This document shows positions 1 to 64,000 of a stretch of DNA of 64,000 bases, in pieces. A model generated the notes under the pieces. The model saw only the letters and a program-made list of their open reading frames with translations, was not told the DNA's origin and did not search any database. Each line of letters opens with the position of its first letter. The stretch's first letter is position 1. A program made the position numbers and the translations under genes. Source of the stretch: an uncultured Oscillibacter sp. (GTDB lineage: Bacteria; Bacillota; Clostridia; Oscillospirales; Oscillospiraceae); contig CAMBKF010000002.1 in NCBI GenBank assembly GCA_945868085.1, forward strand, positions 56,667 through 120,666. Reading direction: 5' to 3'.

Positions 1-5
1 ATGGT

Positions 6-2093
6 TTACAGCAGGGAATAGTTCACGATCAGGCCGGCGAACACGATGGAAACCATGCTCAGCAGCTTGATGAGGATGTTGATGGCCGGGCCGGCGGTAT
101 CCTTGAAGGGATCGCCTACGGTGTCGCCCACCACGCCGGCTTTATGGCTGTCGCTGCCCTTGCCGCCGTAGTTGCCGGCCTCGATATACTTCTTGGCATT
201 GTCCCACGCGCCGCCGGCGTTGGCCATGTAGATGGCCATGAGGAAGCCCGTGACGGTGGCGCCGGCCAGCAGGCCCACAACGCCCTTGAAGCCCAGGATC
301 ATACCCACCACGATGGGGGTGACCACGGCGATGACCGTGGGCAGGACCATTTCCTTCAGGCTGGCGCGGGTACACAGATCCACGCACTTGGCGTACTCGG
401 GATCCGCCTTGCCCTCCATGAGGCCGGCGATCTCCCGGAACTGGCGGCGGACTTCCAGCACCACGCTCTGGGCCGCGCAGCCCACGGAGTTCATGGTCAG
501 CGCTGCGAAGATGAAGGGCAGGCATGCGCCGATGAACAGGCCCACCAGCACCACGGGGTTCATGAGAGAGAAATCCTCAAAGGTGACGGCAACGCCCACT
601 TCCTTGACCTTTTCAATATAGGAGGCCATGAGAGCCAGGGCGGTGAGGGCGGCGGAGCCGATGGCGAAGCCCTTGCCGGTGGCGGCGGTGGTGTTGCCCA
701 GGGAGTCCAGGGCGTCGGTGCGGGTGCGCACCTCCGGCTCCAGACCGGCCATTTCGGCGATGCCGCCGGCGTTATCGGCCACGGGGCCATAGGCGTCGGT
801 GGCCAGGGTGATGCCCAGGGTGGAGAGCATGCCCACGGCTGCCAGGGCGATGCCGTACAGGCCCATGCCTGTGCTGGCAGCGCCGCCGGACAGGAAGAAG
901 GCCAGCAGGATGCAAACGGCCACGATGACGATGGGGATGGCCGTGGACAGCATGCCCAGGCCCAGACCGCCGATGATGATGGTGGCGGAGCCGGTCTGGC
1001 TCTTGCTGCTCAGCTCCTGGGTGGGTTTATAGGTGTCGGAGGTGTAGTATTCGGTGGCTTTACCGATGAGCACGCCGGCCACCAGACCGGAGAGAATGGC
1101 GACATACAGGCCCCAATGCTCGATGCCCAGCAGCGCCCAGACCAGGAAGAAGGAGATAATGGCAATGAGAATGGCGGCCAGGTTGGTGCCCCGGGACAGG
1201 GCCTTGAGCAGGGTGCGCTGGTCGGCGTTTTCATCGGTCCTGACAAAGAAGGAGCCGATGATGGAGCAGAGAATGCCCACGGCCGCCATGACCATGGGGA
1301 TGGCCATGGCCTTGAAGGCCTGGTCGGAGAAGGCGGCCACGCCCAGGGCGGAAGCGGAGATGATGGAGCCCACATAGGACTCATACAGGTCCGCGCCCAT
1401 GCCGGCCACGTCGCCCACGTTGTCGCCCACGTTATCGGCGATGACGGCGGGGTTGCGGGGGTCATCCTCGGGGATGCCCGCTTCCACCTTGCCCACCAGG
1501 TCCGCGCCCACGTCGGCGGCCTTGGTGAAGATGCCGCCGCCTACACGGGCGAACAGGGCCATGGAGCTGGCGCCCATACCGAAGGTCAGCATGGCGCTGG
1601 TGATGTCCGCCGCCTCCAGCTTGAACACAAAGCGCAGCAGCAGGAACCACACGGAGATATCCAGCAGGCCCAGGCCCACCACAGTGAAGCCCATGACGCT
1701 GCCGGCGGAGAACGCCACCCGCAGGCCCTTATTCAGGCCGTCACGGCAGGCGTTGGCGGTGCGGCAGTTGGCCTTGGTGGCAATGCGCATGCCCACAAAG
1801 CCGCTGAGACCGGAGAAAAAGCCGCCGGTCAGGAATGCGAAGGGGACGAACCAGGTCAGCAGCTTGCAAGCCGCCATGACGCACAGCACCACGACCATGC
1901 AGGCAAAGAAGATACCCACCACGGTGTACTGCCGGCGCAGATAGGCGTTGGCGCCCTCGCGGATGGAGCGGGAGATCTTGCTCATCAGAGGGGTGCCCTC
2001 GTCGTAGCTCAGAACCCGCTTGCCGGTGATGAGCGCAAACAGCAGCGCAAGGATGGAACCGACAAAGGTCGATAATACAAGATATTTTTCCAT
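6..2093 (-). CDS. hppA: Membrane-bound (V-type) proton/sodium-translocating pyrophosphatase, probably K+-dependent
   Basis: 695 aa polytopic protein; motifs [44 protein letters not shown] and [23 protein letters not shown]; Ala rather than Lys in [10 protein letters not shown] suggests the K+-dependent subfamily. Confidence 0.96.
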
Positions 2094-2152
2094 TCAGTCT
2101 TCCTCTCTTCATCTCGGCACTTGCCGAATTTTCTCGCCTTGCGAGACAATTC

Positions 2153-2182
2153 ATTATAGGAAAGATTTGCGGAGGTCGTCAA
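2153..2182 (-). promoter_or_regulatory. Putative sigma-A-type promoter of hppA
   Basis: Minus strand TTGACG - 18 nt - TATAAT; followed by two small hairpins (TCTCGCAAGGCGAGA and TTCGGCAAGTGCCGAG) before the RBS. Confidence 0.6.
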
Positions 2183-2546
2183 ATTTTCTGTATTTTTTTG
2201 GGAGAGACTGAAAAAATGTGGATATTGTACCGTCGTTTTGACCATAACTTTTTTAGCTGAAAAGTTATATTTTTTCCGGATAATTTTTTGGGTTTTTACC
2301 CGGACAATGAAATGTACCATATGTGTGGTACATATTTTATGAGTGAGAATTATTATAACATCAGTAGAAAAAATTTTTTTACAGAACTTTTTAGGACGGA
2401 AACAAAAATATTTTCCATAAAAGTAACGGAATATTCCTGATACAACTTTTTGTTCGTGCATCTGTTTTTTTAACGGCGTTGTTTTGGATATAAATGGCAT
2501 TTTGCACAATAATATTTTGCGGGACGGGAGATGCCTGCACCGGCGT

Positions 2547-2610
2547 AAAAAAGGACCGCTTTCGGCCTTGCCCGTTGGAATCGGGCGGGGGTCAAAAACG
2601 GTCCTTTTTA
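2547..2610 (-). terminator. Branched hairpin terminator of the sugar/polyol operon
   Basis: AAAAAGGACCG...CGGTCCTTTTT outer stem with inner GCCCGTTGGAATCGGGC hairpin, T-run on minus strand. Confidence 0.6.
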
Positions 2611-2615
2611 TGGTG

Positions 2616-4226
2616 TTAGTCTTTGGCGGTCAGCAGGGCATCCACAGCGGCATGCTCCGCGGCCAGGCCGCGATGATGCTGCTCCAGATAGCGGCGATAG
2701 GCCGCGCACTCGTCGGCCGTGGGGACATAAACGCTGCTGTCCTCCGTCCGGAAAACGTCCTTCTGGAGGAAGTCCTCCAGAGTTTTGCCGGAGGCGTGTA
2801 CCGTGAGGTACTGGGCCAGCAGGGCCATGCCGTAGGGGCCGCCCTCGCCGGCTTCGGCCATCACCGACACGGGCGCACCCATTGCCGCAGCCAGGTAGCG
2901 CTGGGCTACGCCGGGAGTTTTGAATATACCGCCGTGACCGGTGAGACGGTCGATCCTGACCTGCTCATCGGCCAGGATACGCATGCCCACTGCCAGGGCC
3001 GCCATGACGGCACAGAGCTGAGAGCGCATGAAGTTGGCCAGGGTGAATGCGCTTTCCGGCTTGCGCAGCAGCATGGGCAGACCCTCGGTCAGGCCCACCA
3101 CCGGCTCACCGGCCATGTAGTTATAATACACGACGCCGTCACAGTCGTCGTCGCCCTGCAGGCTCTCCTCAAAGAGCAGACGGTAGACGGCCGCGTCGTC
3201 GGCCTGGGCGCCCAGCAGCTGGGCAAAGCGCTTGAACAGCTTGCACCAGGCGTCGATCTCCGTGGTGCCGTTATTGCAGTGGACCATGGCCACGGAGTGG
3301 CCGGAGGGAGTGGAGACAATATCGATGTCCCGATACAGCTTGCGCAGGGGGCGCTCCAGCACCACCATGGAGAAAATGGATGTGCCGGCGGACACGTTGC
3401 CGGTGCGGACGGCCACGGAGTTGGTGGCCGCCATGCCGGTGCCGGCATCCCCCTCCGGGGGTGCCAGGGGAACGCCCGGATGCAGCCGGCCGCTGGGATC
3501 CAGCAGCTGCGCGCCCGCTTCGGTCAGCGTGCCGGCGCAGGTACCTGCCGTCAGTACCTGGGGCAGGATCTGGCGGATGCGCCACGGGAATCCGTAGGGC
3601 GCCACCAGGGCATCAAACTGATCCAGCATGCCGGCGTCGAAGTCATGGGTGGCCGGGTCGATGGGGAACATGCCGGAGGCATCTCCCACGCCCATGGCAA
3701 AGCGACCGGTGAGGCGGTAGTGGATATAGCCGGCCAGGGTGGTGATATGGGCCACATGGGGAACATGGGGCTGCTTTTGCAGCACGGCCTGATAGAGCTG
3801 GGCAATGGACCAGCGCAGGGGAATATTGAACCGGAACAGCTGCGTCAGCTCCTCCGCCGCAGCCACGGTGTTGGTGTTGCGCCAGGTCAGAAACGGGGCC
3901 AGCTGGTTTCCGGCCTCGTCCAGGGCCAGGTAGCCGTGCATCATGCCGGATATGCCGATGGCGCCGATGGACTCCAGGTGTATGCCATAGGTGCGCGCCA
4001 CGGACTCGTCCAGGTCCCGGAAGCTGGCCTGCACACCGGATACGGCATCCTCCAGCTTATAGGTCCACAGGCCGTGGTTCAGGGTGTTCTCCCACTGGAA
4101 GGCTCCGCTGGCCAGCACCGTGTGATCCGGCCCGATGAGCACGGATTTTATCCGGGTAGAGCCCAACTCAATGCCCAAAGCCGTCTCGCCGGATCGGATA
4201 CAGCTTACCTTTTCTTCAAAACGCAT
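2616..4226 (-). CDS. FGGY-family carbohydrate kinase
   Basis: 536 aa; GIELGSTRIKSVLIG phosphate-1 motif, ISGMMHGYLALDEAG, LTGHGGIFKTPGVAQRYLAAAMGAPV. Confidence 0.88.
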   Translation of the reverse strand: MRFEEKVSCIRSGETALGIELGSTRIKSVLIGPDHTVLASGAFQWENTLNHGLWTYKLEDAVSGVQASFRDLDESVARTYGIHLESIGAIGISGMMHGYLALDEAGNQLAPFLTWRNTNTVAAAEELTQLFRFNIPLRWSIAQLYQAVLQKQPHVPHVAHITTLAGYIHYRLTGRFAMGVGDASGMFPIDPATHDFDAGMLDQFDALVAPYGFPWRIRQILPQVLTAGTCAGTLTEAGAQLLDPSGRLHPGVPLAPPEGDAGTGMAATNSVAVRTGNVSAGTSIFSMVVLERPLRKLYRDIDIVSTPSGHSVAMVHCNNGTTEIDAWCKLFKRFAQLLGAQADDAAVYRLLFEESLQGDDDCDGVVYYNYMAGEPVVGLTEGLPMLLRKPESAFTLANFMRSQLCAVMAALAVGMRILADEQVRIDRLTGHGGIFKTPGVAQRYLAAAMGAPVSVMAEAGEGGPYGMALLAQYLTVHASGKTLEDFLQKDVFRTEDSSVYVPTADECAAYRRYLEQHHRGLAAEHAAVDALLTAKD

Positions 4227-4239
4227 GGGCTACCTCCGC

Positions 4240-5310
4240 TCAAAATACAAAGGCGATCTTAAAGTGTCCGTATTTACCGGTGGCGTAGTCAAAGGCCTTC
4301 TCCCAATCCTCCAGCTGGAAGGTCTGGGTGATCATGCCATCGGTCTTCAGGGTGCCGTCATGGATATGCTCGATGACAAAGGGGAAGCAGTAGGGGGACA
4401 GGTGGGAGCCCAGGACATCCAGCTCCTTGCCGTCGCCGATGACGGACCAATCCAGCGTGGTGGGGGCACCGAACACGGAAAACTCCACAAAGCGGCCCAG
4501 CTTGCGGATCATATTCATGCCCTGGGTGACGGAGGAGGGATGGCCGGTGGCCTCGATATAAATATCGCAGCCGTAGCCGTCCGTCAGCTTCATGATCTCG
4601 GCCACCACATCCACCTTGGAGGGGTTCCAGACCAGGTCGGCGCCGAACTCCTTGGCCTTCTCCAGGCGGGCGTCCATCATATCCAGCACGATGAGCTTGG
4701 CGGGATTCTTCATGCGGGCATAGGTGACCATGCCCAGGCCCAGGGTACCGGCACCGGAAATGACCACCACGTCTTCGTTGGTGATCTGTGCGCGGTCCAC
4801 GCAGTGCTTGGAGCAGGCGTAGGGCTCCACCAGCAGGGCCTTCTCCAGGGGCATATCCTCCGGCACACGGTGCAGCACCGCCGTCTTGGGATAGCGGACA
4901 TACTCTGCCATGCCGCCGTTATTGGTGGACTGGAAGCCGAAGGTGGCGTGGGGCTGGCACATCCAATAGCGGCCGCTCTTACAGAAACGGCACTCGCCGC
5001 AGGGGACGATCTGGTCAGCAGTGATGCGCTCACCCAGCTTATACTCCTTCACATTCTCGCCCACGGCTACGATACGGCCCAGGAACTCATGGCCGGGAAT
5101 AAAGGGGGGCTTGACCCAGGAGGGATCCGTCTCATTGCCCCAGAAACGCTCCGCGCCGTGCATGCATTTCAGGTCACCGGCGCAGATGCCGCAGCCCTCG
5201 GTCTTGATAAGGATATCATCGGGCCCGCACTCGGGGACGGGATAGTTGGTTTCCAGCTTATAATCATGCTTGCCGTAGGCAACCAGTGCCTTCATCGTCT
5301 TGGGAATCAT
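4240..5310 (-). CDS. Zinc-dependent medium-chain alcohol/polyol dehydrogenase (erythritol/L-threitol dehydrogenase-like)
   Basis: GHEFLGRIVAVGENV, CGECRFCKSGRYWMC structural zinc region, GAGTLGLGMV; start MIPKTMKAL chosen because it follows an RBS. Confidence 0.85.
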   Translation of the reverse strand: MIPKTMKALVAYGKHDYKLETNYPVPECGPDDILIKTEGCGICAGDLKCMHGAERFWGNETDPSWVKPPFIPGHEFLGRIVAVGENVKEYKLGERITADQIVPCGECRFCKSGRYWMCQPHATFGFQSTNNGGMAEYVRYPKTAVLHRVPEDMPLEKALLVEPYACSKHCVDRAQITNEDVVVISGAGTLGLGMVTYARMKNPAKLIVLDMMDARLEKAKEFGADLVWNPSKVDVVAEIMKLTDGYGCDIYIEATGHPSSVTQGMNMIRKLGRFVEFSVFGAPTTLDWSVIGDGKELDVLGSHLSPYCFPFVIEHIHDGTLKTDGMITQTFQLEDWEKAFDYATGKYGHFKIAFVF

Positions 5311-5323
5311 ATTTTTTCTCCTT

Positions 5324-6130
5324 TCAGCCAATCAGAAAATATTCCAGCATCTTCTGGATCGAAACATCCCAGAAGCCCCACTCATGCTCGCCGGGCCACT
5401 CCTCATAGCGGAAATTCAGGCCCTTGGACTGCATGTAGTTCTTCAGCGCCACATTATCCTCGTGCATAAAGTCCTCCGTGCCGCAGGTCATGTAGAGCTT
5501 GGGCAGCTTATCCCGCAGGGCCGCCTCATCCACCAGGTGGTAGGGGTCCATGGCTTCGGGATAGGAGAGATCCTCACCGTAAATACCGGTGCGGTCCTTC
5601 AGCCAGCCGCGCAGCTCCTTGCGGCCGGCATAGTCGTCATCCAGCACGAACTTGCGCAGATCTGCCACGCTGGAAAACGCGCCGATGCCCATAAAGCGGT
5701 CCGGATTGCTCAGGCCGCAGGCCAGGGCACCGTAGCCGCCCATGGACAGGCCCGCGATCATCAGATCCTCCGGCGCGACGGAGATGTTGAACTGCCTGGC
5801 GGCCAGCTCCGGCAGCTCCTGGGTGATATAGGTATAATAGGCGGGGCCATTTTTCATGTCCATATAGAAGCTGCGCTGCACCTCCGGGGCCAGCACGGCA
5901 ATGTCGAAAAGCTCCGCGTAGCGCAGGATGGATGTGCGGTGCATCCAGGCGGCCCAGTTATCGGACAGGCCGTGCAGCAGGATCAGCGTCCGGGGTTTAT
6001 CGGAGGGGGTAATGCCGGCGTGGAGGGGCTCCACACCCAGATGCTTTCTGCTGTCATGGGGCAGAATGATACCGATGCTGGTATCCATGTTCATGGATCT
6101 GGAATAAAAAGAACCGTTATAAACGCCCAT
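5324..6130 (-). CDS. Alpha/beta hydrolase, esterase family (EstA/S-formylglutathione hydrolase-like)
   Basis: LILLHGLSDNWAAW, nucleophile elbow GLSMGGYGA, conserved C-terminal GEHEWGFWD. Confidence 0.85.
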   Translation of the reverse strand: MGVYNGSFYSRSMNMDTSIGIILPHDSRKHLGVEPLHAGITPSDKPRTLILLHGLSDNWAAWMHRTSILRYAELFDIAVLAPEVQRSFYMDMKNGPAYYTYITQELPELAARQFNISVAPEDLMIAGLSMGGYGALACGLSNPDRFMGIGAFSSVADLRKFVLDDDYAGRKELRGWLKDRTGIYGEDLSYPEAMDPYHLVDEAALRDKLPKLYMTCGTEDFMHEDNVALKNYMQSKGLNFRYEEWPGEHEWGFWDVSIQKMLEYFLIG

Positions 6131-6141
6131 TTTTCTCCTCC

Positions 6142-7104
6142 TTACTTCTTCAAAAGGGACTTCAGAGACTGGTGGCGGCTGACGCAGTCGATGGCCACCA
6201 CGGCCACCAGAACGGCGCCCTTGACCAGCATCTGCAGGTATTCGCTCATGCCGGCCACGGCCATGCCGTTGGCCAGGATACCCATGACCAGCATACCACC
6301 GATCATGCCGGTAGCCTTGCCCTCGCCGCCGGTGACGCTGACGCCGCCCACCACGCAGGCGATCAGGGCATCCATCTCCATGCCGTTGCCGTTCATGGGC
6401 TGGCCGGAGTTCACACGGGACATAAGCACAATGCCGGACAGCGCCGCCAGGAAGCCCGCGATGACATAGCCCAGCACACGCACCCGCTGCACACGCAGAC
6501 CGGACAGACGTGCGGCCTCCTCATTGCTGCCCACGGCATAGAACTGACGGCCTATATAGGTCTTATTCATGATAAACGCGCCCAGGGCGATGACGATGAC
6601 CATGACCAGCACACACACCGGGACCACGGCGAACAGGTAGCCCTGGCCCAGCCACTTCATGCTCTCGGGCAGACCGTAGACGGGATAGCCGCCGGTGATG
6701 ATATAGGCCAGGCCTCTGGCGGCGTAGCTCATGCCGAGGGTCATGATCAGGGGGGGCATCTGGGTATAGGTAATGAGCAGGCCGTTGATAAGGCCGATGA
6801 TCACGCCCACCACCAGGCCCACCAGACAGGCCAGAATGGGGGACATACCGAACTGCACCATCAGCATAGCGGAAATAACACCCACCAGGCCCATCTGGTT
6901 ACCGATGGACAGGTCGATACCGCCGGAGATAAGCACAAAGGTCATGCCTACGGACAGGATGCCGATATTGGCGACCTGGCGCAGAATGGTGACCATATTG
7001 CCGGTGGTGGCAAAATTGGGCACCGCCAGGGAGAACACCGCAATAAGGACCACCAGCATGATCCACACGGCGTATTCTTTCAGGTTCAGCTTCTTTTTTT
7101 GCAT
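6142..7104 (-). CDS. Sugar ABC transporter permease (RbsC/BPD_transp_2 family)
   Basis: Polytopic; VLISGGIDLSIGNQMGLVGVISAML and ACVVGGVSVTGGEGKATG. Confidence 0.9.
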   Translation of the reverse strand: MQKKKLNLKEYAVWIMLVVLIAVFSLAVPNFATTGNMVTILRQVANIGILSVGMTFVLISGGIDLSIGNQMGLVGVISAMLMVQFGMSPILACLVGLVVGVIIGLINGLLITYTQMPPLIMTLGMSYAARGLAYIITGGYPVYGLPESMKWLGQGYLFAVVPVCVLVMVIVIALGAFIMNKTYIGRQFYAVGSNEEAARLSGLRVQRVRVLGYVIAGFLAALSGIVLMSRVNSGQPMNGNGMEMDALIACVVGGVSVTGGEGKATGMIGGMLVMGILANGMAVAGMSEYLQMLVKGAVLVAVVAIDCVSRHQSLKSLLKK

Positions 7105-7131
7105 AGCAAGCACCTCACACTTTCCAGAAAA

Positions 7132-8616
7132 TCATTGGCCGGATGCCAGGGAAAGAATGGTCTCCTGAGAGAATTCCTCCCGCTCCAGGATCCCCGCCTG
7201 CCGGCCCTCACACAGCACCAGGATCCGATCGGACATGCCCAGGATCTCCTCCATATCCGAGGAGATCATCACGATGGCGATCCCCTGGCGGCACAGCTCG
7301 TTCATCAGCTTATAGATCTCGTGCCGCGCGCCCACGTCGATACCGCGGGTGGGCTCATCGAAGATCAGCACCTTGCAGTTGGCGGCCAGCCACTTGGCCA
7401 GGACCACCTTCTGCTGATTGCCGCCGGACAGGTTGCGCACCAGCTGCGCAATGGAGGGGGTCTTCACCGTTACGGTGTCCACCAGGTGGTTGACCTTCTC
7501 CTTTTCCTTGCGGCTGTTGAGCACCGTGAAATGGGAGATGTCACCCATGGTGGCCATGCTGATATTGGTGAAGATGGGCAGATTCAGCAGCAGGCCCTGC
7601 TGCTTTCGATCCTCCGGGATCAGGCCGATCCCCAGCTTTACCGCGTCGGACGGATGGGTGGGGTGGATGGACTGACCGTTCAGGAGAATGATTCCGCTGT
7701 CCATGGGGTCCGCACCGAAGACCATGCGCATGGTCTCTGTGCGCCCGGCGCCCACAAGACCCGACAGACCCAGTATCTCACCGCTGCGGACGGCGAAAGA
7801 AATGTGCTCCACGCCGTTGCCGCTGACGTCCTGCAGCTCCAGCACCACGTCCCCGGGCGTGAAGTCCCGCTTGGGATATGTGTCGCTGACCTCGCGGCCG
7901 ACCATCAGGCGGATCAGCTCATCCCGGTCCACCTGGGAGGTGGGCACCGTTTTGATAAACTTACCGTCCCGCAGCACCGATACACGGTCGGAGATCTGGA
8001 AGACCTCCGCGATGCGGTGGGAAATATATATAATGGTCACGCCCTTCTTTTTCAGCATGTCCACGATCTCAAACAGCGTCTCTACCTCGGCGTCCGTCAG
8101 GGGAGCGGTGGGCTCGTCCATGACCAGGACCTTTACGTCCCGGGTCAGGGCCTTTGCGATCTCCACCAACTGCATGTTGGCCACCGACAGGTTCTTGACC
8201 GTTTCCTTTGCATTGATCTTGGCGTGCATGCTGTCCAGAATCTTCTGGGCGCGTTCTTCCGTGATTGCCTTGTTAAACAGTTTGCCGCTGCCGATGCGCT
8301 GGCCCATGAAAATGTTCTCGGCCACGCTCAGCTCGGGCATCATATTGAATTCCTGGTAGATCACATGAATGCCCAGCTCCATGGACTGGTGGGGATCCAT
8401 GTGGGCATGGGATACTCCCTCAAAGACGATCTCGCCTTCATCCGGCCGGATGGCGCCGGAAAGGGTCTTGATAAGAGTGGACTTTCCCGCACCGTTCTCG
8501 CCCATCAAGGCGTGTACTTCTCCGCGGCGGAAGCTGATGGAAACATCATCCAAAGCCTTCACGCCGGTATATTGCTTGCTGATATGCTTGAGCTCCAGAA
8601 TGTTCTGTTCTTCCAT
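7132..8616 (-). CDS. Sugar ABC transporter ATP-binding protein, duplicated ATPase (RbsA/XylG type)
   Basis: 494 aa; GENGAGKSTLIKTLSG, LSVANMQLVEIAKAL, second NBD LSGGNQQKVVLAKWLA. Confidence 0.93.
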   Translation of the reverse strand: MEEQNILELKHISKQYTGVKALDDVSISFRRGEVHALMGENGAGKSTLIKTLSGAIRPDEGEIVFEGVSHAHMDPHQSMELGIHVIYQEFNMMPELSVAENIFMGQRIGSGKLFNKAITEERAQKILDSMHAKINAKETVKNLSVANMQLVEIAKALTRDVKVLVMDEPTAPLTDAEVETLFEIVDMLKKKGVTIIYISHRIAEVFQISDRVSVLRDGKFIKTVPTSQVDRDELIRLMVGREVSDTYPKRDFTPGDVVLELQDVSGNGVEHISFAVRSGEILGLSGLVGAGRTETMRMVFGADPMDSGIILLNGQSIHPTHPSDAVKLGIGLIPEDRKQQGLLLNLPIFTNISMATMGDISHFTVLNSRKEKEKVNHLVDTVTVKTPSIAQLVRNLSGGNQQKVVLAKWLAANCKVLIFDEPTRGIDVGARHEIYKLMNELCRQGIAIVMISSDMEEILGMSDRILVLCEGRQAGILEREEFSQETILSLASGQ

Positions 8617-8729
8617 TGGCTCTCATCCTTTCTTGTATGGCTTATATGCAGTGAGCCGGCAGCGTCAAATCACTGCCGGCTCACCTCATAGACGTTCTAT
8701 GTCAACAGTCTATTGCAGCAGGCCGATTT

Positions 8730-9683
8730 TTACTGTACGTCAGCCTGGTGCAGGGGATTCACGGGATAGGTCACGCAAGCCATGGACTCGTCGATCTCGC
8801 CGGTCAGAGCAGCCTTCACGCAGCGCTCATACATCTGGCTCACCTGGTTGACCAGGTCCAGGTCGATGGTGCAGTAGAACATGTCGCCTTCCTTCAGGGC
8901 AGCCAGACCGTCAGCGCTGGCGTCGCAGCCAACCAGGGCGATGCCATCCTTGGCAAAGCTCTTGCCGGCAGCCTTGAAGGCCTCATACACGCCCAGCACA
9001 CCGCCGTCGTTGATGCCCATTACACCCTGGATGTCGGGAATGGCCTGCAGGAAGTTCTCGCCGGCGGGCACGCCCTCATTGGCGAAGCCGGCATCCTGTG
9101 CCATGACGATCTCACCGGTGGGGCAGATCTCGGCGAAGCCATCGCGCATACCGCGCTCACGCTCAACCAGGAAGTCCAGTGCGGAGTAGCTGCAGATGGC
9201 AACTTTGCCGCTGCCTTCATGCTCGTTGACGAACTTGCCCATTTCCTGACCGATGACCTTGCCCACCTCATAGTTGGAGCAGATGCAGGAATACTGTGCA
9301 ATGTCGGACTTATAGTCGTAGGAGGCAACGATGATGCCCTTGTCCACGGCCTGCTTCAGCAGGTCTGCGCAGGCCTCCTCGGCGGAGTTCTGCAGGATGA
9401 TGATGTCACAGCCGGCGTTGATGAAGTTCTCCAGAGCAGTGACGATCTTGCTGGCGCCGCCCTCGATGTCAGCGGTGATCAGCTTGTAGCCAGCGTCGTT
9501 GCAGCGCTTCTCGATATCCTTGCGCATATCGATAAACACCGCGTTGCTGTTGATGCCGGTCAGAGCCAGGCCGACCGTCAGTTTCTTCTCGCCGTTATCC
9601 TTATTGGTGTCCTTGCTGCCGCAGCCGGCAAGCAGGCCCAGGACCATAACGACGGACAGGAGCAGCGCAAAAAACTTTTTCAT
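8730..9683 (-). CDS. Sugar ABC transporter substrate-binding lipoprotein (RbsB family)
   Basis: Lipobox GLLAGCGSK; periplasmic-binding fold sequence; GVMGINDGGVLGVYEAFKAAGK. Confidence 0.9.
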   Translation of the reverse strand: MKKFFALLLSVVMVLGLLAGCGSKDTNKDNGEKKLTVGLALTGINSNAVFIDMRKDIEKRCNDAGYKLITADIEGGASKIVTALENFINAGCDIIILQNSAEEACADLLKQAVDKGIIVASYDYKSDIAQYSCICSNYEVGKVIGQEMGKFVNEHEGSGKVAICSYSALDFLVERERGMRDGFAEICPTGEIVMAQDAGFANEGVPAGENFLQAIPDIQGVMGINDGGVLGVYEAFKAAGKSFAKDGIALVGCDASADGLAALKEGDMFYCTIDLDLVNQVSQMYERCVKAALTGEIDESMACVTYPVNPLHQADVQ

Positions 9684-9930
9684 GATTCCAGTCCTTTCTC
9701 TTTTTGATAAGTTAATCCGTTTTTGAAAGTTAATTACAAAAACAGCTTATAGTATATATTATAAGCCTGGGGAGTTCCCTGTCAAGTAACAGTTCCCACA
9801 TAATACAACTGACGATTTTGTCTAATTTTACAACGTGAATTTTTTATCAAATTGGGCGATTTTGCTTGTATATGGAAATATTTGTGATATAATGAAATTG
9901 ATTTTAAAAATGAATATATAAAACAAGGGG

Positions 9931-11061
9931 ATGGACAATATTAAAAAACCGGCAAGCCTGGAGATCCAGCGAAAAAACTACACAGACATATTTCAGCTGT
10001 TTTTGCAAAATGAGCGGCTTACAAAACAGAATATTGTAAACGCGCTGCATCTGAGCCTCCCTACCGTTACGCAGAACATCAATCTCCTGTGTCAGCAGGG
10101 GCTTTTGTGTGAGGCCGGGACTATGGGAAATACCGGCGGGCGGCGGGCTATGACCTATTCGTTCTCCGCCGATGCACGCATCGCCATCGGAGTGGATATT
10201 ACACGCAACCACGTTGCCATTGTGGCGGTGGATCTGCGGGGCGCCGTATTTTATAAGGAGCGGGTGCGCAAAAAATTTGAGCGCTGTGATGACTACTACC
10301 GCTTCCTGGGGGACATGGTCCGGCACTGCATTGAGCAGATCCAGTGTCCGGAGGAGCGCATCCTGGGTGTGGGCATCGGCGTGCCCGGACTGGTCACGGC
10401 GGATAACCAGACGGTGTTCTACGGGGAGATCCTGCATTTCACCGGCGAGACCTGCGCCAACATGTCCCGCTATATCCCGTATCCCACGGCGCTGCTCAAC
10501 GACGCCAGCGCCGCCGGCTTTGCGGAGACCTGGATCAACAAGGACATCAAGACGGCGTTCTACCTGATGCTGTCCAACAATATCGGCGGCGCAGTCATTA
10601 TCGACGGCTCCCCCTACGCCGGATACCACCACCACAGCGGCGAGGTGGGGCACCTGTGCATTGAGCGCAACGGCCGGCCCTGCTACTGCGGCCAAAAGGG
10701 CTGCGTGGACCGCTATCTGGCTGCCACGGAGCTGTCTGACCTGACGGATGGCCGCCTGGCCGACTTCTTTGCCCTGCTGGAGAAAAAAGACCCCCGGGCG
10801 CTGGCCTGCTGGGATACCTACCTGGACGATCTGGCACTGACCAACCGCAATGTCCACATGCTGTTTGACTGCCCTATTATTCTGGGCGGCTATGTGGGCG
10901 AATACATCGCCCCCTACATGGATGAGATCCGCAGACGCACAGGGGCGCTGGACCCGTTTGAAACCGACGCCGAATACCTCCACGCCTGCCACTACCGCAC
11001 GGAGGCCATTGCCGCCGGAAGTGCCCTGCACTTTATTGTCAAGTTTTTGGAGACCGTTTGA
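9931..11061 (+). CDS. ROK-family transcriptional regulator (NagC/XylR type)
   Basis: N-terminal winged HTH (LTKQNIVNALHLSLPTVTQNINLL) plus ROK domain with the zinc motif CYCGQKGCVDRYL. Confidence 0.9.
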   Translation: MDNIKKPASLEIQRKNYTDIFQLFLQNERLTKQNIVNALHLSLPTVTQNINLLCQQGLLCEAGTMGNTGGRRAMTYSFSADARIAIGVDITRNHVAIVAVDLRGAVFYKERVRKKFERCDDYYRFLGDMVRHCIEQIQCPEERILGVGIGVPGLVTADNQTVFYGEILHFTGETCANMSRYIPYPTALLNDASAAGFAETWINKDIKTAFYLMLSNNIGGAVIIDGSPYAGYHHHSGEVGHLCIERNGRPCYCGQKGCVDRYLAATELSDLTDGRLADFFALLEKKDPRALACWDTYLDDLALTNRNVHMLFDCPIILGGYVGEYIAPYMDEIRRRTGALDPFETDAEYLHACHYRTEAIAAGSALHFIVKFLETV

Positions 11062-11127
11062 ACCCGGCACAGTCCCCCAGAGGGATCCCGGTACAATAGC
11101 AATGACTACAGAAGGAGTGAAGGAGTT

Positions 11128-11904
11128 ATGAGCATCATCGACAAATTCCGGCTGGACGGCAAGAGCGCTTTCGTCACCGGCGGCGCCCGGGGCATAGGCA
11201 AGAGCGTTGCCACGGCCTTTGCCGAGGCCGGCGCGGATGTGGCCATCGTGGATGTGGATATTGCCACGGCCGAAGCCACCGCCGCAGAGATCGCAGCGGC
11301 CACCGGCCGCCGGATGACGGCTATTGCCTGCGATGTTACCGACCCGGAGCAGGTGGACCGGATGGTGGATGAGGTGGTAAAGACCTACGGAAAGCTGGAT
11401 GTTGCTTTCTGCAACGCGGGCATCTGCATCAACGAAGCGGCCGAGAATATGACCTATGCCCAGTGGAGCAAGGTCATAAACATCAATCTCACCGGCGTGT
11501 TTCTGACGGCCCAGGCCGCGGGACGCCAGATGCTCAGGCAGGGGGGCGGGTCTATCATCAATACCGCCTCTATGTCCGCCCATATCGTCAATGTCCCCCA
11601 GCCCCAGTGCGCCTACAACGCCTCTAAGGCCGGCGTCATCCAGCTGACGAAATCCATGGCTGTGGAGTGGGCGGCGAGAAACGTCCGGGTCAACTGCATC
11701 AGCCCCGGTTATATCGGCACTGATCTGACCCTGAGCTCGCCCTCTCTGGTGCCTTTGATCGAGCAGTGGAACCAGATGTCCCCCATACATAGACTGGGAA
11801 AGCCGGAGGAATTGCAGGCCATCTGCGTATATCTGGCCAGCGATGCCAGCCCCTTTACCACCGGCGGGGACTTCGTTGTGGATGGCGCGTTTACCTGTTT
11901 CTGA
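11128..11904 (+). CDS. Short-chain dehydrogenase/reductase (SDR)
   Basis: FVTGGARGIGKSVA, NAG, YNASKAG catalytic motif, ISPGYIGTDL. Confidence 0.92.
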   Translation: MSIIDKFRLDGKSAFVTGGARGIGKSVATAFAEAGADVAIVDVDIATAEATAAEIAAATGRRMTAIACDVTDPEQVDRMVDEVVKTYGKLDVAFCNAGICINEAAENMTYAQWSKVININLTGVFLTAQAAGRQMLRQGGGSIINTASMSAHIVNVPQPQCAYNASKAGVIQLTKSMAVEWAARNVRVNCISPGYIGTDLTLSSPSLVPLIEQWNQMSPIHRLGKPEELQAICVYLASDASPFTTGGDFVVDGAFTCF

Positions 11905-11924
11905 TCTTTACCCTGGTCCATATG

Positions 11925-11963
11925 AAAAGAGGAAGCATCCCTAACGGGATGCTTCCTCTTTTT
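11925..11963. terminator. Bidirectional intrinsic terminator between convergent genes
   Basis: AAAAGAGGAAGCATCCC-TAAC-GGGATGCTTCCTCTTTTT. Confidence 0.9.
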
Positions 11964-11991
11964 GCCACAACGGAAAAGAATCGGGATCGGC

Positions 11992-12900
11992 TCAGCTTTC
12001 CTTCCGGTAAGGGACACCCAGCTTGGCGGGGACGCGGAAGTTGCTGCGGAAAATGGTGAGCACGATGGTGAGGATATAGGGCAGAGCGATAATAAGCTCT
12101 GTGGGAACGGCGGTGGTGCCGGTGCGGAAATAGATGGACAGGGCATCCGCCAGGCCGAAGGCCAGGGTCCCCAGCACCGCGCCCTTGGGCGACCAGTTGC
12201 CCAAGAAGCAGATGGCGAAGGCGATCCAGCCCCGGCCGCCGATGACGTTGCTGCTGAACATGCCCAGATAACCCACCGTATAGAACGAGCCCGCCAGGCC
12301 GCCGATGCAGCCGGCCACCAGCACCGTGAGGAAACGGATGCGGTTCACCGGCAGACCCGCCACGTCCACGGCTACGGGATTTTCGCCGGTGGAGCGGATG
12401 GCCAGGCCCAGGGAGGTCTTATACAGCACGAAGATGGACACGGGGATGAGAATATAGGCGATGTAGGTGAGGATATTCTGCTGGAAGAAGATCTCGCCGA
12501 TGAAGGGGATCTTGCTCAGCAGGGGAATGGACAGCTTCGGCAGGGTGTCGATCTGCAGGGGGGTGGTGGGGACGCCGAAGAGCACACGCTGGAAGTAAGA
12601 GCAGATGCCCACGGCCAGGATATTCATGGCGGTGCCGGTGACCACCTGCTGCTGCCCTAAGGTCACGGTGACAAAGGCATACAGCAGAGCCATCAGGCCG
12701 CCCAGAGCAATGGCCAGCAGCAGGCCTACCAGGAGGCTGCCGGACAGGTAGACACCGACAAAGCCGCCCCAGGCGCCGATGAGGAATATGCCCTCAATGG
12801 CGCAGATCATCATGCCCGTGCGCTCGGCATAGACCTCCGCCAGGGCGCCCAGGAGCAGGGGCGTGCTCATCATAATGGCGCGGGTGAGAATATTGACCAT
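11992..12900 (-). CDS. Nucleoside-type ABC transporter permease (YufQ/NupQ family)
   Basis: BPD_transp_2 permease in an operon with a BMP lipoprotein; EGIFLIGAWGGFVG, RSTGENPVAVDVAGL. Confidence 0.88.
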   Translation of the reverse strand: MVNILTRAIMMSTPLLLGALAEVYAERTGMMICAIEGIFLIGAWGGFVGVYLSGSLLVGLLLAIALGGLMALLYAFVTVTLGQQQVVTGTAMNILAVGICSYFQRVLFGVPTTPLQIDTLPKLSIPLLSKIPFIGEIFFQQNILTYIAYILIPVSIFVLYKTSLGLAIRSTGENPVAVDVAGLPVNRIRFLTVLVAGCIGGLAGSFYTVGYLGMFSSNVIGGRGWIAFAICFLGNWSPKGAVLGTLAFGLADALSIYFRTGTTAVPTELIIALPYILTIVLTIFRSNFRVPAKLGVPYRKES

Positions 12901-12903
12901 GGA

Positions 12904-13968
12904 TCATACACCTGCCTTTCTCATCATGGCCTTTTTCTTCTTGGTATCCATGGCATAGCGGACGGCGTAGGAGATGATCACGCAGATCATCACCACGCCC
13001 TCAATGAGCTCGATGATGCTGGCGGGGATATTCAGCCCCGGCAGACGGCCCATGGTGGTGCCCATTACGTTCAGGAAGCCGAAAAGAAGAGAGGCAAAAA
13101 TGCAGCCCAGGGGATTGCCGTTGGCGAGAATGGCGATGCCGATGCCGTAGGAACCGATGGAAGCATTGAAATCACGCAGCAGCATGTGCTGCACGCCGTT
13201 GATCTCCGTGAGGCCCGCCATACCGGCCAGGCCGCCGGCGATCATGAAGCTGATGACATAGATCTTGCCGGAGCTGATGCCGCCCAGGCGGGAGGCATCG
13301 GCATTTTTGCCCACGGCACGGATCTGGAAGCCCAGCTGGGTCTTGTTCAGCAGGATCCACGCGGCCACGGCGGCGGCCACGGCGATGACAAAGCCCAGGT
13401 GGACCCGGGTGCCGGGGATGATATTGGGGAGATAGGCAGAGGAGGAGATGGCATCCGTCTGCATATACTCCGCCTTGGTCTCCTGCAGCGAGGTGCGCAG
13501 CAGATAGTCCATAAAGTTGGTGATGACGTAGGTGCTCATCATACTCACTAGGAACTCGTTGGCATGGAACTTGGCCTTGGCTCCGCCGATGAGGCCGCCC
13601 ACGGCCGCGCCGCCGGCAAAGGAGCCCAGCAGCACCAGCAGGAGCAGCAGCCAGGTGGGCAGGCTGTCCTGCAGGCCCAGAGACAGGGCCACGGCGATGA
13701 TGGCACCCATGGTGAACTGGCCCTGGGCGCCGATGTTAAAGAGGTTGGCATTGTAAGTAAAGGCAAAGGCCAGGGAGGTGAAGATAAGGGGGGTGGCCTT
13801 CACCAGAATCTCGCCCAGGTTATATTTATCGGTGACGATCTTCTGCAGGGCCTGGCCGCACACGTCCAGGGGGTTTACCTTCATGAACAGCAGAAGCAGG
13901 CCGCTGATGACCAGGCCGATGACCACGGCGGCGATATTATACAGAAGAACATTGCTTTTCGATTTCAT
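12904..13968 (-). CDS. Nucleoside-type ABC transporter permease (YufP/NupP family)
   Basis: MKSKSNVLLYN start; NLFNIGAQGQFTMGAI; ORF extension to 14094 is an out-of-frame artefact inside the ATPase gene. Confidence 0.88.
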   Translation of the reverse strand: MKSKSNVLLYNIAAVVIGLVISGLLLLFMKVNPLDVCGQALQKIVTDKYNLGEILVKATPLIFTSLAFAFTYNANLFNIGAQGQFTMGAIIAVALSLGLQDSLPTWLLLLLVLLGSFAGGAAVGGLIGGAKAKFHANEFLVSMMSTYVITNFMDYLLRTSLQETKAEYMQTDAISSSAYLPNIIPGTRVHLGFVIAVAAAVAAWILLNKTQLGFQIRAVGKNADASRLGGISSGKIYVISFMIAGGLAGMAGLTEINGVQHMLLRDFNASIGSYGIGIAILANGNPLGCIFASLLFGFLNVMGTTMGRLPGLNIPASIIELIEGVVMICVIISYAVRYAMDTKKKKAMMRKAGV

Positions 13969-15488
13969 GCGTTTTGCACCTCCTCCTCCAGCGGGACACC
14001 GGCCATCAGCAGGCCGATCTGCTGGGTGGTGAGCTGACCGTTGCGGTAAATGCCCATGAACTTGCCGCCGTGCATGACGGCGATGCGGTCGCACATCTCA
14101 AAGATCTCCGACAGCTCCGTGGAGATCAGGAGCACCGCCTTCCGGTTGGCCTTTTCCTCCAGGATCACATGGTGGATGCGGTCCACCGCGCCCATATCCA
14201 GGCCCCGGGTGGGCTGATTCAGGATCAGCAGACGGGAGGCCAGGTCTACCTCCCGGCCCAGGACCACCTTCTGCTGGTTGCCGCCGGAGAGACTGCCGGC
14301 GGTATCGTGGCAGTCGTTGGCCTTGACCCGGTGATTTTCAATGAGCTGGTTGGTATAGCGGTCCAGCTTTTCCCGGCGGATGAAGCCGTGGTTGAACCAA
14401 TCCTTGTCGAAGCAGCGCTTGAGCAGAATATTTTCCGAAAGGGTCATATCCATGACCATGCCGTCCCGGTACCGGTCCACGGGGACGTAGCCGATGCCGC
14501 AGGCGTTGCGGCGGCGGATGCTGGCGCCGGTGATGTCCTGCCCGGCCAGGAGGATCTGCCCGGCAGTGGGCTTTTTCAGCCCGCAGATGACATCGCACAG
14601 GTCATCCTGGCCGTTGCCGCTGACGCCGGCAATGCCGAAGATCTCTCCCTGGCGGATGGTAAAGGAAATGTCGCTGAGCAGGGGGGCGGCGTGCTTTTCC
14701 TGCAGGCAGACACCCTGGAGCGTCAGCACCGGATCGCCGGTACACTCCTTCTGGTCGCGCACGGGGGGCACGATCTCCTGGCCGATCATCAGGCGGGCCA
14801 GCTGCTGCTCGTCGGTGTCCGCCCGGCGGACCTCGTCCACCACCACGCCGTTGCGCATGACCACGATGCGGTCGGCCACCTCCATGACCTCCTTCATCTT
14901 ATGGGTGATGAAGACCACGCTGTTGCCCTTGGCGGTGAAGTCCTTGATAAACTGCATAAGGTGCTCGGACTCCTGGGGGGTCAGAACGGCGGTGGGCTCG
15001 TCCATGATGAGGACGCCGGCGTTGATATAAAGAGCCTTCAGGATCTCGACCTTTTGCTGCTGCCCCACGGCCAGCTCGCCCACCGGGCGGTCCATGGGCA
15101 CGTCAAAGCCGTACTCCTTGGCAATTTTTTCCAGTCTCTTGTTGTGATCCTTCAGGGAGATATACCCGTGGACGTTGCCCAGGATGATATTCTCCGCAGC
15201 GGTGTGGGTGGGTACCAAAGAGAAATGCTGCTGGATCATGGCGATGCCCCGGGCCATGGCATCGGCGGGATTCTTGATCTGCACCTGTTGGCCGCGGATG
15301 AGGATCTCCCCCTCGTCCAGGCCGTACAGACCGTACAGGATCTTCATAATGGTGCTTTTTCCGGCGCCGTTTTCGCCCAGCAGCGCCAGCACCTCTCCCT
15401 CGCCTACGGCGAGGGAGACATCTTTGTTGGCAATGACCTTTGCAAAGCATTTGGTCACATGCCGCATTTCTACAACGGGAACAGCCAT
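13965..15488 (-). CDS. ABC transporter ATP-binding protein, duplicated (YufO/NupO family)
   Basis: GENGAGKSTIMKILYG, LAVGQQQKVEILKAL, LSGGNQQKVVLGREV. Confidence 0.92.
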   Translation of the reverse strand: MAVPVVEMRHVTKCFAKVIANKDVSLAVGEGEVLALLGENGAGKSTIMKILYGLYGLDEGEILIRGQQVQIKNPADAMARGIAMIQQHFSLVPTHTAAENIILGNVHGYISLKDHNKRLEKIAKEYGFDVPMDRPVGELAVGQQQKVEILKALYINAGVLIMDEPTAVLTPQESEHLMQFIKDFTAKGNSVVFITHKMKEVMEVADRIVVMRNGVVVDEVRRADTDEQQLARLMIGQEIVPPVRDQKECTGDPVLTLQGVCLQEKHAAPLLSDISFTIRQGEIFGIAGVSGNGQDDLCDVICGLKKPTAGQILLAGQDITGASIRRRNACGIGYVPVDRYRDGMVMDMTLSENILLKRCFDKDWFNHGFIRREKLDRYTNQLIENHRVKANDCHDTAGSLSGGNQQKVVLGREVDLASRLLILNQPTRGLDMGAVDRIHHVILEEKANRKAVLLISTELSEIFEMCDRIAVMHGGKFMGIYRNGQLTTQQIGLLMAGVPLEEEVQNA

Positions 15489-15586
15489 ATATTTCCTCCA
15501 GTTTCCTTGGATAGCCTGCTGGCCTGCTTTTTTGGAGCAGGCCAGCAGACAGGACGAAACCTTATGTGTAAGGATGATGCGGGAGC

Positions 15587-16603
15587 TTAGTCAAACAGAG
15601 CCTTCAGATCCACAGTGCCGGCCTTCAGGTCCTTAACGGCCTGGTCGCAGGCGGCCTTGGCATCGGCGGGGCAGTTGTCGGTGTAGACGGGGAAGTAAAT
15701 ATCCTCGGCCACGCCCACTTCCACGATCTGATGGCCGGCCAGCTTGCCGGCCAGGAACTGATCGATGGCCCAGACATACATGGTGGCATAGTCAAAGTCG
15801 ATGGAGGCCACGACGGTATTGGGATCGATGCTGGTCTGATCGGAGGAGTAACCCACGACCTTGGCGCCCTTCTCCACGGCACCGTTGATGACGCCCAGGC
15901 CCAGCTCGTTGGCGTACACGAACATCACGTCCGCACCGTTATCGATCATGTTCTCGGACATCTGCTTGCCCAGGGCCACGTCGGTCCAGCTGTTGGAATA
16001 GGCCAGGTTATAGCTGGCATCGGCGATGCCGCGGTCCTTGGCGATGGAAACGGCGGTCTTGCCGTACACGGCCATCAGGTCCTTCATGGCCTGGTTGGGG
16101 TCACCGCCGATGAGGCCGAACTGGCCGGTGGTGGTGATGTTGCCGGCGATGACGGCGGCCAGGTAGGAAGCCTCATACTCCTTGGGGAACAGGGGGCAGA
16201 GGTTGTCGGCATCGCACTTGGAGCCGTTGACGACCATGAAGCGGGTGTTGGGATAGTTGGCAGCCACGCTGGAAGCGGCCTCGTCAAACTGGGAGCCGGC
16301 AGCCATGATGATGTCATAGCCGCGCTCGGCATACTCGCGGAAGGTGGACTCGAAATCGGCTTCCTTCACGGACTCCACATACTCCATCTTGGTGCCCAGC
16401 TTCTCGTTGCAGGCCACAACACCGGCGTAGTTGGAAGCGTTCCAGCCCTGGTCATTGATCTCGCCGGGCAGCAGCAGAACGATCTTCAGGTCGGCGGCGG
16501 TCTTGGTGCCGTCCTTCTTGTCATCGTTGCTCTTGGTGCCGCAGGCGGTGAGGGTGGCCATCAGCATAACCGTGGCCAGAATGAAAGCAATAATCTTCTT
16601 CAT
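15587..16603 (-). CDS. BMP-family (BmpA/PnrA) nucleoside-binding lipoprotein
   Basis: Lipobox LTACGTK; LLPGEINDQGWNASNYAGVVACNEKLG; VASIDFDYATMYVWAIDQFLAGKLAG. Confidence 0.9.
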   Translation of the reverse strand: MKKIIAFILATVMLMATLTACGTKSNDDKKDGTKTAADLKIVLLLPGEINDQGWNASNYAGVVACNEKLGTKMEYVESVKEADFESTFREYAERGYDIIMAAGSQFDEAASSVAANYPNTRFMVVNGSKCDADNLCPLFPKEYEASYLAAVIAGNITTTGQFGLIGGDPNQAMKDLMAVYGKTAVSIAKDRGIADASYNLAYSNSWTDVALGKQMSENMIDNGADVMFVYANELGLGVINGAVEKGAKVVGYSSDQTSIDPNTVVASIDFDYATMYVWAIDQFLAGKLAGHQIVEVGVAEDIYFPVYTDNCPADAKAACDQAVKDLKAGTVDLKALFD

Positions 16604-16935
16604 GTCAATCCTCCTTTAATTTTCCACGCTGCTTTTTAGACAGAATGGTATAATCCTATTGTAAAAAAATTGGGGAAATTGGTCAATGCGACAATTTTCC
16701 TATTTTGTTGAAAATGTTACGATACCGAAACGGATCACATGGGAATATGCCCGGGCGGCGGGCGGTGCCTGGCCGCCGACGGGGGGAGATGCATGACATT
16801 TCCGCTTCCTGCGCGGGGGCGGGAAAAAAACCGCGCAGACGGGATCTTTTCCGCAAAAATAGGCGTTTCTTGGCGAAATCTTTATGGGCTGCGGGTGTAT
16901 AATACGGCATCATAAAAAAGCGGGGAGGCGCAGAT

Positions 16936-17856
16936 ATGGATATTTTCAAGGAGCTGCAGGAAGAGGGCGTGGACGCGGCGCTGCTGGAGGAGATCCGGCG
17001 GTTCCGCCAGGCGCACCCGGCGCCCCGGGCGGCGGCGGAGCGTGTTCCCCAGCCCCGGTATCTCTACTACGGACGGGAGATATGGGAGAGCGCGGCGGCG
17101 GCCCTGCTGTGCGGGGAGCACCTGCTGCTGGCAGGCCCCAAGGCCACGGGCAAAAACGTCCTGGCGGAGAACCTGGCGGCGGTGTTCGGCCGGCCGGTAT
17201 GGGATGTGTCCATGTATGTGAACGTGGACGCGGCGGCCCTCATCGGCGCCGATACCCTCCGGGGCGGACAGGTGGAGTTCCGGGAGGGACCGGTGAGCAA
17301 GTGCGCCCGGCTGGGCGGCTTCGGCGTGCTGGACGAGGTGAACATGGCGAAAAACGAGGCCCTGGCGGTGCTCCACGCCACATTGGACCACCGGCGGGTC
17401 ATCGACGTGCCGGGCTATGAGCGGATCCACCTGGACGAGGCCACCCGCTTCATCGGCACCATGAACTACGGCTACGCAGGGACAAGGGAGCTCAACGAGG
17501 CGCTGGTTTCCCGATTTGTGGTGGTGGATATGCCCATCATCTCCGACGAGAACCTGAAAAAGCTCCTGCGCCGCAGCTTCCCCACCCTGAAGGAGAAGTG
17601 GGCGGAGCAGTTCGCGGCCCTGTTCCGGGACCTGCGGCAGAAGTGCGACAGCGGCGAAATTTCCACCAAGGCCCTGGATCTGCGGGGGCTGCTGTCGGCC
17701 CTGCATCTGATGGAAAAGGGCATCAGCGCCGGGCAGGCCCTGCGTCTGGGCGTTATCAACAAGGCCTTTGAGCCCTTTGAGCAGCAGCTGGCGGCGGACA
17801 CGGTCTGGGCCAGGATCCCGGAGAAGGCGGACCGGGCCCAGCTCTTTGGGGACTGA
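16936..17856 (+). CDS. MoxR-type AAA+ ATPase
   Basis: Walker A GPKATGKNV, VLDEVNMAKNEALAVLHATLDHR (Walker B/DE), sensor-1 TMNYGYAG. Confidence 0.85.
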   Translation: MDIFKELQEEGVDAALLEEIRRFRQAHPAPRAAAERVPQPRYLYYGREIWESAAAALLCGEHLLLAGPKATGKNVLAENLAAVFGRPVWDVSMYVNVDAAALIGADTLRGGQVEFREGPVSKCARLGGFGVLDEVNMAKNEALAVLHATLDHRRVIDVPGYERIHLDEATRFIGTMNYGYAGTRELNEALVSRFVVVDMPIISDENLKKLLRRSFPTLKEKWAEQFAALFRDLRQKCDSGEISTKALDLRGLLSALHLMEKGISAGQALRLGVINKAFEPFEQQLAADTVWARIPEKADRAQLFGD

Positions 17857-17858
17857 TT

Positions 17859-19571
17859 ATGGACCGGGAAGAACTGCAAAGCCGCCGGGCCTATAACCAG
17901 ATCTGGAACGGCGCCGGACGCTACGACCTGCGCCCGGAGGAGGCGGCCTTCGACGACCAGGGGGACGCCGAGCTCTACATAAACACGATCATGGGCCTGG
18001 CTTACGGCCTGTATGACTTTTCACGCTTTCAGCCCATGCTGCACAGCTTTCAGCTGCAGCAAAAGGGCGGGCTGTATACGGACGTATTCTGGCTGGGCAT
18101 GGAGCATGCGGTGTTTGCCCGGGCCGGAGGGGCGCGGCCTGCCCTGGCGGGCCTGCGCCGGGAATATGCCCAAAGGGCCTTGGCCCGGCCCCATCCCCAG
18201 GATCCCCGGGAGAGCGCCGAGAGCCTCCGGGCCGCCTGGGCGAAGCGCATCCTCACCGGGGAGGAGCCCCAGGATCCCTGGCTGCGGCAGGTGCTGGCGG
18301 CCCTGGAATTTGACCCGGGGTGGAACGAGCAGAAGATCGCAGACAGGACGGAGGAACTGCTGTTTACATTCTTCCGCCGGGCCCGCCGCAGCGTGACCGA
18401 CCGCCAGTGGGCGGCCTTCGCCGGGCGGAGCATCGTCGGCAAGGGCGGCGGCGTCCGCCTGATCCGGCCCAACGCCCTCCGGGCCCTGGGCCGGGGCGAC
18501 CCCAGTGAAAACGCCGGCGGCGGCGCCGGAAAGACTATGCGCCTGCTGAGCTTCCTCCAGGGCAAGACCCCGGAGCCCATCCTGCGGCGCTATGTGGAGG
18601 ACTGCTTCGGCGCGTCCATGCTGACGCCCTCGCAGCTGGCGGAGGCAGAGCGGGAGCTGTGTACGGGGGTACACCGGAACTGCCGGCTGCACTTTACCAA
18701 GGGGACCCCGCCGGACCATCCCATCGGCGCAGATGCCGCCTGGGACGCGGAAAACTTCCAGCGGCAGCGGGAGAAAAACCGGGCGTACTATCAGAAAAAC
18801 CTCCTGCAAAACCGCCTGACCATCGCCCAGCTCACCCAAAAACTGCAGAACACCCTGCTGCTGCAGCAGGACGAGGATACCTCCCTGGGCCGCGTGGGGC
18901 GGCTGCGGGGTGACGCAGCCTGGCGGGCGGCGACATTGGGCGAGCAGCGGATCTTCACCCGCCGCAGCGACAGCCAGCCCGGGGAGCTGTCCGTGGATAT
19001 TCTGCTGGATGGGTCTGCCTCCCAAAACCGCCAGCAGGAAAAGCTGGCCGCCCAGGCCTATATCATTGTGGAGAGTCTCAGCCGGTGCCGCATTCCGGTG
19101 CGGGTCACGGCGTTCTGCTCCGTCAGCGGGTGTACGGTTCTGCGGATCCTGCGGGACTATGACAAGCCGGAGGAGAACGACCGGGTCTTTGACTATGTGG
19201 CCGCCGGGTGGAACCGGGATGGCCTGGCGCTGCGGGCCATGGCCTGGCTCATGCGTAAGGCGGTGAGCCCAAACCGCCTGCTGCTGATTTTGTCGGATGC
19301 CAGCCCCAACGACGACCAGCGCATTCCTGTGGGGGCGCTGCCCCTGGGGGGCTACAGCTACAGCGGAAAGCGGGGTGTGGACGATACCGCCGAGGAGACG
19401 GGGATCCTGCGCCGCCGGGGCATACGGCCCGTGTGCATCTTCACCGGCAGCGACCGGGAGCTGCCCGACGCCCGGAAAATTTACGGCCAGGCCATGGAGC
19501 GCATCCCATCCATCGGCTGGTTTGCCGACGCCGTGAGCCGGTTGCTGTGCCGGCAGCTGCGGCAGGGATGA
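17859..19571 (+). CDS. VWA-domain protein, CobT/NorD-like (nitric oxide reductase activation-like)
   Basis: MIDAS motif DGSAS in SVDILLDGSASQNRQQEKLA; LLLILSDASPND; directly downstream of MoxR ATPase. Confidence 0.8.
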   Translation: MDREELQSRRAYNQIWNGAGRYDLRPEEAAFDDQGDAELYINTIMGLAYGLYDFSRFQPMLHSFQLQQKGGLYTDVFWLGMEHAVFARAGGARPALAGLRREYAQRALARPHPQDPRESAESLRAAWAKRILTGEEPQDPWLRQVLAALEFDPGWNEQKIADRTEELLFTFFRRARRSVTDRQWAAFAGRSIVGKGGGVRLIRPNALRALGRGDPSENAGGGAGKTMRLLSFLQGKTPEPILRRYVEDCFGASMLTPSQLAEAERELCTGVHRNCRLHFTKGTPPDHPIGADAAWDAENFQRQREKNRAYYQKNLLQNRLTIAQLTQKLQNTLLLQQDEDTSLGRVGRLRGDAAWRAATLGEQRIFTRRSDSQPGELSVDILLDGSASQNRQQEKLAAQAYIIVESLSRCRIPVRVTAFCSVSGCTVLRILRDYDKPEENDRVFDYVAAGWNRDGLALRAMAWLMRKAVSPNRLLLILSDASPNDDQRIPVGALPLGGYSYSGKRGVDDTAEETGILRRRGIRPVCIFTGSDRELPDARKIYGQAMERIPSIGWFADAVSRLLCRQLRQG

Positions 19572-19592
19572 TAGACTGAAAGAATTCAGAAA

Positions 19593-19635
19593 CCTCGGGG
19601 CCCTCCGCGAAAATGCGGAGGGCCCCGAGGTTTAC
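19593..19635 (+). terminator. Hairpin downstream of the VWA gene
   Basis: CCTCGGGGCCCTCCGC-GAAAAT-GCGGAGGGCCCCGAGG; poor T-run, so possibly a factor-assisted or stabilising hairpin. Confidence 0.55.
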
Positions 19636-19679
19636 ATGGTTTGTGCAAGGCCCTTGACCATAGACACAGTTTTTTGAGA

Positions 19680-19720
19680 AAATAGAGCAGTCCCCCGGCG
19701 AAAGCCGGGGAACTGCTCCT
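19680..19720 (-). terminator. Terminator of cstA
   Basis: GAGCAGTTCCCCGGC-TTTC-GCCGGGGGACTGCTC followed by U-rich tract on minus strand. Confidence 0.7.
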
Positions 19721-19753
19721 GTTAGGAAAATATTTGAGGAGAGAAAACTCTCT

Positions 19754-21259
19754 TTAGCTGTTCATGGACAGCTTCTTGGCTGCGCGCTTCTTGCCGTACA
19801 CGCAGCAGGCGATGACATAGGCCACGCCGCAGGCGACGCCGATGATGTAGGCAATGGTCCAGGGGATGTTGAAGCCGATCTTGGCATTGGCAATGTAGGT
19901 AACGCAGATGAATGCGTACCAGCCGCCGGGGATCATGGGCATCCAGGCCCACTTAGCCTTGCCGTTTTCAAACATCCAAACGGCGATGCACATCAGGGCG
20001 AACAGAGCCAGGGTCTGGTTGGCCCAGGCGAAGTAACGCCACAGGATCATGAAGCCGTTGTTGTTGATCTTGGCCCACACCAGGATGCCGATGACCAGCG
20101 CGAAGATGGGCAGAGCCAGCCGGATGCGCTTGCCGTTGGTGGACTGATCGATGTGCAGAGTCTCGGACAGGCTCAGACGCAGGGCACGCAGAGCCGTATC
20201 ACCGGAGGTGATGGGCAGAACGATGACGCCCAGCAGAGCGATGATGCCGCCCACATGGCCCAGCAGGTACTTACAAACAACACCCACAGTGCCGGTGGCC
20301 AGAGTGGCCTCGGGGCTCTGGAGGGCCAGGTTGTAAACGCCCATAGCGCCGGCAGCCCAAACCATGGCGATGAAGCCTTCCAGCACCATCATGTTATAGA
20401 AGGTGTTGCGGCCCTGCTTCTCGCTCTTCATAGTGCGGGAGATGATGGCCGTCTGGGTGGAATGGAAGCCGGAGAGGATGCCGCAGGCCACGGTGACGAA
20501 GAAGATGGGCAGGAAGTGGCCGTTTGCGAAGTAGTTTGCGTAAGTAAAGGTATCGCCGGTGCTGGCAACAGTCAGGATGGGGGAGGACCAGTCATCCCAG
20601 ATGTTCAGCAGGGGGAAGCCCTTGACAAAGATGCCGATGAACACGCCGATGGCGGAGAACAGCAGAATACCGCCGAAGATGGGGTAGATCTTGCCGATGA
20701 TGGCATCGATGGGGAACACGGTAGCAATGAGGTAATACAGGAAGATCACACCATAGATGATCCAGGTGGTGGGATCATTGGCCTTGCCGGTGAAGCCGAA
20801 GAGCTGGGTGGCGGCAATGTCGCCGGGGGTGTAGATGAACACGGCACCCACCAGCAGCAGCATGATGCACACGAAGATATTGTAGAACTTATAAATGCCC
20901 TTGGGAGAATAGCGGCGGATCATCTCGGGCATCTGGGTGCCGCCGTCACGCAGGCAGATCATACCGGAGAAGTAGTCGTGCATGGCGCCGCCAATGATGT
21001 TGCCGATGGGAATGGTCAAAAATGCGATGGGCCCGAACAGAATGCCCTAGATGGGCCCGATGATGGGGCCGGTACCGGCAATGTTCAGCAGGTTAATCAG
21101 GCTGTTCTTCCAGCCCTTCATGGGGACAAAGTCAACGCCGTCTTCTTTGGTATAGGCGGGGGTCTTGCGATCATCAGGACCGAACACCTTTTCGCAGAAG
21201 CGTCCGTACAGTGCGGCGCCGCCGATCAAGATAACCAGACCGATCAAAAATGTAGCCAC
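19754..21259 (-). pseudogene. cstA: CstA-family pyruvate/peptide transporter (carbon starvation protein) interrupted by one in-frame TAG
   Basis: Two same-frame ORFs (21047..21259 and 19754..21019) form one continuous CstA: LLNIAGTGPIIGPI-TAG-GILFGPIAFLTIPIGNIIGGAMHDYFSGM; TAG occupies 21047..21049. Could be a nonsense mutation, sequencing error or readthrough. Confidence 0.85.
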
Positions 21260-21627
21260 AAAAACACACTCCTTTGTAAAAGCGATTTCTCTGTTTTTTC
21301 TCTTTTTTCGACGTCCGGATCGTCAAAAATTGATGCTCAAACTATAGCACCATTTCCCATAAAGTTGTCGTTAATGAAAAGGAAAAGAAATTAAAATTTC
21401 ATAAATAAAATGGCATACTTTGTTAATTCCTACCGCTAAAGGAAACTCTTACAAAGTGTTTGGGAGGGCCAAAATTTGAAAGTGCAAAGATTCCTTATAA
21501 AAGTTCAGCACAACAATAAAAATTTTTAGGACACCTGCCTACAAACCCGGCTAAGGGAGTCATTGAGCGGAAGGGAAATGATTTGCCTGGGAAAAATTAA
21601 CGAGGAGAAAATTGATGCCGGTTTGCA

Positions 21628-22266
21628 TCAGGGGTTGGGGAAGGGCGGCTGCCCGGTAAATACGGCCCGGTAGCGCCGGGAGAGAGCATCCCAGTTGATC
21701 AGCGGCAGCGCCGCCTCCACATAGGCCTTCCGGTCGTCGCCATAGGTGAGGGCGTAGGCGTGGCGGTACAGGTCCAGGCAGAATAGGGGAGACAGGGGCA
21801 GGGCCGTGGCCTGGCCCGGGGTGAACAGGAGCCGCAGCCGCCCGCAGCGATCCGACAGCAGCCAGGTATAGCCCTCCCGCTGATCCGACAGGCTCAGCCG
21901 GCCCAGGGCGCGCAGAAAGTCCTCCATGGAGCCGAAGCAGCGGTCAATGGCCCCGGTGAGGGCGGTCCCGGGCCGGGTGGACCGGGCGGGGGCCAGGGAG
22001 GGAAAATACAGCGTGTGGTTATACACCGCCCCGCCGTGCTCCAGTACATCCTCCCGGATGGGGATGGGCAAGCGGTCGGGATGGAGCAGCAGCTGCGTCA
22101 GCGGCTGCTGCTGCAGGATGGGATAGGGCTGCAGGGCGCGGTTGAGTGCGTCCACATGGCCGGCGAAGATCTTATCGTGGTGGGTCATAATGGTGGCTCG
22201 GTTCAGATTCGGCTCCAGGGCGGCGGTGGGATAGGGCAGACGGGGGAGCGTGTAGGGGAAGGTCAT
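21628..22266 (-). CDS. Divergent Fe/Mn superoxide dismutase-like protein
   Basis: MTFPYTLPRLPYPTAALEPNLNRATIMTHHDK; YNHTLYF; LDLYRHAYAL retain the four presumptive ligand positions but not gateway residues. Confidence 0.75.
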   Translation of the reverse strand: MTFPYTLPRLPYPTAALEPNLNRATIMTHHDKIFAGHVDALNRALQPYPILQQQPLTQLLLHPDRLPIPIREDVLEHGGAVYNHTLYFPSLAPARSTRPGTALTGAIDRCFGSMEDFLRALGRLSLSDQREGYTWLLSDRCGRLRLLFTPGQATALPLSPLFCLDLYRHAYALTYGDDRKAYVEAALPLINWDALSRRYRAVFTGQPPFPNP

Positions 22267-22372
22267 GGACAGCGCATCCTTTCCGAATAAAAATTTCGGT
22301 TTAAGTATATGCGCCCCTTGACAAAAGATGTTGGGGAGGGCAAAATGGGCGGTGAAAAGGAGGTGCGGTATC

Positions 22373-22843
22373 ATGCGCAGAAAAGATAAAGAACGGGACG
22401 CCGCTTTTGCCTGGCAGGCGATGGCGGAGGCCCCCTATGCCACGCTGTCCCTGGTGGACGGGGAGGGCAGGCCCTACGCCGTTCCGGTGTCCCAGGCGGC
22501 CTGGCCGGAGGGGAAGTGCATTTACTTCCACTGCGCCCTGGCCGGGAAGAAGTATGATATATTTGTGAGCGGCTGCGACGCGGTGATGAGTGCCGTGTCC
22601 CGGGCGGAGATCGTGCCTAACCAGTACACGGTGGCGTATGCCTCCGCCGTGGCCAGGGGGCGGCTGGAGATCGTCACGGATCCGGAGGAGCGGATGCACG
22701 CCATGGCGGTGCTGTGCCGGCAGTTTGACCCCGCCGCCGGGGAGAAGTATGTGAGCTGCATGCAGCGTATGGGCGCAAGGACCTGCCTGGTGCGCCTGGC
22801 CGTGGAGGAGATCACCGGAAAAGAGGGCAGGGGAGAAGACTAA
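22373..22843 (+). CDS. Pyridoxamine 5'-phosphate oxidase-like FMN-binding protein
   Basis: YATLSLVDGEGRPYAVPVSQA; IYFHCALAGKKYDI. Confidence 0.85.
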   Translation: MRRKDKERDAAFAWQAMAEAPYATLSLVDGEGRPYAVPVSQAAWPEGKCIYFHCALAGKKYDIFVSGCDAVMSAVSRAEIVPNQYTVAYASAVARGRLEIVTDPEERMHAMAVLCRQFDPAAGEKYVSCMQRMGARTCLVRLAVEEITGKEGRGED

Positions 22844-22878
22844 AAAAATGTGCCTTCCTCCGGGAAGGCACATTTTTA
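22844..22878 (+). terminator. Intrinsic terminator
   Basis: AAAAATGTGCCTTCC-TCCG-GGAAGGCACATTTTT. Confidence 0.85.
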
Positions 22879-22928
22879 ACCTGTGAAATCCACTTGCGTT
22901 TGCTGCAAAAGAAACGGAATGAACGACC

Positions 22929-23516
22929 ATGACTGAAAAAGAAAAAATGCAAAAAAAGATGCTGTATGATGCAAACTATGACAAGGAGCTGCTGCAGGAA
23001 AGAGCAAGGGCCAAGGACCTGTGCTATCAGTTCAACCGGCTTCGCCCGTCCGATGCGCAGGGACAGCAGAAAATCATGAAACAACTGCTGGGCAAGACGA
23101 AGGGAGCCTTCTGCATCGCTGCGCCTTTTTGGTGTGACTATGGCTATAACATCGAAGTGGGCGAAGACTTCTTTGCCAATCACAATACGGTTATTTTAGA
23201 TGGCGCAAAGGTAAAATTCGGCGACCATGTATTTATTGCGCCCGACTGCGGGTTTTATACCGCCGGGCATCCCATCGACTTTGAGCGCCGGAATCAGGGG
23301 TTGGAATATGCCTATCCGATCACGGTGGGCGATAATGTATGGATCGGGGCGGGGGTGCAGGTCATGCCGGGCGTTACCATCGGAAGCAATGTTGTCATCG
23401 GCGGAGGAAGTCTGGTTGTCAAGGATATCCCAAGCAATTCCGTAGCGGTCGGCAATCCTTGCCGGGTGATCCGGGCCATTACGGAGGAAGACAAGAAGAC
23501 CTGCTGGGACAGATAA
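22929..23516 (+). CDS. Maltose/galactoside O-acetyltransferase family (LbH hexapeptide)
   Basis: Hexapeptide repeats; ANHNTVILDGAKVKFGDHVFIAPDCGFYTAGHPID; GGGSLVVKDIPSNSVAVGNPCRVIR. Confidence 0.92.
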   Translation: MTEKEKMQKKMLYDANYDKELLQERARAKDLCYQFNRLRPSDAQGQQKIMKQLLGKTKGAFCIAAPFWCDYGYNIEVGEDFFANHNTVILDGAKVKFGDHVFIAPDCGFYTAGHPIDFERRNQGLEYAYPITVGDNVWIGAGVQVMPGVTIGSNVVIGGGSLVVKDIPSNSVAVGNPCRVIRAITEEDKKTCWDR

Positions 23517-23556
23517 ATTTCAGACTGCCGGCTGCATTTGTGAGGGGGCAAATGGA

Positions 23557-23590
23557 AAAGGTGCCCCCCGGAGGGAAGGCACCTTTTATT
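23557..23590. terminator. Bidirectional terminator between convergent genes
   Basis: AAAAGGTGCC...GGCACCTTTT. Confidence 0.75.
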
Positions 23591-23599
23591 GGTTCTTGA

Positions 23600-24232
23600 T
23601 TATTGGATATCTGTAAAGTCGTGGGGCTGCTCCGCGGCCAGGACGGCTGCGGGATCGGCTTCCCACAGGCGCAGGAGCTTTTCCGCCAGGATCTTGGAAA
23701 AACCGGCCAGCAGCGCCGACTCCATCACCAGGCACCGGGCCACGCCGTCCGTCCCGGCATCCGGGACGCACAGATCCTGCCAGCTCTGCTGGATCTGCCG
23801 GTTAAAGAGCAGGGCAATGCCCCGGAATTTGCCGCTGTAGTCCTCATAGATCTGCCGCACGGACTCCGGTCCGTCCTGCCCGTCCGCCAACTCCCAGGGG
23901 ATGATTTTCTGCACCTGGCTGATGCCGATGGACTGCTTCAGAGTCAGGATCATGATGAGATAGCAGATGTGGACCCGGTAATACTTCCGCTTCACCGGGG
24001 CGGGCATCAGCTTCAGGCGCACATAGTTATTGATGGCCGAGGCGGTGACGATGCGCTCCTTCTCCTCATTCACCGGGGGGATGAAGCTGAGATACCGCTC
24101 CAGCAGGAGCACCACCTGGTCCATATACAGGCCGAAATCCGGGATGGACTCCCACTGGGGCAGGTGATAGTCGGTGATATACTGATCCCACCGCTGCAGC
24201 TTGTGGGCAATGAGGGCTTTATCGTAGGACAT
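23600..24232 (-). CDS. DUF1836 domain protein
   Basis: LPQWESIPDFGLYMDQVVLLLERYL, VTASAINNYVRLKLMPAPVKRKYYRVHICYLIMI. Confidence 0.75.
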   Translation of the reverse strand: MSYDKALIAHKLQRWDQYITDYHLPQWESIPDFGLYMDQVVLLLERYLSFIPPVNEEKERIVTASAINNYVRLKLMPAPVKRKYYRVHICYLIMILTLKQSIGISQVQKIIPWELADGQDGPESVRQIYEDYSGKFRGIALLFNRQIQQSWQDLCVPDAGTDGVARCLVMESALLAGFSKILAEKLLRLWEADPAAVLAAEQPHDFTDIQ

Positions 24233-24384
24233 AGTGCCACCTCCATAAAAAACACATCTATTATAACAGCAAATCTGCATGGATACAATAGGGAAAAAGA
24301 ACGTTGACAGGCCAGATGTAATATGCTATATTATTACAAACGATACGGCCGGTAAAAACCGGCCCACAGAAAGGGGCGAAAGCC

Positions 24385-25065
24385 ATGGCTTGTGCGTATA
24401 TTTACGGGGACTCCCTGCTCAAGGCCACGGTGCCGGATGAACAGTTCCGCTATCATTTCCATCTGCCGGAGGTGATGGAGCGATACAGCGGGCGGCAGAC
24501 GGAGGTGGTGAACCGCTCCAAAATGGGCGCCACCATCCGCAAGGGGCAGGCCCTGCTGGAGCACGACCTGCAGCGGGGCATGCAGGCGGATTACGCCCTC
24601 ATTGCCTACGGCGGCAACGACAGCGATTTTGACTGGGACGCCGTGCAGGACAGTCCCCGGGAGAGCCATCTGCCCCGGACCACGCTGGCGGACTTCAAGC
24701 AGATCCTGCTGCAGATGCTGCATCAGCTGAAGGACAAGGGCGTGCAGCCGGTGCTCATGACCCTGCCGCCCATTGACGCCCAGCGGTATCTGGACTTCCT
24801 GTGCCGGGACGGGCGCAGCAAGGAGCGCATTATGGACTGGCTGGGGGACACCCAGCATATTTACCGGCACCAGGAGCTGTATTCGGACACCGTGGCGCGC
24901 CTGGCCTATGAGACGGGCACGCCGCTTATCGGGGTGCGGGAGACCTTTTTGGACGAAAAATGCCTGCCGGGGCTCATCTCAGCCGACGGCATACATCTGA
25001 CTATGGACGGCTACACAAAACTGTTTGACACGCTGGCAGGCTGGCTGCGCAGCGCTGTGACATGA
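24385..25065 (+). CDS. SGNH/GDSL hydrolase family protein
   Basis: IYGDSLL (block I), IAYGGND (block III), SADGIHLTMDGYTKL (block V). Confidence 0.85.
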   Translation: MACAYIYGDSLLKATVPDEQFRYHFHLPEVMERYSGRQTEVVNRSKMGATIRKGQALLEHDLQRGMQADYALIAYGGNDSDFDWDAVQDSPRESHLPRTTLADFKQILLQMLHQLKDKGVQPVLMTLPPIDAQRYLDFLCRDGRSKERIMDWLGDTQHIYRHQELYSDTVARLAYETGTPLIGVRETFLDEKCLPGLISADGIHLTMDGYTKLFDTLAGWLRSAVT

Positions 25066-25077
25066 AAAGGAGACAAA

Positions 25078-25935
25078 ATGGTACAGATCTTTACGGATAC
25101 GGCAGCCAATCTGCCCATGAAGCTGCTGGAGGAATACGGCATCCGCACGGTGCCCCTGAGCTATGAGGTGGACGGCGTGGAGCCGGATCACAGCATCGAA
25201 TTCAACGGACCCGCCTTTTACGAGGCCATGCGCAAGGGCGCATCGGTGAAGACTTCTATGGTCAACCCCGAGCAGGCAGCCCGGGCCATAGAGGAGAGCC
25301 TGGAGGCGGGCATGGACGTGCTGTATCTGGGCATCTCCGGCGGCATCAGCGGCAGCTGCTGGGGCGTGGGTGTGCAGTGCAGAGAGCTGGAGGAGAAGTA
25401 CGGTCCCGGCCGCATCGCCGTGGTGGATACCCGGGGCGCCTCCCTGGGCGAGGGACTGGTGGTCATTGAGACCGCCCGGCTTGCCAAAGAAGGCAGGAGC
25501 CTCACGGAGCTGGAGGAATTTGCCAAGAGCCGCTGCGCAAGGATGCAGCAGTTCTTCGTGGTGGACGACCTGAAATACCTGCACAAGGGCGGGCGCATCT
25601 CCGGCGGCGCGCGCCTGGCCGGTACGCTGCTGCAGGTGAAGCCCATTCTCCGGGGCGACGAGGAGGGCAAGATCGTGGTGTACGACAAGGTCCGGGGCAA
25701 GAAAAAGGCCCTGGAGGCTCTGGCGGAGATCTACGACAAGACCGTGGACGACCGCAAGGCATTTATCGGCATCGCCCATGCCGACGCGCCTGCCGACGCG
25801 CTGCACCTGCAGAATCTGCTGCGGGACAGGGGCGCCGAGGGGGAGATCGTCCATGTGTGCTACGAGCCGGTCACCGGCGCCCATGTGGGCCCGGGGACGG
25901 TGGCGCTGTTCTTCTACAGCGAGGCGTGGAGATAA
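25078..25935 (+). CDS. DegV-family fatty-acid-binding protein
   Basis: IFTDTAANLPMKLLEEYGI, VDDLKYLHKGGRISG, TGAHVGPGTVALFF. Confidence 0.95.
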   Translation: MVQIFTDTAANLPMKLLEEYGIRTVPLSYEVDGVEPDHSIEFNGPAFYEAMRKGASVKTSMVNPEQAARAIEESLEAGMDVLYLGISGGISGSCWGVGVQCRELEEKYGPGRIAVVDTRGASLGEGLVVIETARLAKEGRSLTELEEFAKSRCARMQQFFVVDDLKYLHKGGRISGGARLAGTLLQVKPILRGDEEGKIVVYDKVRGKKKALEALAEIYDKTVDDRKAFIGIAHADAPADALHLQNLLRDRGAEGEIVHVCYEPVTGAHVGPGTVALFFYSEAWR

Positions 25936-25984
25936 AAAACTGTCGAAAATTTCTTCGGATTTTTTCGACAAAGAGATTAAAAAC

Positions 25985-26018
25985 AAGGGATCCGCTCTCA
26001 CAAGAGCGGATCCCTTAT
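25985..26018. terminator. Bidirectional terminator
   Basis: AAGGGATCCGCTCT...AGAGCGGATCCCTT. Confidence 0.8.
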
Positions 26019-26034
26019 TTTAATTGGTCAGGTA

Positions 26035-27393
26035 TCAGCCGATGAGGCCGATGATAAAGATAGCCAGGATCATAACGGGCAGGACGATCATGAACAGCCA
26101 CCGCATCCAGCCGGCCACCTTCATGCCTCTGCCGGCGTTGGCCTCGGCCTGGTAGTTCTTGAAGCCCCAGCCCCAGCGGGTCACGCAAAAGAGCAGGTAC
26201 ACCAGAGAGCCCAGGGGCAGCAGAATGCTGCTGACCAGGAAATCCTCGCTGTCCAGCACATCCCGGCCGCCAATGGGGTGGAAGCCGCTGAGCACGTTGT
26301 AGCCCAGCACACAGGGGACGCTGGCGATGAGGATGATGACGCCGTTGATGAGGGCGGCCTTCTTGCGGCTCCAGCCGAACAGGTCCATGCAGGAGGACAT
26401 GATGTTCTCAATGACCGCGATGACTGTGGAGAAGGAGGCAAAGGTCATAAACAGGAAGAACAGCGTGCCCCAGATGCGGCCGCCGGCCATGTTGGTGAAC
26501 ACGTTGGGCAGGGTAACGAAGATCAGGCTGGGGCCGGAGGTCACCTCCACGCCATAGCTGAAGCAGGCGGGGAAGATGATAAGACCCGCCATGACCGCCA
26601 CAAAGGTGTCCAGGCCGCAGATACGGGCGCCCTCGCTGAGGAGGGTGTGGTCCTTGCTCATGTAGCTGCCGAAGATCTCCATGGCGGCGATGCCCAGGCT
26701 CAGGGTGAAAAACGCCTGATTCATGGCTGCGGCAATGACATTGCCCAGGCCCACGGCCCGCACATTATCCATGTTGGGCACCAGGTAGAAGGCGATGCCC
26801 TCCTTGGCTCCGGACAGGGTGAAGCTGTGGATAGCCAGCACCAGGATCAGCACCAGCAGGGCGGTCATCATCACCTTGCTGACCCGCTCCAGGCCCTTCT
26901 GCACGCCGATGCTGCACACCAGCACGCCGGCGGCCACGGTAATGGCCATCCACAGGCCCATCTCGGTGGGGCTGGCCAGCATATCACTGAATACCTGGCC
27001 GCTGACCTCGGCGGCCATACCGGGGGTAAACACGCCGGTGGCGAACTTGAAAAAGTAGTCCAGCATCCAGCCGGACACGGTGGTGTAGTACATCATCAGC
27101 AGGTAGCAGCCGATGATGGCGAACCAGCCGTGGATGTGCCACTTGCTGCCGGGCTTTTCCAGGGCTTTATAAGCCAGCACCGCGCTCTTGCGGCTGCCGC
27201 GGCCCACGGCCAGCTCCATAGTCAGCACCGGCAGGCCCAGCACCACCAGCATGACAAGGTAGACCAGCACGAAAAAGCCGCCGCCGTTCTGCCCCACCAC
27301 AAAGGGGAAGCGCCACACGTTGCCGATGCCGATGGCGCACCCGGCGCTCACCAGCAGAAAGCCCAGCCGGGACTTGAAAGATTCTCGTTCCAT
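26035..27393 (-). CDS. Sodium-dependent transporter, NSS/SNF family
   Basis: SRLGFLLVSAGCAIGIGNVWRFPFVVGQNGGGFFVLVYL. Confidence 0.95.
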   Translation of the reverse strand: MERESFKSRLGFLLVSAGCAIGIGNVWRFPFVVGQNGGGFFVLVYLVMLVVLGLPVLTMELAVGRGSRKSAVLAYKALEKPGSKWHIHGWFAIIGCYLLMMYYTTVSGWMLDYFFKFATGVFTPGMAAEVSGQVFSDMLASPTEMGLWMAITVAAGVLVCSIGVQKGLERVSKVMMTALLVLILVLAIHSFTLSGAKEGIAFYLVPNMDNVRAVGLGNVIAAAMNQAFFTLSLGIAAMEIFGSYMSKDHTLLSEGARICGLDTFVAVMAGLIIFPACFSYGVEVTSGPSLIFVTLPNVFTNMAGGRIWGTLFFLFMTFASFSTVIAVIENIMSSCMDLFGWSRKKAALINGVIILIASVPCVLGYNVLSGFHPIGGRDVLDSEDFLVSSILLPLGSLVYLLFCVTRWGWGFKNYQAEANAGRGMKVAGWMRWLFMIVLPVMILAIFIIGLIG

Positions 27394-27520
27394 GATTTTC
27401 TCCTCCGATTTTCGGGCGGCTGAAAAACCCGCCCGTTAAAAAAGCGTTATGAATGTACTATAAGGGGCGGCCGGGCTTTTGTCAACCGTTGAGATGAACA
27501 AAAACCGGCGTCCGGCGGAA

Positions 27521-27560
27521 AAAACGCCCCCTTGCAGCCCAAAGACTGCAAGGGGGCGGT
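27521..27560 (-). terminator. Terminator of phosphoglucomutase gene
   Basis: CGCCCCCTTGCAG...CTGCAAGGGGGCG followed by TTTTTT on minus strand. Confidence 0.8.
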
Positions 27561-27600
27561 GCTGTTGACCGGTGGAAGCCTCAGGCGTGCCGATACCGGC

Positions 27601-29331
27601 TCACTTCTGAAGCGCCAGGGCCCACTGGGAGTACTTTTCGATGTTCGCGTCCCGATCCTCGGCGTCCTTGCCCAGGGTGAGAATGTAGACCTTGATCTTG
27701 GGCTCCGTGCCGGAGGGGCGCACCAGGATCACCGTGCCGTCGGCCAGGGCGTAGCGCAGGACGTTGCTGCCCCTCAGCTCCGAGGCGGTGACATGGCCGG
27801 TCGCGCAGTCGGTAATGGTGCCGTCCTTATAGTCCGTGCGCATGGTGACGGCCACACCGGCGATCTCCGTGGGAGGCGCGTCCCGCAGGCCCTTCATCAG
27901 CTCGGCCATCTTCTCCAGCCCGTCCAGGCCGGGCATCACCAGGTTGTGGGTCTTTTCACCATAGTAGCCGTACTTTTCGTACAGGGCCTGGAGGGCATCG
28001 AACAGGGTCATGCCCTGGCTCTGGTACCAGGCGGCCATCTCCGTCAGCAGCAGGGAGGCAGTGACGGCATCCTTGTCCCGGACATAGTCGCCCAGCATGT
28101 AGCCGTAGCTCTCCTCATAGGAGAACACCACCTTGCCCAGGCCCTGGCTCTCCAGCTGCTGCTTCTTTTCGGCCATGAACTTGAAGCCGGTGAAGGTATC
28201 GTAGCATTTGACACCGTGGGCCTCCGCCACCCGGCGGGCCATCTCGGTGGTGACGATGGTTTTGAGCAGGACAGCGTTCTTGGGCAGCTTGCCGCTGCGG
28301 GCCATGGCGCCCAGCAGGTAATCCGCCAGCAGCACGCCGGTCTGGTTGCCGGACACGGGCACGAAGCGGCCGTCCTTATTGCGCACCAGGATGCCCACCC
28401 GGTCGCTGTCCGGATCGGTGCCGATGATGAAGTTGGCGCCCACCCGGTCCGCCAGGGCAATGGCCAGGTAGAAGCCCTCGGGATTCTCCGGATTGGGGGA
28501 GACCACCGTGGGGAAGGAGCCGTCCAGCACCATCTGCTCCGGCACGCAGTGCAGGTGCTTCACGCCCAGATCCCGCAGGGCCTGGGGCACCAGCTTCCAG
28601 CCGCAGCCGTGGAAGGGGGTGTAGACCACATGGAAGGAATCCGCCACCTTGGCCACACACTCCCGGTCATTGACCATGGCCATGACGTTTTCCATGAAGG
28701 CGTTATCCGTCTCCTCGCCCATGAGCTCAATGCGCCCGGCGGCCTTGGCCTCGTCAAAGGGCATGGTCTTCACGCCGGTGAAAATGTCGATCTTCTCCAG
28801 CTCCTTGGCGATGGCATCGGCGTGCTGGGGGGGCAGCTGCGCGCCGTCGGACCAGTAGACCTTGTAGCCGTTATACTCCTTGGGGTTGTGGCTGGCGGTG
28901 ATGTTGATGCCCGCCTGGCAGCCATAGTGCCGCACGGCAAAGCTCAGCTCCGGGGTGGGGCGCAGGGACTCGAAAATGCGCACATGGATGCCGTTGGCGG
29001 CGCAGACCTCCGCCGCGGCGTGGGCAAACTCCATACTGTGGTGGCGGCAGTCCATGCAGATGGCCACGCCCTTGTCCATGGCGGCCTGCCCCTCGGCACA
29101 GATGACGTTGGCAAAGCCCTGGGTGGCCCAGCGGATGACATAGATGTTCATCTGGTGCAGGCCCATCTTCATGGTGCCCCGCAGGCCGGCGGTGCCGAAC
29201 TCCAGGGGACCGTAGAACCGGCTCTCGATCTCCTTTTCGTCGCCGGCGATGGCGGCCAGTTCTGCCCGTTCCTCCTCGGTGATGGCGTCGCTGTGGAGCC
29301 ATTTCTGATATTCTGCTTTGTAGTCGATCAT
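27601..29331 (-). CDS. Phospho-sugar mutase (phosphoglucomutase/phosphomannomutase, PgcA type)
   Basis: LEFGTAGLRGTMKMG, ITASHNPKEYNGYKVY active-site serine loop, GTDPDSDRVG, SYEESYGYMLG, VRPSGTEPKIKVY. Confidence 0.95.
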   Translation of the reverse strand: MIDYKAEYQKWLHSDAITEEERAELAAIAGDEKEIESRFYGPLEFGTAGLRGTMKMGLHQMNIYVIRWATQGFANVICAEGQAAMDKGVAICMDCRHHSMEFAHAAAEVCAANGIHVRIFESLRPTPELSFAVRHYGCQAGINITASHNPKEYNGYKVYWSDGAQLPPQHADAIAKELEKIDIFTGVKTMPFDEAKAAGRIELMGEETDNAFMENVMAMVNDRECVAKVADSFHVVYTPFHGCGWKLVPQALRDLGVKHLHCVPEQMVLDGSFPTVVSPNPENPEGFYLAIALADRVGANFIIGTDPDSDRVGILVRNKDGRFVPVSGNQTGVLLADYLLGAMARSGKLPKNAVLLKTIVTTEMARRVAEAHGVKCYDTFTGFKFMAEKKQQLESQGLGKVVFSYEESYGYMLGDYVRDKDAVTASLLLTEMAAWYQSQGMTLFDALQALYEKYGYYGEKTHNLVMPGLDGLEKMAELMKGLRDAPPTEIAGVAVTMRTDYKDGTITDCATGHVTASELRGSNVLRYALADGTVILVRPSGTEPKIKVYILTLGKDAEDRDANIEKYSQWALALQK

Positions 29332-29365
29332 GCTGTAAAATCTCCCTTCCGTTTTACTTTGAAAG

Positions 29366-29677
29366 TTATGAATTACTCTCGTCAAAAATGGGCTCGGCGG
29401 TGAGCAGGGCCCGGGCCTCCTCCAGCCGGGAGGCGGGGACATACAGGTCGGCGCCATAGCCGGAGAAGCCGTTGATGACCTTTCCGGCGCCGCCCTCCTT
29501 GGCGTAATACTTGAAGCAGGGGATGCCGTAGGCTGCCAGCATGGACAGCTTCATGTCCGCGTCCGCGGGCGAGTCGAATGCCTGCTCCAGTATGACGGCC
29601 TTTTCTTTTTCGCCGTTTTCCAGGATGGGCCAGGCGGGGACATCGGGGGTGCCGCCGAAAGACCAGTCGTTGTTCAT
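29366..29677 (-). CDS. Small conserved protein (DUF2007-like)
   Basis: 103 aa with RBS; VILEQAFDSPADADMKLSMLAAYGIPCF...LYVPASRLEEARALL. Confidence 0.6.
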   Translation of the reverse strand: MNNDWSFGGTPDVPAWPILENGEKEKAVILEQAFDSPADADMKLSMLAAYGIPCFKYYAKEGGAGKVINGFSGYGADLYVPASRLEEARALLTAEPIFDESNS

Positions 29678-29713
29678 GGGGGTTCCTCCTAATATGTAAG
29701 TGTTGGGATGGGG

Positions 29714-29866
29714 GGCACGGATTGCCGCAACCAGGTTGAAAACCGGTCTCGCAATGACACATTGCAAGAAGCGCGGTGGGGCGGGTCGTCGGGGACGCCG
29801 ACCCCTACGGATGTGTAACAAGAGGTGCGGCAGGGGCGGGCCGATGAGGGCATCGGCCCCTACGGG
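29714..29866. repeat. Intergenic hairpin-repeat locus (one type A plus two type B units)
   Basis: CGGATTGCCGCA...TCGCAATGACA; GGGCGGGTCGTCGGGGACGCCGACCCCTACGG; GGGCGGGCCGATGAGGGCATCGGCCCCTACGG. Confidence 0.8.
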
Positions 29867-29879
29867 TATTATATGGGCT

Positions 29880-30362
29880 TCACTTATGGTATTTTGTCCC
29901 CTGCTGGATCTGGTAGGCCCGGTAAATTTGCTCCAGGAGCATGACCCGGGCCAGGTGGTGGGGGAAGGTCATGGGGGACATGGAGAGCCGCCAGTCCGCC
30001 TGGCGCTTCAGGCTCTCGCTCAGGCCCACGCTGCCGCCGATAAGGAAGGTGACCTGGGTCTTGCCGGAGACAGCCAGCTGCTGCATCTTGCGGCTCATCT
30101 CCTCGCTGGAGCAGGGGGCACCCTCGATGCACATAGCCACCACCGCCCCGCCCCTGGGGAGCTTTGCGCTGATGGCGGCGGCCTCCGCATCCAGGGCCTG
30201 CTGTATTTGGGCGGGGGAGGGCTCCTCCGGCAGCTTGCTCTCCGGCAGTTCGATGATCTCCAGCTTACAGCAGCGCTGCAGGCGCTTGACGTACTCCGTC
30301 ACGGCGTCCAGGTAGAATTTCTCCTTCAGCTTGCCTACGCACAGGACGGTTATTTTCTGCAT
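29880..30362 (-). CDS. rlmH: 23S rRNA (pseudouridine1915-N3)-methyltransferase
   Basis: MQKITVLCVGKLKEKFYLDAVTEYVKRL, LIGGSVGLSESL, MTFPHHLARVMLLEQIYRAYQI. Confidence 0.95.
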   Translation of the reverse strand: MQKITVLCVGKLKEKFYLDAVTEYVKRLQRCCKLEIIELPESKLPEEPSPAQIQQALDAEAAAISAKLPRGGAVVAMCIEGAPCSSEEMSRKMQQLAVSGKTQVTFLIGGSVGLSESLKRQADWRLSMSPMTFPHHLARVMLLEQIYRAYQIQQGTKYHK

Positions 30363-31150
30363 GGCATGCCCTCCGCAATATAGGCCTCGCTGCACTCGCC
30401 CCGAGGGGCGACGGTGAGGCGGACTTCCCCGAATCCGCCGCGGCGCAGGGCATAGCCCACGGTGTCCAGGGCCCGGACCGGGGTGTTGTTTTCCTTGCTT
30501 AAATGCACCAGGACGAACTGCCGGGTGCCGCGGCCCGCCATGCGGCAGGCGAACTCCGCCGCCGCGTCGTTGGACAGGTGGCCTCGGTCGCCTAATATCC
30601 GCTGCTTCAGGGGGTAGGGATAGGGGCCGCTTTGCAGCCACTCCACATCGTGATTGCTCTCCAGCAGCAGCAGCTCCACCCCGGCCAGGGCCGTCTCGGC
30701 CTCCGGCGTTACATAGCCCGTGTCTGTCAGGATCCCGGCGGAAGCGCCGCCGCAGTCAAAGCGATAATCCATGCTGCCCGGGGCATCATGGGAGGTGGCG
30801 AAGGCTGTCACGGTCAGGGGGCCGAAATCCCGCGCGTCCCCGGGGCACAGGGGCCGCAGCAGAGGGGAGATGTCCGGTATCTGCCGCAGCAGGGCGGCGC
30901 ACACGGCGGGGGAGGCAAATACGGGGGCGCCCGTATGCTTCAGCAGCACCCGCAGGCCGGCGGTGTGGTCGGAATGGGTATGGGTGATGAAAACGGCGGA
31001 CAGGGCCTGGGGCGGCCGGTCAAGAGACCGCAGGGCGGTCTCGATGCGCCGGGCGGAGATGCCCGCGTCCACCAGAATATGAACATCGCCGGCGCAGACC
31101 AGGGCGGCGTTGCCCTCGGACCCGCTGGCCAGAGTATGTATGGTGATCAA
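30350..31150 (-). CDS. MBL-fold metallo-hydrolase (YycJ/WalJ-like)
   Basis: LASGSEGNAALV, ITHTHSDHTAG, LLESNHDVEWL, HLSNDAAAEF, HLSKENN. Confidence 0.93.
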   Translation of the reverse strand: MITIHTLASGSEGNAALVCAGDVHILVDAGISARRIETALRSLDRPPQALSAVFITHTHSDHTAGLRVLLKHTGAPVFASPAVCAALLRQIPDISPLLRPLCPGDARDFGPLTVTAFATSHDAPGSMDYRFDCGGASAGILTDTGYVTPEAETALAGVELLLLESNHDVEWLQSGPYPYPLKQRILGDRGHLSNDAAAEFACRMAGRGTRQFVLVHLSKENNTPVRALDTVGYALRRGGFGEVRLTVAPRGECSEAYIAEGMPCRK

Positions 31151-31180
31151 ATGTCAGACCTCGCTTGTGATTTTGGGTAT

Positions 31181-31290
31181 TACGGATTGCCGCACCGGAG
31201 ACACATTATAAGAAGCGCGGTGGGGGAGCCCTGCCGGGTGATAAAAACAGCGCCACCACGCCGGCCGCCCTCTGGCGGCCCTACGCGGCA
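31181..31290. repeat. Degenerate copy of the intergenic repeat locus
   Basis: TACGGATTGCCGCACCGGAGACACATTATAAGAAGCGCGGTGG; GGCCGCCCTCTGGCGGCCCTACG. Confidence 0.6.
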
Positions 31291-31313
31291 GACGCTGCTT
31301 TGGCGGCATTGTA

Positions 31314-32612
31314 TCAGCCGATATGTGCTTCCTTCTGCTCGGCGATGTCCGGCGCGTCCACCACGCGGATGTCGGCCCCAACGGCCCGGAGCTTGCCCAC
31401 CAGGTCCTCGTAGCCGCGCTCAATGAACTGCACCTGGCTCAGCTCCGTCACGCCCTGGGCGCACAGGCCGGCGATGACCATGGCGGCGCCTGCCCGCAGG
31501 TCGCAGGCCTGCACCGGTGCGCCCTGGAGATGCTCCACACCCTCGATAACGGCCACATGGCCGTCGGCCTGGATGTTGGCGCCCATGCGCTTTAATTCGT
31601 CGATATACTTAAAGCGGCTGTTCCAAACGTTTTCATTGACGATGCTGGTGCCCTGGGCCGTGGACAGCACCGCGGCGATCTGGGGCTGCATATCCGTGGG
31701 GAAGCCCGGGTAGGGCATGGTCTTTACGTTGGTCTTCTGCAGGGGGCCGCTGCGGCGCACCAGCACGGCGTCGCCCCGGTCCTCAATGTAAACGCCCATC
31801 TCCACCAGCTTGGCGCTGATGCAGTCCAGGTGCTTGGGGATCACGTTCCTGATGAGCACCTGGCCGCCTGCGGCGGCCACGGCGGCCATGTAGGTGCCGG
31901 CCTCGATCTGGTCGGGAATGATGCCATAGCTGCCCCCGGCCAGACGATCCACACCCCGGATCTTGATGGTGTCGGTGCCGGCGCCCTTGACGTCGGCGCC
32001 CATGGAATTGAGGAAGTTGGCCAGGTCCACAATGTGCGGCTCCTTGGCGGCGTTTTCAATGACGGTGTTGCCCTGGGCCAGCACGGCGGCCATCATGATA
32101 TTCATGGTGGCGCCCACGGACACCACGTCCAGATACACGGTAGTGCCGGTGAGACGGCCGGACTTGGCGCTGGCCTGGATGAAGCCGCTCTCCACCTTTA
32201 CCTCCGCGCCCATGGCGCAGAAGCCCTTGATGTGCTGGTCGATGGGCCGCACACCGAAGTCGCAGCCGCCGGGCATGGCCACGGTGGCCTCCCCAAAGCG
32301 GCCCAGCAGAGCGCCGATGAGATAGTAAGAGGCGCGGATGCGGCGGGCCAGCTCATAGGACGGGTGGGTGGAGCGGATGGCGTGGCAGTCCAGCTCCACG
32401 GCGTGGCGGTTCAGCACACGGACCCGGGCGCCCAGCTCCTCCAGAATGTTCAGCAGCAGCGTAACGTCGCTGATCTGCGGGATGTTTTCAATGCGGCAGA
32501 TGCCGTCCACCAGCAGGGCGGCGGGAATGATGGCAACGGCGGCGTTCTTTGCGCCGCTGATGGTTATTTCACCAAAAAGCGGCCGACCGCCGCGAATAAG
32601 ATACTGATTCAT
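31314..32612 (-). CDS. murA: UDP-N-acetylglucosamine 1-carboxyvinyltransferase
   Basis: LFGEITISGAKNAAVAIIPAALL, PGGCDFGVRPIDQHIKG, DLRAGAAMVIAGL. Confidence 0.96.
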   Translation of the reverse strand: MNQYLIRGGRPLFGEITISGAKNAAVAIIPAALLVDGICRIENIPQISDVTLLLNILEELGARVRVLNRHAVELDCHAIRSTHPSYELARRIRASYYLIGALLGRFGEATVAMPGGCDFGVRPIDQHIKGFCAMGAEVKVESGFIQASAKSGRLTGTTVYLDVVSVGATMNIMMAAVLAQGNTVIENAAKEPHIVDLANFLNSMGADVKGAGTDTIKIRGVDRLAGGSYGIIPDQIEAGTYMAAVAAAGGQVLIRNVIPKHLDCISAKLVEMGVYIEDRGDAVLVRRSGPLQKTNVKTMPYPGFPTDMQPQIAAVLSTAQGTSIVNENVWNSRFKYIDELKRMGANIQADGHVAVIEGVEHLQGAPVQACDLRAGAAMVIAGLCAQGVTELSQVQFIERGYEDLVGKLRAVGADIRVVDAPDIAEQKEAHIG

Positions 32613-32823
32613 AAGTGCCCCTTTCGTGAGGTGTATATAAGGAGGCAGAGCCTCTCTGCCGTCAGCCGCTGCAAAATGCGCAGGGCATAGTCATCCATTT
32701 GTACAAAATAGTATATCACATATTTTTTCAAAAGCAATCACCAATATTCCTAAACCGGCGGGAAACTTCTATGGGAAATTAAGAGGAGCGTAAAAAAATG
32801 CGCGAAAAATTTTCAAAAAGGGG

Positions 32824-32886
32824 TTGACACCGGCTGCGGGTGGGTGTAGTATACAAACAACAAACGTATGAGCAATTATTCACATG
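32824..32886 (+). promoter_or_regulatory. Promoter and putative ArsR/SmtB-type operator of the metal-efflux genes
   Basis: TTGACA - 18 nt - TAGTAT, then imperfect dyad ATGAGCAATTATTCACAT, similar to known ArsR/SmtB operators. Confidence 0.6.
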
Positions 32887-32905
32887 AACACTTGAGGAGG
32901 CCGAC

Positions 32906-33268
32906 ATGGAGCAGATGGAAAAGAATCCGGAGCAGGATTTTCTGTGCCTGGACGAGAACGGCGTGGAGACCGTGCGGCGGCAGATGCCCGACGAGGATGA
33001 CCTGTACGACCTGGCAGAATTATATAAGGTGTTCGGCGACTCCACCCGCATTAAAATTCTGTATGTGCTGTTCGGCGCGGAGCTGTGCGTGTACGACATC
33101 GCCCGGCTCCTGGGCATGACCCAGAGTGCCGTGAGCCACCAGCTGCGCATTCTGAAAAACAACAAGCTGGTGAAGTTCCGCCGGGAAGGCAAGACCGTGT
33201 TTTACGCACTGGATGACGACCATGTCCGCTCCATCCTGAAGCTGGGCATGGAGCATTTGGGCGACTGA
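32906..33268 (+). CDS. ArsR/SmtB-family metal-responsive repressor (CadC/CzrA-like)
   Basis: DLYDLAELYKVFGDSTRIKILYVLFGAELCVYDIARLLGMTQSAVSHQLRILKNNKLVKFRREGKTVFYALDDDHV. Confidence 0.93.
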   Translation: MEQMEKNPEQDFLCLDENGVETVRRQMPDEDDLYDLAELYKVFGDSTRIKILYVLFGAELCVYDIARLLGMTQSAVSHQLRILKNNKLVKFRREGKTVFYALDDDHVRSILKLGMEHLGD

Positions 33269-33285
33269 TGAAAGGAGAAATAACC

Positions 33286-33504
33286 ATGAAAAAGACTTAC
33301 AAGATCGAAGTAGACTGCGCCGCCTGCGCCGACAAGATGGAACAGGCTGCTCAGAAGACCGAGGGCGTGGCCACCGCCACCGTCAGCTTCATGACCCAGA
33401 AGATGAAGGTGGAATTTGCCGAGGGCGCCGACGTGGATGCCGTGATGCAGCAGGTGCTGAAGAACTGCAAGAAGGTAGAGGACGACTGCGAGATCTATCT
33501 GTAA
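33286..33504 (+). CDS. Stand-alone heavy-metal-associated (HMA) domain protein
   Basis: MKKTYKIEVDCAACADKMEQAAQKTEGVATATVSFMTQKMKVEF; CxxC metal-binding motif. Confidence 0.9.
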   Translation: MKKTYKIEVDCAACADKMEQAAQKTEGVATATVSFMTQKMKVEFAEGADVDAVMQQVLKNCKKVEDDCEIYL

Positions 33505-33511
33505 AAGCTAT

Positions 33512-33655
33512 GCGCAGGACCGGGCGGCGGGGTGAGGGCACCCCGCCCTACGGATAAGCAGGAAAATCGGTGCAGCGGGCGGGGCTGAAACCCGCCCCTG
33601 CGCAGGACTGCAAACTGGATTCGCGGCGGGACGATGTGGGCATCGTCCCCTGCAA
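33512..33655. repeat. Type B hairpin-repeat array (three units) inside the metal-efflux operon
   Basis: GGGCGGCGGGGTGAGGGCACCCCGCCCTACGG; GCGGGCGGGGCTGAAACCCGCCCCTGCG; GGCGGGACGATGTGGGCATCGTCCCCTGC. Confidence 0.85.
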
Positions 33656-33771
33656 CTTTTCCCACGCACATGTCGCGGGGGAAAATCATCCCAAATTTTT
33701 GCCGCCTGCGGGTGGCAAACTCTGCAAGGCTTTTTTGGGAGCCGGAAACACTGTAAGGAGGCGTAAAAGCC

Positions 33772-35637
33772 GTGACGAAGAAGCAAAAAACCAATCTCAT
33801 CCGGATCATCGTGTCGGCGGTGCTGGTGATCGGATTGTGGGTATCCCCCCTCACCGGCTGGCTGGAGGGCGTGCTGTACCTCATTCCGTATTTCATCGTG
33901 GGCTATGACATCCTGCTCAAGGCCGTGAAGGGCATCTTCCGGGGCCAGGTGTTCGACGAGAACTTCCTCATGGCCGTGGCCACCGTGGGCGCTATGGCCC
34001 TGGGCGACTGGCGGGAGGGCTGCGCCGTTATGGTGTTCTATCAGATCGGCGAGCTGTTCCAGAGCTACGCTGTGGGCAAGAGCCGCCGCAGCATCTCCGA
34101 CCTGATGGACATCCGCCCGGACTATGCCAACATCGAGACGGACGGGGCCCTGGAAAAGGTGGACCCGGACGATGTGGAGGTGGGCACTATTATCGTGGTG
34201 CAGCCCGGCGAGCGCATCCCCATTGACGGCGTGGTGACGGAGGGCGAGGCCACCGTGAACACCAGCGCCCTCACCGGCGAGAGCCTGCCCCGGCAGGTGA
34301 AGACCGGGGACGAGGTGCTCTCCAGCTGCGTGAATCTCAGCGGCCTGCTGCATATCCGGACTACCAAGGAGTTCGGCGACTCCACCGTGGCCAAGATCCT
34401 GGACCTGGTGGAAAACTCCAGCATGAAAAAGGCCAGGGCGGAGAACTTCATCACCAAGTTCGCCCGCATCTATACCCCCGCTGTGTGTTACAGTGCCCTG
34501 GCTCTGGCGGTGCTGCCGCCGGTGGTGCGGCTTATCATGGGCGACGCGCCTATGTGGGGCGACTGGATCACAAGAGCCCTGACCTTCCTGGTCATCAGCT
34601 GCCCCTGCGCGTTGGTCATCTGCATTCCCCTGAGCTTCTTCGGCGGCATCGGCGGCGCGTCCGCCAAGGGGATTTTGGTCAAGGGCAGCAACTATCTGGA
34701 GGCCCTGGCAAAGACCAGCTGCGTGGTGTTCGACAAGACCGGCACCCTCACCAAGGGCGTTTTCCAGGTGCTGGAGACGGCACCGGAGGGCATGGACGCA
34801 CAGACCCTGCTGGGCTGGGCGGCCCAGGCGGAGTGCTACTCCAAGCATCCCATCAGTCAGAGCCTGAAGACCGCCTGGGGCGGCCAGGTGGACACCGACC
34901 AGGTGACGGATGTGGAGGAGCTGGGCGGCTTCGGCCTGACGGCACAGGTCAGCGGCCACGCTGTGGCCGTGGGCAACCGGCGGCTCATGGAAAAGCTGGG
35001 CATCCAGCCCGCAGAACCCCAGAAGGCCGGCACCGTGGTGTATGTAGCCGTGGACGGCGTATATGCCGGGTGGATCCTCCTGGGCGATGTGGTGAAGGAC
35101 CACGCGGCCCAGGCCATCCGGGGCCTGAAGGCGGAGGGCATCGAAAAGACCGTTATGCTCACCGGCGACGCGGACGCGGCGGCGCAGCAGGTGGCATCCC
35201 AGCTGGGCGTGGACGAGGTACACAGCCAGCTGCTGCCGGCGGATAAGGTCCGGCAGGTGGAGCGGCTGCTGAAAGAGCGGAAGGAGGGCCAGCTCCTGGC
35301 CTTCGTGGGCGACGGCATCAATGACGCCCCTGTGCTGGCCCGGGCCGACATCGGCATCGCCATGGGCGCTCTGGGCAGCGACGCGGCCATCGAGGCGGCG
35401 GATGTGGTGCTCATGGACGACGACCCGGCCAAGATCGCCCTGGCCATGCGCATCTCCCGGCGGACCCTGCGCATCGTGTACGAGAACATCGTATTTGCCC
35501 TGGCGGTGAAGGCAGTGTGCCTGGTGCTGGGCGCCATCGGCATTGCCAACATGTGGCTGGCTATCGGCGCGGATGTGGGCGTGATGGTGCTGGCGGTGCT
35601 CAACGCCACCCGGGCCCTGTCGGCGGGAAAAGAATAA
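33772..35637 (+). CDS. Heavy-metal-translocating P1B-type ATPase (CadA/ZntA-like) lacking an N-terminal HMA domain
   Basis: ISCPCALVICIPL, VFDKTGTLTKG, VGDGINDAPVLARADIGIAMG. Confidence 0.95.
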   Translation: MTKKQKTNLIRIIVSAVLVIGLWVSPLTGWLEGVLYLIPYFIVGYDILLKAVKGIFRGQVFDENFLMAVATVGAMALGDWREGCAVMVFYQIGELFQSYAVGKSRRSISDLMDIRPDYANIETDGALEKVDPDDVEVGTIIVVQPGERIPIDGVVTEGEATVNTSALTGESLPRQVKTGDEVLSSCVNLSGLLHIRTTKEFGDSTVAKILDLVENSSMKKARAENFITKFARIYTPAVCYSALALAVLPPVVRLIMGDAPMWGDWITRALTFLVISCPCALVICIPLSFFGGIGGASAKGILVKGSNYLEALAKTSCVVFDKTGTLTKGVFQVLETAPEGMDAQTLLGWAAQAECYSKHPISQSLKTAWGGQVDTDQVTDVEELGGFGLTAQVSGHAVAVGNRRLMEKLGIQPAEPQKAGTVVYVAVDGVYAGWILLGDVVKDHAAQAIRGLKAEGIEKTVMLTGDADAAAQQVASQLGVDEVHSQLLPADKVRQVERLLKERKEGQLLAFVGDGINDAPVLARADIGIAMGALGSDAAIEAADVVLMDDDPAKIALAMRISRRTLRIVYENIVFALAVKAVCLVLGAIGIANMWLAIGADVGVMVLAVLNATRALSAGKE

Positions 35638-35643
35638 AAAAAT

Positions 35644-35684
35644 AAGCAGGCGGAGGAGCTTTACGGGGCTCCTCCGCTTGCTTT
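35644..35684 (+). terminator. Terminator of the P-type ATPase gene
   Basis: GCAGGCGGAGGAGC-TTTACG-GGGCTCCTCCGCTTGCTTT. Confidence 0.75.
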
Positions 35685-35705
35685 ATAAGTATCCGGAAAC
35701 AGATC

Positions 35706-35800
35706 AAAAAAGAAAACCGTCACTCTGCCAAGTGACGGTTTTCTGAGATTTGTCTCAGCTAATCGATAACTGTAGAGCCAACCGCTTGTCGCAGCGCTCT
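35706..35800 (-). ncRNA. Candidate small RNA with its own promoter and terminator (resembles clostridial type I antitoxin RNAs)
   Basis: Minus strand: TTGACA at 35831..35836, AT-rich -10 region, nested hairpin AGAGCGCTGCGACAAGCGGTTGGCTCT, then terminator AAAACCGTCACT-TGGCAG-AGTGACGGTTTTCTTTTTT. Confidence 0.5.
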
Positions 35801-35951
35801 TGCTATATTTATTACCACACGGGCGGAAAATGTCAAGTGTGGCTTTTATTTTGCCGGGTTTTGGGGCAGTTATTTTAGCCTTGAAAACGGCGGCGCTTTC
35901 TGCTACAATTATTTAGTTAAAGTATGCCATTTTTGAATCGAGGTGAACTGC

Positions 35952-38900
35952 GTGTACTTAAAGGCTTTGGAAATCCAGGGCTTCAAAAGCTTTCCGGATA
36001 AGACCGTGCTGAATTTCGGCGAGGACATCACCGCCATCGTGGGCCCCAACGGGTCCGGCAAGTCCAATATCTCCGACGCCATCCGCTGGGTCATGGGCGA
36101 ACAGAACAGCCGCCAGCTCCGGGGCGCCAAGATGGAGGATGTGATCTTCGGCGGCACCGAAAAGCGCCGGGCCATGGGCTTTGCCCAGGTGACGCTGGTC
36201 ATTGACAATACCGAGCACATCTTCAACCGCGACGAGGCGGAGGTGGCGGTGACCCGCCGCTATTACCGCAGCGGGGAGTCTGAGTATTATATCAACCGCC
36301 AGTCCGTGCGGCTCAAGGACGTGAATGAGCTGTTCATGGACACCGGCATGGGCCGGGAGGGCTATTCCATCATCGGCCAGGGCAAGATCGACGAGATCCT
36401 CTCCGTCCGCAGCGACGACAGGCGGGAGGTATTCGAGGAGGCGGCGGGCATCAGCAAGTACCGCCACCGCAAGGAGGAGTCCGAGCGGAAGCTCCAGCGC
36501 ACGGAGGAGAACCTGGTGCGCATCAACGACAAGATCGCGGAGCTGGAGATGCAGGTGGAGCCCCTGCGCAAGCAGGCGGAGACGGCCAAGAAATACCTGG
36601 TGCTCCGGGATGAATTGCGGACGCTGGAGATCAGCGTCTGGCTGGAAAACCTGCAGAAGCTGAAGGCGGACCGGCTGAAGCTGCAGACGGATTTTGAGAC
36701 TGCCCAGGCCGACCAGAAAAAAGCCCAGGATGAGCTGGACCGGGTATATGCCCAGGCGGAGGAATGCTCCCGCCTGCTCCATGAAAACGATTGCGCCGCC
36801 GAGGAAAAGCGCAGCCGGATCTCGGCCCTGGAGAGCGCCATCGGCGAGCATGAGTCCGCCGCCGCCGTGGCCCGGACCACGGCCGGCCACCATGCCGAGA
36901 CCATTGAGCGTATGGACCGGGAGATGAGCGAGAGCCGCAGCCGCACGGAGTCTCTGCACGAGCAGATGCAGGCCCTGGCCCGCCGCATGGAGGAAATAGA
37001 CGCCTCCGCCCGGACTCTGGAAAATGAAGTGGAAGCCCTCTGCGAAGAAATGCGCGGCAGCACCGACGCGGCAGCGGCCGCGGCGGCCCAGCTGGAGCAG
37101 CTGCGCCGCCGGGAGGCCCAGGAGGTAGCCGGGGCGGCCCAGGCCCAGGCGGAGCTGTCCGCCATCACCGCCGGGGCGGACGAGATCGCCCAGCGCACGG
37201 CGGAGCTGACGGAGGAGCTGACCCAAAGCGACGAGAAGCTGGCCCAGACCCGCCGGGAGGCCGCACAAAACGAAAAAGAGCTGCTGTCCGCCCGGGAGGA
37301 GGAACAGGCCGCATCCAACGTCATCGGCGGCCACAGCCTGAAAATGGAGGGCCGCCAGCGCCGGGCCAAGGAGAGCCTGGAGCAGAAAAATCAGCTTTCC
37401 TTGCAGGAAAAGACCCTTTCCGACCGCATCCGTCTGCTCAGCGAAATGGAGAAGGAGTACGAGGGCTTTTCCAAGGCGGTGAAGATCGTCATGCGGGCCG
37501 CCGAGGCCCGGACGCTCTCGGGCATCCACGGTCCCGTGGGCAACCTCATCCACACCGACAAGGACTGCAGCGTGGCCATTGAGATCGCCCTGGGCGGCGC
37601 CCTGCAGCACATTGTGGTGGACACGAAAAACGACGGCAAAAACGCCATCGGCCTGCTAAAGCAGCGGGACGGCGGCCGGGCTACCTTCCTGCCCCTGGAT
37701 ACCATCCGGGGCCGGAGCCTCCGGGAAAACGGGCTGGAAAACGAATACGGCTTCGTGGGCGTTGCCTCGGAACTGGTACGCTGTGAGGGGCGCTATGGCA
37801 GCGTCATCGAGAACCTGCTGGGCACCACCGTGGTGGTGGAGGACCTGGACTGCGGCATCCAAATGGCCAAGCGCCACGACAACCGCTTCCGCATCGTCAC
37901 GCTGGACGGCCAGGTCATCAACGCCGGCGGTTCCATGACCGGCGGCAGCGTCAGCCGCAACGCGGGCATCCTGTCCCGGTCCGGGGAGCTGGAGCAGCTG
38001 CACAAGAAGCTGAAAAAGATCCGCTCCCAGCTCCAGGACGCCGTCCTCCTGGCCGAGAGCGCCAACCGGGAGCTGCAGAAGGCCCAGTACGAGCTGGAGG
38101 TGGCCAAGGATCAGCAGCGCCAGGCCAATGACCAGGTGCTGACCCTGGAGGGCCGCAAAAATCACTTTGACGTGCTCATAGAGAGCCTGGAGCAGCAGCA
38201 GGAGAGCCTGCGCATCCAGCGGGAGAACCTGCAAAAGCGCAGCACCGATGACGCCGGGCGGATGGATACCATCCGCCGGACCATCGCGGACTATGAGGAT
38301 CGGGTGAAAGCCACCCGGGAGGAGATAGACCGGCTGCAGCGCCGGCAGGAGACCGCCCAGCAGGGCCTGGGCGAAATGACGGACCGGCTGACGGAGAAAA
38401 AGTCCCGGCAGGCGGCGCTTTCCGCCGAGGGCGAGAGCGCCCGGCGCAGCATGGAGGACCTGTCCCGGCTGCGGGAGAGCCTGGAGGGCGAGCACACCGA
38501 CCGGGAGAGCCTGCGCGCGCAAATGGAGCAGGCCATGGCTCAGGCCCGGGCCGAGGAGGAGCGGCAGCTGCAGGCGGCCCAGGAGCTGCGCGGCGGCATC
38601 CAGGAGCAGCGCCAGGCCCTGCAGAAGCTCTCGGAGGAGAAGATGGCCCTGGAGACCCAGCGCAGCCAGACGGATCGGCTCAGCCGCACCTGCAACGACA
38701 CCCTCCTCAACTGCGAGCGGGAGGTGGCCCGCCTGGAGGGCAAATTAAACGGCAGCGCTCTGGAGGAAAAGCAGATCCTGGATAAGCTGTGGGAGCGGTA
38801 CGAACTGAGCCACAGCGACGCCCAGGCCCTGCGCATCGAGCTGGAGAGCGTGCCCAAGGCCACCCGGCGCATCGGCGAGCTGAATCGGGAGATCAAGGGC

Positions 38901-39521
38901 CTGGGGCCCATCAACATCGGCGCCATTGAGGAGTTTGACCGGGTGAACACCCGCTATACCTACCTCTCCGACCAGCGCAATGATGTGGAAAAGGCCAAGG
39001 AGGAGCTGCTGGGCATCATCGAGGAGATCACCAAGCAGATGACGGAGATCTTCGCCACCCAGTTTGAGATACTCAAGCAGAGCTTCCAGGAGACCTTCCT
39101 GGAGCTGTTCGGCGGCGGCCGGGCTACCCTGGAACTGGAGGACGAGAACGACATCCTCCGCTGCGGCATTGAGATCAAGGCCCAGCCCCCGGGCAAGCAG
39201 CTGAAGACCCTGTCGCTGCTCTCCGGCGGCGAGAAGGCCTTTGTGGCCATCGCCCTGTATTTCGCCATTTTGAAGGTGCATCCCACGCCGTTCTGCGTCA
39301 TGGACGAGATCGAGGCGGCCCTGGACGAATCCAACGTGGTGCGTTATGCCCGCTATATGCGGCGCATCGCGGGGAAGACCCAGTTCATCGTCATCACCCA
39401 CCGCCGCGGCACTATGGAGGAGGCGGACGTGCTCTATGGTATTACCATGCAGGAGCGGGGCGTTTCCACGGTGCTCACGGCCAACCTCAATGAGCTGAGC
39501 AAGGAAATGAAGATCAAGTGA
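35952..39521 (+). CDS. smc: Chromosome segregation ATPase SMC
   Basis: MYLKALEIQGFKSFPDK-like start (GTG), GPNGSGKSNISDAIRWVMGEQ, coiled coils with hinge, LSGGEKAFVAIALYFAI, DEIEAALDESNV. Confidence 0.97.
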   Translation: MYLKALEIQGFKSFPDKTVLNFGEDITAIVGPNGSGKSNISDAIRWVMGEQNSRQLRGAKMEDVIFGGTEKRRAMGFAQVTLVIDNTEHIFNRDEAEVAVTRRYYRSGESEYYINRQSVRLKDVNELFMDTGMGREGYSIIGQGKIDEILSVRSDDRREVFEEAAGISKYRHRKEESERKLQRTEENLVRINDKIAELEMQVEPLRKQAETAKKYLVLRDELRTLEISVWLENLQKLKADRLKLQTDFETAQADQKKAQDELDRVYAQAEECSRLLHENDCAAEEKRSRISALESAIGEHESAAAVARTTAGHHAETIERMDREMSESRSRTESLHEQMQALARRMEEIDASARTLENEVEALCEEMRGSTDAAAAAAAQLEQLRRREAQEVAGAAQAQAELSAITAGADEIAQRTAELTEELTQSDEKLAQTRREAAQNEKELLSAREEEQAASNVIGGHSLKMEGRQRRAKESLEQKNQLSLQEKTLSDRIRLLSEMEKEYEGFSKAVKIVMRAAEARTLSGIHGPVGNLIHTDKDCSVAIEIALGGALQHIVVDTKNDGKNAIGLLKQRDGGRATFLPLDTIRGRSLRENGLENEYGFVGVASELVRCEGRYGSVIENLLGTTVVVEDLDCGIQMAKRHDNRFRIVTLDGQVINAGGSMTGGSVSRNAGILSRSGELEQLHKKLKKIRSQLQDAVLLAESANRELQKAQYELEVAKDQQRQANDQVLTLEGRKNHFDVLIESLEQQQESLRIQRENLQKRSTDDAGRMDTIRRTIADYEDRVKATREEIDRLQRRQETAQQGLGEMTDRLTEKKSRQAALSAEGESARRSMEDLSRLRESLEGEHTDRESLRAQMEQAMAQARAEEERQLQAAQELRGGIQEQRQALQKLSEEKMALETQRSQTDRLSRTCNDTLLNCEREVARLEGKLNGSALEEKQILDKLWERYELSHSDAQALRIELESVPKATRRIGELNREIKGLGPINIGAIEEFDRVNTRYTYLSDQRNDVEKAKEELLGIIEEITKQMTEIFATQFEILKQSFQETFLELFGGGRATLELEDENDILRCGIEIKAQPPGKQLKTLSLLSGGEKAFVAIALYFAILKVHPTPFCVMDEIEAALDESNVVRYARYMRRIAGKTQFIVITHRRGTMEEADVLYGITMQERGVSTVLTANLNELSKEMKIK

Positions 39522-39528
39522 GGAAAAA

Positions 39529-39868
39529 CGGATGGCCACAGCCAGTGTGCGCACTGGCTTCGCAATGACATGGCTTTTACATGAAGTGCGGTGCAAGACC
39601 GGGCGGAGGGGTGTGGTCACCCCGCCCTACGACGAAAGGGTATCTTGTGGTGCGTAGGGGAGGGGCTCTGCCCATCCTGTGGGCGGGGTAGAACCCCGCC
39701 CCTACGGATGACAAGAAGTCGGTGCATGACCCGGCGGGCGGACAGAGACGTCCGCCCCTACGGATGCGCTGCGGGGAGTGCGGTGCGTGGGCCGGCGGGC
39801 GACCGCGAGGGTTACCCTTACGAAGAATTTGAAATCACTGCGCAGGACGGCGTGCCCTCACGCCGCCG
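39529..39868. repeat. Large type A plus type B hairpin-repeat array between smc and ftsY
   Basis: CGGATGGCCACAGCCAGTGTGCGCACTGGCTTCGCAATGACA followed by about five hairpin units such as GGGCGGAGGGGTGTGGTCACCCCGCCCTACG and GGCGGGCGGACAGAGACGTCCGCCCCTACGG. Confidence 0.85.
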
Positions 39869-39911
39869 TGAAAGCGGTATACATTTATAATCTTGAACAG
39901 GAGGCAGCGAT

Positions 39912-40781
39912 ATGGGTATTTTCAGCAAGCTCAAGCAGGCCTGGTTCGGCGATGTGAACTGGGAAAAGCTGGACGACGAATTTTTTGACAACCTGGAGGA
40001 ATCCCTGATCCTGGCGGATGTGGGAGTGAACATCGCCGCCGAGTCGGTGCAGTCCCTGCGCAACGCCGTATTCAGCTACGACATGAAGGACCCGGAGCAG
40101 GTGAAGGCGGAGCTGCGGAAAATTTTGCTGCAGAAGCTCTCCGTGGGCGAAGCGGCCCTGGACACCGCCAAGAGCCCCACGGTGATCCTGGTCATCGGCG
40201 TCAACGGCGTGGGCAAGACCACCTCCATCGGCAAGCTGGCCAACCGCCTGAAGGGGGAGGGCAAGAAGGTCCTGCTCTGCGCGGCGGATACCTTCCGGGC
40301 CGCTGCCGCCGACCAGCTGGAGATCTGGGCCAAGCGGGCGGACGTGCCCATCGTGCGCCAGCACGAGGGGGCCGACCCCGGGGCGGTGCTTTTTGACGCG
40401 CTGCAGGCCGCCAAGGCCCGGAATATAGATGTGGTCCTGTGCGACACCGCGGGCCGCCTGCACAACAAGCAGAATCTGATGAACGAGCTGGCCAAGCTTC
40501 GCAAGATCATCGACCGGGAGCTGCCGGAGGCGGGCAAGGAGACGCTGCTGGTGTTGGACGCCACCACCGGCCAGAACGGGCTCATCCAGGCCCGGAGCTT
40601 CAAGGAGACGGCGGGCCTCACGGGCATCGTGCTCACAAAGCTGGACGGCACCGCCAAGGGCGGCATCGTCATCGCCATCGCAAGGGAGCTGGGCGTGCCG
40701 GTGAAATTCGTAGGCGTGGGCGAGGGCATCGACGATCTGAAGCCCTTTGACCCGGTGGAATTTGTAAACGATCTGTTTTAA
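39912..40781 (+). CDS. ftsY: Signal recognition particle receptor FtsY
   Basis: GVNGVGKTTSIGKLANRLK, DTFRAAAADQLEIWAKR, DTAGRLHNKQNLMNEL, TKLDGTAKGGI. Confidence 0.97.
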   Translation: MGIFSKLKQAWFGDVNWEKLDDEFFDNLEESLILADVGVNIAAESVQSLRNAVFSYDMKDPEQVKAELRKILLQKLSVGEAALDTAKSPTVILVIGVNGVGKTTSIGKLANRLKGEGKKVLLCAADTFRAAAADQLEIWAKRADVPIVRQHEGADPGAVLFDALQAAKARNIDVVLCDTAGRLHNKQNLMNELAKLRKIIDRELPEAGKETLLVLDATTGQNGLIQARSFKETAGLTGIVLTKLDGTAKGGIVIAIARELGVPVKFVGVGEGIDDLKPFDPVEFVNDLF

Positions 40782-40795
40782 CAGGGGGAGAGACT

Positions 40796-41512
40796 ATGAC
40801 CAGAGCAGACGGACGGGCCTTTGACCAGCTTCGCCCCGTGGAGCTGACCAAGGACTATATAAAATTTGCCGAGGGCAGCGTGCTGATCCGCTGCGGCGAC
40901 ACGGTGGTGCTGTGCAACGCCTCGGTGGAGGAGAAAACGCCGCCCCATGTGGCGGAGGGCTACGGCTGGGTGACGGCGGAGTATTCCATGCTGCCCCGGG
41001 CCAACCGGGAGCGCTCCCGCCGGGATATTGACAAGCTGAAGCTCTCCGGCCGCAGCGCGGAGATCCAGCGGCTCATCGGCCGCAGCCTCCGGGCAGCGGT
41101 GGATATGGCGGCCCTGGGGGAGCGGACCATTACCATAGACTGCGATGTCCTGCAGGGGGACGGCGGCACCCGCACCGCCTCCGTTACCGGCGGCTTTGTG
41201 GCCCTGGCCCTGGCCTGCCGCAAGCTGCTGAAAGAGGGCAAGGTGACGAAAGACCCCATCATCCACCAGGTGGCGGCAGTGAGCGCGGGCATCATTGACG
41301 AGGTGCCCATGCTGGACCTGCCCTACAGCGAGGACAGCCGGGCCCAGGTGGATCTGAACTGCGTTATGAACGAAAAGGGCGAGCTCATTGAGATCCAGGG
41401 CACCGGCGAGGGCCGGAGCTTTACCCTCTCGGAGCAGCAGGAGCTGGTGCGCCTGTGCGCCAAGGGCATCCGGGAGCTGATGGAAAAGCAGCGGGAGATT
41501 TTGGAGCGATAA
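40796..41512 (+). CDS. rph: Ribonuclease PH
   Basis: LRPVELTKDYIKFAEGSVLIRCGDT, IGRSLRAAVDMAALGERTITIDCDVLQGDGGTRTASVTGG. Confidence 0.96.
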   Translation: MTRADGRAFDQLRPVELTKDYIKFAEGSVLIRCGDTVVLCNASVEEKTPPHVAEGYGWVTAEYSMLPRANRERSRRDIDKLKLSGRSAEIQRLIGRSLRAAVDMAALGERTITIDCDVLQGDGGTRTASVTGGFVALALACRKLLKEGKVTKDPIIHQVAAVSAGIIDEVPMLDLPYSEDSRAQVDLNCVMNEKGELIEIQGTGEGRSFTLSEQQELVRLCAKGIRELMEKQREILER

Positions 41513-41525
41513 AGGAGGCGGCACG

Positions 41526-42116
41526 ATGAAATTCGTATTGGCATCCCACAACAAGGGAAAACTAGATGAAATGCAGAAGATCTTAGGGGAACTGGGCGTG
41601 GAGGTAGTGCTCCAGTCGGACCTGGGCCTTTCCCTGGAACCGGAGGAAAACGGCGAGACCTTCACGGATAATGCCCGCATCAAGGCGAAAGCCGTCATGG
41701 AGGCCAGCGGTCTGCCGGCCATCGCCGACGACAGCGGCCTGTGCGTGGACGCCCTGAACGGCGCCCCGGGGGTATACTCCGCCCGGTACGGCGGGCTGGA
41801 TGACGACGCGGCCCGCTGCCGCCTGCTGCTGCAGAATATGCGGGGGTCCATGACCCGGGCGGCCCACTTCCATACCTCGGTGGTGTGCCTGTTTCCCGAC
41901 GGCACAGAGCTGACGGCGGAGGGCGAATGCCCGGGCACCATCGCTTACGCCCCTATGGGCAACGGCGGCTTCGGCTACGACCCGGTGTTCTTTGTGCCGA
42001 GTCTGCGCAAGACCTTTGCCCAGCTGACAGCCGAGGAGAAAAACGCCATCAGCCACCGGGGCAATGCCCTGCGGGCCTTTGCGGTGAAATTAAAAGAGTA
42101 TTTGGAGAAGAACTGA
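41526..42116 (+). CDS. rdgB: XTP/dITP diphosphatase (RdgB/HAM1)
   Basis: LASHNKGKLDEMQKIL, TFTDNARIKA, ADDSGLCVDALNGAPGVYSARYGG, GFGYDPVFFVP. Confidence 0.95.
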   Translation: MKFVLASHNKGKLDEMQKILGELGVEVVLQSDLGLSLEPEENGETFTDNARIKAKAVMEASGLPAIADDSGLCVDALNGAPGVYSARYGGLDDDAARCRLLLQNMRGSMTRAAHFHTSVVCLFPDGTELTAEGECPGTIAYAPMGNGGFGYDPVFFVPSLRKTFAQLTAEEKNAISHRGNALRAFAVKLKEYLEKN

Positions 42117-42117
42117 T

Positions 42118-42438
42118 ATGGAACTGACAAGCAAGCAGCGTGCCCAGCTGCGGGGCCTGGCCTCCACCCTGGACACCATCATTCATATAGGCAAGGACGG
42201 CATCAGCGACAACCTGGTGAAACAGGCGGACGATGCCCTGGAGGCCCGGGAGCTCATCAAGGGCAAGGTGCTGGAGAACTCCATGCTCACCGCCCGGGAG
42301 GCTGCCGAGGAGCTGAAGGTGGCCACCCGCAGCGAAGTGGTGCAGGTCATCGGAAACAAATTCGTCCTGTACCGCATGCAGCACGATAAGACCAAGCGCC
42401 GGATCGACCTGGTGAAGGCGCCCCGCCGGAGCGTGTGA
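42118..42438 (+). CDS. yhbY: YhbY-family RNA-binding protein (CRM domain)
   Basis: MELTSKQRAQLRGLASTLDTIIHIGKDGISDNLVKQADDALEARELIKGKVLEN. Confidence 0.93.
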   Translation: MELTSKQRAQLRGLASTLDTIIHIGKDGISDNLVKQADDALEARELIKGKVLENSMLTAREAAEELKVATRSEVVQVIGNKFVLYRMQHDKTKRRIDLVKAPRRSV

Positions 42439-42440
42439 CC

Positions 42441-43643
42441 ATGCGGATCGGAATTTACGGCGGCACCTTCAACCCCATCCACCGGGGACACCTGACGGCG
42501 GCCGCGGCGGCGGCCAGGCAGCTTGCCCTGGATAAGCTTCTGCTGGTGCCGGACGCCATCCCGCCCCACAAGCCCCTGCCTGCGGGCAGCGCCGGGGCGG
42601 AGGACAGGCTGGAAATGGCGCGGCTTTGCACCGGGGAGCTGCCGGTCCCGGCGGAGGTGACGGACCTGGAGCTGCGGCGGCAGGGGGCCAGTTACACCTG
42701 CGACACCCTGGCGGCGCTGCGGGAGCAGTACCCGGAAGATGAGCTGTTCTTCCTCGTGGGGTCGGATATGTTCCTCTCCTTTGAGACCTGGCGCCGGCCG
42801 GAGGAGATCTGCCGCCTGGCCACCCTGGCGGTGTTCAGCCGCCGGACGGCGGACGAGGCGGCGGCCTTTGCCCGGCAGAAGGAAAAGCTGGAGAAGGCAT
42901 TTTCGGCCCGGGTGGCCGTGGTGATGAATCCGGAGGTCATTGAGGTGTCCTCCACGCAGCTGCGGGAGGAGCTTTCACGGGGCCGGGGCCGGGCATATCT
43001 CACCGAGCCGGTGTACGGGTACATCCTGCGCAAGGGGCTGTACGGCACGGCGGCGGATCTGAAGCATCTCACCCCTGAGGAGCTGCGGCCCATCGCCCTG
43101 AGCTATTTAAAGCCCAAGCGTATGCCCCATGTCCTGGGCACGGAGCAGGAGGCGGCTTTTTTGGCGGAGAAATATGGCGGGGATGTGACGGCGGCCCGGA
43201 TCGCCGCCCTGCTCCACGACTGCACCAAGAAGCTGGACCTTCCCCAGCAGCTCTCCCTCTGCCGGCACTACGGCATCCCGCTGGACGAGATGGAGCGGAC
43301 GTACCTCAAGCTGCTCCACTCCAAGACCGGTGCGGCGGTGGCCCGGGACCGATTTGGCGTTTCAGATGAAATTTACAACGCCATTTACTACCACACCACC
43401 GGCAAGGCGGACATGACTCTGCTGGAGAAGATCATCTATCTGGCGGACTATATTGAGCCCAGCCGCAGCTTCCCCGGGGTGGAGGAGCTGCGTGCGGCGG
43501 TGCATGAGGACCTGGATCGGGGCCTGTGCCGGGCTCTGGCGGATTCCATCCGGGAGCTGCAGGGCTACGGCAGCCCGGTACATCCCCACACGCAGGAGGC
43601 TCTAAGCTATATACAACGAGAGATCGGAGGAACGATAGAATGA
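42441..43643 (+). CDS. nadD: Fusion protein: nicotinate-nucleotide adenylyltransferase (NadD) plus YqeK-type HD phosphohydrolase
   Basis: N-terminus GIYGGTFNPIHRGHLTAA and VSSTQLREELSRG; C-terminus ARIAALLHDCTKKL and IYLADYIEPSRSFPGVEELR. Confidence 0.93.
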   Translation: MRIGIYGGTFNPIHRGHLTAAAAAARQLALDKLLLVPDAIPPHKPLPAGSAGAEDRLEMARLCTGELPVPAEVTDLELRRQGASYTCDTLAALREQYPEDELFFLVGSDMFLSFETWRRPEEICRLATLAVFSRRTADEAAAFARQKEKLEKAFSARVAVVMNPEVIEVSSTQLREELSRGRGRAYLTEPVYGYILRKGLYGTAADLKHLTPEELRPIALSYLKPKRMPHVLGTEQEAAFLAEKYGGDVTAARIAALLHDCTKKLDLPQQLSLCRHYGIPLDEMERTYLKLLHSKTGAAVARDRFGVSDEIYNAIYYHTTGKADMTLLEKIIYLADYIEPSRSFPGVEELRAAVHEDLDRGLCRALADSIRELQGYGSPVHPHTQEALSYIQREIGGTIE

Positions 43644-44011
43644 ATAAAACACCCAAAGAACTGGCGCTGCTGGCGGCCCAGGCGCTGTCGGAGAAGAAGG
43701 GCCGGGAGATCCAGGTGCTGGAGATCGCGGACCTGACCACCCTGGCGGATTATTTTGTGCTGTGTACCGGCTCGTCCAACACGCAAATTAACGCCTTAGT
43801 CGACAACGTGGAAAAGGTGCTCACGGAGCAGGCCGGCGAGGAGCCCCTGCACCGGGAGGGCTACCGGGGCGGCACCTGGGTGCTGCTGGACTACGGCTGC
43901 ATCGCCGTGCATGTGTTCAGCGGCGAGGCCCGGGAATTTTACGGCCTGGAGCGCCTGTGGCGGGACGGCAAGAGCGTGGACCTGACCGGCGTCGTCACCG
44001 ATGGAGACTGA
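43640..44011 (+). CDS. rsfS: Ribosome silencing factor RsfS
   Basis: DLTTLADYFVLCTGSSNTQINALVDNVEK, HREGYRGGTWVLLDYGCIAVHVFSGEAREFYGLERLW. Confidence 0.95.
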   Translation: MNKTPKELALLAAQALSEKKGREIQVLEIADLTTLADYFVLCTGSSNTQINALVDNVEKVLTEQAGEEPLHREGYRGGTWVLLDYGCIAVHVFSGEAREFYGLERLWRDGKSVDLTGVVTDGD

Positions 44012-45317
44012 GTTTCGGCCCATTTTCGACTTTGTGCGCCGCCACGAAGCCACGGCGGACCGCCGGGCCACGGTGGCGGTGCTGCGGCCCGGGGGCTGCA
44101 CGCACCTTTCCCTGAAGCTGCACCGGGCGCAGGAGCAGCAGGCGGCGGACGAAAAATACACGCAGCTGCTGGTGAAAACGGCCCTGTGGCTCCAGGGCGG
44201 CTGCACGCTGGTGACAGAGGACGATTCGGTTTTCCGCTGGCTGCAGGGGGCCTATGGCCCGGGCGGCGGGAGAGCTTTTGACCGGGACTTTATGTCCGGC
44301 ATCTATGGAACGCCCTTCCGGGTGGAGCTGCGGCCGGATCTGCCGGCGGCGCGGGAGACCGCGCGCCCCGTGTCTGCCAGTGCGGTGGGCTGCCGCATCG
44401 GCATCGACCTGGGCGGCAGCGACCGCAAGGCCGCAGCGGTGATAGACGGGAAGACCGTTTATACAGAGGAAGTGGTCTGGCAGCCGAAGACGGCCGGGGA
44501 TCTGCGCTATCACTATGAGGGTATCACCGCGGCTTTGCGCTCGGCTAAGGAGCACCTGCCCCGGGTGGATGCCGTGGGCATTTCCACCGCCGGGGTGGTC
44601 ATAGACGGGGAAATTCGCCGGTCCAGCCTGTTTATGGGGGTGCCGGCCGGGGAGTTTGACCGCTGCGGTAGGGACCTTCTGCGCCGGGCGGTGCGGGAGG
44701 TCTGCGGGGACGTTCCCTGCGCCGTGTGCAACGATGGCGACGTGGCGGCCCTGGCCGGGGCCGTGAGCCTGGGGCGGCGGAAGCTCCTGGGCATCGCCAT
44801 GGGCACCAGCCAGGCGGGGGGCTATGTGGACGGCGGCGGAAACATCACCGGCTGGCTCAATGAGCTGGCGTTTCTACCGGTGGATCTGCATCCCGCCGCC
44901 CCTGTGGATCCCTGGTCCGGGGACCGGGGCGTGGGGGAGCGGTATTTCTCCCAGGAGGGTGTGATCCGCCTGGCCGCCCAAAAGGGCCTTGCCCCGGAGG
45001 GGGACACCCCGGCGCAGAAGCTGCGCTGGGTGCAGGATCAAGCTGAAGCCGGCGACGGCCGGGCTTTAGCGGCTTTTTCCACCCTGGGCCGCATGCTGGG
45101 ACAGACCCTGCCCTGGTATCGGCGGCTGCTGGGGTGCGAGAATGTGCTGCTTTTGGGCCGGGTCATCAGCGGTGCCGGCGGCGAGTGCCTGGCGAATGCC
45201 TGCCGGGAGGAGCTTGCAAAGGCCGGAGAGAGGATGGAGGTTTTCCTGCCGGAGGAGTCCTTCCGCCGGGTGGGGCAGGCCGCCGCCGCGGCGATGCTGG
45301 CGGCTGCCGCCGAATAA
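44001..45317 (+). CDS. ROK-like kinase-fold protein with ~130-aa N-terminal extension
   Basis: IGIDLGGSDRKAAAVIDG, VGISTAGVVIDG, IAMGTSQAGGYVDGGG; lacks the usual CxCGxxGC zinc motif. Confidence 0.7.
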   Translation: METEFRPIFDFVRRHEATADRRATVAVLRPGGCTHLSLKLHRAQEQQAADEKYTQLLVKTALWLQGGCTLVTEDDSVFRWLQGAYGPGGGRAFDRDFMSGIYGTPFRVELRPDLPAARETARPVSASAVGCRIGIDLGGSDRKAAAVIDGKTVYTEEVVWQPKTAGDLRYHYEGITAALRSAKEHLPRVDAVGISTAGVVIDGEIRRSSLFMGVPAGEFDRCGRDLLRRAVREVCGDVPCAVCNDGDVAALAGAVSLGRRKLLGIAMGTSQAGGYVDGGGNITGWLNELAFLPVDLHPAAPVDPWSGDRGVGERYFSQEGVIRLAAQKGLAPEGDTPAQKLRWVQDQAEAGDGRALAAFSTLGRMLGQTLPWYRRLLGCENVLLLGRVISGAGGECLANACREELAKAGERMEVFLPEESFRRVGQAAAAAMLAAAAE

Positions 45318-45378
45318 ATAAATGTATGCCGGGCGGCGGGACAAAGACGGTCCCGCCGCCCGATTCTGCTTCGGCAGC

Positions 45379-45409
45379 AAAAAAGCAGGCCCACGGGCCT
45401 GCTTTTTTG
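45379..45409. terminator. Bidirectional terminator
   Basis: AAAAAAGCAGGCC-CAC-GGGCCTGCTTTTTT. Confidence 0.88.
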
Positions 45410-45421
45410 CTTATATAAAAT

Positions 45422-46213
45422 TCAATCCGTGTGTACGTCCATCTGGGGGTAGGGGATGGCGAAGCCCTTTTCCGCAAACCGGTGGCGGATCAGCCACAGC
45501 ACCCGGCGGCGCACGGCGCTGTGAATGGTGGGCGGCGCGACAATGCGCAGCAGATACTCCACCGAGGAGTCCCCCAAATTGGACAGGCCAAGCATGCCGC
45601 AGTCCTCCACGCCCTCCAGGCCCTTGACCTCCTCCGCCAAGGTCTTGAGAAACGCCTCCACAGCCGCAGGATCATCCTCATAGGAGGTGGGGACGGTGAT
45701 AAACAGTTCGTCACTGACCTTCGTCGCCTCAAAGATATTCCGGTTGGAAACGGTGACGATGTTGTTTGTAGCCAGCTCCCGAATCTTGGTGGCGCGCAGG
45801 GAAAACTGCACCACCTCGCCGGTGAGGTCGCCGTATTTGATCACGTCCCCCACGGCGAAATATTCTCCGGTGAGGATGTTGGTGCCCATGATGACATCCT
45901 TCAGCATGTCCTGCAGCGCCAGGCCCACAATGGCGCCGATGATGCCCAGGCCGGCCACCAGGGAGGAGACGTTCACCCCGTGGACCTGCAGGACCAGAAT
46001 CAGCGCCAGCAGCACCAGCAGCCCCCGCACGGAGTTCAGCGCCAGGGCCAGGTAGGTCTGGCGGCGGCCGGACAGGGCGCTGGCGGCGGTGATCTTCTCC
46101 GTGAAGCGGTGGATCAGGTGCCGCAGCAGCAGCCAGCACACCAGAGCTGCGGCCACGATGCAGACGCTGAAAATGAACTTGTAGGAGCCCAAATAGGCCA
46201 GGATCCGCTCCAT
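45422..46213 (-). CDS. Small-conductance mechanosensitive channel (MscS family)
   Basis: LVAGLGIIGAIVGLALQDMLKDVIMGTNILTGEYFAVGDVIKYGDLTGEV. Confidence 0.92.
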   Translation of the reverse strand: MERILAYLGSYKFIFSVCIVAAALVCWLLLRHLIHRFTEKITAASALSGRRQTYLALALNSVRGLLVLLALILVLQVHGVNVSSLVAGLGIIGAIVGLALQDMLKDVIMGTNILTGEYFAVGDVIKYGDLTGEVVQFSLRATKIRELATNNIVTVSNRNIFEATKVSDELFITVPTSYEDDPAAVEAFLKTLAEEVKGLEGVEDCGMLGLSNLGDSSVEYLLRIVAPPTIHSAVRRRVLWLIRHRFAEKGFAIPYPQMDVHTD

Positions 46214-46389
46214 GCCGCACCTCCCGGAGATTTTTCATCAGTATAGCACAGGCAGCGCGCCTTTTCAACGCGTATTTTGGCGCGAAAGGGGACGAAAAAA
46301 GGCGTGAAAAGAAAAAATGGGGTTTACTTTGCGCCGCGGGGCGGTATATAATACTGGGGCAAATCACCCGATACCGGGGAGGTATAAAA

Positions 46390-47910
46390 ATGTCCGAGAG
46401 AAAAGCGGAGGTGCTGATGGCGGCGGTCATCATTGCCCGCAGCACCTCTTTTGTGTTCAGCAAAGTGGGCCTGGGCACCATGACGGCCTTCAATATCCTG
46501 GCGGTGCGGTTTTTGCTGGCATTTCTCCTGCTGTTTGCCCTGTTCGGCAAAAAGGTGGTGGGAAAGCTGGACCGCCGCACGGTTCTGGGCGGGGCCCTGG
46601 TGGGCTTCATCTTTTTCGGCGTGATGAGCTGCGAGATGCTGGCGCTGCGGACGGTGAACTCCGGCACGGTGTCCCTGCTGGAAAACCTGGCCATCATCAT
46701 CGTGCCGCTGCTGGAGTCGGCTCTGCATCGCACCCGGCCCAAGGCCATGAGCCTTCTGTGCGCCGCCATTGCCGTGGGCGGCGTGGCGCTGCTGACAGGC
46801 GGAGGCGGAGGCTTTCATATGGGCATCGGAGAGTGCATCGCGCTGCTGTCGGCGTTTTTGTACGCCGTGGGCATCATCGCCATTGACCGCACCAGCCACC
46901 AGGCGGACGGCTTTGCCCTGGGCGTGCTGGAGGTGGGCTTTTTGGGCCTGTTTGCCCTCATTGCCTCCTTCCTCTTTGAGGCGCCCCGGCTGCCCCAGAC
47001 CGGCAGCGAATGGGGCATCATCGCCGCTCTGGCGGTGGTGTGTACCGGGTTTGGCTACACCCTGCAGCCGGTGGCCCAAAGCCGCATCGATGCGGGCCGC
47101 GCCAGCCTGTTCTGCGCCCTGAGCCCGGCCTTTGCCACTATTTTCGGGGCGGTCCTGCTTCGCGAGCGGGTGGAGCCCCTGGGCTATGTGGGCATCGTGC
47201 TGATACTGGGCAGCATCCTGCTGCCGCACCTGCCGGGGCTGCGCAGAAAGCCCCGGGCCCGGGCCGTGCTGTTTGACATGGACGGCACCCTGCTGGACAC
47301 ACTAGAGGATATGCGCGACTCCGTGAACCATGTGCTCACGGCCCACGGCTACCCGGCCCGGACGCTGGAGGAAGTGCGCGCATTTGTTGGAAACGGTGCG
47401 GGAAAGCTCATGCGCCGGGCCCTGCCGGACACAGTGGGGGAGGCGGAATTTGCCGCCCTGCTGGCGGAGTATAAGGCCTGGTATCAGGCCCACAACTGCG
47501 TAAAGACCCGCCCCTATCCCGGCATCCCGGAGATGCTGAAAAAGCTGCAGAAAGCCGGGGTACGGGTGGCCATTGTCTCCAATAAGCCCGACCCCACCAC
47601 CAGGGCCCTGGCCGAAAGATTCTTCCCCGGGGTGCCGGCCTTCGGCCAGCGGGACGATCTGCCCCCTAAGCCCGCGCCGGACCTGGTGCTTCATGCTCTG
47701 AAAGAGTTGGGCTGCTCCCGGGATGGTGCCATCTATGTGGGCGACAGCGAGGTGGACATTCAGACCGCGCAGAACTGCACCATGAACTTTATCGGCGTGA
47801 GCTGGGGCTTCCGGGGCCGGGAGAAGCTGCTGGCCATAGCGCCCCGGGCCATGGTGGTGGACAGGGCGGAGGAGATCCTGCGGGAGAAAAATTTGCAAAT
47901 TGTCCGTTGA
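46390..47910 (+). CDS. Fusion protein: EamA/DMT-family transporter plus C-terminal HAD phosphatase (Gph-like)
   Basis: ~290-aa EamA region (RSTSFVFSKVGLGTMTAFNILAVRFLLAFLLLFALFG) directly followed by LFDMDGTLLDTLEDMRDSVN, VSNKPDPTT, IYVGDSEVDIQTAQN; no intervening stop or obvious internal start. Confidence 0.88.
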   Translation: MSERKAEVLMAAVIIARSTSFVFSKVGLGTMTAFNILAVRFLLAFLLLFALFGKKVVGKLDRRTVLGGALVGFIFFGVMSCEMLALRTVNSGTVSLLENLAIIIVPLLESALHRTRPKAMSLLCAAIAVGGVALLTGGGGGFHMGIGECIALLSAFLYAVGIIAIDRTSHQADGFALGVLEVGFLGLFALIASFLFEAPRLPQTGSEWGIIAALAVVCTGFGYTLQPVAQSRIDAGRASLFCALSPAFATIFGAVLLRERVEPLGYVGIVLILGSILLPHLPGLRRKPRARAVLFDMDGTLLDTLEDMRDSVNHVLTAHGYPARTLEEVRAFVGNGAGKLMRRALPDTVGEAEFAALLAEYKAWYQAHNCVKTRPYPGIPEMLKKLQKAGVRVAIVSNKPDPTTRALAERFFPGVPAFGQRDDLPPKPAPDLVLHALKELGCSRDGAIYVGDSEVDIQTAQNCTMNFIGVSWGFRGREKLLAIAPRAMVVDRAEEILREKNLQIVR

Positions 47911-47949
47911 CAAGCCGGGAAAAGGTGCTTATAATATGCTGTAATCAAG

Positions 47950-48186
47950 AAAATGCGTGGACGGAGAAGAGATCTGACCCCCGCCGCCAAAGAGAGGAGC
48001 GCCCCGGCTGAAAGCGCCCCGCGGTGAAGACGGATCGGTACCACTCCCGAGCTGTCCGTGAGGAGCGGAACGGGGCCTCCCGTTACAGAGGACACGAGCG
48101 ACGGAGCATTTCCGTAAGCAGGGTGGAACCGTGGAGTAAAAGATTTTACCTCACCCCTGAAATTTGTCAGGGGTGAGGTTTTTTGT
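47950..48186 (+). promoter_or_regulatory. T-box leader of thrS
   Basis: T-box AGGGTGGAACCG (48120..48131), candidate Thr specifier ACC at 48040..48042, terminator ACCTCACCCCTGA-AATTTG-TCAGGGGTGAGGTTTTTT. Confidence 0.93.
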
Positions 48187-48205
48187 CACCCCAAGAAAGG
48201 AGAAC

Positions 48206-50005
48206 ATGACCATGAGCGAAGAAAACATCTACACCTTTGAAAACAAGGACTACCGCAGGACCTATTGGCACACCTGCTCCCACGTGCTGGCCCAGGCCGT
48301 CAAGCGCCTGTACCCGGAGGTGAAGCTGGCCATCGGCCCCAGCATCGAGGGCGGCTTTTACTACGACTTTGATGCCCCCTTCAACTTCACCCAGGAGCAT
48401 CTGGATGCCCTGGAAGCAGAGATGCGCAAGATCTGCAAGGAAAAGCTGAAGCTGGAGCGCTTTGAGCTGCCCCGGGCCGAGGCCATCGCCTACATGCAGG
48501 AGAAGGACGAGCCCTACAAGGTGGAGCTCATCAACGACCTGCCCGCCGATGCCCACATCTCTTTTTATAAGCAGGGCGAGTTCGTGGACCTGTGCGCCGG
48601 CCCCCACCTGGACTCCACCGGCCGCATCAAGGGCAACGCCATCAAGCTGACCCAGTGCTGCGGCGCCTACTGGCGGGGCGACAGCAACCGCAAGATGCTC
48701 CAGCGTATCTACGCCGTTGCTTTCCCCAAGAAGGAGGAGCTGGACGAGTACCTGAAGCAGCGGGAGGAGGCCCTCAAGCGCGACCACAATAAGCTGGGCC
48801 GTGACCTGGAGTATTTCACCACCGTGGACTATATCGGCCAGGGCCTGCCCATTTTGCTGCCCAAGGGCGCCCGGGTCATCCAGCTGCTGCAGCGCTGGGT
48901 GGAGGACACCGAGCAGAAGCGGGGCTACCTGCTGACCAAGACCCCCCTCATGGCCAAGCGTGAGCTGTATAAGATCTCCGGCCACTGGGATCATTATCTG
49001 GACGGCATGTTCGTCCTGGGCGATCCCCACGACGAGACCAAGGAGTGCTTCGCCCTGCGGCCTATGACCTGTCCCTTCCAGTATCAGGTGTATCTGAACC
49101 GCCAGCGGTCCTACCGCGACCTGCCCATGCGCCTGGGCGAGACCTCCACCCTGTTCCGCAATGAGGATTCCGGCGAGATGCACGGCCTCATCCGCGTCCG
49201 CCAGTTCACTATTTCCGAGGGCCACCTGATCCTGCGCCCGGATCAGCTGGAGGAGGAGTTCAAGGGCTGCCTGGAGCTGGCCAAGTACTGCCTGGGCACT
49301 GTGGGCCTGCTGGATAAGTGTACCTTCCGCTTCTCCCAGTGGGATCCTGCCAACCCCAACAATAAGTACGAGGGCACCAAGGAGCAGTGGGACGAGGCCC
49401 AGCGCGTCATGGGTCAGATCCTGGATGACCTGGACGTGAAGTACGAGATCGGCATCGACGAGGCCGCCTTCTACGGCCCCAAGCTGGACATTCAGTATAA
49501 GAACGTCTTCGGCAAGGAGGACACCCTGGTCACCATCCAGATCGATATGCTCCTGGCCCAGCGCTTCGGCATGTACTATATCGATGAAAACGGCGAGAAG
49601 GCTCTGCCGTATATCATCCATCGCACCTCCCTGGGCTGCTACGAGCGCACCCTGGCCTACCTCATTGAGGAGTACGCCGGCGCTCTGCCCACCTGGATGG
49701 CTCCCGAGCAGGTGCGCTTCCTGCCTGTCACCGACCGCGCCGCCGACTACTGCGCCGACGCCGCCAAGACTCTGGAGAGCCAGGGCTTCCGGGCGGAGGT
49801 GGACTACCGCAACGAGAAGATCGGCAAGAAGATCCGCGACGCGCAGATGGAAAAGGTGCCCTACATGGTGGTGGTGGGCGACCGGGACATGGAAAACGGC
49901 ACCGTGTCTCCCCGGCACCGCTCCGACGGCGATCTGGGCGCCATGTCCATGGATGACTTTACTGCCCTCCTCCGGGATGTGGTGGACAGCAAGGCCAAGA
50001 AGTAA
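48206..50005 (+). CDS. thrS: Threonyl-tRNA synthetase (no recognisable N-terminal TGS domain)
   Basis: HTCSHVLAQAVKRLYPEVKLAIGPSIEGGFYYDF, MTCPFQYQVYLNRQRSYRDLPMRLGE, HRTSLGCYERTLAYLIEEYAG. Confidence 0.96.
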   Translation: MTMSEENIYTFENKDYRRTYWHTCSHVLAQAVKRLYPEVKLAIGPSIEGGFYYDFDAPFNFTQEHLDALEAEMRKICKEKLKLERFELPRAEAIAYMQEKDEPYKVELINDLPADAHISFYKQGEFVDLCAGPHLDSTGRIKGNAIKLTQCCGAYWRGDSNRKMLQRIYAVAFPKKEELDEYLKQREEALKRDHNKLGRDLEYFTTVDYIGQGLPILLPKGARVIQLLQRWVEDTEQKRGYLLTKTPLMAKRELYKISGHWDHYLDGMFVLGDPHDETKECFALRPMTCPFQYQVYLNRQRSYRDLPMRLGETSTLFRNEDSGEMHGLIRVRQFTISEGHLILRPDQLEEEFKGCLELAKYCLGTVGLLDKCTFRFSQWDPANPNNKYEGTKEQWDEAQRVMGQILDDLDVKYEIGIDEAAFYGPKLDIQYKNVFGKEDTLVTIQIDMLLAQRFGMYYIDENGEKALPYIIHRTSLGCYERTLAYLIEEYAGALPTWMAPEQVRFLPVTDRAADYCADAAKTLESQGFRAEVDYRNEKIGKKIRDAQMEKVPYMVVVGDRDMENGTVSPRHRSDGDLGAMSMDDFTALLRDVVDSKAKK

Positions 50006-50026
50006 GAAGCAAATTGGAAACACCAC

Positions 50027-50058
50027 CGAGCGCCCCTTATGGGGCGCTCGGACTTTTT
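50027..50058 (+). terminator. thrS terminator
   Basis: CGAGCGCCCC-TTAT-GGGGCGCTCGGACTTTTT. Confidence 0.85.
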
Positions 50059-50074
50059 GTGAGGAAAAAGAAAA

Positions 50075-50262
50075 CCCGTAGGGGCCGATGCCCACATCGG
50101 CCCGCCCGCAGGTGCTCCTTGTTATGTGTAGGGGCGGGGTTCTGCCCCGCCCGTTTCCACCGACACCCGCAGCACCATCGCGGCGGCGTGAGGGCACGCC
50201 GCCTCCTACACACATTTACCGAAACCGTTTGTAGGGCGGGGTGCCTTCACCCCGCCGTCAAC
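50075..50262. repeat. Type B hairpin-repeat array (four units)
   Basis: GTAGGGGCCGATGCCCACATCGGCCCGCC; GTAGGGGCGGGGTTCTGCCCCGCCC; GGCGGCGTGAGGGCACGCCGCC; GTAGGGCGGGGTGCCTTCACCCCGCC. Confidence 0.85.
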
Positions 50263-50302
50263 CACCGCACCCCTTGCCGTGTGTCCCTTCGCGTGGGGTT
50301 CC

Positions 50303-50341
50303 CGCAAAAAAACAGGAGACGGCGTCTGCCGTCTCCTGTAT
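50303..50341 (-). terminator. uraA terminator
   Basis: ACAGGAGACGGCAGACGCCGTCTCCTGTTTTTTTG on minus strand. Confidence 0.85.
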
Positions 50342-50365
50342 GTTTCTGCAAATCGATTCTATTTC

Positions 50366-51709
50366 TTAGTAGCTGCCCAGGTCGGCGGACTTGTCGCCCT
50401 GGGGATCGACGCCGAACTTGTAGTCGTTGCCGGGGAGGATGGCGTTGAGGATCACGCCGCACAGGGCCGCGATGGCCAGGCCCGTGAGGGTGATGTCCGC
50501 GCCGCCCACGGTGAAGGTGATGCCGCCGGTGGAGCTGAAGCCCAGGCCGCTGACGAAGATCACCGCCGCGATGATGAGGTTCCGGGACTTGGTGAGATCC
50601 ACCTTGTTCTCCACCACGTTGCGCACGCCCACGGCGGAGATCATACCGTACAGCACGAAGCTGACGCCGCCCACGATAGCCGTGGGGATGGAGTTGACCA
50701 GGGCATCAAACTTGGGGGAGAAGGAGAGGATGATGGCATACAGGGCTGCCAGCCGGATGACCCGGGGATCATAGACCTTGCTCAGGGCCAGAACGCCGGT
50801 GTTTTCGCCGTAGGTGGTGTTGGCAGGGCCGCCGAACATACCGGCTACCGCCGTGGCCAGGCCGTCGCCCAGGAGGGTGCGGTGCAGGCCGGGATCGGCG
50901 ATGAAGTTCTTGCCGGTGGTGGAGGAGATGGCGGACACATCGCCGATGTGCTCCATCATGGCGGCGATGGCGATGGGAGCCATGACCAGGATGGAGGTCA
51001 GGTCAAACTTGGCGATGACAAACTGCTGCAGGCCCACAAAGTCGGCCTTGCCTACCTCGGTGAAGTCCACCTGGCCGGCGATGAGGGCCACGATGTAGCT
51101 GCCCACCACACCCAGCAGGATGGGGATGATCTTCACCATGCCCTTGCCCCAGATGTTGGCCACGATGATGATGGCGATGGCTACCAGGGCCAGCCACCAG
51201 CAGGTGGAGGCGTTGGAGATGGCGGTGCCGGAGAGGTTCAGGCCGATGAGGATGATGATGGGGCCGGTGACGATGGGGGGAAAGAAGCGCATGACCTTCT
51301 GAGCGCCCACCAGCTTGAACAGCAGGGCCAGCACCAGGTACAGCGCGCCGGCGATGACGATGCCGCCCAGGGCGTAGGGGAGCTTTTCCTCGCCGCTCAT
51401 GGTGGCGAACTTGCCCACATCCAGCTTGGCTACGGCCTCAAAGCCGCCCAGGAAGGCGAAGGAGGAACCCAGGAAGGCAGGCACCTTAAACTTGGTGCAC
51501 ACATGGAACAGCAGCGTGCCCAGACCCGCGAACAGGAGCGTTGTCTGGATGGAGAGCGGCAGGCCGTAGTTCTGCACCAGAATGGGCACCAGCACCGTAG
51601 CGCCGAACATGGCAAACAGGTGCTGCAGGCCCAGCAGCAGCATCCGGGGTACCCCCAGGGTCCGGGCGTCGTAGACAGGGTCGTTGCCCAAATTGTGTTT
51701 CTTGTTCAT
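50366..51709 (-). CDS. uraA: Uracil-xanthine permease (NCS2/UraA family)
   Basis: LLLGLQHLFAMFGATVLVPIL; QTTLLFAGLGTLLFH; GMFGGPANTTYGENTGVLALSKVYDPRVIR. Confidence 0.93.
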   Translation of the reverse strand: MNKKHNLGNDPVYDARTLGVPRMLLLGLQHLFAMFGATVLVPILVQNYGLPLSIQTTLLFAGLGTLLFHVCTKFKVPAFLGSSFAFLGGFEAVAKLDVGKFATMSGEEKLPYALGGIVIAGALYLVLALLFKLVGAQKVMRFFPPIVTGPIIILIGLNLSGTAISNASTCWWLALVAIAIIIVANIWGKGMVKIIPILLGVVGSYIVALIAGQVDFTEVGKADFVGLQQFVIAKFDLTSILVMAPIAIAAMMEHIGDVSAISSTTGKNFIADPGLHRTLLGDGLATAVAGMFGGPANTTYGENTGVLALSKVYDPRVIRLAALYAIILSFSPKFDALVNSIPTAIVGGVSFVLYGMISAVGVRNVVENKVDLTKSRNLIIAAVIFVSGLGFSSTGGITFTVGGADITLTGLAIAALCGVILNAILPGNDYKFGVDPQGDKSADLGSY

Positions 51710-51755
51710 TTTGAACTCCTCCTTTGTTATATTTACATTTTAATTGTAAACGGGC

Positions 51756-51786
51756 AAAAAAATTGACCGGTAAAAATACCGGTCAA
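51756..51786 (-). terminator. Leader-region intrinsic terminator/attenuator upstream of uraA
   Basis: Minus strand TTGACCGGTA-TTTT-TACCGGTCAATTTTTTT (10-bp perfect stem, seven T). Confidence 0.9.
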
Positions 51787-51857
51787 AAAGGAAATATAGA
51801 AATAAAAACAGTGGCGGCAACAGTCGGGCATTTCTTTTTGGCAGTGGAAAAAGTCAT
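51783..51857 (-). CDS. Putative 24-aa leader peptide MTFSTAKKKCPTVAATVFISIFPF upstream of uraA
   Basis: GGGAGG RBS 7 nt before ATG; U-rich codons GTTTTTATTTCTATATTTCCTTTTTGA; its TGA lies inside the 5' arm of the leader terminator. Confidence 0.65.
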   Translation of the reverse strand: MTFSTAKKKCPTVAATVFISIFPF

Positions 51858-51889
51858 GTCGTTGCCTCCCTTCAAATTTCATCTCGCCT

Positions 51890-51918
51890 ATTATACGGCG
51901 GGGAGGCGCCAAAGGCAA
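51890..51918 (-). promoter_or_regulatory. Putative promoter of uraA leader
   Basis: Minus strand TTGCCT - 17 nt - TATAAT. Confidence 0.75.
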
Positions 51919-51951
51919 TTAGAAGTAAAACCAATTATTTTCGGAGACGGC

Positions 51952-52494
51952 TCAGCGATTTTTGTCAAAAACCACCGAAAGACGGGGGAACAGTATCGCC
52001 GCCACGGCGATCTTCAAGGCGTCCCCCGGGAGGAACAGGAGCATGCCGTCCCGCAGCAGCCGCCCAAAGCTCCAGCCTTTGCCCATGTAGCCGTTGAGGA
52101 TCAGCGCCATGTATGGCAGCCCAACGGCGTAGAGCACCGCCAGGCCCACCACGCAGGCTAAAATAATGCGCAGGGGACGGCGGCTTTTCTTTGTAATAAG
52201 GCCCATGACCCATGCCGAGGGAATGAGCCCCAGCAGAAATCCAAAGGTGGGCTGGAACACATAGCCGAAGCCCCCGCCCAAGGTAAAAATGGGCAGGCCC
52301 ACCAGACCCAGCAGCACATACACCCCCTGACTGGCCGCGCCCCACACAGGCCCCAGCAGGCACCCGGCCATGGCCGTGAAGAAAAATTGCAGGGTGATGG
52401 AGGACACGCCCAGAGGGATCTTGATGAAAGCCCCGATGGCCGTCAGGGCCGCCAGCAGAGCCGTTCGGGCCAGCATTTTCGTCTTTTGACTCAT
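51952..52494 (-). CDS. bioY: Biotin transporter BioY (ECF S component)
   Basis: ARTALLAALTAIGAFIKIPLGVSSITLQFFFTAMAGCLLGP, GGFGYVFQPTFGFLLG. Confidence 0.93.
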   Translation of the reverse strand: MSQKTKMLARTALLAALTAIGAFIKIPLGVSSITLQFFFTAMAGCLLGPVWGAASQGVYVLLGLVGLPIFTLGGGFGYVFQPTFGFLLGLIPSAWVMGLITKKSRRPLRIILACVVGLAVLYAVGLPYMALILNGYMGKGWSFGRLLRDGMLLFLPGDALKIAVAAILFPRLSVVFDKNR

Positions 52495-52496
52495 AG

Positions 52497-52531
52497 TTGT
52501 AAACCTCGTTTGGCAGAACTTGAGTTTACAA
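52497..52531. promoter_or_regulatory. Putative BirA operator between bioY and birA
   Basis: Inverted repeat TTGTAAAC - 19 nt - GTTTACAA, with another GTTTACAA at 52575..52582; resembles Firmicute BirA sites. Confidence 0.65.
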
Positions 52532-52634
52532 TATAGGAAAAGTGAAAGCTTGTCAATCCTTTAATGCAAATTTGGTTTACAATTTTAGATTACGGTGGTA
52601 CACTATGGTATCATTTGGAACGGAGGCAGTGGGT

Positions 52635-53624
52635 ATGAGCCGGCAGCGCGTATGCGCCGCCTTGCAGGCGGCAGAGGGAGAATACCGATCCGGGGAAGAA
52701 TTGAGCCGGGACATCGGCATCAGCCGGGCCGCCGTGTGGAAGGCGGTGGAGGCGCTGCGCCGCCAGGGCTATGACATCGAGGCCCGCACGGGCAAGGGCT
52801 ACCGGCTGCTGCAGAGCCCGGATCTGCTGCGGCAGGATACGCTGGCGCATTATCTGACAGGGCAGCGGGAAAACTGGCAGGTGCTGGAGAGTGTGGACTC
52901 CACTAACTCCGCCTGCCGCCGCCTGGCCCTGGAGGGCGCTCCTGACGGCACGGTGGTGGTGGCAGACTGCCAGACGGCGGGCCGTGGCCGCCGGGGCCGC
53001 AGCTTCCAGTCCCCGGCGGGGAAGGGCCTGTTTTTCTCCATTCTGTGGCGGCCCGACTGCGCTCCGGAAAAGCTCCTGCCTCTGACGGCCCTCAGCGCCG
53101 TGGCTGCCTGCCGGGCCATCCGCCGGGTGACGGGCGCGGAGGTGCAGATCAAGTGGCCCAATGACCTGGTGCTCTCCGGCCGGAAGCTTGCGGGTATCCT
53201 TACGGAGATGGCCCTGGAGGGGGAGAGCGGCCATGTGTCCCATGTGGTGGTGGGTATCGGCATCAATGTCCACCAGCGGCCGGAGGATTTCGGCGGCGAG
53301 GTGGCGGACATCGCCACATCCCTGGACCTGGCTCTGGGTAAAAACGTGTGCCGGGCGCAGCTGGCGGCTGCCCTGCTGGAGGAGATGGACCTCCTGCGCC
53401 GGGAGGTGCTGTTTGCTCCGGAAAAATGGCTGGCGGATTACCGCTCGGCCTGCCTGAGCATCGGCCGCACGGTGCAGCTGATCCGGGGAGAGAGCCGGGA
53501 GCAGGTACAGGCTTTGGCTGTAGACGAGCAATATGGCCTGGTGGTGCGCCACCGGGACGGGACAGAGGAAACGGTGCGCAGCGGCGAGGTGTCGGTGCGT
53601 GGATTATACGGATATACGGAGTGA
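52635..53624 (+). CDS. birA: Bifunctional biotin protein ligase/biotin operon repressor
   Basis: HTH LSRDIGISRAAVWKAVEALRRQGYDIEARTGKGYRL; TAGRGRRGRSFQSPAGKGLFFSI; IKWPNDLVLSGRKLAGIL. Confidence 0.95.
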   Translation: MSRQRVCAALQAAEGEYRSGEELSRDIGISRAAVWKAVEALRRQGYDIEARTGKGYRLLQSPDLLRQDTLAHYLTGQRENWQVLESVDSTNSACRRLALEGAPDGTVVVADCQTAGRGRRGRSFQSPAGKGLFFSILWRPDCAPEKLLPLTALSAVAACRAIRRVTGAEVQIKWPNDLVLSGRKLAGILTEMALEGESGHVSHVVVGIGINVHQRPEDFGGEVADIATSLDLALGKNVCRAQLAAALLEEMDLLRREVLFAPEKWLADYRSACLSIGRTVQLIRGESREQVQALAVDEQYGLVVRHRDGTEETVRSGEVSVRGLYGYTE

Positions 53625-53630
53625 TGAAAC

Positions 53631-54179
53631 ATGATGAAGAAGCTATGGACACTATTCTGGACCTTTGCCAAGGTGGGCGTCATGACCTTTGGCGGGGGCT
53701 ATGCCATGCTGCCCATCCTGCAGCGTGAGGTGGTGGAGAAAAAGGGCTGGGCCACCGATGAGGAGCTGACGGATTATTTTGCCATCGGCCAGTGTACCCC
53801 CGGCGTTATTGCCGTGAATACCGCCACCTTTGTGGGGCAAAAATATGCCGGGATCGCCGGCGGCATTGTAGCTACCTTAGGCGTGGTGTTCCCGTCCCTG
53901 GTCATTATTTCCGCCCTGGCGAAGGTCATCACGGCCTATGCGCACCTGGCGTGGGTGCAGCACGCCTTTGCGGGCATCCGGGTGTGCGTGTGCGTGCTGA
54001 TCTTCAACGCCGTGCTGAAGCTGGTGAAGGGCGCTATGAAGGATGCCTGGTGCTGGGGTATTTTCGGGGTGATCCTGGTTTTGTCCCTGGTGATAGATGT
54101 GTCGCCTATCCTCTATGTGGTGGCGGCGGGCCTGGCGGGCGTGGTGCTCCAGGCCGTGAAGGGGAGGGAGAAGAAATGA
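53631..54179 (+). CDS. Chromate transporter, half-size subunit 1
   Basis: KVGVMTFGGGYAMLPILQREVVEKKGWATDEELTDYFAIGQCTPGVIAVNTATFVGQK. Confidence 0.92.
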   Translation: MMKKLWTLFWTFAKVGVMTFGGGYAMLPILQREVVEKKGWATDEELTDYFAIGQCTPGVIAVNTATFVGQKYAGIAGGIVATLGVVFPSLVIISALAKVITAYAHLAWVQHAFAGIRVCVCVLIFNAVLKLVKGAMKDAWCWGIFGVILVLSLVIDVSPILYVVAAGLAGVVLQAVKGREKK

Positions 54180-54739
54180 CCTATCTGCTGCTGTTTTACG
54201 AGTATTTTAAGACCGGCCTGTTTGCCGTCGGCGGCGGCATGGCCACCCTGCCCTTCCTCTATGATATGTCCGCCCGGCACCCGGACTGGTTCACCACCGC
54301 TCAAATCGCCGATATGCTGGCGGTGTCCGAGTCCACTCCGGGGCCCATCGGCGTGAATATGGCTACCTATGTGGGTTTCCAGGTGGGGGGCGTTCTGGGA
54401 GCGGTCATCGCCACCATCGGCCTGATAACGCCGTCCATCATCGTCATTCTGATTATTGCAGCCTTCCTGCGCAGCTTCCGTGACAGCCGCATCGTCCAGA
54501 GCGTGTTCTATGGCCTGCGCCCGGCCTCGGCGGCCATGGTGGCGGCGGCGGGCCTCAGCGTGGCGGCGGTGGCCCTGCTCAACAGCGGCGCTGCGGGCCT
54601 GGCCCTGGTCAACTGGAAGGCCGTGGCTCTGGCGGCGGTGCTGTTGGTGCTCACCCGGTGGGTAAAGCCCACCAAGGGGCTGCACCCCATTCTGTTCATC
54701 CTGGCTTCGGCCGTGGTGGGTGTGGTTTTTTCCTTCTGA
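54176..54739 (+). CDS. Chromate transporter, half-size subunit 2
   Basis: FKTGLFAVGGGMATLPFLYDM, VSESTPGPIGVNMATYVGFQ; ATGA overlap with preceding gene. Confidence 0.92.
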   Translation: MTYLLLFYEYFKTGLFAVGGGMATLPFLYDMSARHPDWFTTAQIADMLAVSESTPGPIGVNMATYVGFQVGGVLGAVIATIGLITPSIIVILIIAAFLRSFRDSRIVQSVFYGLRPASAAMVAAAGLSVAAVALLNSGAAGLALVNWKAVALAAVLLVLTRWVKPTKGLHPILFILASAVVGVVFSF

Positions 54740-54742
54740 AAC

Positions 54743-54780
54743 AAAAACAAATGGCTGACTATGGTCAGCCATTTGTTTTT
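54743..54780 (+). terminator. Terminator of chromate-transporter genes
   Basis: AAAAACAAATGGCTGAC-TAT-GGTCAGCCATTTGTTTTT. Confidence 0.85.
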
Positions 54781-54829
54781 TGATTCCTATTTGTATGAAT
54801 TGACAAAAAATATACGGAGCGCTATCAAT

Positions 54830-55594
54830 TTACCGCCCAAAGGCCCAGGCGGCGGCCACGGCAATGACCTCCCGGGCCCAGTAACCGGGGCCCAAAAGCC
54901 AGTAGGACCGGCAGCCCAGGGACCGGGCCTCCAGGCCGCTGCTGCAGGCATATATGGCCGCCCGGAGCTGATGGAAATTGTCGCTGGCCACGGCCACCTC
55001 CGTGGGCAGGCCGTTTGTCCGGATGATGTCTGCGGCATAGGCGATGTTCTGCCGGGTGTTCAGGGACTTTTCTTCCAGATAGATCCGCCCCGGGTCGATG
55101 CCCCGGCGCACCAGCTCGTCCCGGATGCACCGGGCCTCGGTGATGATCTCGTCGTCGGCCATGCCGCCGCAGGCCACGCACACGGCCTCGGGGTTGGCGG
55201 TGAGGTAATCGTAGGCGCTGTCGATGCGGGCGGCCAGCATCTTGCTGGGCCGCAGGCCTCGGACCTCACACCCCAGCACCAGCACCGTGCAGGGCTCCCC
55301 GGCTTCGGGCCGGTCCACCGCCTGGCGCACCATCAGCCCCAGGATCACGGCCACGCACAGCAGTCCCGCGGCAAAAAGCGCCAGCAGACTGCGCCACAGA
55401 ACGCGGCCCTTACCGGTGAGCAGTTCCTTGAGCTTCCGGGGGCACAGGAGCATCCACGCCAGGATGCCCAGCACCGCCGCCGGGAAAAATATCCCGATAT
55501 GGTGGGCGCCGATGACCAGGGGCAGCAGGAAGAACGCCGCCAGGGCTATGCACAGCCCCGCCAAAAAGTATCGAAGGACCTTGCCGCCGCTCAT
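54830..55594 (-). CDS. YdcF/ElyC-type DUF218 membrane protein
   Basis: VLVLGCEVRGLRPSKMLAARIDSAYDYLTANPEAVCVACGG, LEEKSLNTRQNIAYA. Confidence 0.88.
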   Translation of the reverse strand: MSGGKVLRYFLAGLCIALAAFFLLPLVIGAHHIGIFFPAAVLGILAWMLLCPRKLKELLTGKGRVLWRSLLALFAAGLLCVAVILGLMVRQAVDRPEAGEPCTVLVLGCEVRGLRPSKMLAARIDSAYDYLTANPEAVCVACGGMADDEIITEARCIRDELVRRGIDPGRIYLEEKSLNTRQNIAYAADIIRTNGLPTEVAVASDNFHQLRAAIYACSSGLEARSLGCRSYWLLGPGYWAREVIAVAAAWAFGR

Positions 55595-56223
55595 GTCGCA
55601 GCCTCCGGCGGATTTTCGGCAATGTGCCCGGCAATGCGCTGCATGATGAGATCCAGGGCCACCAGGTTGTGTCCACCCTCCAGCACCACGATGTCGGCAT
55701 ACTTCCGTGTGGGTTCCACAAACTGCTCATGCATGGGCTTGACGGTGGTGAGATACTGCTGCACAATGGACTGCATGGATCGGCCTCGCTCCTCCACATC
55801 CCGCAGAGCCCGGCGCAGGATGCGCACGTCGGCATCGGTCTCCACAAAAATGCGGATGTCCATCAGCTCCCGCAGCCGGGGATCGTGGAAAATGAGGATG
55901 CCCTCCACGATGATCACCGGAGCGGGCCGGATGAGCACTGTCTCATCGGTGCGGTTGTGGTCGGCATAGGAGTACACGGGGCAGCGGATGGCGCGGCCGG
56001 CCTTCAGCTCCTTCAGCTGCTGGACCATCAGATCCGTGTCGAAGGCATCGGGATGGTCGTAGTTCTGCTGGCAGCGCACCTCAAAGGGGACGTCCTGACG
56101 TTTGTAGTAGTTGTCGTGATGCACCACACTGATGGCCGGGCCGAAGTGGGCGGCCAGGTGGTCCGTCAGGGTGGTTTTGCCGCTGCCGGTGCCCCCGGCG
56201 ATGCCGATGATCATGGTATTCAT
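55591..56223 (-). CDS. udk: Uridine kinase
   Basis: IIGIAGGTGSGKTTLTDHL, YDHPDAFDTDLM, IVEGILIFHDPRLRELMDIRIFVETDADVRILRR. Confidence 0.94.
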   Translation of the reverse strand: MNTMIIGIAGGTGSGKTTLTDHLAAHFGPAISVVHHDNYYKRQDVPFEVRCQQNYDHPDAFDTDLMVQQLKELKAGRAIRCPVYSYADHNRTDETVLIRPAPVIIVEGILIFHDPRLRELMDIRIFVETDADVRILRRALRDVEERGRSMQSIVQQYLTTVKPMHEQFVEPTRKYADIVVLEGGHNLVALDLIMQRIAGHIAENPPEAAT

Positions 56224-56385
56224 AGGCGATGGTCCTCCGGTTCCATACATTTTATTCTATTATAGAAAATTGAGTGGACAAAAGCAAGGAACAATGTAAA
56301 AAAAGGATGAATTTCCATGTTTTTCAGTTGACGCAGAGAGGGAAACCGTATAATATAATTATGTAAATCTAAGGGAGGATCAGCA

Positions 56386-57186
56386 ATGCACCTTTTGAAA
56401 TGTCCTAAATGCGGAGAGATGTTCTCCGATACATATAAAACCTGCCCCTTCTGCCAAGAGGATGAAGAACGCCACAGCAACAAACCCGTGAAAAATGCCG
56501 GGCGCCGCACCGGCGGCGGCCGGGCCAAGCCCAAGGTGGGCGGCGGCGTGGTGATCGTGTGCCTGGTGCTGGTGCTGGGTCTGGCGGCCTACACCATATT
56601 CGGCAGTCAGATCGCCGCGTTTTTCACCGGCGGGAAGGATGCCCCCACCCCCGAGCCCACCGTACTGACCATGAATAAAACCAGCGTGGAGCTCACCGTG
56701 GGCAGCAGCTTTGCGCTTACGGCGACCGGCGCGGATAAGGTGTCCTTCTCCAGCAGCGATGAGAAGATAGCCACCGTGACGGCGGACGGCACCGTGCAGG
56801 CGGTGAGCACCGGCAGCGCTGTGATAACGGCCTCGGCGGCGGACAGCACAGCCACCTGCCGCGTCACTGTGACGGCGGCGGTGGATCAGCCGGACCCCGT
56901 TGCGCCGGATACCCCCGACACGCCTGTCACGCCGGATACTCCCACCGGGAAGGACCTGACGCTGCAGTCCATTTATGGTACGAGCGGAGAGTTCTCCTGC
57001 AATGTTGGGGAAACGGTTCCCCTGGAGGTGGACGGGACGGATGCCACCGTCACCTGGAGCTCCTCGGATTCAAAGATCGCCACCGTGGATGCCTCGGGTG
57101 TGGTAACGGCGGTTTCCTCCGGAAAGGCCACTATCACCGCCTCGGTGGAGGGACAGACGCTCACCATTGAGGTCCTGGTCTGGTAA
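56386..57186 (+). CDS. Zinc-ribbon membrane-anchored protein with two BIG2 (Ig-like) domains
   Basis: MHLLKCPKCGEMFSDTYKTCPFC zinc ribbon, one TM segment, two VTWSSSDSKIATVDASGVVTAVSSGKATITA-type domains separated by a Pro/Asp/Thr linker. Confidence 0.85.
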   Translation: MHLLKCPKCGEMFSDTYKTCPFCQEDEERHSNKPVKNAGRRTGGGRAKPKVGGGVVIVCLVLVLGLAAYTIFGSQIAAFFTGGKDAPTPEPTVLTMNKTSVELTVGSSFALTATGADKVSFSSSDEKIATVTADGTVQAVSTGSAVITASAADSTATCRVTVTAAVDQPDPVAPDTPDTPVTPDTPTGKDLTLQSIYGTSGEFSCNVGETVPLEVDGTDATVTWSSSDSKIATVDASGVVTAVSSGKATITASVEGQTLTIEVLVW

Positions 57187-57196
57187 CCATAATAAT

Positions 57197-57227
57197 AAAA
57201 CGCCCTGCTCTGGCAGGGCGTTTTTAC
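57197..57227 (+). terminator. Intrinsic terminator
   Basis: AAAACGCCCTGC-TCTG-GCAGGGCGTTTTT. Confidence 0.85.
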
Positions 57228-57244
57228 CGAAAAGTACGGGAGGA

Positions 57245-58036
57245 ATGTTTTTGAACCGCAGGGAGCTTTTGGATAAACTCTCCGCCTCGGCGGAGGAGCG
57301 GGTGCTGCTGGGCCGTCTGTGGGACGGCTGGGAGCGCTGCCGCAGCCGGAATGTGCCGGAGGTGAGCGGATTTCTCTCCCCCCACGAGCAGGTTCTGGCC
57401 GGGCAGCTCATGCAGTCCTTGGGTGCCCGGGAAGGATTTGCCATCTGGGGCGGATATGAGGGCGCCCAGCGCCGGCAAATGCACTTTTTGCCGGACTGGA
57501 TGGGCGGGCCGGACGAAACAGCGGTGCGGTGCCTGCGGTGCCGGTTCTACGAGACGGACCATCCCACCCATCGGGATTTTTTGGGCAGCCTCATGGGCCT
57601 GGGCCTGACGCGGGAGAAGGTGGGGGACATTCTGGTGTCGCCCCACTGGGCGGATGTACTGGTGGGCAGCAGCGTGGCGGATTTCCTCCTGCAGGAATGG
57701 AAACAGGCGGGCCGGGTGCATCTGCGCGTGGAGGAGATCGGCCTGGCGGAGATCGCCGTGCCGGAGCAGCCGGTGAAGCTGATTCGGGACACCGTGGCCT
57801 CCCTGCGGCTGGACAGCGTGGTCGCCGCGGGTTTTTCCATCAGCCGCAGCGCGGCGGCGGAGCTGATCCGCAGCGGCAAGGCGGAGGTGAACTGGATGCC
57901 CTGCACCAAGCCGGATCTGCCGGTGGAGCAGGGGGATGTGCTGACGGTCCGGGGCCTGGGCAAGTGCTGTCTGGCAGAAGTGGGCGGACAGAGCCGCAAA
58001 GGCCGCACGGGCATTACGATGAAACGATTTATATAA
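57245..58036 (+). CDS. ylmH: S4-domain RNA-binding protein, YlmH family
   Basis: GGYEGAQRRQMHFLPD, ILVSPHWADVLVGSSVADFLLQEW, S4 LRLDSVVAAGFSISRSAAAELIRSGKAEVNW. Confidence 0.9.
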   Translation: MFLNRRELLDKLSASAEERVLLGRLWDGWERCRSRNVPEVSGFLSPHEQVLAGQLMQSLGAREGFAIWGGYEGAQRRQMHFLPDWMGGPDETAVRCLRCRFYETDHPTHRDFLGSLMGLGLTREKVGDILVSPHWADVLVGSSVADFLLQEWKQAGRVHLRVEEIGLAEIAVPEQPVKLIRDTVASLRLDSVVAAGFSISRSAAAELIRSGKAEVNWMPCTKPDLPVEQGDVLTVRGLGKCCLAEVGGQSRKGRTGITMKRFI

Positions 58037-58047
58037 GGAGCGATTCT

Positions 58048-58266
58048 ATGGAACAGAAGAAAATAGACCGGATCAACGAGCTGGCCCACAAGGCCAAGAC
58101 CCCCCAGGGCCTGACCCCGGAGGAGACCGAGGAGCGGGCCGCCCTGCGGCAGGAGTACCTGAACAGCATCATGGGTAATCTCCGCCGGGAGCTGGATAAT
58201 ACCTGGATCGTGGATGAGCAGGGCAACAAGCGCAAGCTCACCCCGGGGAAGAAGGAAATGTCATAA
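58048..58266 (+). CDS. DUF896 (YnzC-like) protein
   Basis: MEQKKIDRINELAHKAKTPQGLTPEETEERAALRQEYLNSIMGNLRREL. Confidence 0.92.
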   Translation: MEQKKIDRINELAHKAKTPQGLTPEETEERAALRQEYLNSIMGNLRRELDNTWIVDEQGNKRKLTPGKKEMS

Positions 58267-58303
58267 AAAAACGGAGGAGCCCTAGGGCTCCTCCGTTTTT
58301 TAC
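58265..58303. terminator. Bidirectional terminator
   Basis: AAAAAAACGGAGGAGCCC-TAG-GGCTCCTCCGTTTTTTA. Confidence 0.85.
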
Positions 58304-58311
58304 TTGTTGTG

Positions 58312-59568
58312 TCAGATGGGCTTGGCGCTGTCCACCACAATGGCCCGGGCCCGGGCCAGGCGCAGGTCGTGGGTCAGACGCTCTATGGGCAGGTTCTGCT
58401 TCAGCTGCTCCGGGGTCATGCCGTAGAGGGCGGACATCTGGGTGTATTTCTCCTCCAGCTCCGCATCGGTGAAGCGGATGTCCTCCAGCCGGGCGATCTC
58501 CGTCATGGCCAGCTCAAACTCCACGGAGGCCCGGGCGCTGGCTTCTGCCTGGCGGCGCAGGTCGTCCCGGGTGATGCCGGCCATTTCCAGATAGGCGTCC
58601 ATGGTGGCGCCCTGCTGCATCAGCTGCTGCTCCAGGTCGTGCATGAGTCCGTCCAGCTGGCAGGTGACCATCCGCTCCGGGATCTCCACCTCCATGCCCT
58701 CGATGACCTGCTGCACCAGAGCGTCGGCGTAGGCGTCGGCGGCCTCCTGCTGCTTATTGCGCACGGCCTGCTCCATAATGCTCCGGCGCAGGGCGGAGGC
58801 ATCTTCGAACCCCTGGGCCTTGGCAAATTCGTCACCCATAGTGGGCTTTACCCGGCGGGTGATCTTGTGGACCTTGATGTGGAACACCGCGTCCTTGCCT
58901 GCCAGCTCCGGGGTGTACTGGGTGGGGAAGGTGACGGGGATGTCCCGCTCGTCACCCACAGTCATGCCGGCCACCTGCTCCTCAAACCCGGGGATAAAGT
59001 AGCCGCTGCCCAGCAGCAGGGGATATGCCTCAGCCTTGCCCCCCTCAAAGGGGACGCCGTTTACAAAGCCCTCAAAGTCCAGCACCACCTCGTCGCCCAT
59101 GGAGGCCTTTTCCGGGTGCTCCTCGGTGAGGTGGCTCTGCAGATATTCTTCAATGGCGGCGGTGACGTCGTCATCGGACAGCTTCACCTGGGGCCGGGGG
59201 GCGGAGAGCCCCTTGTACTGGCCCAGCTTCACCTCCGGATACAGGTCGATCAGGGCGGTGAATACATAGCCCTCGGGACCGATGGCCTCCACGCTCAGCT
59301 GCGGGGCGCCGGCCACGCTGATGTCCTCCTGGCGCACGGCCTCCACCAGGGCCACGGGGAAGGTGCTGTTCACCGCGTCCTGATAGAACACGTCCGCCCC
59401 GTGCTTTTCCTCCATCTCCTGCCGGGTGGGCAGGGAGCCGTCCTCTTTTTTAAACAGAGACTTGCTCTGCGCGTAAGCGTCTTCCAGGGCCTTTTCCCAG
59501 GCGTCCTGCTCTACCTGGATGGTCAGCACCACCTGGCGGTTTTCTTTATCCTCTCGTTTCAGCAGCAT
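58312..59568 (-). CDS. Trigger factor homologue (FKBP-type PPIase domain present; ribosome-docking signature absent)
   Basis: FKBP domain MGDEVVLDFEGFVNGVPFEGGKAEAYPLLLGSGYFIPGFEEQVAGM plus C-terminal chaperone-like region; GFRxGKxP replaced by LFKKEDGSLP. Confidence 0.85.
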   Translation of the reverse strand: MLLKREDKENRQVVLTIQVEQDAWEKALEDAYAQSKSLFKKEDGSLPTRQEMEEKHGADVFYQDAVNSTFPVALVEAVRQEDISVAGAPQLSVEAIGPEGYVFTALIDLYPEVKLGQYKGLSAPRPQVKLSDDDVTAAIEEYLQSHLTEEHPEKASMGDEVVLDFEGFVNGVPFEGGKAEAYPLLLGSGYFIPGFEEQVAGMTVGDERDIPVTFPTQYTPELAGKDAVFHIKVHKITRRVKPTMGDEFAKAQGFEDASALRRSIMEQAVRNKQQEAADAYADALVQQVIEGMEVEIPERMVTCQLDGLMHDLEQQLMQQGATMDAYLEMAGITRDDLRRQAEASARASVEFELAMTEIARLEDIRFTDAELEEKYTQMSALYGMTPEQLKQNLPIERLTHDLRLARARAIVVDSAKPI

Positions 59569-59750
59569 ACTGCGTCCTCCTCAAAATTTGACATATAGCA
59601 ACAGTATAATATAACTTGTACCTGCTGCGCAAGGGCCGCGGGCGGAGAAATTGTTAAAAAATAGTGACAATTGCATCTGCCCTATGGCGTCCGGCAGAAA
59701 ATATGGTATAATAGCCAAGATACCCTTGAGGAATGTAACGGAGGATATTC

Positions 59751-60458
59751 ATGCAAAAGATCAAGCAATTCATCAAGACCCATCCCCATATGTGGTGGGG
59801 GCTGTACCTGCCGGTGTACCTGGCCATGTACTTCACTGTGGAGCATGTAGTCACCGACAATTACTGGGCCACCCAGACCGCCATTGACAACTATATCCCT
59901 TTCTGTGAATATTTTGTCATCCCTTATGACAGCTGGAGCATCCTGCTGTTCGTGCTGGGCGTGTTTTTCATTGTGAAGGACCCGGAGAGCTTCCGGCGGT
60001 ACATGTGGTTCATCGCCATTGCTTATACCACCGCCACCATCTTCTGCTTCATCGTGCCCAATGGCCAGGATCTGCGCCCGGCGGTGCTGCCCCGGGAGAA
60101 TCTCTGCACCTGGATCCTGCAGAAGACCTGGGCCGCCGATAACAATGCCAATGTGTTCCCCAGCGTCCATGTGCTGGGTGTGGTGGCGGCCATCTCCGCC
60201 ATGTGGCACTCGCCGAAGCTGAAGCGTGTATGGCAGATCATCGGCACCGTGTGGTTTACCATCATTGCGGCGTCCACGCTGCTGGTGAAGCAGCACGCCT
60301 TCATCGACCTGGTGGCAGGCCTGGTGTGGGGCGGCGTGGTATATGTCATCGTATACGTCATCATCGGCCATAAGAGAGATAAAAAGGGCCTGCGCTGCGG
60401 CGCGGACAGCCCGGAAAGGGAGGCGGACTATGACCATTCCGCAGACACCGGTATTTGA
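59751..60458 (+). CDS. PAP2-family membrane phosphatase
   Basis: Polytopic; FPSVHVLGVVAAISA and KQHAFIDLVAGLVWG match PAP2 motifs. Confidence 0.85.
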   Translation: MQKIKQFIKTHPHMWWGLYLPVYLAMYFTVEHVVTDNYWATQTAIDNYIPFCEYFVIPYDSWSILLFVLGVFFIVKDPESFRRYMWFIAIAYTTATIFCFIVPNGQDLRPAVLPRENLCTWILQKTWAADNNANVFPSVHVLGVVAAISAMWHSPKLKRVWQIIGTVWFTIIAASTLLVKQHAFIDLVAGLVWGGVVYVIVYVIIGHKRDKKGLRCGADSPEREADYDHSADTGI

Positions 60459-61095
60459 CGGGATCTCGGCGGAGGAGTGCCGGCGCATATACGAGTGCTT
60501 CGGCGTGCAGGAGCGGTGCTTTAAGCCCGAGGAGCTGATCTACGACTTTGATTCCGGCCGCCGCACCATCGGCGTGCTGGCCACAGGATCGGCCATTGTG
60601 GAGCGGGTGGACCAGCGGGGGGACCGTACCATTCTGGAGCATCTGCAGCCCGGGGGCGTGTTCGGAGAGATGCTCATGTTCCGCAACGTGCTGGGCGACA
60701 GTGTGGATGTGACATGCGAAAAGCCCTGCTGCGTGTGGTTTTTTCCGGAGGAAAAGCTGGAGAACCGGTGCGAAAAAAACTGCGGCCATCACAACCGCAT
60801 GATCGAGAATATGTTCCACCTCATCAGCGAAAAGGCGTCGGCCCTGTCCGAGCGGGTGGAGGTGCTCAGCCGCCGCAGCATCCGGGATAAGCTGCTGTGC
60901 TATTTTTCCCTGCAGCAGGCCAAAAACGGCGGCAGCTTCACCCTGCCCTTCTCCCTCAGCGCCCTGGCGGACTACATATCCACCGACCGCAGCGCCATGA
61001 TGCGGGAGCTGAAAAAAATGCGCGACGGCGGCGAGGTACGGATCGAGGGCCGAAAGGTGACGATTCCCGCGGGAGATGTTGCGCGGAACAATTGA
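60430..61095 (+). CDS. Crp/Fnr-family transcriptional regulator
   Basis: cNMP-like fold LQPGGVFGEMLMFRN; C-terminal HTH LPFSLSALADYISTDRSAMMRELKKMRDGGEV; 29-bp overlap with PAP2 gene. Confidence 0.9.
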   Translation: MTIPQTPVFDGISAEECRRIYECFGVQERCFKPEELIYDFDSGRRTIGVLATGSAIVERVDQRGDRTILEHLQPGGVFGEMLMFRNVLGDSVDVTCEKPCCVWFFPEEKLENRCEKNCGHHNRMIENMFHLISEKASALSERVEVLSRRSIRDKLLCYFSLQQAKNGGSFTLPFSLSALADYISTDRSAMMRELKKMRDGGEVRIEGRKVTIPAGDVARNN

Positions 61096-61194
61096 CGGGA
61101 CGGAAATTTAATGTTAAAATAAGCTTTGGAACAAACTTCCGGCAAGCAAGACAGCATTTTTCCAAAAGAACTCAATGAGGAAGGAAGATAACGT

Positions 61195-62037
61195 ATGTAT
61201 CGCATTGTTACGAAAACAGCCTTGAAGCCGACCGTGATCCTGTACGAGATCGAGGCTCCCATGGTGGCTAAGAAGGCCCAGCCGGGCCAGTTCATCATCC
61301 TGCGCGTGGATGAAAACGGCGAGCGTATCCCCATCACCATCCATGACTATGATCGGGAGAAGGGCACCGTCACCATCATCGTGCAGACCGTGGGCGCCAC
61401 CACGGAAAAGCTCAGCCACAAGGAGCAGGGCGACTGCCTGCACGACTTCGTCGGCCCCCTGGGCAAGCCCACCGAGACCGAGGGCAAGAAGAAGGTCTGC
61501 GTGGTGGGCGGCGGCGTCGGCTGCGCCATCGCGTATCCCGTGCTGAAGAAGTTCCACGACTGCGGTGCCGAGGTCCACGCCGTGGTGGGCTTTAAGAGCA
61601 AGGACGTGGTGATCCTGGAGGATAAGTTCAAGGCCGTTTCCTCCGTCCTGAAGGTCTGCACCGACGACGGCTCCTATGGGCAGAAGGGTCTGGTCACCGA
61701 GGCGCTGAAGGAGCTGCTGGACGCGGGCAACGTGTATGATGAGATCTTCGCCATCGGCCCCATGGTCATGATGAAGTTCGTCTGCAAGACCACCGCGCCC
61801 TACGGCATGCCCACCACCGTGTCCATGAGCCCCATCATGATCGACGGCACCGGCATGTGCGGCGGCTGCCGCCTGACCGTTGGCGGCGAGACCAAGTTCG
61901 CCTGCGTGGACGGCCCCGACTTCGACGGCCAGAAGGTGGACTGGGACCTGGCTGTCAAGCGCAACCAGATGTATCACGACTTCGAAGTACACAAGCACGA
62001 AGAGGTCTGCAACCTCTTTAAGAAGGAGGTAAAGTAA
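61195..62037 (+). CDS. nfnA: NADH-dependent ferredoxin:NADP+ oxidoreductase subunit A (NfnA/SudB-like FAD/NAD-binding)
   Basis: KKAQPGQFIILRVDENGERIPITI; VVGGGVGCAIAYPVLKKFHD; GTGMCGGCRLTVGGETKFACVDGPDFDG [2Fe-2S] region. Confidence 0.9.
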   Translation: MYRIVTKTALKPTVILYEIEAPMVAKKAQPGQFIILRVDENGERIPITIHDYDREKGTVTIIVQTVGATTEKLSHKEQGDCLHDFVGPLGKPTETEGKKKVCVVGGGVGCAIAYPVLKKFHDCGAEVHAVVGFKSKDVVILEDKFKAVSSVLKVCTDDGSYGQKGLVTEALKELLDAGNVYDEIFAIGPMVMMKFVCKTTAPYGMPTTVSMSPIMIDGTGMCGGCRLTVGGETKFACVDGPDFDGQKVDWDLAVKRNQMYHDFEVHKHEEVCNLFKKEVK

Positions 62038-62038
62038 C

Positions 62039-63430
62039 ATGGCTGTGAATATGCGTCAGGATAAGAATCCTATGCCTTCTCAGGACCCCAACGTCCGCAA
62101 TCATAACTTCCTGGAGGTGGCCCTGGGCTACACCGAGGAGCAGGCTCTGGACGAGGCGGCCCGGTGCCTCAACTGCAAGGCCCACCCCTGCGTTAACGGC
62201 TGCCCCGTGAACGTCCGCATCCCCGAGTTCATTCAGAAGATCGTGGAAAGGGACTATGAGGGCGCCTATCAGGTGATCCATCAGACCAGCTCCCTGCCTG
62301 CCGTGTGCGGCCGTGTCTGCCCCCAGGAGAGCCAGTGCGAGATGCACTGCGTCCGGGGCAAGAAGGGCGAGGCCGTGGGCATCGGCCGTCTGGAGCGCTT
62401 CGTGGCCGACTGGCACAACGCCCACAGCACTGAGGCTCCCGAAAAGCCCCAGTCCAACGGCCATAAGGTGGCGGTGGTGGGTTCCGGCCCTGCCGGCCTC
62501 ACCTGCGCCGGCGACCTGGCCAAGAAGGGCTATGACGTCACCGTGTACGAGGCACTGCACCTGGCCGGCGGCGTGCTGGTGTACGGCATTCCCGAGTTCC
62601 GTCTGCCCAAGACCATCGTGCAGAAGGAAGTGGATGGCCTCAAGGCCATGGGCGTGAAGGTGGAGACCAACATCGTTGTGGGCCGCACCATTACCATCGA
62701 CGAGCTGCTGGAGGAGAACGGCTTCGAGGCCGTGTTCGTGGGCTCCGGCGCGGGCCTGCCCATGTTCATGCACATCCCCGGCGAGAACCTCAAGGGCGTA
62801 TACTCCGCCAATGAGTTCCTCACCCGTATCAATCTGATGAAGGCCTATAAGCCCGACTCCGACACCCCCATCATGGACCTCAAGGGCAAGAAGGTGGCCG
62901 TGGTCGGCGGCGGCAACGTGGCTATGGACGCTGCCCGCTGCTCCAAGCGCCTGGGCGCCGAGGTGTATGTGGTGTACCGCCGCGGTATGGAGGAGCTCCC
63001 CGCCCGTCACGAGGAGGTGGAGCACGCCATCGAGGAGGGCGTCATCTTCAAGACCCTCAATAACCCCGTCCAGATCAATGGCGACGAGCAGGACTGCGTC
63101 AAGTCCATGACCTGCATCGAGATGGAGCTGGGTGAGCCGGATGCCTCCGGCCGCCGCCGTCCCGTGGAGAAGAAGGGCAGCGAGTTCGAGCTTTCCGTGG
63201 ATGCCGTCATCATGTCCCTGGGCACCACCCCCAACCCCCTCATCAAGGCCACTACCAAGGGCCTGGAGGTGAACAAGAAGGGTTGCATCATCGTCAATGA
63301 GGACGGCCTCACCTCCCGTGAGGGCGTGTATGCCGGCGGCGATGCCGTCACCGGCGCTGCCACCGTCATCCTGGCCATGGGCGCCGGCAAGCTGGGCGCC
63401 AAGTCCATCGACGAGTATCTGAGCAAGTAA
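62039..63430 (+). CDS. nfnB: NADPH-dependent glutamate synthase small-subunit family (NfnB/SudA)
   Basis: CLNCKAHPCVNGCPVNVRIPEFI; VVGSGPAGLTCAGDLAKKGYDVTVYEA; VVGGGNVAMDAARCSKRLGAEVYVVYRR. Confidence 0.92.
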   Translation: MAVNMRQDKNPMPSQDPNVRNHNFLEVALGYTEEQALDEAARCLNCKAHPCVNGCPVNVRIPEFIQKIVERDYEGAYQVIHQTSSLPAVCGRVCPQESQCEMHCVRGKKGEAVGIGRLERFVADWHNAHSTEAPEKPQSNGHKVAVVGSGPAGLTCAGDLAKKGYDVTVYEALHLAGGVLVYGIPEFRLPKTIVQKEVDGLKAMGVKVETNIVVGRTITIDELLEENGFEAVFVGSGAGLPMFMHIPGENLKGVYSANEFLTRINLMKAYKPDSDTPIMDLKGKKVAVVGGGNVAMDAARCSKRLGAEVYVVYRRGMEELPARHEEVEHAIEEGVIFKTLNNPVQINGDEQDCVKSMTCIEMELGEPDASGRRRPVEKKGSEFELSVDAVIMSLGTTPNPLIKATTKGLEVNKKGCIIVNEDGLTSREGVYAGGDAVTGAATVILAMGAGKLGAKSIDEYLSK

Positions 63431-63444
63431 GCCAATACATAACC

Positions 63445-63476
63445 AAAAGGCGGGAGAGTCACTTCTCCCGCCTTTT
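63445..63476 (+). terminator. nfnB terminator
   Basis: AAAAGGCGGGAGA-GTCACT-TCTCCCGCCTTTT. Confidence 0.8.
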
Positions 63477-63549
63477 CACACAAAAAAACTGTCACCGGTG
63501 CAGCGATCCGTAATACCCCCGACCAGGTTTGCAGTGCACCTCTCACCCT

Positions 63550-63711
63550 TTTGTAGGGGGGGCGATGCCCACATCGCCCCGCCAGATAACGGACGTACCT
63601 CTTGTAAACTTTCGTAGGGCGGGGTGCCCTCACCCCGCCGCCAATTCCCCACCGCATGTCTTGTAATGTGTCATTGCGAAGCCAGTCTGCAAACTGGCTG
63701 TGGCAATCCGT
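63550..63711. repeat. Hairpin-repeat array (two type B units and one type A unit)
   Basis: GTAGGGGGGGCGATGCCCACATCGCCCCGCC; GTAGGGCGGGGTGCCCTCACCCCGCC; CATTGCGAAGCCAGTCTGCAAACTGGCTGTGGCAATCCGTA. Confidence 0.85.
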
Positions 63712-63825
63712 ATGCCCCTCAAAATGCCAATTCCACGCAGCGCAGACAAATTCTGCGACCCGTGCGTTCCCAAAACTGTCTGCGCCGGGTATAGTGGCCT
63801 TACCGAAACGAAAGGAGAATTTCAT

Positions 63826-63963
63826 ATGGACGCAATGAAGATCGGCGATTTTCTCTCGGCTCTGCGCAAGGCCCGGGGCTATACCCAGTAGGCGGTGGCG
63901 GAAAGGCGGAACCTGTCCAATAAGACCATCAGCAAGTGGGAGAGCGGGGGTTCACTTAGATAA
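63826..63963 (+). pseudogene. Truncated XRE-type HTH regulator with an in-frame TAG
   Basis: MDAMKIGDFLSALRKARGYTQ-TAG-AVAERRNLSNKTISKWESGG then SLR-TAA; TAG at 63889..63891, HTH homology ends near 63950. Confidence 0.75.
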
Positions 63964-64000
63964 AGATACCACATCAATAATCCCACGCTGACTTTTGCTC

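What the first reader, a model, noticed from the sequence alone, without database searches (positions are those of the whole stretch)
51756..51918. uraA leader looks like a UTP-sensitive, leader-peptide-coupled attenuator (pyrBI-like)
Seen on the minus strand in order: TTGCCT-17-TATAAT promoter, GGGAGG RBS, a 24-codon ORF ending ...GTT TTT ATT TCT ATA TTT CCT TTT TGA, and a perfect 10-bp terminator stem with seven Ts whose 5' arm contains the leader stop codon, then uraA with its own RBS. Established: in enterobacterial pyrBI, low UTP stalls RNA polymerase in a U-rich tract so a closely following ribosome prevents terminator folding. Inference: the same logic may control uracil uptake here, whereas Firmicute pyr genes are usually regulated by PyrR. 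I saw no PyrR gene in this window.
Basis: partly seen in the sequence, partly recalled or inferred. Interest (0 to 1): 0.72.

Follow-up and report, generated by a model that had tools for sequence, protein, structure and literature searches.

The report
Uracil-importer switch with leader peptide
In front of a gut bacterium's uracil-import gene lies a conserved on/off switch in which a ribosome reading a tiny throw-away peptide, closely following an RNA polymerase slowed in a U-rich stretch, is predicted to block a stop signal when the cell runs short of UTP; this logic is known from E. coli but was not expected in this branch of bacteria.

Summary

It is not chance. 25 of 25 uraA leaders from the genus have an SD-preceded ATG ORF ending at the terminator stem (0.78 expected from shuffles). 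So do 30 of 31 wider Oscillospiraceae-like loci, a group I chose by inspection, against 2 of 49 others, mostly Lachnospiraceae. The peptide is not conserved. What is conserved is the frame, U-ending codons (GTT for 41 of 46 valines, against 7% T-ending in uraA), and a stem that covaries with the stop codon (UGA/UCA, UAA/UUA).

In two genus members the same leader precedes a different uracil permease, about 35% identical. In 2.4 Mb of a sister genome it is the only leader of its kind. No PyrR over cut-off was found here. This genome and several near-complete sisters lack pyrB, pyrD and pyrE, so uraA is probably their pyrimidine supply.

Best explanation: a pyrBI/pyrE-like, UTP-sensitive, ribosome-coupled attenuator that arose separately in Bacillota. 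Leader translation is strongly inferred; UTP sensing rests on codon choice and gene function and is untested.

The parts
51890..51918 (-). Promoter TTGCCT-17-TATAAT of the leader transcript
   Evidence: 24 of 25 genus leaders have TTGNNN-17-TATAAT 26-32 nt before the leader ATG
51865..51870 (-). Leader Shine-Dalgarno GGGAGG
   Evidence: SD of at least 4/6 in all genus leaders
51783..51857 (-). Leader ORF, 24 codons, stop UGA inside the terminator 5' arm
   Evidence: 25/25 genus and 30/31 wider loci; frame 0 open in 24/24, other frames closed in 9-10/24
51786..51821 (-). Pyrimidine/U-rich tract (last 12 codons): proposed UTP-sensitive slow zone
   Evidence: Position-specific U enrichment; U-ending codons against uraA usage
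51809..51871 (-). Predicted upstream hairpin pairing the SD with the start of the pyrimidine tract (suggestive only)
   Evidence: pairing 0.74 against 0.50 (body shuffled) and 0.69 (tract shuffled)
51756..51786 (-). Intrinsic terminator (attenuator): 10-bp stem, 4-nt loop, T7
   Evidence: covariation at 4 of 8 pairs
50366..51709 (-). uraA, NCS2 uracil permease, controlled gene
   Evidence: Pfam PF00860, NCBIfam TIGR00801 over cut-off; nearest solved structures are uracil permeases

Best explanation
A ribosome-coupled transcription attenuator that senses UTP and controls uracil import. RNA polymerase starts about 25 nt upstream of the leader ATG and a ribosome begins the leader ORF. When UTP is plentiful, polymerase passes the U-rich tract quickly, the first ribosome lags, the terminator folds and uraA stays off. 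When UTP is low, polymerase slows in the U-rich tract, the ribosome catches up and reaches the stop codon inside the 5' arm, the hairpin cannot form, and uraA is transcribed; uracil enters, is converted to UMP by upp and then to UTP. Shown from sequence: architecture, conserved frame, conserved terminator, U-specific codon choice, association with uracil permeases. Inferred: translation of the ORF, pausing, ribosome blocking, and UTP as the signal. More speculative: the tract also pairs with the leader SD, so that mainly a ribosome loaded before the tract is made can translate it, or so that the hairpin helps polymerase pause.
For: Leader ORF ending at the stem: 25/25 genus (0.78 expected), 20/30 wider under the strict rule (0.71 expected); 30/31 wider when ORFs running through the hairpin are allowed, against 2/49 others. 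The ORF 5' part is 34% identical on average between leaders yet always open; +1 and +2 frames have stops in 9 and 10 of 24. The peptide is not under purifying selection in close pairs. U-specific choice: V=GTT 41/46 (T-ending 0.89, uraA 0.07), I 0.74 vs 0.09, F 0.74 vs 0.19, S 0.70 vs 0.06. Stop codon inside a covarying stem: GC 16, AU 5, GU 3 at its middle base. Ordinary genes in a sister genome end a median 22 nt before a terminator stem, 5 of 213 under 5 nt. In E. coli a ribosome at a stop codon a few bp before a terminator cuts termination from about 90% to below 10%, and pyrBI relies on pausing to couple the two (PMC4824070). Same leader before a non-orthologous uracil permease in G017 and G019. 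Only leader of its kind in 2.4 Mb of G018. upp present, pyrB/pyrD/pyrE absent over cut-off in G000 and six genomes at least 95% complete.
Against: No expression, ribosome or pausing data were available. Bacillota are classed as uncoupled, 'runaway' transcribers (PMC13323073), where trailing ribosomes may rarely reach polymerase; the model needs low UTP to slow polymerase enough. A B. subtilis-type NusG pause motif (TTNTTT) is no more frequent than in shuffles. The tract holds C as well as U (26% vs 50%), so CTP or general pyrimidine sensing is not excluded.
Confidence: 0.76

Rival explanations
1. Leader-peptide attenuation sensing an amino acid or charged tRNA (Phe, Val, Ser, Ile): a ribosome stalled at such codons blocks the terminator.
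For: Tract codons are mostly F, V, S, I; a stalled ribosome there would also block the hairpin.
Against: No single amino acid is conserved; the bias lies in the third base, towards U against each genome's own usage. The gene is a uracil permease. No competing antiterminator was found.
Confidence: 0.06
2. The leader ORF is translated but the switch is not UTP-specific: it reports the general speed ratio of ribosome and polymerase (CTP, ppGpp, growth rate, antibiotics).
For: The tract is pyrimidine-rich, not pure U; coupling geometry responds to any change of relative speed (PMC4824070).
Against: U is chosen over C although these genomes prefer C-ending codons; the leader is tied to uracil permeases.
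Confidence: 0.1
3. Protein- or RNA-ligand-controlled attenuator (PyrR, another RNA-binding protein, or a riboswitch); the short ORF is incidental.
For: PyrR occurs in 4 of 25 genus members searched; uracil permeases are PyrR targets in other Bacillota (general knowledge).
Against: No PyrR over cut-off in G000 and no Rfam hit in the window. The one weak PyrR-RNA match in G000 lies between ftsH- and livJ-like genes. No conserved aptamer: the region between SD and tract is 34% identical. ORF conservation is unexplained.
Confidence: 0.04
4. Rho-dependent control: the pyrimidine-rich tract is a Rho loading site protected by translation.
For: Rho prefers pyrimidine-rich exposed RNA in runaway transcribers (PMC13323073).
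Against: No Rho over cut-off in G000, though the genome is 84.5% complete; a strong intrinsic terminator is present; the tract favours U over C.
Confidence: 0.02
5. Ordinary intergenic terminator and chance ORF.
For: Terminators upstream of genes are common (102 in G018).
Against: 25/25 and 30/31 conservation against under 1 expected; its own conserved promoter; extreme stop-in-stem geometry.
Confidence: 0.02

Closest known systems
E. coli/Salmonella pyrBI attenuator (leader peptide pyrL)
   Same: Short translated leader with a U-rich stretch before an intrinsic terminator; antitermination by a closely following ribosome; pyrimidine gene downstream (PMC4824070, PMC5021804; Roland, Liu and Turnbough 1988 cited there). 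In L018 and L065 the leader ORF runs through the hairpin to the uraA start, as I recall for pyrL.
   Different: Other phylum, no evident shared sequence (not formally compared), controls uptake instead of synthesis; in most members the ORF stops inside the 5' arm; the leader is shorter (about 24 codons against a 135-bp pyrL); SD can pair with the tract; no conserved run of Us at the transcript start for reiterative transcription.
E. coli rph(orfE)-pyrE attenuator (own knowledge)
   Same: Translation ends just before the attenuator, as here.
   Different: There the upstream ORF is a full gene, not a dedicated leader peptide.
PyrR/RF00515 attenuators of Bacillota
   Same: Transcription attenuation of pyrimidine and uracil-uptake genes.
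   Different: No PyrR over cut-off in this genome, no PyrR-RNA at this locus, and a ribosome is needed in the model.
Amino-acid leader-peptide attenuators (trp, his, phe)
   Same: Ribosome on a short ORF decides termination.
   Different: No regulatory codon, no antiterminator/terminator pair found.

Membership tests
pyrBI-type UTP-sensitive attenuator | Intrinsic terminator between promoter and structural gene | tested here: met
pyrBI-type UTP-sensitive attenuator | Leader ORF with ribosome-binding site that reaches the terminator | tested here: met
   (comparative; translation itself not measured)
pyrBI-type UTP-sensitive attenuator | U-rich tract in the ORF just upstream of the terminator | tested here: met
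pyrBI-type UTP-sensitive attenuator | Controls a pyrimidine-supply gene | tested here: met
pyrBI-type UTP-sensitive attenuator | Polymerase pausing in the tract that depends on UTP | not testable with these tools
   Needs in vitro transcription
pyrBI-type UTP-sensitive attenuator | Loss of regulation when leader translation is abolished | not testable with these tools
   Needs reporter fusions
pyrBI-type UTP-sensitive attenuator | Common descent with the enterobacterial pyrBI leader | not tested
   Within this clade the peptide and nucleotide body are unconserved, so homology is unlikely to be detectable; separate origin is inferred
PyrR-RNA (RF00515) | Anti-antiterminator structure scoring over the Rfam gathering score | tested here: not met
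PyrR-RNA (RF00515) | PyrR protein in the genome | tested here: not met
   (G000 84.5% complete; also absent over cut-off in G018, 97%)
Amino-acid leader-peptide attenuator | Run of codons for one relevant amino acid, conserved among relatives | tested here: not met
Amino-acid leader-peptide attenuator | Mutually exclusive antiterminator and terminator helices | tested here: not met
   only the terminator is conserved; the upstream hairpin does not compete with it
T-box or metabolite riboswitch | Match to a curated RNA family | tested here: not met

The most novel reading that the evidence does not exclude
Oscillospiraceae independently evolved an NTP-sensing, ribosome-coupled attenuator for uracil import, in a phylum classed as uncoupled. 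The same tract doubles as UTP sensor and as anti-Shine-Dalgarno, so only a ribosome loaded before polymerase clears the tract can keep the gene on: a kinetic gate that turns runaway transcription into the default off state.
Probability: 0.35. Interest if true: 0.8.

Novelty: new variant of a known kind. Interest (0 to 1): 0.64.

Why it matters
UTP-sensitive, ribosome-coupled attenuation is textbook knowledge for enterobacterial pyrBI and pyrE, while Bacillota are thought to use PyrR and, since the runaway-transcription work, not to couple ribosome and polymerase tightly. A conserved leader whose geometry only makes sense with a ribosome reaching the polymerase would show that coupling is used for regulation in Clostridia, and would explain how PyrR-less gut bacteria, several apparently dependent on external pyrimidines, control uracil uptake. 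The leader is a compact natural reporter of transcription-translation coupling in a major gut lineage. I found no description of it in the open-access library searched; most subscription journals were not covered.

Tried and rejected
NusG pause motif TTNTTT in the tract: not enriched over mononucleotide or codon shuffles. Rho: no match over cut-off in G000. Reiterative transcription at the start, as in E. coli pyrBI/codBA/upp: the bases after -10 vary, with no conserved run of three or more Ts at the start (inspection). PyrR: weak RF00515 match (39.8 bits, gathering 54) lies between ftsH- and livJ-like genes. upp, pyrB and the second NCS2 gene have no such leader. The upstream SD-tract hairpin: pairing is mostly what a purine-rich SD and pyrimidine-rich tract give by composition (0.74 vs 0.69 with only the tract shuffled, genus; 0.70 vs 0.60, wider), with a few compensatory pairs in close relatives; kept as suggestive only. 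A terminator with a U-rich approach upstream of a dus-like gene in G018 has no leader ORF. My first genome scan missed uraA because it used the longest ORF start; corrected.

Full report
OBSERVATION. On the minus strand: TTGCCT-17-TATAAT (51918-51890), GGGAGG, ATG at 51857, 24 codons, UGA at 51785-51783, a perfect 10-bp stem with 4-nt loop (51786-51763), seven Ts (51762-51756), then SD and uraA (51709-50366). The stop codon lies in the 5' arm of the stem. UraA is an NCS2 permease (TIGR00801 over cut-off, PF00860) whose nearest solved relatives are uracil permeases. The gene upstream is bioY-like (PF02632). No Rfam family scores in the window.

MORE THAN CHANCE. I took 80 uraA loci from public genomes and 24 more usable ones from the window's genus and read the DNA upstream. 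An SD-preceded ATG ORF of 15-40 codons with its stop within -3..+7 of the terminator stem is present in 25 of 25 genus leaders (the window's own included), with 0.78 expected when the DNA upstream of the stem is shuffled keeping dinucleotides. In a wider Oscillospiraceae-like set it is 20 of 30, with 0.71 expected. The remaining ten of that set also have such an ORF, ending 11 nt before the stem, inside the hairpin, or beyond it, giving 30 of 31 against 2 weak cases of 49 in the rest, which are mostly Lachnospiraceae. I drew the wider set by inspection, so its percentage is descriptive. On a UraA tree the label needs 3 changes against 33 in shuffles.

WHAT IS CONSERVED. The first half of the ORF has 34% mean pairwise identity, close to random, yet frame 0 is never interrupted, while +1 and +2 have stops in 9 and 10 of 24. 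The peptide changes freely: nonsynonymous codon changes equal or exceed synonymous ones in most close pairs. Three things stay. First, the promoter TTGNNN-17-TATAAT 26-32 nt before the ATG (24 of 25). Second, the tract: over the last dozen codons purines nearly vanish from third positions and U rises to 0.5-0.9. The choice is for U, not just for a pyrimidine or an amino acid: valine is GTT in 41 of 46 (T-ending 0.89, against 0.07 in the same genomes' uraA), isoleucine 0.74 vs 0.09, phenylalanine 0.74 vs 0.19, serine 0.70 vs 0.06. Third, the terminator: 4 of 8 pairs show double changes; the pair holding the middle base of the stop codon is G-C in 16, A-U in 5 and G-U in 3, so UGA...UCA becomes UAA...UUA with both stem and stop kept.

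UNUSUAL GEOMETRY. I fetched 2.4 Mb of G018, a sister genome whose UraA is 97% identical. Ordinary genes end a median 22 nt before a terminator stem; 5 of 213 end under 5 nt before it. Of 102 terminators lying 8-200 nt upstream of a gene, three have an SD-ATG ORF ending at the stem. uraA leads with 19 U and 28 pyrimidines in the last 36 nt; the other two (a recombinase and a glycyl-tRNA synthetase gene, named from their sequence by eye) have 13 and 11 U. A scan of other loci in hand found no further example with a U-rich tract.

TIED TO URACIL UPTAKE. A covariance model of the genus leaders gives 28 strong hits in 60 genomes, all in the genus, and a clear gap to noise below 30 bits. In G017 and G019, which have no close UraA orthologue, the leader precedes another NCS2 permease, 35% identical to the window's UraA in the G017 copy; the two are 70% identical to each other. 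In other genomes of the order that second permease lies next to pyrR (G027, G038) or upp (G026), which marks it as a PyrP-like uracil permease. The control element was kept while the transporter changed.

PHYSIOLOGY. G000 has upp over cut-off but no pyrB, pyrD or pyrE over cut-off, and the same holds for G003, G010, G014, G018, G022 and G024, all at least 95% complete. They look like pyrimidine auxotrophs that live on uptake (inference). None of these has PyrR over cut-off. The leader is also present in genus members with PyrR (G002, G007, G012, G015), so it is independent of PyrR.

MECHANISM. In E. coli a stop codon 5 bp before a terminator lowers termination from about 90% to under 10% through the ribosome, repression is lost when translation is removed, and the pyrBI leader relies on pausing to let the ribosome catch up (PMC4824070; also PMC5021804). 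The leader here has that geometry plus a U-rich tract immediately before it. The simplest reading is UTP-sensed, ribosome-coupled antitermination. Two distant members (L018, L065) have the leader ORF running through the hairpin to the uraA start. Bacillota are classed as runaway transcribers (PMC13323073; PMC7858274). That fits an off state by default, with low UTP slowing polymerase until the ribosome arrives, but it makes an experimental test more necessary.

A POSSIBLE EXTRA LAYER. In nearly every leader the start of the tract can pair with the leader's own SD. Mean pairing is 0.74, against 0.50 when the ORF body is shuffled but 0.69 when only the tract is shuffled, so most of it follows from composition. 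In the wider set it is 0.70, 0.49 and 0.60. A few compensatory changes occur in close pairs. It could act as a pause hairpin or restrict translation to a ribosome loaded early. I treat it as a lead.

NOT SHOWN. Translation of the ORF, pausing, and response to UTP. The set is mostly metagenome-assembled genomes and absences in incomplete genomes are weak. The literature search covered open-access papers only.

VERDICT. This is a conserved, lineage-wide attenuator for uracil import, working like pyrBI/pyrE but in a different phylum, on a different gene, and with the stop codon built into the terminator stem.

Noticed in passing
G000 and G003, G010, G014, G018, G022, G024 (whole-genome searches): No aspartate transcarbamoylase, PyrD or PyrE over cut-off but upp present: likely pyrimidine auxotrophy in part of this genus.
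   Followed up: partly
L226 (G017) and L221 (G019): The same leader precedes a non-orthologous uracil permease that in other genomes sits beside pyrR or upp: transporter swapped under a conserved switch.
   Followed up: yes
L018 and L065, upstream of uraA: Leader ORF runs through the hairpin and ends at or just before the uraA start, in L065 overlapping the uraA ATG.
   Followed up: partly
L075: Oscillospiraceae MAG whose UraA groups with Lachnospiraceae-type proteins in the tree but whose locus carries a leader ORF at a terminator.
   Followed up: no
G000:C9:32428-32532 (L098): Weak PyrR-RNA-like match (39.8 bits, gathering 54) between ftsH-like and livJ-like genes, not at a pyr gene.
   Followed up: partly
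window 51952-52494 (-) and 52542-53624 (+): bioY-like transporter gene divergent from a birA-like biotin ligase/repressor gene directly upstream of the uraA leader.
   Followed up: no
G018:C2, reverse-complement coordinate 515990 of the first 860000 bases: 18-codon SD-preceded ORF ending just before a terminator 44 nt upstream of a glycyl-tRNA synthetase-like gene; may be part of a T-box or chance.
   Followed up: no
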